Assembly (NCBI GenBank): GCA_026018925.1
Contig: JAKSZU010000004.1
Coordinates: 12,850,964 to 12,914,963 of the forward strand
Origin: Tupaia tana
Lineage: Eukaryota; Chordata; Mammalia; Scandentia; Tupaiidae
Direction: 5' to 3'
Length of the DNA stretch: 64,000 nt
Part shown: in pieces, positions 1 through 64,000 of the stretch
Position numbering within the stretch: the stretch's first letter is position 1
Layout: each line of letters opens with the position of its first letter
Program-made: the position numbers and the translations under genes
Notes under the pieces: generated by a model
What the model saw: the letters and a program-made list of their open reading frames with translations, nothing else
What the model was told of the DNA's origin: nothing
Database searches by the model: none

Positions 1-56
1 GAAGTGCACCAGAAGTAAAGGAAGGGGGAAGCAGGAAGGACGAGAGAGGAGCTCAC

Positions 57-188
57 CATGGGGCAGGTCCGCAGGCGCCCGGGTGCCAGGGTGGATCCGC
101 ACCAGCTCCCACTGGAAGTCGTCATCCTGGGCCTGACTGTAGTCGCAGGGCACTGCTGGGTCACTCACCTCCTCGAAGGTGCAGCCAG
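57..188 (-). CDS. PTPRU: PTPRU coding exon 2 (start of MAM domain)
   Basis: 132 bases with acceptor CAG at 189-191 and donor GTGAGC at 51-56 (minus strand). The product begins [18 protein letters not shown] and ends [14 protein letters not shown]: the start of the MAM domain, with its first two cysteines and the FxW(E) segment seen in human PTPRU. It differs from the human segment, as I remember it, at only about four positions. Phase 1 at both ends, typical of extracellular-domain exons. Confidence 0.95.
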
Positions 189-3100
189 CTGTGAAGGCAG
201 GCATGCTGAGTCTGGGCTGGACAGCCAGCCAGGAGGGCTCCAGCCACTGCAGTGCTCCACTCTCCCGCTCCTCGAAGGCCCCTTCCCCACTGCTCTCTCC
301 CACTGGCAAAGCCCTCTCCCCTCCACCCTCTCCTTCTACTGTCCCCTCCCCATTGTCCCTTCCCATTACCAACACCCCATGGTCCACTTCCCAATGCTTC
401 CCAGGAACCCCCACAATGGCCAACCACCCAGCAAAGACCCCCCTAGCTCAAAACTATCATTAAGGTGCTATCACTAGAACCACCCCACACCACATGAGAA
501 CAGGAGTTACCCCCATTTTACAGAATACGAAACTGAGGCCTGACAGGGCCAAGGAGCTCCCTCAGGGTCACACAGCTAGCCAGTCAGAGATGGGGTTTGG
601 ACCCAGATTCCCCAACTGCCGCTCAGTGCTCCAGCACCAGGCCCTGCATCTTTGCATAGACACAGGCAGTGGGCCCAGGCCTGGCAGGGTCTGGAACACC
701 CCAAGCCAGTCTGACAGTCTCTCAGCTGAGGGCAACAGGTAGCATGGTCATTAAGGTGCTGGAATCCCACATGGCCGACCGCAGTTCAAGTCCCAGACCT
801 GGTGGCTTGCTTTCTCACTTTCCCTTTTTCTGACTCTCTATAGTTGAATTTTAAAATAACAATAATAAGTAAAACAGCCTTGGGGCCAGCACGTGGGGTG
901 GTGGTGGTTAAAGCAGTGGGCTCCCACAGAGTTGACTGCAGTTCAAGTCCTGGACCCGGCAGCTTGAAATTCACACCAGGAATATGTGCGTGCCCACAAT
1001 CCTGAGAGGAGGGTGGGGGAGATGGGATTGTGGCGTGGACATCCCCCAGAAGGTGCTTTGTCACTTTCCCTCTCTGTCTCTCTCTGGCGAGCACACATGC
1101 CCTATGGTAAAAAACAAAAAAAAAATAAAATGAAGTAACAGAACCGCCGGCCCCTAGCTCCTGATAAGCCTAGAACGATGCCCTGCACCGCCAGGGCAGT
1201 CTCGCTCAGGCCACAGCTGGCCAGGCACCCTCACTCCCACTGGCAGGGGTCAAGGACACAGTCACTGCAGGCATGGGCCACGTGAAAGCACAGCCATGGG
1301 TGGGTGTGTGGACAGCGGGCAGGGCGCGTGGACAGTGGGTGGTCGCAGAGCATGTGGACAGCGGGGGGGCGGGGTGGGGGGTGGGGGGCGGGACGGGGCA
1401 TGTAGACAGCGGGCGGGGCGGGGCGTGTGGACAGCAGGGGGGCGGGGCGAGGTGGGGCGTGTGGACAGCGGGCAGGGCGGGGCGGGGCGTGTGGACAGTG
1501 GGGTGGACAGCGGGCGGGGTGGGGCGTGAGGACAGTGGGGTGAGCAGCGAGCAGTGCGGGGCATGTGGACAGTGGGCAGGGTGTGAGGGCAGCGGGTGGG
1601 GTGTGTGGACAGTGGGTGGTCACAGAGCATGTGGACAGTGGGAGGGGGGCGGGGTGTGGGCGGGTGGACAGCGGGCAGGGCGGGGCATGTGGACAGTGGA
1701 CAGCGTGGTGAACAGCAGGCAGCGGGCAATGGGCAGTGCGGGGCGTGTGGACAGTGGGCAGGGTGTGAGGACAGCGGGCAGGGTGTGTGGACAGTGGGTG
1801 GTCGCAGAGCATGTGGACAGCAGGAGGGGCGGGGTGGGGCGTGTGGACAGCAGGGTGGACAGCAGGTGGGGCGGGGCATGTGGACAGTGGACAGGGTGTG
1901 AGGACAGCGGGCAGGGCGTGTGGACAGTGGGAGGGATGTGGTGGGGCGTGTGGACAGCTGCTGGATGCAGGGCGTGTGGACAGTGGGTGGGGCAGGGCAG
2001 GTGGACAGCAGATGGACACAGGGCATGTGGAGAGCGGGCAGGGCAAGGCGTGTGAACTGCGGGCAGGGTGAGGTGTGTGGACAGCAAGCAGAGCAGTACC
2101 CGTGACTTAGAACCAACATGCACAGTGGGGGTTGACATGCGTGCTCCGGTTGGCGATGATGTCTGGGTGGGCACCTGAAAAGCCCGGGGGCCAGCTGTCT
2201 GGTCCCCTGCACTCACGGCCACCAGCAGTGACAGCTCATCGGGAGCAGACCCAGGAGGGGTGCCTGCGCCCGTGCAGGGAAGCGGCTCTGCCCAGGCCCC
2301 GCCGGCCACTGATGCCCCTCCCCACTTGACAGAGGAGATGACTGAGGCTCCAGGACAACATGGAGCTCAAGTGGGCCGTGGCAATATGCTGCCCTTTGTG
2401 ACCGGCGAGTCACTTCTCTGCCTGAATCTCAGTTTCCACCCAGCAGGACGATCGAGGTTGCAATGCGGTGGTCCTCTTAGCTAATGCCCAGCCCACGTGA
2501 GCGCTCAGGACCAGCAGATTTTACCACGTGCCCTGAGCCTGCGTAGGACCAGAGGCAGGTTTTGAACCCATGTCAGTCAGATGCCAAGCCCATGCTTCCC
2601 CCAGCAAAGGCTGCAGCTTGGGGAGGAGCACACCTGGGCTGCTTCCCGGCTCAGGAGGAGGAGGGCTGGGGGCGGTGGCTAGGCGTGGGCGCCCCCACAC
2701 GGGGCCGCTGTCTGCAGTCCCAGTGACTGTCCGGGCTCCCCAGCAGGGCGGCTGAGCGGCACAGGCACGAAGGGGCTCATCGTCGCCGGAGTTTCCCTTT
2801 TCTCTGCTTGCGGCCAGCGTGGGGACCGAGATGTGGGTGCAGGCTGGCACCGGGCTGACGGGCTGGGGTGGCTCAGCCTCTCCGGAGCCAGGCAGGCCCT
2901 GGGCAGAGCTCTGCTTGTGTGGAAGGCCCCGTGAGCACCCCACAGAGGCTGCGGGAGGTGGGCACAGGGGGAGGGGCCACAGTGCAGCTCAGGGAGAGCA
3001 CGTGGCCAGCAGGGACGGCCAGGGAGGGCCTCCTGGAGGAAAAGACTGCGGCCACAGCCTACGCCGGGGTCTCAGCTGAGGGGCCGCCAGATAGGGCAGT

Positions 3101-6100
3101 CGGGATCTGCAGCCCTGGCCCAGGAGGAGCCTGGGCCTGCCAGCTGGGGTTCCTTGTCCATCCTGAGCCAGGCCCCAGGAGCTACGGGGACGCCACCCAG
3201 ACCGAGATCGGGCTCACAGTCACCCTGGACCCCCTGTCCTCAGCCAGAAGCACACCTAGATTGGCTGACGCCAGCCACGCGATCTCCGACTGGCCAGCCC
3301 AGCCAGGGCGACCTGCTGGGCTGCCTGACCCCATCTGCCCGGCCCGCATCCAGGCCCAGCCTGTGTCTCTGCGGGTCCTAATCACCCCCCCCTGCCTCCC
3401 CTGGGGGGACGGCGGGCCCTGCCAGTCTGGGCAGAGCCCCCTCCCCTCCAGCAGAGGCTCTGGAGCTTGAACCCCAAGGCAGAGCCCGGCTCCTGCTGGG
3501 GAGTCGGGGGGAGCAGACGCTGAGTTCAGAGCAAGAGTGGGAGCAGGGAGACCCTCAGCACAGACCGGGCAGACACACACACACAGGCACACGCACCCCA
3601 ACCCCACACGAGGGCTGCTTCACCCCTACACCTGTGCCCTGGACTCTCGGTGTGGCACTGCAGGCGGCAGCGCTGTGATTCCTGGCACAAGGACAGACAC
3701 TTGGAGACCCACGGCCATGCCCCACCACGCCCCAAGGCCACGGGGTACACCATGCAGAGCCTGGGTCGCCAGCCACGGAGCTCCAGGCACAGAGCAGACA
3801 GGGCCGACGTCTCACCGGCCACCTGTGTCTATTTGGTGTCACATGAAGATGCGTGTCCCCCACAGTCCCGAGCAGGTCCCAGCGGGCACTGTTACAGCCC
3901 AGGATGGCAGATCTGGCTGCCCTCAGGGGGCCCCGCCTGAGTGACCGTGAGGGAAGGTAAGGCCGTAGGGGCCCCAGGAGGCCCAGGCTTCCTGGAGGAG
4001 GCCATGTCCGAGCAGACAGGCAGGTGTCTCCTGAGGCTGGAAGGGCAGGGGGGCAGGGGCCAGGGCAGGGCAGGGGAAGGTAGCGGGTGAACGGCGTGTC
4101 CACAGCACAGGCTGGTGGACGGATGGGAGGCTGGGGATGCGAGTGGAGTGGTAAGGCCACTCCCGGGGGCAGAGGTCAGCCTCACTTTGAACTGGGGGCA
4201 AGGAAGAGCCTGGTGAGTTCATCGAGGTGTCCTGAGGCACCCCATCTCTGTCGAGGCTCCCAGACAGCCAGGAGGATCAGCCCAGATCCCTGTTCCCCCC
4301 AGCTCAAACTGGCCCAGCTACGTTCCTGGCTAATCTCCCCGGTCTGGTGGCGGTTGCCTAAGCAACCGTCAGCCGCAATTGGGGAAGACAGGGTGGTCTG
4401 TCTACACCCGGAGGGGCTCCGAGGGCAGGCCCCTGTGGGGGAGAGGACGAAGGGCAGCGGGTGCCCCACAGCGGGTATGTCACAACCGCATACCATGAGG
4501 CTGTGGCGTGCCAAGGCATGCAGGGGGACGGGTAAGGGAGGTTTTCAGGGGTAAGCGTGTCCGAAGGGGGGTGCATGTGCTGAAACAGAGGGGACTGTGC
4601 AGACGTGTGTGAGCGTGTGCGTGAGCGTGAGCGTGAGCCACCGCACTGTGCACCAGACCCCCCTCACGCCTGCAGCTGCTCTTCGAGGGCCCCGAGTAAG
4701 CATCCAGCTCCCATCAGGCTTCTGTCCCGGTGGTTTGTCCACAGAACGTCCAGTGCCCAAGGGTGGCCCCAGGAGGAACCAAACTGCTCCTGACAGACCC
4801 AAACTTAGGGCCGGGGTCTCACCCTCCCTGGCTGGGGAGCCTGACCACAACCCCCACGACAACGTGGTCTATTCCATCTTCTGAAGCCACACCTCCTAGG
4901 TAACCACCCCAAGCCTGGAGCCAATACTGGTCACCCCAGCACTCCTGCCCAGCCCGGCCCTGCCCCGGCTCCCCACCCTGTGTACAAAGCATGGCCAACA
5001 GTGGCTGGACCTGCTGACCGTGACCCAGCCAGCCTGCCCCTGACCAACCACACCCCTCTCAAGGCCCATGACTCCCACCCACAGGCCAGACCCACCCACC
5101 TCCCTCTCTCCTGCCCCAGGTCAACACCACACACTTGGGCAGGGGCCCCCAGAGGCCAGTAGAGCCCCAGCTGACCAGCAGTCATCAGGGACAGGGCTGG
5201 CAGCAAACGCTCATGTCTAATCACTCAGGGCTCGGGGTGGCTGCAGCCCAGGAGACCCGGAGAGCTGAGTGGCGGCACCAGTAGGGGCCGAGACGGAGCC
5301 CAGCAGAGCCAGCACCCTGCCCCCTCCACCAAGCACAGAGGAACCCATGCCACAGACGACAGGCCAGCCCACTCCCTGGCGCCCCTCAATATGTGGCAAG
5401 CCCACCACAGCGCACCTGCAGGGGTTAACACAGGCCAGGGCCAGTGCCACACGGAGACGAGGGCCGGGGGCGGGCGGGCTGCAGAGGCTGGGCAGCTCAG
5501 TCTGCAGGCACCCCATGTCCTACCAAGGAGGAACGCCAACCCGGCCATACTGACAGGGAGCCACTGCACCAGGTGGGAGCCACATCAGGGCTGAGGCCTG
5601 GATCCTGGGGTGACCAGAACTCGCTGGCATGCCCATGATCCTGGCCAGCTGGAGGGTCGGGGTCACACATCTTTCTTTCTCTCTGGAAGGAAGTTAAAAG
5701 AGGAAGACAAAGAGGAAGCCAGTGTACGGGCAGGGCACCAGCTCCAGCTGTGTCCCGCCGTGCGGAGGTCCCTCTGCCTTCACAGAAGCCCCGGGCCGGC
5801 CGGGCCTCACACGGTGAGGCGTGTCAGGGAGTGTGCAGCAGCCCCAGCCGCACAGGCAGAATGTGGCTCCCACACGAGCAGGAGCACGTGGCATGCACGG
5901 GCCGCAATGCCGACACCCGTAAGGCAGGCGGCGCCATCAGGGCCAGGCCGCAGTGGGAGGTGCCACGTCCATCGGCCACCGCCAGGACTGCACAGGGCAG
6001 GGCGCACCACTGCGGAGCCCTGGGCTGGCACTCAGTGCTCCACGACGAGCATGTGGGGAACACAAGGGGCGTTCCTCGTTCTCTCTCCGGACCCGAGCAC

Positions 6101-9100
6101 GCGGAGGTGCTCCTGCACTCTCACAGAAAGGGTGTGTCCAGAGGAAGCGTGCAGAAGGGTGTGGACGCCCGAGGAGGCGTGCAGGGCAGCGCCGAAGTGT
6201 GAGCACACAGTCAGAGCACGCTCAGGATGGCAGTCGGGGCCAGAGCACATGCAGACTCGAGGGCAGCCGCAGGAGGGGACAGAAACAGAGCACAGCGAGG
6301 ACGGCTTGTGGACCCTGAGACCCGCAGAGGACCCGGGACAGTAAGGACAGGAGCTGATGCCTGGGCGGTAAGGGTTAGCAGGCCGAGGGGTCACGGTGGC
6401 CGTAGCGGGGCAGTGCACGGGGCTGCTGGGGCCGGGGCACACTGAGGGGCGCAGTGCCACAGTGGCACAGACAGGCCGACGGTGTGGACACCTGTGGATA
6501 GTGCCACAGTACAGAGCTGCTGGGCCAGGCCGAACCGAGCTTGGAGCCGTGCTGTGATATGCGGGGCTGCCCTCGGCTGCAGGAGCCCACGGCACCCAGG
6601 ACCGCGTGGGTGAAGCCCCAGCAAGGCACTCCATGTAACAGAAGCCCTGCCACGCTGTGTGGTCTCAGGCAGGGTCAGGGTTCCATCCAGAAACCCAGGA
6701 GAGCCGCCTTCCAGATGCAACGCCTCTATAGGAACCAGCAGACCAGACAGCAACTGGCTGCACCGGCCACCCGCGCAGGGCCCCGGTGCAGGTGCGCTGC
6801 TGCTGGGAGGCGGTCAAGTAAGCCAGACCAGGAACAGAGCAGCACACCGCGGGGCAGGGGCCGGCGAGCTGTGCTGCAGAGGCCATCCGTGTGCACGCCC
6901 GAGGAAGCGCGCCCAGGCCCGGCCGCCTGTGCCTGCAGCCCTGCCCAGCTGGCCACTTTGCCCCAGACTGGGAGCTCTGCAGGGCACAGGCGGGCATGTG
7001 AGAACCCAGCACACTGCCCAGGTATTCACGTCTGTGAGGGCCCCAGCACACTGGCCGGAGAACAATGCACTCAGACCCTACTGAAAAGCTTTGGGACAAT
7101 GACCGCCCAGGGCAGGGCCATGTGAGGCCGAACAGGAGAGGCAAAGAGGGGGCCCTGCTGGACTAGGCCTGCACAGAGTGGCCCAGCAGGGGCTGAGCAA
7201 CAGGGAGGGTGTGAAAGAGGGCCAGCCCCACCCCCAGCCCCCACCCACCCCCAACTCCTTTCTAGGCCTGACTTCAAAACCAACACGGGCCAGCCGAGGT
7301 GTGGCAGGGACACAGCTCTGCGACGCTGAGGCCACAGGCAACGCCCAGGGTTCTTATCCCACGGTCTCCTGGTGCATGTGTGCCCAGGGCCCGGGACTGA
7401 GGCTGGAGGGGGGGGTGCAGCACAGATCCTGCTGGAGGCACCCATGTCATTCTCTCGCTCGCTCTCGCTCATTCGCTCTCTCACTCTCTCTTTCTCTCTC
7501 TCATGGAAAAAGTAAATGTTATAAAAAGGAAGCGGCAGCCAGGAGTGAGTGTTCCCGGCACACAGGTGCGCACACCCGACGGCAGTGGGCGCCTACACGG
7601 CGCTGGCTGTGCGCCGGGCCTGGAGAGGGTGTGGCACATCTAAGCGTGTCCTCCAGGCACGTGCAGTGTGGTCTATGAAGCCCGTTTCACAAGGAGGGCG
7701 TGAGGGCCCAAAGAGCTCGCCTGCCCCAGTGTCACAGGCGAGCGGTGCCTCCACGTCCAGGCTGTCAACCACCACGCTCTGGGCACGAATGCACACTTAC
7801 ACACATGCACAACCACAGGGCCCCACATCCGCACGTGTGAACACACACACATTCCGAACAGTGCCACTCAGCTGACACCACCTACCCACCCAGAAGGGTC
7901 TGACGCCTCCCAGCTGTCACCTCTATGCTCCCGCGAACCCCTGCTCTCTCCATGGCCTGCCTGTCCCTCAACCCTCAGCTGTTCCCTGGCACCACCTGCC
8001 CCGTCATCCCCAGAGCTGCTCCAGCACTAGGCATCCCCCACGCCTGGGTCCCAGCCTGGCTGCGATCTCGCCGTCCAACATCCCAGCAAGGCCTCTCCAC
8101 AATACCCCACCCCTTCTCTGCAGCTTCTGCCCTCCAACTCCCAGCCCTCCTCGTCCCTTCTGACTCCTCTTTGGATTGGGGTCTGGGCCTGGGAGTCTGC
8201 CCACAACCTCGAGTCATCCAGGGACAGCACCTCGAGCTGCCCACTCAGGGCCTAGCTTCTCCCCTCCCTCAAGCCTGCCCGAGCACCGCTTTGTGGGCGC
8301 AAGTCCTCTGCGGGCACCAGCGACGCACAGGCCCAGGGGCCAGCCCTCGGGCAAAAGGAGGCAGAAACCACAGGGGCCGGCCATGCACGCAGCTGGGAGC
8401 AACAGGCCCACCTGGCCAGGAAGGGGCCAGTGAGGCCCTGGGGCAGGTGACAATGGGGCTGGCCTCTGCAGGCTGGGCGTGTGGCAGCACCCAGGAGGCC
8501 AGCATGTGTAGGGCAGGGGGCGTGAGAGGGCACCGCAGGATCCGGCTCAGATCTGCCGCTGAGCTCAGCCCACATGCCCACGGCGGCCGGCAGAAGCAGG
8601 TCCGAGAGAAGAGGTGCGTCCCAGAGCTGTGCATGGAGGAAAGGCCTGACCACGCAGGGCCCCCAGACTGTGCTGGCGCGGCCTTCGGCCTGCGAGTGGC
8701 CCCCTCTGTGTCTGTCTGAGATAGGTCACTCCGGTCACAGTGGGTGGACCCCCGAGAGGGTGAGGCCCACAGTGCCATGGAGTCCGAGGGGCACTCCTGC
8801 GATACTCTTGGCAAGAAGCTGGGAGGCCTGCCCAACGGCCAACGGCCACCGAGTGACAGCGTCCAGCCCAGCCTGCTCCGAGGACGGCCACAGCCCCACG
8901 CATCCTGTCCAGCACCATCCACTGCGCTTCCCGTGAGGAGGGCAACAAGCCCCGCCCCACACCCAGGGCACTGACAGCTGCTAGTAACGCGGGGCCGAGG
9001 GCCGGGGGCCGGGAGTCCGGCTGGTGGGCGACGGGTGAGTGTTCACTTTAACTCATTTGCCCTCATTTAAGCTCGGAGGCCACATGAGGGAGAGCGGGCA

Positions 9101-12100
9101 GCACTGGCGAGGGGGTGGCGGGCACCTCGCTGCAGGAAGGCCCCGGAGACGGCCCCACGTGCCGAGGCTCCTGGCCTTGGGGTCTGACGGGGTCAGAGGC
9201 CAGCCGCAGGGCTTGAGCTGGGTGTTCCTGCCAATCGCACACCCCCAAAGACACCACACCTGAACATACAAGCACACAACTCACACCCACACTGACACCT
9301 GGGCACGCATCCATGCAGGGCACACAGACACCCCCACACGCACACCGACACCTGGATGGCCCACACCTGACACGACAGGAGCACACTCCACACGTGAACA
9401 CCGCTGACCTGAGGACCCTCCCGTGCAAATCCAGAGCCACGCACACCTGTCTGCGCACGGCCCTGACTCGCCACCCCCCACAAGGCCGTGCACCAGCTCT
9501 GGACACCGGGGTTTCTGGGCACCCCCTGCTCTGGTCCCACCACTCTGGGGAGCCGGTGGCTGCACGCCCAAGCCGCACGCATGCCCCAGGCCCTGGAACA
9601 ACAGTTTGCACACACCTCTCTGGCTGCCCAGATGCCAGTCACGCCCACACCACCGCCAGTCCCGGCCCCCCGCAAGGCCTCTACAGGACAAAGGCTGCGA
9701 CCCTGCCCGCCCCAGGTCTGGTGCCCAGAACCGGGAAGGGGCTGCTGGGAAGGTCCCTCCCCCTAGGCGCCCAGCCTGACCGTTGGGACCCGAAGCCTCA
9801 CCAGTCCATGGGCCCTCACAAAGGGCTGCGCTGGGGGCTGGGCAAGCCTGCCAGCTGCAGGTGGCAGCCAGGGCAGCAGGAGCGACAGGCCTGAGCCTTG
9901 ATCCCTGCAGCCTGCAGGTCTTATTCTCCCAGCTCGGAGCCCCAGGATGACACGCTCCCTGTGGCCCCCGCACCACACACCACTCCTGCAGAATTTTCCA
10001 GATTCCTCGAGGGACCGTGTCTTTCATCTCAACCTTCTGCAGAGTCAGTGCGCCCCCATCTGGTGCCAGCTCTGAACCTGACCCACTGGACCTCGCTCAT
10101 TCTTTCATGCCACGCGTGTTCCCTGGGGACGGCAGGCTGGGCTCAGCCCTGGCACTAGGGTTAGGGTGAGCGGATACCGACTCCCTCTCCTCAGCAAGCT
10201 CAAAGCCAGCAGGGTGACAGGACCAACCGCTGTGATTGCAATGCTGTGTGAAAACCCAAGGCCTATGACAGGGTGTAACCGAGGAAGGCTTCAGGGAGAA
10301 GGCAATGTCTCGGCTAAGAGCAGAACACGCCCGCCCGAGCTCACCTGCAGAGGTGAGTGACGGTCCAGCGCAAAGACGCGCGCACAGACTGCGGCAGTGA
10401 GGGTCGCATCAGGCCGCGCTGGGCACCGGCTGGGAGGTCACAGCACTCCAGGCAGCCGCACCAGACAGGGCGGGGGCTGCGCGGGTGGGCGGGGGCCAGA
10501 GCAGCTGCAGCCGAGGGACTTAGCCCCAAGCCCTGCAAGGCTCCTGAACGCGGGCTGAAAACATGTTTGGATGGCAGGCACAGGGGCAGGCGCTGAAGAA
10601 GGGGACCTGGAGCCTTTCTGCAGGACTAGGTGGCCGCGGGGAGCAGGGGACCTAGGGGAGGGCAGAGCGCGCACAGCAGGACACAGGAGGGCGTGGGGAA
10701 GGAGGGTCGGCACCTGGTACCTCCTAGAAGCCTGACTAAACCAGCCCTGCAAGAAAGGCCGCCGTAATCTATGTCGCTGGACTCCCACGTAGTCGACCAA
10801 GGTTCGCGTCTCGGACCCGGTGGCTTACAACTCACGCCGGGCGCGTGTGCGTGCGTGCCCAAGATCCCGAGAGGAGAATGGAGGAGAAGGGATTGCGGCG
10901 TGACCATCCCCCCTGGGGGGTGATTTCTCGCTTTCTGTCTCTATGTCTCTGTCTGTCTGTCTGGCGAGCGCACGCGCCCTATAGCGAAAAACCTCTCCAA
11001 AAAAAAAAAAAAAAAAAAAAAAGAAAGGCCGCCCGGAAGCCCAGCAACTGAGGAAGGCGTGGAGGGTGGCAGCTTTCCTCCAGATGTCCTGGCACAGAGC
11101 TGGGCAGGGGACTGCTAGGAGCCCAGCACCGCCCCGGCCACAGTCTGCCCCACCCAGCCCCTCGGCACCCCTTCCCCCGCCCGGCCACAGCCTGCCCCCT
11201 CAAGCCCTGGGTACCCTGCCCGGCCACAGCCTGCCCCCCCAGCCCCTCCGCACCCCGCTGCCCAGCCACAGCCTGCCCCATCACTCCTGCCCCCCCAGCA
11301 ACTGCCTGGCCACAGCCCTCTCCCCCAGCCCCTCGGCACCCTCCCACCCGGCCACAGCCTGCCCCCTCAGGCCCTGGGTACCCTGCCCGGCCACAGCCTG
11401 CCCCCCAAGTCCCGAGAGAAGGCAGCTGCCCAGACCAGCCTTTACTGCCCAACCTGAGGCCAGCGGCAGCCCGTCCCTCATCCCTGCCGTCCACAGCTCC
11501 AGCCACAAGGACGAAACGAGCTGGGGCAGAGGAGGTTCCTGCCAGACCTGCACGCCAGCCAGGTGGGACACTCGGGAGCCATGCCGGAGCAGGGGCTGTG
11601 ACCCAGAGCAGGTCAGAGCTGTCACGGAGCTCCCACTCTGGCTCTAGTGGTGACAGTTTCAGCCAGGAACGTTACAGGAAAGGGGCTTGCCCAAGGTCCC
11701 GGTGGACAGACAGCAAGGGGCAGAGCAGAACTGAACCTGGTCCCCAGCTGCAAACCGCAGCCTCTGGTGCTTGGGGCCAACCCTGAAGCCACCGCTGGTC
11801 TCTGGTGCCCGCATGAGGCACCGAGAACCGGAACACCTGGCTCCAGGCCCCACTCCCACCAGCTGCGGAGTGGGGCCGGAGTGTTCTCCGAATCGAGTGA
11901 AGATGGGCGAGGTGGGACTGGGGGCATATAGGCCCCTGGGTCTGAGTCTGCAGGACGGGAGCCGGCACAGGGAGGGGAAGCTACAGCCCTGTGAAGGCCC
12001 CCAGCTGGCCCCGGAGGTGGAGAGCTGATCCCATCCCAGGAGGCCCAGGTCTGGGGCTGGCCCAGTGTTGACTCAGACCCGTCCCGGCGCGCCTGCCTCC

Positions 12101-13430
12101 AGGTGACTCGGTTACTGGGCCTGGCTGGCACAGGGCTGGAGTGCCCAGCTTGTGGGCTGGGCAGCGCAGAGCAGGAGGGGAGTCGATGGCTGGCGCAACT
12201 TCTCTGGAGGAGGCCACGGCGGGGCCCTAGGCCTCAGGGTGGGGTGTGGGACACACGCGCGTACACACAGCCACACACGGAAAACACCCGCGACAGACAC
12301 ACAGCACAAACTCCAGACACGCACACACACACACACCAAAACACACCCAGAGAGCGCGACCACAGCAGACTGCGCAGAGACCACGTTCACACTCACGCAC
12401 GGCCCACACGCGGCGTTGGCGCCGCACAAAGTTGCCAGGGAGGCTGGGAGCGCCCCAGACCCCTCGCGCCATTGGGGCGGGCGCCACTGGGACCCCAGCC
12501 GGACCCAGCGCTCCGCCCCGCGGCCCCGCCAGCGCCCCGCCGTGCTTGCGAAACCGCCGCCGCGCGGCTGGTCGGAGTCGGGGCCGCGGGGCCTCCTCCC
12601 TCTCCCGCCCTGCCCGACCCAGGCAGCCGCGGGGGCGCCGCCAACAACAACTTGTTCCGGCCCGGCCCGGGCCGGGCCGGCCCGGCGCACCACACTCGCG
12701 CGCACACACACGCCGCCCCCTCGGGCGCCCCGGCCGGCACACACGCAGGCGCGCGCCACACTCGCAACATTCCTGGACACGCGGCCGGCGTGCACACTCG
12801 CTCGCATCCGCTCCCGCACGCACATTCCCGGCGCACTCGGCGCTCACTCGGACCCTCGCAGCCCCGGCGGCGCACACGACGCGGGACACACGTTGCGGAC
12901 CGTTCCCACGGCCTCGCACGCGCACGCGGGGCTCACAAGCACGCACGCCACACACGCGGCCCCTGATGCACACGGGCGGGCTCCACGGAGCACTCCGGGC
13001 CGCTCTCAGACACACAGCGCCCCGCCAGGGCACGCGCCGCGCCGCGGGAGCACAACTCCGGCTGCACGCCCGAACTCGGATGCACACGACCCACTTGGCC
13101 ACAGACACCACGCACTGGCAGGCACAGGACGCTCAGCGCACGCCGAAAGCCTCGACACACGACACACAGCCCCACACACGGGCGGACACAACACACGGCA
13201 CCTCCTGCACACGGACCTCGGCACGCGGCGCTCGCCATCGCAGTCTGCGCACACGGTCGTATACGCGGACACTCCGACCGGCCCGCGCTCACACTTTCGG
13301 CCGGGCTACGCCGCCGGGGCTGGCGGGGCTGGCGGGCAGGCTGGTCCCCGCGCTTACCTGCCGGAGTCTCGGTCTCGGGCGCGCAGAGCTGGAAGGTGAG
13401 TGCCAGCAGGAGCGCCGGGGCGCGGGCCAT
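57..13430 (-). CDS. PTPRU: PTPRU, 5' end of gene (coding exons 1-2 with intron 1)
   Basis: Receptor-type protein tyrosine phosphatase U, a type I plasma-membrane phosphatase of the R2B (MAM domain) subfamily active in cell adhesion and beta-catenin signalling. Two coding exons are in the window: exon 1 (signal peptide, 13358-13430) and exon 2 (start of the MAM domain, 57-188), separated by a 13.2-kb intron. Both splice phases agree (phase 1), and the joined 68 residues follow the human N-terminus closely. The rest of the gene (remaining MAM, Ig, FN3, transmembrane and phosphatase exons) lies beyond the left edge. The gene is divergent from MECR, with about 5.8 kb between the two start codons. 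Confidence 0.95.
497..650 (-). mobile_element. MIR fragment
   Basis: Contains CCCATTTTACAG, AAACTGAGGC and GTCACACAGCTAG in the order of a reverse-complement MIR core. An ancient mammalian SINE in PTPRU intron 1. Confidence 0.75.
731..873 (+). mobile_element. SINE type S
   Basis: tRNA-like head (ACAGGTAGCATGGTCATTAAGG), B box GTTCAAGTCCC, then the CTTGCTTTCTCACTTTCCC body and an A-rich tail. Diverged copy. Confidence 0.75.
882..1130 (+). mobile_element. SINE type L
   Basis: Starts GGGGCCAGCACGTGG; its long body includes GAGGAGGGTGGGGGAGATGG and ends TGCCCTATGGTAAAAAAC plus an A-rich tail. It follows the type S copy at 731 in the same orientation. Confidence 0.75.
1290..2100. repeat. GTGTGGACAG minisatellite in PTPRU intron 1
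   Basis: About 29 imperfect units of roughly 18-35 bp, each beginning GTGTGGACAG and continuing as variants of YGGGCAGGGCGGGGC. A higher-order pattern is visible: a unit ending GGTGGTCRCAGAGC recurs near 1340, 1618 and 1799. Strand asymmetry is strong (G-rich plus strand). Long open frames on both strands here (up to about 316 codons) are products of the repeat, not genes. Confidence 0.9.
2110..10760. other. PTPRU intron 1, unique GC-rich sequence
   Basis: No exon, RNA gene or intact SINE recognised. Short features: MIR-like tracts near 2320-2370, 7670-7745 and possibly 10230-10330; a (GTGAGC)n tract at 4604-4638; CA-rich tracts at 3570-3600 and 9240-9400; a TC-rich tract at 7445-7503. Open frames up to about 260 codons occur on both strands but show no recognisable protein or exon pattern. 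Confidence 0.6.
7445..7503. repeat. TC-rich simple repeat
   Basis: Imperfect CTCTCGCTC/TCTC tract in PTPRU intron 1. It may be the pyrimidine-rich body of a decayed SINE, but no clear tRNA head precedes it. Confidence 0.6.
10764..11020 (+). mobile_element. SINE type L, young 5'-truncated copy
   Basis: Bounded by exact 13-bp target-site duplications AAGAAAGGCCGCC (10751-10763 and 11021-11033). It begins inside the head at GTAATC, carries the variant B box GGTTCGCGTCTC and ends in a run of about 20 A. Almost identical in its body to the copy at 56837-57106. Confidence 0.93.
11135..11410. repeat. Minisatellite with GGCCACAGCCTGCCCC core
   Basis: About seven imperfect copies of a roughly 38-43-bp C-rich unit built around GGCCACAGCCTGCCCC and CAGCCCCTCGGCACCC. 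It starts shortly after a young SINE in PTPRU intron 1. The C-rich plus strand gives proline-rich accidental frames. Confidence 0.85.
11640..11760 (-). mobile_element. MIR-like fragment
   Basis: GGGGCTTGCCCAAGGTCCC followed by GGGGCAGAGCAGAACTGAACCTGG is the order of a reverse-complement MIR. Diverged. Confidence 0.45.
13358..13430 (-). CDS. PTPRU: PTPRU coding exon 1 (signal peptide)
   Basis: Encodes 24 residues plus one base, starting [16 protein letters not shown]: an N-terminal Arg, then a hydrophobic core, a typical signal peptide. It continues APETETPA, as in human PTPRU. The start has a strong context (A at -3, G at +4 on the minus strand). The exon ends CAG followed by the donor GTAAGC (13352-13357 on the plus strand). 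Phase-1 junction; the split codon becomes Ala with exon 2. Confidence 0.95.
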
Positions 13431-13590
13431 GGTTGGTGCGCCGCGGCCTGCCCGGGGCCGACGATGGGGGCGCCGCAGCCGGAGCCCGAGCCGAGCCCAG
13501 CCCGAGGCGAGCCGGAGCCGGAGCAGAGCGGCGCGGCGCGGAGCGGGACTGGCGCCGAGTCCAGAGCGGGAGCCGGAGCGAGCGGGGCGC

Positions 13591-13598
13591 TGACGTCA
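13591..13598. promoter_or_regulatory. Consensus CRE palindrome TGACGTCA
   Basis: A perfect 8-bp cAMP-response element (CREB/ATF site) about 160 bp upstream of the PTPRU start codon inside the CpG island, a position where full CREs are often active. Occupancy is inferred, not shown. Confidence 0.6.
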
Positions 13599-13626
13599 GG
13601 CCCGGCAGCGCGGTCCGCGGTCTCGC

Positions 13627-13641
13627 GGCGCCCCCTGCTGG
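13627..13641 (-). promoter_or_regulatory. CTCF core motif upstream of PTPRU
   Basis: On the minus strand this reads CCAGCAGGGGGCGCC, matching CCASYAGRKGGCRSY at every position. It lies about 200 bp upstream of the PTPRU start codon. A strong candidate CTCF site at the boundary between PTPRU and the region leading to MECR. Confidence 0.6.
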
Positions 13642-13839
13642 CAGCGCGCGCCCGACCGTCCCGCCGCTCTCGGGCCCGGCACGCCCCTCCCCCACCCCGG
13701 GTCCCAGCCCGCTGTCGAGGAGGGCAGCCGCGGGGCCAGGGCGCCCCTGGGCTCTCACGCTGCCGGCACGGAGGTCCGCAGGCGACCACGCCCTCACTCG
13801 GGCACAACGCCTTCGAGGACAGCGACACCCGGCTTTTGG

Positions 13840-16310
13840 AGTCTTCTACCCTCAATTCCCTCTACCTGGGCCAGCTGGCACCTTCACATGTACTCCAAGG
13901 ACTGGGCCCTCATCTCCTACCAAGAGTGGTCGCTGGGCCTTTGGAAGCGGCTGACTTTTAGAAACTTCTGGTGACGCGAATTCCCCCCAGCAGGCACACA
14001 GGTTAGGTATAGCTGGGCCTACCCAGGGCAGGCCTGCAGCCCTGTCCACAGCTGCCCGCCTGCTGCTGGGTAGAGCAGGTGCCTCCTGGGCGCTGGACCC
14101 ACGCAGCCAGTCCCCCCACCACACTGCCTGCATCCCAGCCGTGTGTGCCCCATAGCCCACACACAACGGAGCCGACTGAGGCAGCCTCTGTCAGGCAGTG
14201 CACCAGGATGCCTGCTCGGAGGCTGGACTTGGGGTTCAGTGGCTCCAATTAAAGAGGGATTGAGGCTGCTCCCCTCTGGAAATTCACTCCTCCAACAAGC
14301 TCTTCCTGGGTACTGAGTCCCTGTGGATGGTTACCGTGGGTCGGGGTGGGTGAGGCCAGAGCATAAAGCAAACGCCCTGGGGAAATCCCTTGTCAACCCC
14401 CACACCAGAGAATGGGGGGGCAGCCAGGGGTGGGGGCCCTTGCAGTTTTAAATCAAGCACCTCCCACAGCCCAAAGCGTGAGCTGCCCCAGGGAGGACCC
14501 GCCTTATATCCCACCGCTGGGGCGGGAGTGAGGCCGCCCCGTAAGTCCCGAGCGGGAGGACCAGGCATGGACAGCTGGCCCTGCGTCCTGGCCCTTGCAC
14601 TGTAGTGGCGGGACCGACGCAAACACGTCAACAAGCGCATGAGCACAGGCTAAGACCGGCGCGACACAGGAAAGGGACCGAGTGACACACCACATGGGGG
14701 AGGCATGTCTGCTTCCGCTATGGTGGCCCCAAGAGCTGGTCCAGGAGGTGACCCAAGGATGCTGAGCCGAGCTCCGGAGAATGAGGAGGACACTGCAGCC
14801 GAGGGGACAGCCTGAGCAAGCAGGGGCTGGCCAGCGGCAGGCTGGTGGGAGTGCAGTGGGTGGGCGGCAGAGGGTGGCCGGTGCAGCTGGAGAGCTCGGC
14901 AGGCCCACAGGCCATGCCAGAGACAACCAGCAAGGGCTGGGCTTAGGGGTGAGCCCCCAAGGCACCCAGAGGAGAGCAATGCTGATCTCTGGTGTTTCCA
15001 ACAGTTCCCCAGCAGGCCAGCGGAAGACGGACCACAGAGGCAGAGGGAGTCCTGGCCCGCCGGCCCAAGCCGTGTGCAGACATTGGACAGAGCTGGAAGC
15101 TCAGTGTACCTGGGCCCACCCGGTGCTGGCCTGGCTCTCAGCTACACCCCACTGGGGCCGCCCTGGGGTTGGGGGAGCAAGGCAAGGGTTCCTGAGCTGG
15201 GTCTCCCGGTGAGTGCTGGTGACCTCCAGCAGGAGCGACCTCCAGACAGGGCTGGGGAAGGGGCCAAAGAGAAGCAGGACAGGCGAGAACCAAGACAGAG
15301 GCCTAAGCAGGAAGCCACGGGACGGAAGCGGCCAGGAACCTGCCGGGGAGCAGAGACGGAGAGGTGCCGCGGCCTCAGACGGGAGACAGCCCAACCATGG
15401 TGGCCACGACAGACACGGCTCCCCAGGCGGGGGACCAGAAGCGACTCGTGGTCTAAACTAGTGGCAGGTGTGGTGGCACCAGCAGATCATCCCTCCGGGA
15501 GAATGAGGCAGGACCCGGCAGCAAGCCCGCCTGGAGAATGAAAGGGAGATTGGGGGGGAAGGCGACCAGAGGAAAGGGGCCAGGACGGGCCTTCGGAGAG
15601 TTGAGGGCTCAGGGCGGGTGGGAGCAGGCCCAGAGCGGAAGGCAAGGCGGAAGGCGCTTGGCCACAGTCACCTAGCTCGCAAACAGTGGGCCAGAAACCG
15701 GCGCCCAGGTCTGACGGGTCCCACGTGCCCTGCTCCTTGTGCAGGCGACAGCAGAGACCGGGGTGGAGGGAAAGAGCACAGGCCGGGCCGTGGGGGGCAT
15801 TTCTAAGACCTGGACTCTGGGACCTTGAGCGATGAAGGAAGACAGAAAGTCCTGGCCTGCAGTGACCGACCCGACTTTGGGAAAAGGAGACAGCACCACC
15901 CACAGTGCAGGCCAGGAGGAAATTCAATTACCTGCAGCTCATGGAATATTTATGCCACCTGCCCTGTGCCAGGCCCTGCTCTGAGTGTCGGCGTCATGGA
16001 GACCAACCCCGCGTGTCCCCATTTGTGTCTAGTGGGGAGAGTGGGTACAGAAGCAACCAGGAGACTGTGCTCGAAGCCACAATGGCCCAGGGGACATGAA
16101 GGGAGCAGCCTCACGTCGGCCCTGCCACCCACTGCTTAGGGCTGGGGTAGCCTGAAGAAATGGTAGGGCCTGGAGTTTCGGGGGGGAGGAGGAGCATTTC
16201 AGGTAGGAGCAGTGACCAGGAGAGAAGGCCCAGGGCGGGGAGCCCTGAGAAAGGTGGGATCAGGGACCAACAGGCTGCGCTCAGGCCAACCGTGGGAAAT
16301 AAAGCTAGGG
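13840..16310. other. Intergenic region between PTPRU and MECR promoters, PTPRU side
   Basis: No gene recognised. A MIR-like stretch (GCCCTGTGCCAGGCCCTG) lies near 15930-16030. The remainder is unique GC-rich sequence with short unsupported frames. Confidence 0.5.
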
Positions 16311-16315
16311 AGCCT

Positions 16316-16460
16316 GCAAATGGCAGGGTGGCTACGTGCTGGACTCCCACACAGTCACCTGCGGATCGACTCCCGGACTTGGTGGCTTGCTTTCTCACTT
16401 TCCCTCCCTCTCTATCTCTCTCTGGTCAAATTGTTAATAATAATAAATAAAATTAAAACT
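16316..16460 (+). mobile_element. SINE type S
   Basis: Head from TGGCAGGGTGGCTACGTGCTGG, variant B box GGATCGACTCCC, body CTTGCTTTCTCACTTTCCC, then GGTCAAATTG and an ATAA-rich tail. Confidence 0.8.
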
Positions 16461-16804
16461 AAATCATCTATTTTTTTAAAAAGGAAAGGAAGCTGGAAAG
16501 AGACGTGACAGGCAAGGGCAAAGGGCCCTGCATGCAGAGCCAGGACAGTGGGCTTAAACCACTGTCGATGGTTCTCAAACTGCCCCTGGGGGACCAGCTG
16601 GCCCGAACTACAAGTGAGGGCTGCAGGGAAGCACGGGGCAGCCCAAGAAGAAAGACCAAGACCTGCTGGCTGGGCTGCCAGGGACTCGGAGGAGCCGCTC
16701 GGTCTGGTAGAGAACATGTCAGAGGCCTGATTTCACTTAGGGAGTCTTCCATGGAGGGTTATTTTGTACCTCCTTGTGCCAGCAGGCCTGTGAGTCACCA
16801 TGAA

Positions 16805-16881
16805 AATGGACGAACTGGAGTCCCGCATAGGTGACTGTGGTTTGAGTCTCGGACCTGGACGCTTGAAACTCAAGCAAGGCT

Positions 16882-16925
<44 letters not shown>

Positions 16926-17055
16926 CCCAAAATCCCAAGAGGAGACTGCAGGAGAAGGGATTGTGGTGTGGCCATGTGATCTCTCACCCTTTCTCTCTCT
17001 GTCTCTCTCATGAGCACAAGTGTCTTACAGCAAAAATCTCTCTAAAAGAAAATGA
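16805..17055 (+). mobile_element. SINE type L with internal (GT)n expansion
   Basis: Truncated head, B box-like GGTTTGAGTCTCGG, then a GT run at 16885-16922 replacing the GCGTGTGCGTGCGTG segment of the body, then CCCAAAATCCCAAGAGGAGA. The GT tract evidently grew from the SINE's own GTGTGCGTG motif. Confidence 0.8.
16885..16922. repeat. (GT)19 microsatellite
   Basis: Uninterrupted dinucleotide run inside the SINE at 16805-17055. Confidence 0.95.
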
Positions 17056-17169
17056 TGAATAAGACTGGTATTTGTGTGTGTGTGTGCATGCACACACATA
17101 ACTGTGGGACCAAGTGACTCCCCCAGCAATGGGACATCAGCTTTCTCTAATAATAAAAGCAAGCCCAAG

Positions 17170-17425
17170 GCTACCCCATGGCCCTGCGGTGGAGTCAGAT
17201 TCCACATGGCCGACGGCATGGTTTGAATCTCAGACCTGATGGCTTCAAAAACATCGGTCACATGTGATCCCCGAATCCAGCAGGTGGAGAAATAAGAAGA
17301 GAACCGTAAGATGGTCATGCCCCATTGAGGGGTGTTCTCTCGCGTCCTCTCTCTCTCTTTTTCCCTCTGTCTCTCTCCAGAGAGCACAAAAACAGTCTGG
17401 CAATTTTTTTAAAATAAAATTTAAA
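17170..17425 (+). mobile_element. SINE type L, diverged
   Basis: GCGGTGGAGTCAGATTCCCACATGG-like head, GGTTTGAATCTCAGACCTG B-box region, CCCCATTGAGGGGTG remnant of the body palindrome, CTCTCCAGAGAGCACA end and an A-rich tail. Confidence 0.65.
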
Positions 17426-17428
17426 ATA

Positions 17429-17615
17429 GGGGCCAGCAGGTGGCGTGGTAGTTAAGGGCCCTGGATTCCCAGATGGCTGACCATGGTTCAAGTCCCAGAC
17501 CTGGATACTTTCTTTCTCACCTTCCCTTTTTCTCTCTCTCTCTGTCTCTGTCTGGTCACATTAAAATAATAATAGTAACAATAACAAATGGAAATAAATA
17601 AATGAATAAATCTTT
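17429..17615 (+). mobile_element. SINE type S, near full length
   Basis: GGGGCCAGCAGGTGGCGTGG head, B box GGTTCAAGTCCC, pyrimidine body, GGTCACATTAAAATAATAAT tail. The head contains CCAGCAGGTGGCGTG, a near match to the CTCF core. Confidence 0.9.
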
Positions 17616-17618
17616 TAG

Positions 17619-17828
17619 AGACCAGCAGATGGAGTAATGGCTAAGTCGCTGGACTCCCATGTAGGTTCAAGTCCTGGACCTGGTGGCTTAAACACGTCAG
17701 GTACGTGTGCGGGCGTGCCCAAGATCCCGAGAGGAGAATGGAGGAGAAGGGATTGCAGCATGGCCATCCCCCCTGGGGGTGATTTCTTGCTTTCTTGCGC
17801 CCTATAGCAAAAACCTCTCCAAAAAAAT
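17619..17828 (+). mobile_element. SINE type L
   Basis: AGACCAGCAGATGGAGTAATGG head, immediately downstream of the type S copy. A short deletion between anticodon-like region and B box joins CCCATGTAG to GTTCAAGTCC. The body has CATCCCCCCTGGGGGTGAT; the pyrimidine region near the end is deleted. Confidence 0.88.
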
Positions 17829-17854
17829 AATTTTTTTAAATTAAAAATAGAAAA

Positions 17855-18050
17855 CACAGCTGTAGTGCAGCAGTTAAAGTGCCGTGCGGAGGGACAGATC
17901 CTACATGGCTGAACACACTGGGCATTTGGACGTGCCTACCCCAGCCCTGATGGGAGGAAGACAGGAGGAAAAGGGACTGCGGTGACCACGCCCATTGCGA
18001 ATTGCTCTCCCTCTCCCTCAGGTGAGCTCCCTGCCTTCTGGCAACTAAAA
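17855..18050 (+). mobile_element. SINE type L, old degenerate copy
   Basis: Recognisable only by order: TGTAGTGCAGCAGTTAAAGTG head, TACATGGCTGAAC, GGAGGAAAAGGGACTGCGGTG and GTGAGCTCCCTGCC. B box lost. Confidence 0.45.
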
Positions 18051-18059
18051 AGAAGCAGC

Positions 18060-18300
18060 AGCATGGACATTGACTGAGCATATACTACAGGCCAGACTGT
18101 AGTCTGTGTCGTGCATGTGACATTCCTCACGTAGTCATCACGACAGCCTCCTAATATTTATGAAGTGTGCTGCCCTCAGATGGCCCAGGTGAGACGTGCC
18201 TCAATGATCTTCACTGCGACCTGGAACTCAGGGGAAGGGGTACAGAGACAGAGGGTCAGGGACTTGTGGAAATCAGATGGCTCAGCGGCAGGCCCAGGAC
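18060..18300 (-). mobile_element. MIR-like element
   Basis: TTGACTGAGCATATACTACAGGCC, AGTCATCACGACAGCC and a later ACTGCGACCTGGAACTC follow a reverse-complement MIR/L2-like order. Diverged. Confidence 0.5.
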
Positions 18301-19250
18301 TCCAAGCCCCCCCACCCCCCACCCCGGCTCACAGCCCTTTGCCCTTGGCAGGGGAGGCTCTGGGCTGCCAGACTTCGGTTAGTGATACCCAGGGAAAGGA
18401 GCCCGTCATGGCCGGCAGAGGCCTGGCTCAGGGTCTCCCCAACCCAGTTCCCTGGGCACTTGCATTAGGGTTTCGTGGGAGCTTGTCAGGATGCCCAGTG
18501 GGTCTGAGAGGGGACCTTATGTGGCTTTGGTACGCGCAGACAGCTCCGAATCACAGGGCCGGTTCCCGCGGCCCCTCCTCGGACAGCCCCCGCCCATGGG
18601 GCACCGGCCTCCCTCGGACGCGGACGCGCAGTGCTTTCTGCAGGGCTAGCGCCCCCAGAAACAAGATCTGGCATCTTCACGGTGCTCTGACTTTGTACAA
18701 AGCGCTTCCAGTGTCCCACTTAATCCCTCTCTAGTGCGAGATTTTGAACGGCGGGCCTCCTCTCTTCCGTCGCCCCCAGTGCATCTGAACGTGGCGCGGC
18801 GGCTGCACTCCAGTGCGCGGCGGCGTCCCCTCTGGAGGAGGCGCAGCAGCCGGGCGGGGGACTCGTCTCCCCTCCCTGCGCAGGCGTGGGTCCTACGAGC
18901 TAAACCGGAGCAGGGCGCCAAGGGTCTGTGGCAAGGCTGAGCACTCAGTGTGGAGAGGGGAAACCGAGGCGGGTGGGTAAATGAAATGCAGAGTACAGAC
19001 ACAATTTTGGCAATTCCCCGACCCTCGGTGTTGACAGAGAAGGAAACTGCAGCCCCCTCAGGTGACTCGGCTGCCCACCTGGACCCGGCCACTGCCTTGC
19101 GAGCCACCCAGCAGGAGAAGACTCTTTAAACAGATTGAGGGGCGGGGCCTGGCGGCGGGGGGCGGGGCCTGGCGGCTGGGCGGGGCGCAGGCACGCGGTC
19201 GCGGCGCGATGACGTAGCGGCGCGCGTCGTGTTGTGTGGGCCGGGACTGC

Positions 19251-47560
<28,310 letters not shown>

Positions 47561-47712
47561 CCGTCCAGGAGGCGGATCAGCAGGACTGGTCGCAGGCCCC
47601 TCAGCCAGCGGCCTTCCCAAGACTGCGGGGCTCCTTAGGCCTCTCCCGGCCAACTTTGGCTTTCCCCAGGCAGCCAAGGGTGTCTAATAAAGCCTGAACT
47701 TCTAGAAGATGT
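47561..47712 (+). terminator. MECR: MECR 3' UTR and polyadenylation signal
   Basis: Short 3' UTR with the canonical signal AATAAA at 47686-47691, preceded by TGTCT. Cleavage is expected about 15-20 bp later, near 47705-47712. A type L SINE begins almost at once downstream. Confidence 0.85.
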
Positions 47713-47729
47713 CTTAAAACTAGAAGTTA

Positions 47730-47940
47730 CCTGGCCAGCACCTGGATCCCACAAGGCTGACCACATGGTTGGAGTCCTGGACCCAGCAGCTTGAAAAACC
47801 ACAGTACATGTGTGTGTGAGCCCAAAATCCCGAGAAGGGATTGCGGTGTGGCCATCCTCCTGGGGGTATTTCTCACTTCCCCAGTCTTCTGTCTCTCTCC
47901 AGCAAGTATGCACGCCCTATAGTGGAAGCTAAAGGAAAAC
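47730..47940 (+). mobile_element. SINE type L just past the MECR poly(A) site
   Basis: CTGGCCAGCACCTGGATCCC head, GGTTGGAGTCCTGGACC B box, GATTGCGGTGTGGCCATCC body, CACGCCCTATAGTGGAAGC end. It starts within about 20-40 bp of the expected MECR cleavage site. Confidence 0.8.
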
Positions 47941-47944
47941 AGAA

Positions 47945-50190
47945 AAGGTCCCTCTCTCTGGCGCGGTCACACCTGCCTCCTGTCTCCCAGCACTGAGAGG
48001 CTCCCTCCCTGCTGTTCATTTGTCCCCTGCATCATTTCCTGACCACCCTGAAGGCAGATACAGGGCCAGTGAGCCTGGCGGCCGGCTGCCCTCAGACGCA
48101 CAAGCCAGGAGTGTGGAAGGGGAGGCAGACCCGACTTCGAGGCATGGAAGGCAGGCAGTCCCGACTCCACTCTACTCACTCACTTCCCCGCTGGCCGCTG
48201 CTCAGCCTGGGGCAGGACGCCCAGCTGCAGCTGCTCAGAAGGGTGGCAGGCTAGGCTGCCAGAGCGGAAGGGCGGGGCCTGAGCACACGGGCTTGGGGAA
48301 CTGCTGCCTTCAGGGAGCCCCTACCCCAACTCACACAGACGCCCTTGCCTCTGGGGTGCTCGACCACATCTGGGGGCGTGGGTTGTCAGGGCAAGAAGAG
48401 GGTCGCTGCGCATCTGGTGTACGCAGGCACGGCGAGCACGCCCGATGCCCACTGCGCTGTCGCGTTGCGAAGCCTCATTCCTTGCCCTCGACAGCCCCAG
48501 GGCGACGCACACCGCAGCCGGCAGGGAAGGGGGCGCGCACCTGCCTGCAGGGAGTTGGGGAGTGGGCCGTGGAAGATGCGCTGGCTGTATGCCGGCACGG
48601 CCTGGCCGGACCCTCTGCCCAGCAGGAACCTCCCCTCGGTGTCCTTGTGAGGCTGAGGCCCACCCAGAGGGCTTCCAGAGGAGTGGTCCACCACAGCCCT
48701 GGCCCTTGGGGAACTGAGAGGAGCACAGCTAAAGCGGGGGCCCTGGGGAGGGGCAGGCCCATCGCGGGGGCGGGCTTTAGCCCTGCAGCTCCGGGAGGCC
48801 TGGCCCAGCGTGGTCACCCTGCCTTGGTGAGCATCTCCGGGGAGCTCTCTGGAGCCGATGCCCGAGGCCCAGGAAGGTCTGCAGGTACCCTCGGGGAACC
48901 TTCCCCAGGTTGCTCCTGGGCTCAGGCTGTCCCAACTCCCCAGCCCCCATCCTGTCTATCAGGTTGGTTAGGCGGGGACTGAGAAAGGCTGCCCGGAGGC
49001 TACCGCAGTGGAGTCAGGATTACGCCCAAGGCCAGCTCTGGCACCTCAGCAACGTACTGCTAGGGACAAGCCAGGTCCTACGGGCGCACCTGCAGTCCGA
49101 ATCCCAGGCCCGATCAGCATGAAGTAGGCCAGGCATGCATGTGAGCACGCAAGATCTGGCGACTGGAGGGAGATCCCAGCAGGCTCTGTGGTGGGAGCTG
49201 TTCTTCAAGGGGACCTACAGGGTTGGTCAGGAGTGATGGACGGGCCTGTGGGCACTCCCACCTTCCCCGGCGAGGACACAGCCAGCCCCGATTCTGTCCT
49301 TGACCATGGTGAGGATGGGATGGCAACAGGCTCAGAGGAGCAGGTCCCTGGCCCCACCAGGCCCAACTGCCGCTGCAGGGCCTGTTCCTCAAGAGGAATG
49401 CGGGCTATCTCATTGAAGGGCCTAGTACTGGGGGCTTCGCTGAAACTAACCCTCAATGACACAGATTCAGTGGGTTAACTGGCACTGACATCAGTCGGCA
49501 GACCCGACATTGAGGCTGGGCACACAGTTCATAGGTGCCGGCCGAGGAGGAGGAGTCGGGTCACAGGTGGAAGGGAACCAGCCAGACCGGAACTGTGCTT
49601 TGGAAAAGTCCCTCTGTAGCAGGTGGGGCGGCCTGGAGGAGGGAGCACGAAAGAGGTAAACTCAGAGATCCCCAGGCTTCTGAGATCTATAAAACTGCTT
49701 CCCGGCCAAGTCGGGCCAGACGGGAGTGCGGCAGAGGAAGGAAGCACCAGGCAGGGTCAGAGACCCTCTTCTACACCGCACTTCCCCAGGAGTGCTCGCC
49801 TTGGCTCCAGATTGCAAGATGAACAGGCATCACCTCCTTCCCTCCCCAAGCAAAGCCTGAGCACACCTGAAGCAGACTCGGGACACCCCTGCCGGGACCA
49901 CCCACCTGCCACCACCTCCAGCCACTGCCCCGGTATTGATGAGCACTTAGCCTGAGAGTGTCCTGGGAGATCAGATCATTAGGCCCCCGTCCTCGTCCTT
50001 GGGAGGACTGAGGGCCGGAAAGCTCCTCCCTAACCTGTGTGCCAGCACTGCTGCCCTCGTGCCTGGAGCTCTCGGCCCTGCACCCAGACGCCGGGCTGGA
50101 CCCCGGCCCCACACACCTGCAACCCAAGGCAGGAGCGCTCCTGAGAAGGGCGGGGCTGGCCGACAGGTAAGTGGGACAGACACACTGACA
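47945..50190. other. Intergenic region MECR-SRSF4, unique segment
   Basis: GC-rich, no recognised gene. A 320-codon plus-strand frame (48020-48982) overlaps several equally open frames on both strands and is attributed to base composition. Degenerate SINE traces near 49075-49170 (GCCAGGCATGCATGTGAGC). Confidence 0.5.
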
Positions 50191-50194
50191 CCTG

Positions 50195-50410
50195 AGAAAG
50201 AGCCTTCTGTGTGGCAGTGCAGACTCTCACCTGCATTTTCGATCTCCACGACTTCCCTGTCATTGAGATTGAACTGTCACCACTTTCCAGAAGAGGAAGC
50301 CTCTGAGCAGTGCGGTGAGTGGTTCCAGGTCACACAGCAGCAGGGCTGGCACCAGAAGCCAGTACTGACCGGACAGGCCCAGCCACTTTCCCCACGGCAG
50401 CCTTCATGCC
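50195..50410 (-). mobile_element. MIR
   Basis: CACTTTCCAGAAGAGGAAGC, GGTTCCAGGTCACACAGCAG and CTGGCACCAGAAGCCAG in reverse-complement MIR order. Confidence 0.75.
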
Positions 50411-50429
50411 TCTCATCTCGGTACTCCAT

Positions 50430-50582
50430 GTTTTATTATTATTAAGTTTGCTATTGGGCCTATGTGCTTACCAGACAGATAGATCGAGAGAGAAAGAGGG
50501 AAAGCGAGACAGCTAGCCACTAGATACAGGACTCAAACCGCAGTCGGCCACAGCACTGCAACCATGCCACCTGCTGGCCCCC
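50430..50582 (-). mobile_element. SINE, type S-like
   Basis: ATTATTATTAAGTTTGCTATTG tail, CTTACCAGACAGATAG, ACAGGACTCAAACCGCAGTC and GCCACCTGCTGGCCCC head. The TTGCTATTGGGCCTATGTGC start recalls the type L end, so it may be a second mosaic like that at 39955. Confidence 0.75.
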
Positions 50583-50766
50583 ATGATTTTGTTCTTGACA
50601 TGGCAGCAGTCACTGCCACGGCAGCCAGGAAACCTCACGTCCTCCTGAGTCTGTGTTTCAGGGGGAGGCACTAGAAGAAAAGGGGAGCCCAGGAGACTGG
50701 AAGTAGCCAGGAGAGGGGTCACTCCCTCACTCAGTAGACTGTGACCACTCTTTATGTAAATTGCTA

Positions 50767-51175
50767 TAGGGGGCCGCGTAGTGGTTGGGCTGCTGTTCTC
50801 CCACAGGGCTATGGTTCGAGTCAATCTGGCAGCTTTTCTCACTTGGGCATGTGTGTGCCCAGAATCCTGAAAGGAGAGAGAGAGAGAAGAGATTGCACCA
50901 TTCCCCATGGTGGGGGGGGGGGGGGGGTGGGGTGCATTCTCCTCTCTCCGGTACGAGCACACACACTAGCAAAAAGAAAAAAAGGGCAAGAAAAGCTGGA
51001 TCCCATATGGCAGCCACTTCTCAAATCCCAGCCCCATCACCCTGAAACACACTGGACACAAGGGCAAGTGCCCAAGGTCCAGCAGACTGGAGGAAGAAGG
51101 GCCGGTGTGGCCAGCCCCTGGGAGGCTGCTTCTCTCTCACACACACACATGCTCTATCATGAATAAAGGGAAATA
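50767..51175 (+). mobile_element. Two adjacent type L SINEs
   Basis: 50767-50985: GGTTCGAGTCAATCTGGCAG, GAGATTGCACCATTCCCC, a 17-G run at 50911-50927 in the palindrome position, GAGCACACACACTAGC. 50990-51175, older: AAAAGCTGGATCCCATATGG, CAAGTGCCCAAGGTCC. Confidence 0.7.
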
Positions 51176-51431
51176 ATCTAAAAATAAAAGCAAAGGAAGG
51201 TTAACTGTGGCACCCTACTGGACAGAGATGCACTTCCTGAGTCAGGGAGCCCAGGAGAAGCAGCTGCTGGGTTCGCTCTCTGTGGGCTCTCCCATCTGAA
51301 GAATGGGTGTGTTAGACTGTGACAGCCAAGGTCAGCGCTAGTTCTTAAGAATGGCATGATTCTCACACCTTACTAAATTTCAAATAAAGATTACAACATA
51401 AAAATAAGGCCTGAGAGTAACAGAATAAACC

Positions 51432-51618
51432 ATGGGAGTTTTTAGTACGGTGGTTAAACATGATACCACACAAGGCACTCACATGTTCCTGGTTCAAGAC
51501 CAGAGTATGCCAGGCAAACATTGCCCCAGGCTTGCTGAAGACTAGAGGTGGGTCATGGCGCCAGGATCCTGCTGTGGGAGCTTGCATGCTCTCTCTTGCT
51601 TATGCAAGAAATAAACAA
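51432..51618 (+). mobile_element. Possible third, unrelated tRNA-derived SINE
   Basis: TAGTACGGTGGTTAAACATG (D-arm-like), TCCTGGTTCAAGACCAGAG (B box-like GGTTCAAGACC), then a body unlike types L and S: TCATGGCGCCAGGATCCTGC, TGCTCTCTCTTGCTTATGC and AAGAAATAAACAAAC. Only one copy is seen, so the call is tentative. Confidence 0.45.
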
Positions 51619-51660
51619 ACTTGGGAAAAGCTATGCCCTCAGGAAGGCCTCTCAAACTAC

Positions 51661-51905
51661 ATGGGCAGCCAGGTGGCATGGTGGTGAAGGTGCTGGATCC
51701 CATATGGCTGTATGGTTCAAGTCCCAGATCCAGTGCTTTGAAAAACACACTGGGGCATATGTGTGTGTGCCCAAAATATAGAGAGAAGGATGGAAGAGGG
51801 GATTGCAGCATGGTCATCCCTCCTGGGGAGGGATGAGCTTTCTCACTTCCTCTCCCTCTCTGTCTTCAGCAAGCACATGTACCCTATAGAAAATTTTAAA
51901 AAAAG
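51661..51905 (+). mobile_element. SINE type L
   Basis: GGGCAGCCAGGTGGCATGG head, GGTTCAAGTCCCAGATCC B box, GGATTGCAGCATGGTCATCC body, GCACATGTACCCTATAG end. Confidence 0.82.
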
Positions 51906-51938
51906 AAATCATGATAAAAAATAAAGAATGGATAGATT

Positions 51939-52182
51939 AGAGATCAGCAGTTAGCGTGATGGCTATGTCGCTGGACTCCCATGTAGTCAACCGCAGATCG
52001 AGGCCTGGATCCGGTAGCTTAAACTAATGCCGGGCACGTATGCGTGCATGCCCAAGATCCTGAGAGATTGGAGAACGGATTGCGGTGTGGCCATCCCCCG
52101 AGGGGTGATCTCTCTTTTTGCCTCGGTATCTTTCTGGCGAGTGCACACACCCTATAGCAAAAACCTCAAAAAAAAAAGAAAG
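51939..52182 (+). mobile_element. SINE type L with 16-bp duplications
   Basis: AAAGAATGGATAGATT (51923-51938) and AAAGAATGGACAGATT (52183-52198), one mismatch. It inserted at the edge of the L1 fragment that follows. Confidence 0.92.
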
Positions 52183-52194
52183 AAAGAATGGACA

Positions 52195-52610
52195 GATTCA
52201 AACCCGTATGTTTCTGATGTTTTGCAAAGCAAGGTCCAAAGTCAAACAACAAACTGGGAAAAAAAATATTTGTAATTTATTTGACAGACCAAAGGTGATT
52301 TTTCCTAATAACAGTAAATTCTTGAACCAGTAAAAAAGTGGGCAAAGGACAGAGAGAGGAAAACGTACATGTCTCTTAAACATGAAGAGAGGCTCATTCC
52401 ATTCAAACTAAGGAAACTACAAGGTGAACCATCAGAGCTGCCATATTTCGCCTTTCAGATTTACCAAGATCTGTGTCTGACAGCAGGATGTTGACAAGGA
52501 CATGGGGAAGCAGGCAGTGTCTCTCCACACGGCACATGCCCACACCATTGGGCTCAGACATCCCACTTCTGGGAATAGATCCTACCAAAAAGAACAACAG
52601 CTGCAATTAC
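52195..52610 (+). mobile_element. L1 LINE fragment, end of ORF2 region
   Basis: Collinear with the 3' part of mammalian L1 ORF2: AAACTGGGAAAAAAAATATT, AAGTGGGCAAAGGACAGAGA, TCTCTTAAACATGAAGAGAGG, TTTCAGATTTACCAAGATC, CATGGGGAAGCAGGCAGTG and CATCCCACTTCTGGGAATAG. Many indels; an old inactive L1M-type copy. Confidence 0.85.
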
Positions 52611-52667
52611 AAAAGGCTGGAACTGATCTCAGTCCTGAGATGGGCACCAATTGAGTAAATCGCTGTG

Positions 52668-52860
52668 GAGTCAGTGGGGCTTGCAGCTTAAGGTGCCAGG
52701 GTCCCTCATGGCTGTCCCAGAGCTTTGGCTTGAAAAACATGCTGGGCGCGAGTGCCTGTGTGCCCAAAAAGAGACTGGAGAAAGGAGAGCCAGCGGCCAA
52801 CTCCCTGGGGGGTGATTGCTCACTGTCTCTGCCTCCCTCCAGCCCTACAGCAAATCTAAA
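52668..52860 (+). mobile_element. SINE type L, old copy
   Basis: GCAGCTTAAGGTGCCAGGGT, GCTTGAAAAACATGCTGGGC, CAACTCCCTGGGGGGTGATTG, CCAGCCCTACAGCAAATC. Confidence 0.72.
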
Positions 52861-53129
52861 TAGTTTACTGTATGAAATGGTGTATTACGAGCCATCATGT
52901 TCTGAGAAAACTGCTTTGTACTCTTAGGAAATGGTTCCATCATACGTAACGTGCAGAACTGTAGTACGGAATTTCGCTGTCTGCTTTGGGTAAATCCACC
53001 TCCAGGACACTGAAGACGATGTTTGCCTCGGGAGGACAACTGGGCAGAAGGACAGCGAAGACACCGCTGTACGAGCCCTGTGCTTACGAGCAAGGAGCGG
53101 AGCCCTCAGCGTTCCAGGTAACGGCAGCG

Positions 53130-54260
53130 GTGGGCCGCCCCGCTCCTTCCACGCCCGCGCTGCCCGGTGCGACGCCCACGCTCACGCCGCGGCTGCAGCT
53201 TCGCCGCTGGTCGCGCCACTGCTGTGGGCCACAGGGAGAACACGAGGCCCCCGGCGCTCACCGGCGTGCGCAGCAGTCCAAGAGCCGAGCGCCTCCTCCC
53301 GACGCTCCCAGGGCGGCTGTCCAGCAGGAGCCGCCGCCGCCTTCTCCGCCCCGAGATGAACGCGGCGACCGACGGCCGAACGCAGAGGACAAAGGCCGGG
53401 CCCGGCCCGTGCGCGGAGGGCCGCACTTCCGGGGACGGGCGGGCGCTTCCGGGGGCGGGGCCGCGCGACCTGTCCGTCACGCGGCCCCGCCCCAGCCCCG
53501 GCCGGGCGGGAAGCGAGCGCGCTCTCCGTTACCTCCGCCCGGAGGGAGGGCGGGGAGGCGGGTGCGCGCGCTGCGTGCCCGCGTACGTCGCGGGGTTCGG
53601 CTGCGTGCGTCGCGCCGCCTGTCCGTTGCCGCCGCCGCGCTCTCGCTCCGCCGGCCGCCGCCTGAGGGGGCCGGGGCTGGGCCCCTACGCGCCGTCGCCG
53701 GGATGCCGCGGGTTTACATCGGCCGCCTGAGCTACCAGGCCCGGGAGCGCGATGTGGAGCGCTTCTTCAAGGGCTACGGGAAGATCCTGGAGGTGGATCT
53801 GAAGAACGGGTGAGCAGGGCGGAGGAGGGCCCGGCGGGTGGGGACGGGGCCTGGCGGGGCGGGGAGGCCGCAGGCCCGGGAGGGACGCCCGGCCCGCGCG
53901 CGGCAGCGCCGGCCTGCCCGGTTCCGCCATGGTCGCGGCGCGTCGGGGGCACAGTAGGCCCGCTGCCCAGTGCGCCTGCGCGGGAGTGCGGCGCTCGTGG
54001 GAGCGGGAGGGTCCGAGCGCGGCGGGCGGGGACGGGCGAGGCGGGGAGAGGCCGGGGGAGGCGGGGACGGGCGGGGCGGCGCGAGGCGGGCGCGAGGCGG
54101 GCGCGGGCTCTCGCGGGCCCGGAGCTGCAGCCCGGCTGTGCCCGGGTGGGAACCGGCCTCCCCGCGTCGAGGGCTGCCGGGGGAAGCAGGACGCCCTGCC
54201 GCTTTTGCCTCTCCCCGTCTAGTAGACAAGACGGTCGCACGCGTCTGTCCCGGGCACCGG
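53130..54260 (+). promoter_or_regulatory. SRSF4: SRSF4 CpG-island promoter region
   Basis: CpG-dense interval over the 5' UTR, first exon and start of intron 1. Two ETS-type CTTCCGG sites at 53426-53432 and 53446-53452 with a GC box GGGGGCGGGGCC (53451-53462) lie about 250-280 bp before the start codon, and a CGTCACG half-CRE near 53475. ETS plus Sp1 without a TATA box fits a constitutive splicing-factor gene. The transcription start is probably 53500-53640. Confidence 0.75.
53703..53809 (+). CDS. SRSF4: SRSF4 coding exon 1 (start of RRM1)
   Basis: Serine/arginine-rich splicing factor 4 (SRp75), a nuclear regulator of splice-site choice. The 107-base exon encodes 35 residues and two bases of the next: MPRVYIGRLSYQARERDVER then FFKGYGKILEVDLKNG. 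VYIGRL is the RNP2 motif of the first RRM. All residues match the human protein as I know it. SRSF6 begins almost the same (MPRVYIGRLSYNVREKD), but QARERDVERFF is the SRSF4 form, and the neighbour MECR supports it. G at -3 gives a good start context. Donor GTGAGC; exon 2 (YGFVEF) is not in the window. Confidence 0.96.
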
Positions 54261-55109
54261 AGCTCTGGAGGGAGGCCCCCTTCAGACTTGCCAAGTGCCA
54301 CACTGTTTTGGGCGGGAGTAGTTTGAGTAGTCTGGTGACAGTTTCCAAAGTGTCGTCTTGTTGCGCTGAAAGCCTCACCGTCCCCTCCGCAAGGGTGAAT
54401 TCAAGTCTTAACTCGTTCTGCTTAAGACTGGGGCGGTCTCCACGCGTGGCGTCCTTGCCCGGCTTGCCCACGATCGCTCTGCTGCAGGAATGTCGCTGGG
54501 CGGTCCGGGCTAGGTCGGGGCTAGCTAACGCGGCCTCTTGGAGTTCGGAGTGCGGTCAGGGAGCGTGGCCGTCAGGCTGCAGAAGACGCCCCACCTCCCG
54601 GGCCGGGCCTGGGAGGCTGCCTGTGACAGTTAGGGGGAGTCGGGGAGCTTTTAGGGCACGGTCCCTGGGCTCCACAGGGACCTTGACTTCAGAAAAGAAA
54701 TCCCGCTCCCTCGCAGCAGGTCCACAGGCCTCCAGTCCAGTCCCTGCAGTCCGGCAGCTGACACCCGACGGCTTAGGGAAGAGCCCAGTAGAAGCTGCAC
54801 ATCTGGGGACCTGTCAGCTGGGTTTTAAACGCCAGTTCCAGCTGACCACGAGGAGGAATCACTTTCCTGCAGAGGACAGTGTCTTCCATACCGTGTTTAT
54901 TCTGAGTACTGATTTGGGAGTGATCAGCTTAGAAAACTACCCAGCTTGTACACTGGAACTTTCCGGTTTTTAGGAACATAGTTGAAAAAATGAGTGAGAC
55001 CTAGTTATCACGATAGTGATAGTCGGTAGTCGTGTACGTGAGAGGAAATGCCCAGTATTTTTTCAGAGCTTCACCAAGGTGATGGCTAACTGACTTGGGG
55101 AAAGCAGGG

Positions 55110-55200
55110 CATCTGGAAGCCAAAGCAGCTGGCTGACATCCTGCCTCCACCACAGGTACCTCTGGGCAGGTTCCGTAACCTCCGTGACTTCTGTGCTCTC
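55110..55200 (+). mobile_element. MIR-like fragment
   Basis: CTGCCTCCACCACAGGTACC and CTCTGGGCAGGTTCCGTAACC TCCGTGACTTCTGTG approximate the central direct MIR (CTTGGGCAAGTTACTTAACC). Confidence 0.5.
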
Positions 55201-55796
55201 GGTGCGGGGGCTAGCATCCAAGGATGGGACCCCTGAGCTTGTCCGAGCGTCACAGCAGGAAGCGTCTTTGGCGAGGCCTGTTTTCTCCAGGTGACAGGAG
55301 CAGGGAACGAGGTGAATGTTAATGGGGATACCATTTAATCAGCCAAAGATCCGTAACCCATGGACAAGGCCCCCCTTCTGTGCTAAGAGAATTGAGGGAG
55401 AGGCGCAGAAGCAGTTTACCCTCTAGTCAACTAAGTGTGTGGCAGCACATTGAATCTTGACAGGTTTGCTTTCACTTCCAGCTCCAGTGTGTGAAACTTG
55501 AGATGGTTCTCAGAAAGGCTTGTTCAAGGTGGGCTCTAAAGAGTGGAAATGAAGACAGGTGTCTGGGAGCGGCGTGTGTCATGGCTGGTGATGAGGGAGC
55601 AGTCCAGTAAGGGGCAGCTGTGGGAAAGAATCTGGCTAGGATTGAGCCCATGAAGGACCTAGAAATTCAACAACATAAACCAAAAACAGCAGCTATTAAA
55701 TTTTATGTTAAAAAATTTAAATAATAGATAGGAATTCAAAGGCTCTGTGGAAAGAATTGAACAACCGAGGAAATAGATTAAAAGAGAGATCCTGGG

Positions 55797-56048
55797 ACCA
55801 GCAGTTGGCGTAATGGCTATATCGCTGAACTCCCATTTAGTCGACTGCGGTTTGAGTCCTGAACCCAGTGGCTTTAACTCACGCTGGGCGCGCGTGCATG
55901 CGTGCCCAAGATCCCGAGAAGAGAATGGAGGAGAAGGGATTGCGGTGTGGCTATCCCCCCCGGGGGGGTGATTTCTCTCTCTCTGTCTCTGTCTTTCTGG
56001 CACACGCATGCGCCCTGTAGCAAAAACCTCTCCAAAAAAAAAAAAAAA
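55797..56048 (+). mobile_element. SINE type L
   Basis: TGGGACCAGCAGTTGGCGTA head; the body palindrome is enlarged to ATCCCCCCCGGGGGGGTGAT, a perfect-stem form. Short AGATCCT repeats at each end suggest a target-site duplication. Confidence 0.9.
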
Positions 56049-56099
56049 AGATCCTTCCAGGGCTCCTAAATATGTTTTGTTTTAAGTACTGTGCATTCT

Positions 56100-56237
56100 T
56101 GAGCCAGCAGATGGCGCTGTGGCTAAGGCAGTAGATTCCCACATAGCCAATTGCTGTTCCCATCCCGGACCTGGTAACTTACTCACTTTTCCTCTCTCTC
56201 TATCTCTGGTCAAACTTTTTAAAAAATAATAATGATA
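56100..56237 (+). mobile_element. SINE type S carrying a perfect CTCF core
   Basis: TGAGCCAGCAGATGGCGCTG head; CCAGCAGATGGCGCT at 56104-56118 fits CCASYAGRKGGCRSY at all 15 positions. Decayed B box (GCTGTTCCCATCCC), so it is probably transcriptionally dead as a SINE. Confidence 0.82.
56104..56118 (+). promoter_or_regulatory. Candidate CTCF site inside a SINE
   Basis: Full match to the CTCF core consensus within the tRNA-like head of the element at 56100. Binding is inferred only. Confidence 0.45.
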
Positions 56238-56581
56238 GGGGCCAACAGGTGGTATAGTGGTTAAGGGCTCTGGACTCCCATATGGCTGACCATGGTCCAA
56301 GTCCCAGACCTGACAGCTTGCTTTCTTGCTTTCTCTCTCTCTCTCTCTCTCTCTGTCCCTCTCTGGTCAAATTAAAATAAATACAGTTAAATAAAATAAT
56401 TCTTTTTTTAAAAAAAGAATTTCTTTATTTTTATTTATTTTATTTATTTATTTTTAATTTGACCAGAGAGGGAAAGAGAGAAATGGAAAGTGAGAAAGCA
56501 AGCCACCAGGTCTAGGACTCGAACCACAGTCAGCCATGTGGGAGTCCAGCGCCCTTAACCACCATGCCACCTGCTGGCCCC
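56238..56581. mobile_element. Inverted pair of type S SINEs, tail to tail
   Basis: Plus copy 56238-56410 (GGGGCCAACAGGTGGTATAG to TAAATAAAATAATTC), then minus copy 56412-56581 (T-rich tail, ATTTGACCAGAGAGGG to ATGCCACCTGCTGGCCCC). They are separated by only a few A/T bases and can pair over about 150 bases in SRSF4 pre-mRNA. Confidence 0.88.
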
Positions 56582-56801
56582 AATGAAATAATTCTTTACC
56601 CAAAAAAAGAAAAAAAACTTTAAAAAAACTAATAATAAATAAAATAATTCTTAAGAAAAAGAACTGCGTTCTTCAATTTAGCTACGTGTGTAAGTTTGTC
56701 CTGGAACAGACAAAGATAGTGGGCCTCACTACTGAGAAGCACGTTTGACTTCGGTCAAATTAGTAATTGAAGCTCAGAAGCAAATTTGGATGGACAGGAC
56801 T

Positions 56802-57268
56802 TTTTTTTTTTTTTTTTTTTTTTTAAGAATTTTATTGGGGAACCAGCAGTTAGCGTAATGGCTATGTCGCTGGACTCCCACGTAGTCGACCGCGGTTCGC
56901 GTCTCGGACCCGGTGGCTTACAACTCACGCCGGGCGCGTGTGCGTGCGTGCCCAAGATCCCGAGAGGAGAATGGAGGAGAAGGGATTGCGGCGTGACCAT
57001 CCCCCCTGGGGGGTGATTTCTTGCTTTCTGTCTCTCTGTCTCTCTCTGTCTGTCTGGCGAGCGCACGCGCCCTATAGCGAAAAAACCTCTCAAAAAAAAA
57101 AAAAAAAAGAATTTTATTAACATTTATTTATTTTAATTTGACCAGGAAAGGACAGAGAGAGCAAGAGAGTGGGAAAGTAAGAAAGCAAGCCTGCAGGTCC
57201 AGGACTAGAACTGCAGTCAGCCATGTGGGAGTCCAGCGCCCTTAACCACCATGCCACCTGCCAGCCCC
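56802..57268 (-). mobile_element. SINE type S split by a young type L
   Basis: Host S element in reverse: T run and AAGAATTTTATT at 56802-56836, then AAGAATTTTATTAACATTTA at 57107 and onward to GCCACCTGCCAGCCCC at 57268. The L element sits in its A/T-rich tail. Confidence 0.9.
56837..57106 (+). mobile_element. SINE type L, youngest-looking full copy
   Basis: Exact duplications AAGAATTTTATT at 56825-56836 and 57107-57118. Variant B box GGTTCGCGTCTC and CTTACAACTCACGCC, shared with the copy at 10764. Intact CATCCCCCCTGGGGGGTGAT palindrome and a 16-A tail. Confidence 0.95.
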
Positions 57269-57957
57269 AGATGGACAGGCCTTTGAAGAATTGCTGAAGA
57301 GTTCAAATTTATGGGAAGAAATCCATCAGGTGTGTCAGGCTGGAGGGCTAGGTATCGTTCACAGTTAATCTGGTGTGGCATAGAGTGTTTGTGTAGTAGG
57401 GAAGTGACAAGGGAGGAAGCAGGCGAGCCTCTAGGCATTGGGAGTCGAGTACGTGCAGTACTTCCTTGCCTGCCGGTTTACTGTACCAGGCAAACTTGGT
57501 TGGGGTCGCCTGTTTTAGAGAACTTCTAGAAAGATGGTTCAGTTTGGGACCACAAACATGATGTATAATAGCTCTCTCCCAGGATTGAATAGACCATTCC
57601 AGATCCCACTGAGGTCTCCTGCATTCCTGCTTTTGAGAGCCACTGTAAGGAATGATGGGAGGGAAACCCAGGAGCGGACCACGGGAGCAGGAGACGCACC
57701 AGCAGCAGTTGTGTCTAGCCTTCAGCTCTGGTAACTCTTGTGGGCCTTGCTTACGTGTGGGTGCTAGGGGCTTGCTTTCTTAGTAAATTCACATAAAGTG
57801 TAGAAGGTTTATTTTTTAATTTTTCTATGTGTCAGTTACTGAGTAAAATTCATCATATCCTAAGGTTATTTTACCTGCTGTAGCTGGAAGGGTACACCCC
57901 ACATGGAGGTTCTTTGTTTTTGCTTTTTTTTTTTTTTTTTTAAAGAATTATTTTATT

Positions 57958-58168
57958 GGGGCCGGCAGGTGGTGTGGTGGATAAAGGTGCTGGACTCCCA
58001 CATGGCTGACCATGGTTCAAATCTTGGACCTGGTGACTTGCTTTCTCACTTTCCCTCGCTCAATCTCTCTCTCTCTCTGTGTCTTTCTGGTCAAATTAAA
58101 AAATAAAATGAATGAATAAATAAAAGTAAATAAATAATTCTTTTAAAAAAATTTAAAAATTAAAAAAA
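57958..58168 (+). mobile_element. SINE type S inserted into the tail of another
   Basis: Exact 16-bp duplications AAAGAATTATTTTATT at 57942-57957 and 58169-58184. GGGGCCGGCAGGTGGTGTGG head and long A/T-rich tail. With its host it forms an inverted repeat. Confidence 0.93.
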
Positions 58169-58228
58169 AAAGAATTATTTTATTTAACTTTATTTATTAT
58201 TATACCATTATTATTTTTCAGTTTGACC

Positions 58229-58231
<3 letters not shown>

Positions 58232-58264
<33 letters not shown>
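58232..58264. repeat. (AG)n microsatellite in a SINE
   Basis: GATAGAGAGAGAG-type run in the pyrimidine/purine body of the minus type S copy. Confidence 0.9.
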
Positions 58265-58265
<1 letters not shown>

Positions 58266-58554
58266 AGTGAGAAAGCAAGCCACCAGGTCCGAGACTTGAA
58301 CCGTGGTCGGCCATGTGGAAGTCCAGCGCCTTTAACCACCACGCCACTTGCCAGCCCCTGTTTTTGCTTTTTGGTTAAAGTTATGAATTAAAATTCTCAA
58401 GGGATGACTCCAGACATTTCAGAATCTGAATAGCACTTATTACAGCAAAAGAATGAACAGTCAGTTTCCAAGGGATGTTCTTGTCTGCTTAACTGGGTTT
58501 GCAAGTATTGCTTGGGAAATTTTCTTTTCATCCTTGTTTAAAATTCTTTCAAGT

Positions 58555-58775
58555 TGGGCCATCAGGTGGCGTTGTGGTTAAGGCACTGGATTGCACATGG
58601 CTGACTCTGTGGTTCCAGTTCTGCTTGAAAAAACATGCTGGGTATTTGCACATGTATGTCCAAAATCCCAAGAGGAAAATAGAGAAGGGATGTGGCCATC
58701 CCCTCTGGGGGGCAAGTATTCTCTTTCCTTCTCTCTCTGGTGAGCACACATGCCCTGTAGTAAAAACTAAAAAGA
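58555..58775 (+). mobile_element. SINE type L
   Basis: GTTGGGCCATCAGGTGGCGT head, GTGGTTCCAGTTCTG decayed B box, CCATCCCCTCTGGGGGGC body, ATGCCCTGTAGTAAAAAC end. Confidence 0.82.
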
Positions 58776-58830
58776 AAAAAATCCCTTAAAGTAGAACGCA
58801 TATTAATTTTTTAAATATGGGGCTTCAGCC

Positions 58831-59340
58831 TCTCTTCCTCAGTGCTCCCTGCAGAAGTGGCAGCCATCCCCTCCCCGGGGTCATGGCCACCCTCAGACAC
58901 CTCATGAAGCCTAAGATCATCAAAAAAGAGGACCAAGAAGTTCATCCAGCATCAGTCAGATCAGGATGTCAAAATTAAGCATAACTGGCAGAAACCCAGA
59001 GGTGTTGACAGCAGGGTGTGGAGGGGACTGAAGAGCCAGCTCTTGGTGCCCAACATTGGTTGTGGGAGTAATGAGGAAACAAAGCACATTTTGCCCAGTG
59101 GCTCCCAGGAGTTCCTGGCCCGCGGAGGAGCTGGCAGTGCTGCTAATGTGCAGTCTCACTGCTACGATCGCTGCCACGCGGTGTCTCCTCCAGGAACAGC
59201 AGGGCCATGCTGGAGAGGGCAGCCCAGCTGGCCGTCGGAGCCACCCATCCCAACGCCAGGCTGTGCAGCGAAGATGAGTAGGAGCTCATGTGCACGTTTT
59301 ATTTATGTCTAAATAAAACCACAACCCCCTCAAAAAAAAT
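58831..59340 (+). pseudogene. RPL32P: RPL32 processed pseudogene
   Basis: Intronless copy of the mRNA for ribosomal protein L32 (60S subunit). It starts in 5' UTR-like CTCTTCCTCAGTGCTCCCTG, has ATG at 58883 and then a reading of MATLRHLMKPKI, with an extra A soon after shifting the frame (AAAAAAGAGG). Later blocks FIQHQSDQDVKI, VPNIGCGSNEETKHILPSGS and ELAVLLMC appear in differing frames; the C-terminal part is scrambled by further indels. Ends ATTTATGTCTAAATAAAACC and an A-rich tail. Flanked by AAATATGGGGCTTCAG (58813-58828) and AAATATGGAGCTTCAG (59348-59363), a 16-bp target-site duplication with one mismatch. Non-functional. Confidence 0.93.
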
Positions 59341-59852
59341 AATAATCAAATATGGAGCTTCAGGCTCTGAATCAATTTGTCCCTGAGTGCCTCATCTCTG
59401 TAGGGCATTGCTAGCCCTGGGTACTGAGAGGAATCACGGATTTTCCCTTAGGGTCACTGAGCCCCTGGCCAGAGCTCATTTTCCCATGCAGGTGAATGAG
59501 TGTGGTTCGTGGTTGAGGCTATTGGTTTCTCCTCACCTGAGCTGCTCGTGCGTCTTACTCACATGAGCGATTGCCTTCGCCACCACCAAGGGGCCAAAAA
59601 CTGTCTTATCACTCCTGTGATAATGTTGCAACTAAGGGGCGTCAGGAATAACAGAAGGCAAAGGCTTTGCTTTAGGGACTGCACAGCCCTTTCCTGTATA
59701 GGTTTTCAGACCGCAGAAATAATGTCATGTGTAAACCCATACTTACCAAGCAGTCAAGTCTGTGTTAAGAAAAATAAGGTATTTGGTTTCAGATTAACTT
59801 TATGGTTAAAGCAGTGTTGGGACTCTATTCATGTGTTATTAAAATCAAAGCC

Positions 59853-60078
59853 TAAGGACCAGCAGTTGGTGTAATGGTCATGTCGATGGACTCCCATGAA
59901 GTCGATCGCGGTTCGAGTCCCGGACCCGGTGACTTAAACTCATGCCGAGCGGGTGTGTTGCAGGCCCAAGATCGCGAGAGGAAAATGGAAGAGAAGGGAT
60001 TGTGGCATGGCTATCCCCCCGGGGGGTGATTTCTCACTTTCTGTCTCTGTCTTTCTGTGGAGTGCACATGCCCTATAG

Positions 60079-60120
<42 letters not shown>
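59853..60120 (+). mobile_element. SINE type L with (AC)n tail
   Basis: Flanked by ATCAAAGCC (59844-59852) and ATCAAAGCC (60121-60129). Perfect B box GGTTCGAGTCCCGG. The A tail has been replaced by an AC run (60088-60120). Confidence 0.92.
60088..60120. repeat. (AC)n microsatellite
   Basis: Uninterrupted AC run of about 33 bp forming the tail of the SINE at 59853. Confidence 0.93.
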
Positions 60121-60123
<3 letters not shown>

Positions 60124-60160
60124 AAAGCCCCATTTTCTTTTCTTTTCTTTTCTTTTTTTT

Positions 60161-60184
<24 letters not shown>

Positions 60185-60196
<12 letters not shown>

Positions 60197-60688
60197 GTTG
60201 TAGGGCACATACACTTACCAGAGAGGAGGGGGGGAGTGAGAAATCACTCCCTGGGGGAAATGGTCACCCCACAATCCCTTCTCCCAGAATCTTTTTTTTT
60301 TTTTTCCTTTTTTTGGAGAGGTGTTTTTGTTTTGTTTTGCTATAGGGCCCGTGCGCTCGACAGAGAGACAGAAAGCGGGAAATCACCCCGCAGGAGGGAT
60401 GGCCATGCCGCAGTCCCTTCTCCTCTATTCTCTCGGGATCTTGGGCAGGCACGCATGCACAGGCGCCTGGCGTGAGTTTAAGTCACCGAGTCCAGTACTC
60501 GAACCGCGGTCAACTACATGGGAGTCCAGTGACATAGCCATTATGCTAACTGCTGGTCCCACCTCCCAGAATCTTTAGAACACGTGCACATGCGCTGGTC
60601 GTGATTTTCAAGCCATCAGGTCTGAGACTTGAACTGCAGTTGGCCATGTCAAAATCCAGAGATATAACTGGTAGGCCATCTGGTCCCC
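60185..60688 (-). mobile_element. SINE type L split by another type L
   Basis: Host parts 60185-60294 (TTTTGTTGTAGGGCACATAC to CCTTCTCCCAGAATC) and 60563-60688 (CAGAATCTTTAGAACACGTG to GGCCATCTGGTCCCCC). A further SINE head fragment, minus strand, follows at 60694-60780. Confidence 0.9.
60295..60562 (-). mobile_element. SINE type L nested in a type L
   Basis: Exact 14-bp duplications CTCCCAGAATCTTT at 60281-60294 and 60563-60576. Same orientation as its host; head complete with GTACTCGAACCGCGG B box. Confidence 0.94.
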
Positions 60689-60854
60689 CTGCCCACTGCA
60701 TTTTTCAAGCTGCCAGGGCACTGGGATTCAAATCACCATCAGCAATGTGGGATCTGACTCCTTAACCACCAGGCCCCAGGGACAGCCTAATCAGGAGCCT
60801 TTTCTAAAGTGATAAATGACGAAAGAACTCTGGATTAAGTACCATTGTACTTCT

Positions 60855-61080
60855 TTTTTTTTTTCTGGGGGGGGGGGGGAGGTTTTTGCTATAGGGTGCA
60901 TGTGCTCACCCCTGGGGAAATGGCCACGCCACAATCCCTGCTCCTCCATTCTCCTCTCAGGATCTTGGGCACACACGCACACGCGCCCGGCGTGAGTTTA
61001 AGCCACCAGGTCCGGGACTTGAACTGCGGTCAACTACATGGGAGTCCAGCGACACAGCCATTACACTAACTGCTGGTCCT
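60855..61080 (-). mobile_element. SINE type L with exact 16-bp duplications
   Basis: GTACCATTGTACTTCT at 60839-60854 and 61081-61096. A run of 13 G (60869-60881) precedes AGGTTTTTGCTATAGGG; the ACAGACAGAG segment and half the palindrome are deleted. Confidence 0.94.
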
Positions 61081-61292
61081 GTACCATTGTACTTCTGTGA
61101 TTCGTTTTTCAATGGGTGTGCGCAGAGATGGGAAAAGAGGGAAGAGCTCCCTTTCCAGGGTCTGGTCACGCCATGATCACCTTTCTCCAGTAATCTAGCC
61201 AGTTGGATTCACACTCATGAGTCTACTGGTGTGTTTTAGGTGGACCTGGCTAGGGATTGGAACCTGGGGGTTGTGTGAGATCTAGCTTCTCT

Positions 61293-61539
61293 TTTTTTGT
61301 TTCTTTTTTTAGAAATTTTTGCTTTAGAGCACATGTGCTCACTAGAGAGACACAAAGCAAGAGGTCACCCCCCCAGGGGGTGGCCACTCTGCAATCCCTT
61401 CTCTTCCATTCTCCTCTTAGGATCGTGGACACGCAAACACGCGCCCAGCATGAGTTTTAAGCCACCGGGTCCAGGGCTTGAACTGCAGTCGACCCACGTG
61501 GGAGTCCAGTGATACAGCCATTAGGCCATCTGCTGGTCC
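61293..61539 (-). mobile_element. SINE type L
   Basis: AAATTTTTGCTTTAGAGCAC, AGGTCACCCCCCCAGGGGG, CTCTTAGGATCGTGGACACG, GGGCTTGAACTGCAGTCGAC. Confidence 0.86.
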
Positions 61540-61990
61540 TGAGACCTGGCCTCTCCTGAGCGGTGTACGCTGGGCCACCTAGCCAGCCGCCATCGTGTTG
61601 GTGATGTGGCCCACAAAACTGTCCAGGCCGTTTCCGCACTGAAGTCTCCTGTGACGCCACCTCACCTCCAGAATCACGTATTAGGTATATTTTGTATGGT
61701 TTTGTTTTAGCCTAAGAAAGTAATTTAAATTTTTTCTATCCCTTTGAAAAATCAGTACAAGAAACAGCACCATACTGAAATTTTGTCCAAATGTTATTAG
61801 CAAAAATGCCCTGGCTGAAGGCCCCTTCTCAGTCTGGACTCCCCCAGTCAGTTTGTGGTGTGAGTGAATGGCGTTCGTCGCTGTGCGGCCAAGTCCTTTT
61901 AAACCCCTGTTCCTCAGTTTCATGTCTTGCCTCTTTCCTTCCTCATTGCAGTTTTATTTTAATAACAGGGCCACATGAAGTGTGTGTTCC

Positions 61991-62250
61991 TTTTATTTTA
62001 TTTTATTTTTTGAGAGAGATTTTTTCTTTAGGGTGGTACACTCACTGGGAACATGGAGACGAGAAAGTGAGAAATCGCACTAAGGGGGGTTGGGGGGTGG
62101 CCATGCCTCAGTCCCTTCATTCTCCTCTCAGGTTTCGGGCACACTCACACTCGCACCTGGTATGAGTTTCAAGCTGCCAGATCCAAGACTCAAACCACAG
62201 TCAGCCACGTGGGAGTCCAACACCTTAACCACTACACCACCTGCAGGTCC
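61991..62250 (-). mobile_element. SINE type L
   Basis: TTTTATTTTATTTTTTGAGAG tail, GAGAAATCGCACTAAGGGGG, CTCTCAGGTTTCGGGCACAC, ACCACCTGCAGGTCCC head. Confidence 0.84.
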
Positions 62251-62572
62251 CAGAAAAGGTAGCTTACTAGGTAAAACAAAGGCACACTCCCCAGAGATAG
62301 GAGCACCTGAGCGGACGGACGAAGCGTGGCTCAAAAGGCTATTGTCCCTTCCCAGGAAGAGGCACCGGCCATAGGCTGCGTAATGAGAGATATGGAGTCC
62401 CCGGCCAGAGTGTTGTACTTGGGCTCCTCGAGAGGGAAGGTGCTCCACGCATCACAGAGGGCTCTGGGGTAATCCGTAAATCTGTAGGGTAGCACTGCCG
62501 CCCTACAGCTTTAGAAAATACTAGTAGCAGGCATTTGTAGGGTTCCTTTTTCAACTGAGTATATCAAAGAGC

Positions 62573-62605
<33 letters not shown>

Positions 62606-62831
62606 AGAGGTTTTTGCTATAGGGCGCATGCGCTCGCCAGACAGAGAGATAGAAAGTGAGAAATCACCCCCCAGGGGGGATGGCCACGCCGCAATCCCTT
62701 CTACTCTCAGGATCTTGGGCACGCATGCACACGCGCGTGGCGTGAGTTTTAAGCCGCTGGGTCCGGGACGCGAACCGCGGTCGACTACATGGGAGTCCAG
62801 CGACATAGCCATTACGCTAACTGTTGGTCCC
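62573..62831 (-). mobile_element. SINE type L with exact 15-bp duplications
   Basis: AGTATATCAAAGAGC at 62558-62572 and 62832-62846. About 32 T at the tail; variant B box GGACGCGAACCGCGG. Recent by its intact flanks and long tail. Confidence 0.95.
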
Positions 62832-62846
62832 AGTATATCAAAGAGC

Positions 62847-62975
62847 TTTTACAAGCATGTGTCCCTAGTTTGTGTTTCCGGAGAAACTGAGGCATGGGCG
62901 ATTGAGGGCACGCCCAAGGTCATAAAGTCATTAGCAGCTCTGGAGACTGAGGCTCGTTTCCTCACATTGCAGGCA
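62847..62975 (-). mobile_element. MIR fragment
   Basis: GGAGAAACTGAGGCATGGGC, GGGCACGCCCAAGGTCATAA and GACTGAGGCTCGTTTCC in reverse-complement MIR order, interrupted upstream by the young SINE. Confidence 0.75.
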
Positions 62976-63433
62976 CAGCCCGGGCAGTGACCGTCAGCTG
63001 CTCGCGTGTTTCCCTCCAGGTAACTTGGGCCTGGCCTTCAGGGCCTGGCCTCTGGGGGTGAGGGGAGCTCAGGTTCCCTAACTCACTCATCCCTGGGCTC
63101 TGAGAGGCTTCCAGAAAACCAGCCACTCACTGCCAGCAGTGAGGCGGATGGGACTCCGTGATGTCCCTGCACAGCAGCTGCAGTGAGCTCAGGCCATCTT
63201 GGGCTGTAAGGTAGCATTGGCTTCACCATGGCTGACTAAGGCCGGATCGGGCCTGTACATGCTCACCGCCTGCTGTCACTCCTAGGGCTGTGTGGCCTAG
63301 GAGTGTCCTGAAGGTGAGGGAGCAGGCTATGCCGTGCACGGCTTTCCTCAGGTGTTTAGATGAAAGCCTCCCAGGCTCGAGGTCTTTGAACTGCAGGCGA
63401 TGCCTGACAAAGCACCTAAAAAGGTACTTGTCG

Positions 63434-63676
63434 GGACCCGCAGGTGGCGTAATGGTTACATTGCTGGACTCCCATGTAGTCCATCATGGTTCATATCCTG
63501 GACCTGGCGTCTTAAAACTCACGCTGGGAACATGTACATGCATGCCCAAAATCCTGAGAGGAGAAAGGAGAAGGATTATGGCGAGGCCACCCCACCACCA
63601 CCACCGGGGGTAGTTCCTCACTTTCTGTTTGGCAAGTGCATGCGCACTATAGGAAAAATCTCTTTTGAAAAAAAGA
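63434..63676 (+). mobile_element. SINE type L
   Basis: GGGACCCGCAGGTGGCGTAA head, GGTTCATATCCTGGACC B box, a (CCA)n run in place of the palindrome's left arm (63586-63603), GCGCACTATAGGAAAAATC end. Confidence 0.86.
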
Positions 63677-64000
63677 ACAGTATTTGTCATCCCTGGTCTA
63701 TATGCCAGAGCCCTCCAACCCGTTGACTAGGGGAGGTCTGACATCAGCCTTTGGGAACGGGGGAACAGGAGCCAGCCAGCCCTGACTGCGGGGAAGTCAT
63801 ATGGGGGAGAAGAACTTGCTGATCCGCTCATGCTGGGAAAATTTGACAACGCTGTTAACAGATAACAAACCAACGACGTGGCTGATCGCAGGGGAAGGGC
63901 ATCCCTGAGGAGCAGTGTGACCAGAAATACAAAGGAAAGGGGGACCAGTCAGGGTGGCCCGCGGCACAGCCTTCAGGAGGCCGGAACTCCACCACTGCCT

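What the first reader, a model, noticed from the sequence alone, without database searches (positions are those of the whole stretch)
56104..56118. SINE heads carry a CTCF-like core; one copy is a perfect match
The shared head contains CCAGCAGGTGGCGTG (type S) or CCAGCAGTTGGCGTA (type L), one or two changes from the CTCF core CCASYAGRKGGCRSY. The copy in SRSF4 intron 1 reads CCAGCAGATGGCGCT, a 15/15 match. Others come close, for example 17433, 35550, 41294 and 44628 on the plus strand, and 20735 and 40540 on the minus. Rodent B2 SINEs are known to have spread CTCF sites in the same way; here a different SINE may be doing so independently.
Basis: partly seen in the sequence, partly recalled or inferred. 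Interest (0 to 1): 0.75.

Follow-up and report, generated by a model that had tools for sequence, protein, structure and literature searches.

The report
tRNA-like SINE heads resembling CTCF sites
A very common mobile element in this mammal begins with a sequence close to the binding site of CTCF, a protein that folds chromosomes; older copies could have seeded many possible CTCF sites, but no binding has been shown.

Summary
The 15/15 core at 56104-56118 is real and lies in the head of a decayed S-type SINE in SRSF4 intron 1. It is neither unique nor the window's best: 13627-13641 (-), outside any SINE by PTPRU, scores higher. Type L has 3 mismatches, its youngest form 4, not one or two.

The wider claim holds as sequence. 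In 20 stretches taken without regard to content from one contig, the SINE covers 21.9% of bases, and 23 of 23 CTCF-matrix matches at p<1e-5 are SINE heads (shuffles: mean 1.5, maximum 4). S (15.6 bits) and old L consensuses (15-16) score above recalled mouse B2 (13.6). Of 100 perfect cores examined (5,648 genome-wide), 21 are SINE heads.

Limits: only 23 of 152 sampled heads pass p<1e-5. Successive L waves lost the motif (16.2, 15.0, 10.2, 4.0 bits). One perfect-head type occurs about as often as independent mutation predicts (207 v 179), and the core is not consistently conserved.

Best reading: old waves passively spread moderate CTCF-like proto-sites, and a few copies matured by mutation into strong ones. 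Occupancy is untested. Candidate new member of a known kind.

The parts
56104..56118 (+). perfect 15/15 CTCF-type core CCAGCAGATGGCGCT in an S-type SINE head
   Evidence: 19-mer 56101-56119 scores 19.62 bits
56101..56231 (+). decayed S-type SINE copy that holds the core; followed by another S copy (56238-56416)
   Evidence: nhmmer 64.7 bits, model 2-147; alignment to S consensus
56112..56122 (+). box A position of this copy, TGGCGCTGTGG: the conserved A of box A is T here, so the change that completes the CTCF core damages box A
   Evidence: direct reading against consensus box A TRGYNNARNGG (recalled)
53703..53809 (+). SRSF4 exon 1 coding part; intron 1 starts at 53810 (GT)
   Evidence: named from recalled SRSF4 N-terminus
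17433..17447 (+). S head, 2 mismatches, 15.56 bits (equals S consensus)
35550..35564 (+). old-type head, 2 mismatches, 15.99 bits
41296..41310 (+). head, 2 mismatches, 14.44 bits (reader wrote 41294)
44628..44642 (+). head, 2 mismatches, 12.72 bits
20731..20745 (-). L head of ATG type, 2 mismatches, 14.95 bits (reader wrote 20735)
40538..40552 (-). L head of ATG type, 2 mismatches, 15.63 bits (reader wrote 40540)
50563..50577 (-).
56563..56577 (-).
   Evidence: 19-mer 56562-56580
33462..33476 (+). L head of TTG type, 3 mismatches, 10.22 bits
56840..57088 (+). young L copy of TTA type (CCAGCAGTTAGCGTA); motif effectively lost
   Evidence: class consensus 4.03 bits
13627..13641 (-). strongest CTCF-type match in the window, 15/15 and 22.75 bits, not in a SINE, about 200 bp upstream of a PTPRU-like start codon (ATG at 13430, minus strand)
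   Evidence: no SINE hit

Best explanation
The S and L elements are SINEs with a tRNA-like pol III promoter in a shared head. The head starts GGGCCAGCAGGTGGCGTRGTGG; the last 7 bases of the 15-base CTCF-type core are also the first 7 of box A. Old waves (S, L-GTG, L-ATG) scattered some 10^5 moderate CTCF-like proto-sites by copying (shown as sequence; the number is extrapolated from one contig). Later L master copies changed at two poorly tolerated core positions and stopped carrying the motif (shown in the sample). After insertion, ordinary point mutation (above all T to C at core position 14, with or without a pyrimidine at 15) or a small deletion fusing GGTGGC to GCTGGACTCCC turned a few copies into strong sites; the SRSF4 intron copy is one (shown as sequence). 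CTCF probably occupies the strong copies in open, unmethylated chromatin and only some of the moderate ones (inferred; not tested).
For: Genome sample of 20 stretches: 218 copies, 21.9% of 193,787 bases; 23 of 23 matches >=14.57 bits and 32 of 36 >=13.14 bits are heads; shuffle means 1.5 and 3.1. Consensus scores: S 15.56, L-ATG 15.40, L-TTG 10.22, L-TTA 4.03, recalled B2 13.64. L ladder by own-consensus non-CpG divergence: GTG 0.151 (n 20), ATG 0.121 (33), TTG 0.059 (17), TTA 0.026 (46), Kruskal-Wallis p 8e-18; GTG v ATG alone p 0.13. Box A intact in all four L class consensuses. Perfect cores: 5,648 genome-wide; 100 listed places examined, 21 in the SINE-head register. Counts RTA 17,785, RTT 1,140, RCA 2,798, RCT 207: OR 1.15, CI 0.99-1.35. 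Deletion-fused heads: 62 exact.
Against: No binding data. Only 23 of 152 sampled heads reach p<1e-5. No consistent constraint on the core: with edge effects corrected, core v rest of head is S 13.9 v 12.3%, GTG 22.8 v 19.0%, TTG 10.1 v 8.3%, TTA 5.8 v 3.5% (core as fast or faster); only ATG is slower (8.8 v 14.2%, p 0.002), and not against the nearest 21 columns (p 0.1). The moderate heads carry T at PWM position 17, which costs 2.6 bits. If all extrapolated sites were bound they would outnumber usual CTCF site totals (recalled), so most are probably not bound.
Confidence: 0.6

Rival explanations
1. Pure look-alike: the head resembles a CTCF core only because of the tRNA-like box A plus chance, and neither moderate nor strong copies are used by CTCF.
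For: The core's last 7 bases are box A. The counted type of perfect head occurs at close to the independent-mutation rate. Core not consistently constrained. 166 of 196 heads are below p<1e-5. Young L copies lost the match.
Against: S and old L consensuses score above recalled B2, and B2 is bound in mouse (PMC3368268, passages). Box A does not explain the other half, CCAGCAG. SINE-borne and other perfect cores have about the same median PWM score (21.0 v 21.3), so the core gives CTCF no sequence reason to skip them.
Confidence: 0.27
2. Selection against CTCF capture: host CTCF binding (or its ADNP/ChAHP competitor) penalised the elements, and the L lineage escaped by mutating core positions 8 and 10 while keeping box A.
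For: Stepwise loss GTG-ATG-TTG-TTA tracks age. The two net core changes cost 12.1 bits and keep box A. In mouse, loss of ADNP raises expression and CTCF binding at less diverged SINE B2 (PMC11293393, passages).
Against: Only 2 of 33 net consensus differences between GTG and TTA fall in the 15-column core, close to the share expected by length; 21% of random double substitutions (15% transition-weighted) lower the score as much. S copies show no age trend (rho 0.04, p 0.75; that set included 8 loci chosen by an S pattern).
Confidence: 0.08
3. A dedicated CTCF-carrying subfamily with a perfect head (GGCRCTGTGG) was amplified and SRSF4 holds one of its members.
For: Heads with the same CT at core 14-15 recur: 207 exact copies.
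Against: 207 is near the 179 expected from the single changes, and small beside 17,785 RTA heads and 8,778 exact S heads.
Confidence: 0.05

Closest known systems
Rodent B2/B3 SINE and CTCF (PMC3368268, passages seen)
   Same: tRNA-derived SINE with a CTCF M1 core; lineage-specific spread; comparable PWM score
   Different: B2 motif is in the 3' half on the opposite strand (recalled consensus) and mostly has M1+M2 (paper); here it is in the head over box A. B2 binding was shown by ChIP; here it is not tested
Dog SINEC_Cf (tRNA-Lys SINE) and CTCF (PMC3368268, PMC9902604, passages seen)
   Same: tRNA-derived SINE, M1 only, enriched at dog TAD boundaries in print
   Different: Taken to be a different SINE (no sequence comparison beyond the PWM); the recalled SINEC_Cf consensus scores only 4.5 bits at its head, so bound dog copies presumably differ from that recalled consensus or the recall is faulty
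Opossum MAR1_Mdo (MIR family) and CTCF (PMC3368268, passages seen)
   Same: M1 only, SINE-borne
   Different: MIR family by the paper; not compared here by sequence
T+ SINEs such as Can, C, Eri-1, Tal, Ves, Dip (PMC8466645, passages seen)
   Same: Type S has a TC-rich tract, AATAAA repeats and a T-run before the A tail (7 copies)
   Different: Type L ends in poly(A) without these signals (10 copies), yet shares the head; no published family was compared here by sequence

Membership tests
tRNA-derived SINE | internal pol III box A and box B | tested here: met
   Box A TGGCGTAGTGG/TGGCATAATGG/TGGCGTAATGG/TAGCGTAATGG in the four L class consensuses; box B GGTTCGAGTC in the ATG and TTG consensuses; GTG and TTA differ by one base from the searched box B pattern. 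Motif definitions recalled
tRNA-derived SINE | detectable homology to a tRNA | tested here: inconclusive
   ARAGORN 0 in window; Rfam 0 at gathering in window and no tRNA hit for three single copies at E up to 10; consensus not testable in the Rfam tool
T+ SINE (type S) | AATAAA signals, pol III terminator, A tail, after a pyrimidine tract | tested here: met
   S alignment of 7 copies read against the definition in PMC8466645 (passages)
CTCF-dispersing SINE | CTCF core in the consensus that was copied | tested here: met
   S 15.56, L-GTG 16.24, L-ATG 14.95-15.40 bits; not met for L-TTG (10.22) and L-TTA (4.03)
CTCF-dispersing SINE | copies supply more CTCF-type matches than chance | tested here: met
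   23 of 23 matches at p<1e-5 in heads; shuffles mean 1.5, maximum 4 of 60; but only 23 of 152 heads pass
CTCF-dispersing SINE | CTCF bound in vivo at the copies | not testable with these tools
   no ChIP data; species unnamed
B2-type CTCF SINE | M1+M2 two-part motif carried by the element | tested here: inconclusive
   Core begins 3-4 bases from the element's 5' end, so a module on the 5' side would lie in flanking DNA; that M2 lies on that side is recalled; no M2 matrix was scanned
B2-type CTCF SINE | sequence homology with B2 | not tested
   only PWM scores compared, against a recalled B2 consensus

The most novel reading that the evidence does not exclude
This mammal's genome holds one of the largest SINE-borne reservoirs of CTCF-type sites, several hundred thousand moderate heads and several thousand strong ones, and that load drove selection on the SINE itself, so that the youngest wave discarded the CTCF core while keeping its pol III promoter.
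Probability: 0.1. Interest if true: 0.85.

Novelty: new member of a known kind. Interest (0 to 1): 0.5.

Why it matters
SINE-borne CTCF sites were shown in rodents, dog and opossum (PMC3368268, passages). A further SINE whose heads make up all 23 moderate CTCF-type matches in a genome sample would, if bound, be another replicate at large scale and a natural test of how a genome copes with about 10^5 weak CTCF sites. The age-ordered loss of the motif across L classes makes the question of whether CTCF capture hurts a SINE directly testable.

Tried and rejected
Tried without result: ARAGORN and Rfam found no tRNA. The anchored variable-gap counts never ran, so the share of perfect cores in SINE heads rests on 100 examined places. 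Species not identified: the literature searches listed no paper that I recognised as describing this element, and no search by sequence of published SINEs was possible.

Rejected: (a) that box A forbids a strong CTCF site: with box A intact the best possible score is 23.8 bits, and T to C at core 14 adds 3.7. (b) A first look suggested a conserved core in L-ATG copies (4.7% v 13.9%); it shrank when alignment edges were corrected (8.8% v 14.2%, and no significant difference from the nearest 21 columns). (c) An amplified perfect-head subfamily. (d) The reversed-pattern control for the 5,648 perfect cores (230): the reversed pattern always contains CpG, so it is not a fair control.

Dropped before counts: head counts use copies whose model start is at most 6 (196 of 72+218 copies); one search uses 128 L copies with a complete core, of which 116 fall in the four classes; one search uses 250 copies, 237 with a head. 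L001-L008, chosen by an S pattern, were left out (summary), 38, 64, 74, 76, 88 and 101 but were. Of 100 perfect-core places 24 overlapped a SINE hit; L061, L090 and L128 are not in the head register and are not counted. The 100 are the first listed (C66 and C111), not a random draw. The 20 stretches are spaced 1.4 Mb apart over the first 27 Mb of one 90-Mb contig. The exact-pattern counts were not checked place by place for SINE context.

Full report
Where it is. The window is part of a 2.95-Gb genome in 1,198 contigs. From recalled protein sequences, a PTPRU-like start codon lies at 13430 on the minus strand, and the SRSF4 exon 1 coding part at 53703-53809 (+). The reported site is in SRSF4 intron 1.

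The observation. A second 15/15 core lies at 13627-13641 on the minus strand with 22.75 bits, about 200 bp upstream of the PTPRU-like start codon and not in a SINE. Type L has three mismatches, not one or two, and its youngest form four.

Chance inside the window. Matches exceed dinucleotide shuffles at low and moderate scores (>=10 bits: 41 v 24.9, 0 of 100 shuffles reach it; >=14 bits: 9 v 4.2, 4 of 100) but not at >=16 bits (2 v 1.5; 43 of 100). The window alone would not carry the claim.

The element. Profile searches find 80 stretches of S or L in the window at E up to 1, and 72 at E up to 0.01, covering 20.5%. S has a TC-rich tract, AATAAA repeats and a T-run, a T+ type tail by the definition in PMC8466645 (passages); L has a long middle part and a poly(A) tail. 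Both share the head. It has box A, and in two of four L class consensuses a full box B. No tRNA was recognised by ARAGORN or Rfam, so the parent tRNA is not settled.

Genome sample. I fetched 20 stretches of 10 kb from contig C111, spaced 1.4 Mb apart over its first 27 Mb, without regard to content. The SINE makes up 218 pieces and 21.9% of the 193,787 readable bases. Of CTCF-matrix matches at >=14.57 bits (p<1e-5 at the window's GC), 23 of 23 lie in SINE heads; at >=13.14 bits, 32 of 36. In the window it is 7 of 8 and 8 of 10. Head zones are 2.8% of the sampled bases; shuffles of the same DNA give 1.5 and 3.1 on average and at most 4 and 7 (60 shuffles). Extrapolated, the genome has about 350,000 matches at >=14.57 bits (bootstrap over stretches 208,000-533,000). 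This rests on part of one contig. The heads dominate because they are so many, not because most are good.

How good the consensus heads are. S 15.56, L with ATGGC 15.40, L with TTGGC 10.22, L with TTAGC 4.03; recalled mouse B2 13.64. B2 is bound by CTCF at thousands of places in mouse and rat, and dog SINEC_Cf and opossum MAR1 carry M1-only sites (PMC3368268, passages). The present core starts 3-4 bases from the element's end, so any 5' module would have to come from the insertion site (that M2 lies on that side is recalled, and no M2 matrix was scanned).

The motif is lost in the youngest L class. Of 128 L copies with a complete core, 116 sort by core positions 8-10 into GTG, ATG, TTG and TTA. 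Their own-consensus, non-CpG divergence outside the core falls in that order: 0.151 (n 20), 0.121 (33), 0.059 (17), 0.026 (46); Kruskal-Wallis p 8e-18; the first step alone is not significant (p 0.13). Class consensus scores fall with it: 16.24, 14.95, 10.22, 4.03; of copies with a complete 19-mer, 0 of 4 GTG, 8 of 20 ATG, 0 of 15 TTG and 0 of 41 TTA reach 14.57 bits. Box A stays intact (all). This could be escape from CTCF, but drift suffices: 2 of 33 net consensus differences fall in the 15-base core, and 21% of random double substitutions (15% with transitions favoured) cost as much. S heads show no age trend.

Perfect cores. The genome has 5,648 perfect 15-mers. I fetched 100 listed places (96 on C111, 4 on C66). 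24 overlap the SINE and 21 are in the head register: L033, 034, 037, 042, 051, 052, 055, 059, 062, 069, 070, 072, 076, 080, 083, 084, 086, 108, 111, 112, 116 (L069 and L108 read by eye because the profile match starts after a deletion). That suggests about 1,190 in all (CI 762-1,710). Two routes are visible: point changes at core positions 14-15, and small deletions that fuse GGTGGC to GCTGGACTCCC (62 exact cases genome-wide). SINE-borne and other perfect cores have median scores of 21.0 and 21.3.

No sign of a dedicated subfamily, little sign of selection. Genome counts of CCAGCAGRTGGCR-xx-GTGG are TA 17,785, TT 1,140, CA 2,798 and CT 207, with reversed controls 0. Independence predicts 179 CT; odds ratio 1.15, CI 0.99-1.35, p 0.07. 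Copies of mixed age would give such a small excess by themselves (inference). The 2,798 CA heads miss the 15/15 pattern at one base but score 19.5 bits with the consensus flank, so strong heads are probably more numerous than perfect ones; these places were not checked one by one. Core columns are not consistently more conserved than the rest of the head once alignment edges are corrected; in GTG and TTA copies they are less conserved.

How it most likely works. Shown as sequence: a moderate CTCF core in the consensus of old S and L classes; its dominance among moderate matches in the sample; its loss in the young L class; its occasional completion by mutation. Inferred: CTCF occupies the strong copies, perhaps the SRSF4 intron copy too, where chromatin is open and the CpG is not methylated. 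The moderate majority is mostly silent or weakly bound, and ADNP/ChAHP, whose loss raises B2 expression and CTCF binding in mouse cells (PMC11293393, passages), may restrain it here. Not tested: any binding.

Novelty. SINE-borne CTCF expansion is known and is reported to contribute to loop anchors and TAD boundaries (PMC9902604, passages). The searches made here (listings, plus passages of the papers named and of PMC12026660) showed no report that I recognised as this element or as CTCF in it. It is filed as a candidate new member of a known kind.

Noticed in passing
13626-13644 (-): Strongest CTCF-type match of the window (22.75 bits), outside any SINE, about 200 bp upstream of a PTPRU-like start codon; its orientation is opposite to the 56104 site (divergent pair).
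   Followed up: partly
S copies, e.g. 56403-56581 (-), versus L copies, e.g. 33459-33703 (+): One SINE head is shared by a T+ type element (S: TC tract, AATAAA, T-run) and a T- type element (L: poly(A) tail).
   Followed up: partly
L009-L028: The S/L SINE covers 21.9% of the sampled bases, a very high load for one SINE group; the youngest L class (TTA) diverges only about 2.6% at non-CpG sites (window plus sample), so activity was probably recent.
   Followed up: partly
1307-2085: GC-rich minisatellite-like array with GGACAGYGGG-like units of several overlapping periods.
   Followed up: no
L029/L031 and L030/L032: Perfect CTCF cores on contig C66 occur in two pairs that are near-identical over the 60 bases shown, which points to a local duplication.
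   Followed up: no
genome-wide: 62 exact cases of SINE heads with the deletion that fuses GGTGGC to GCTGGACTCCC, making a strong CTCF-type core in one step and removing box A.
   Followed up: partly
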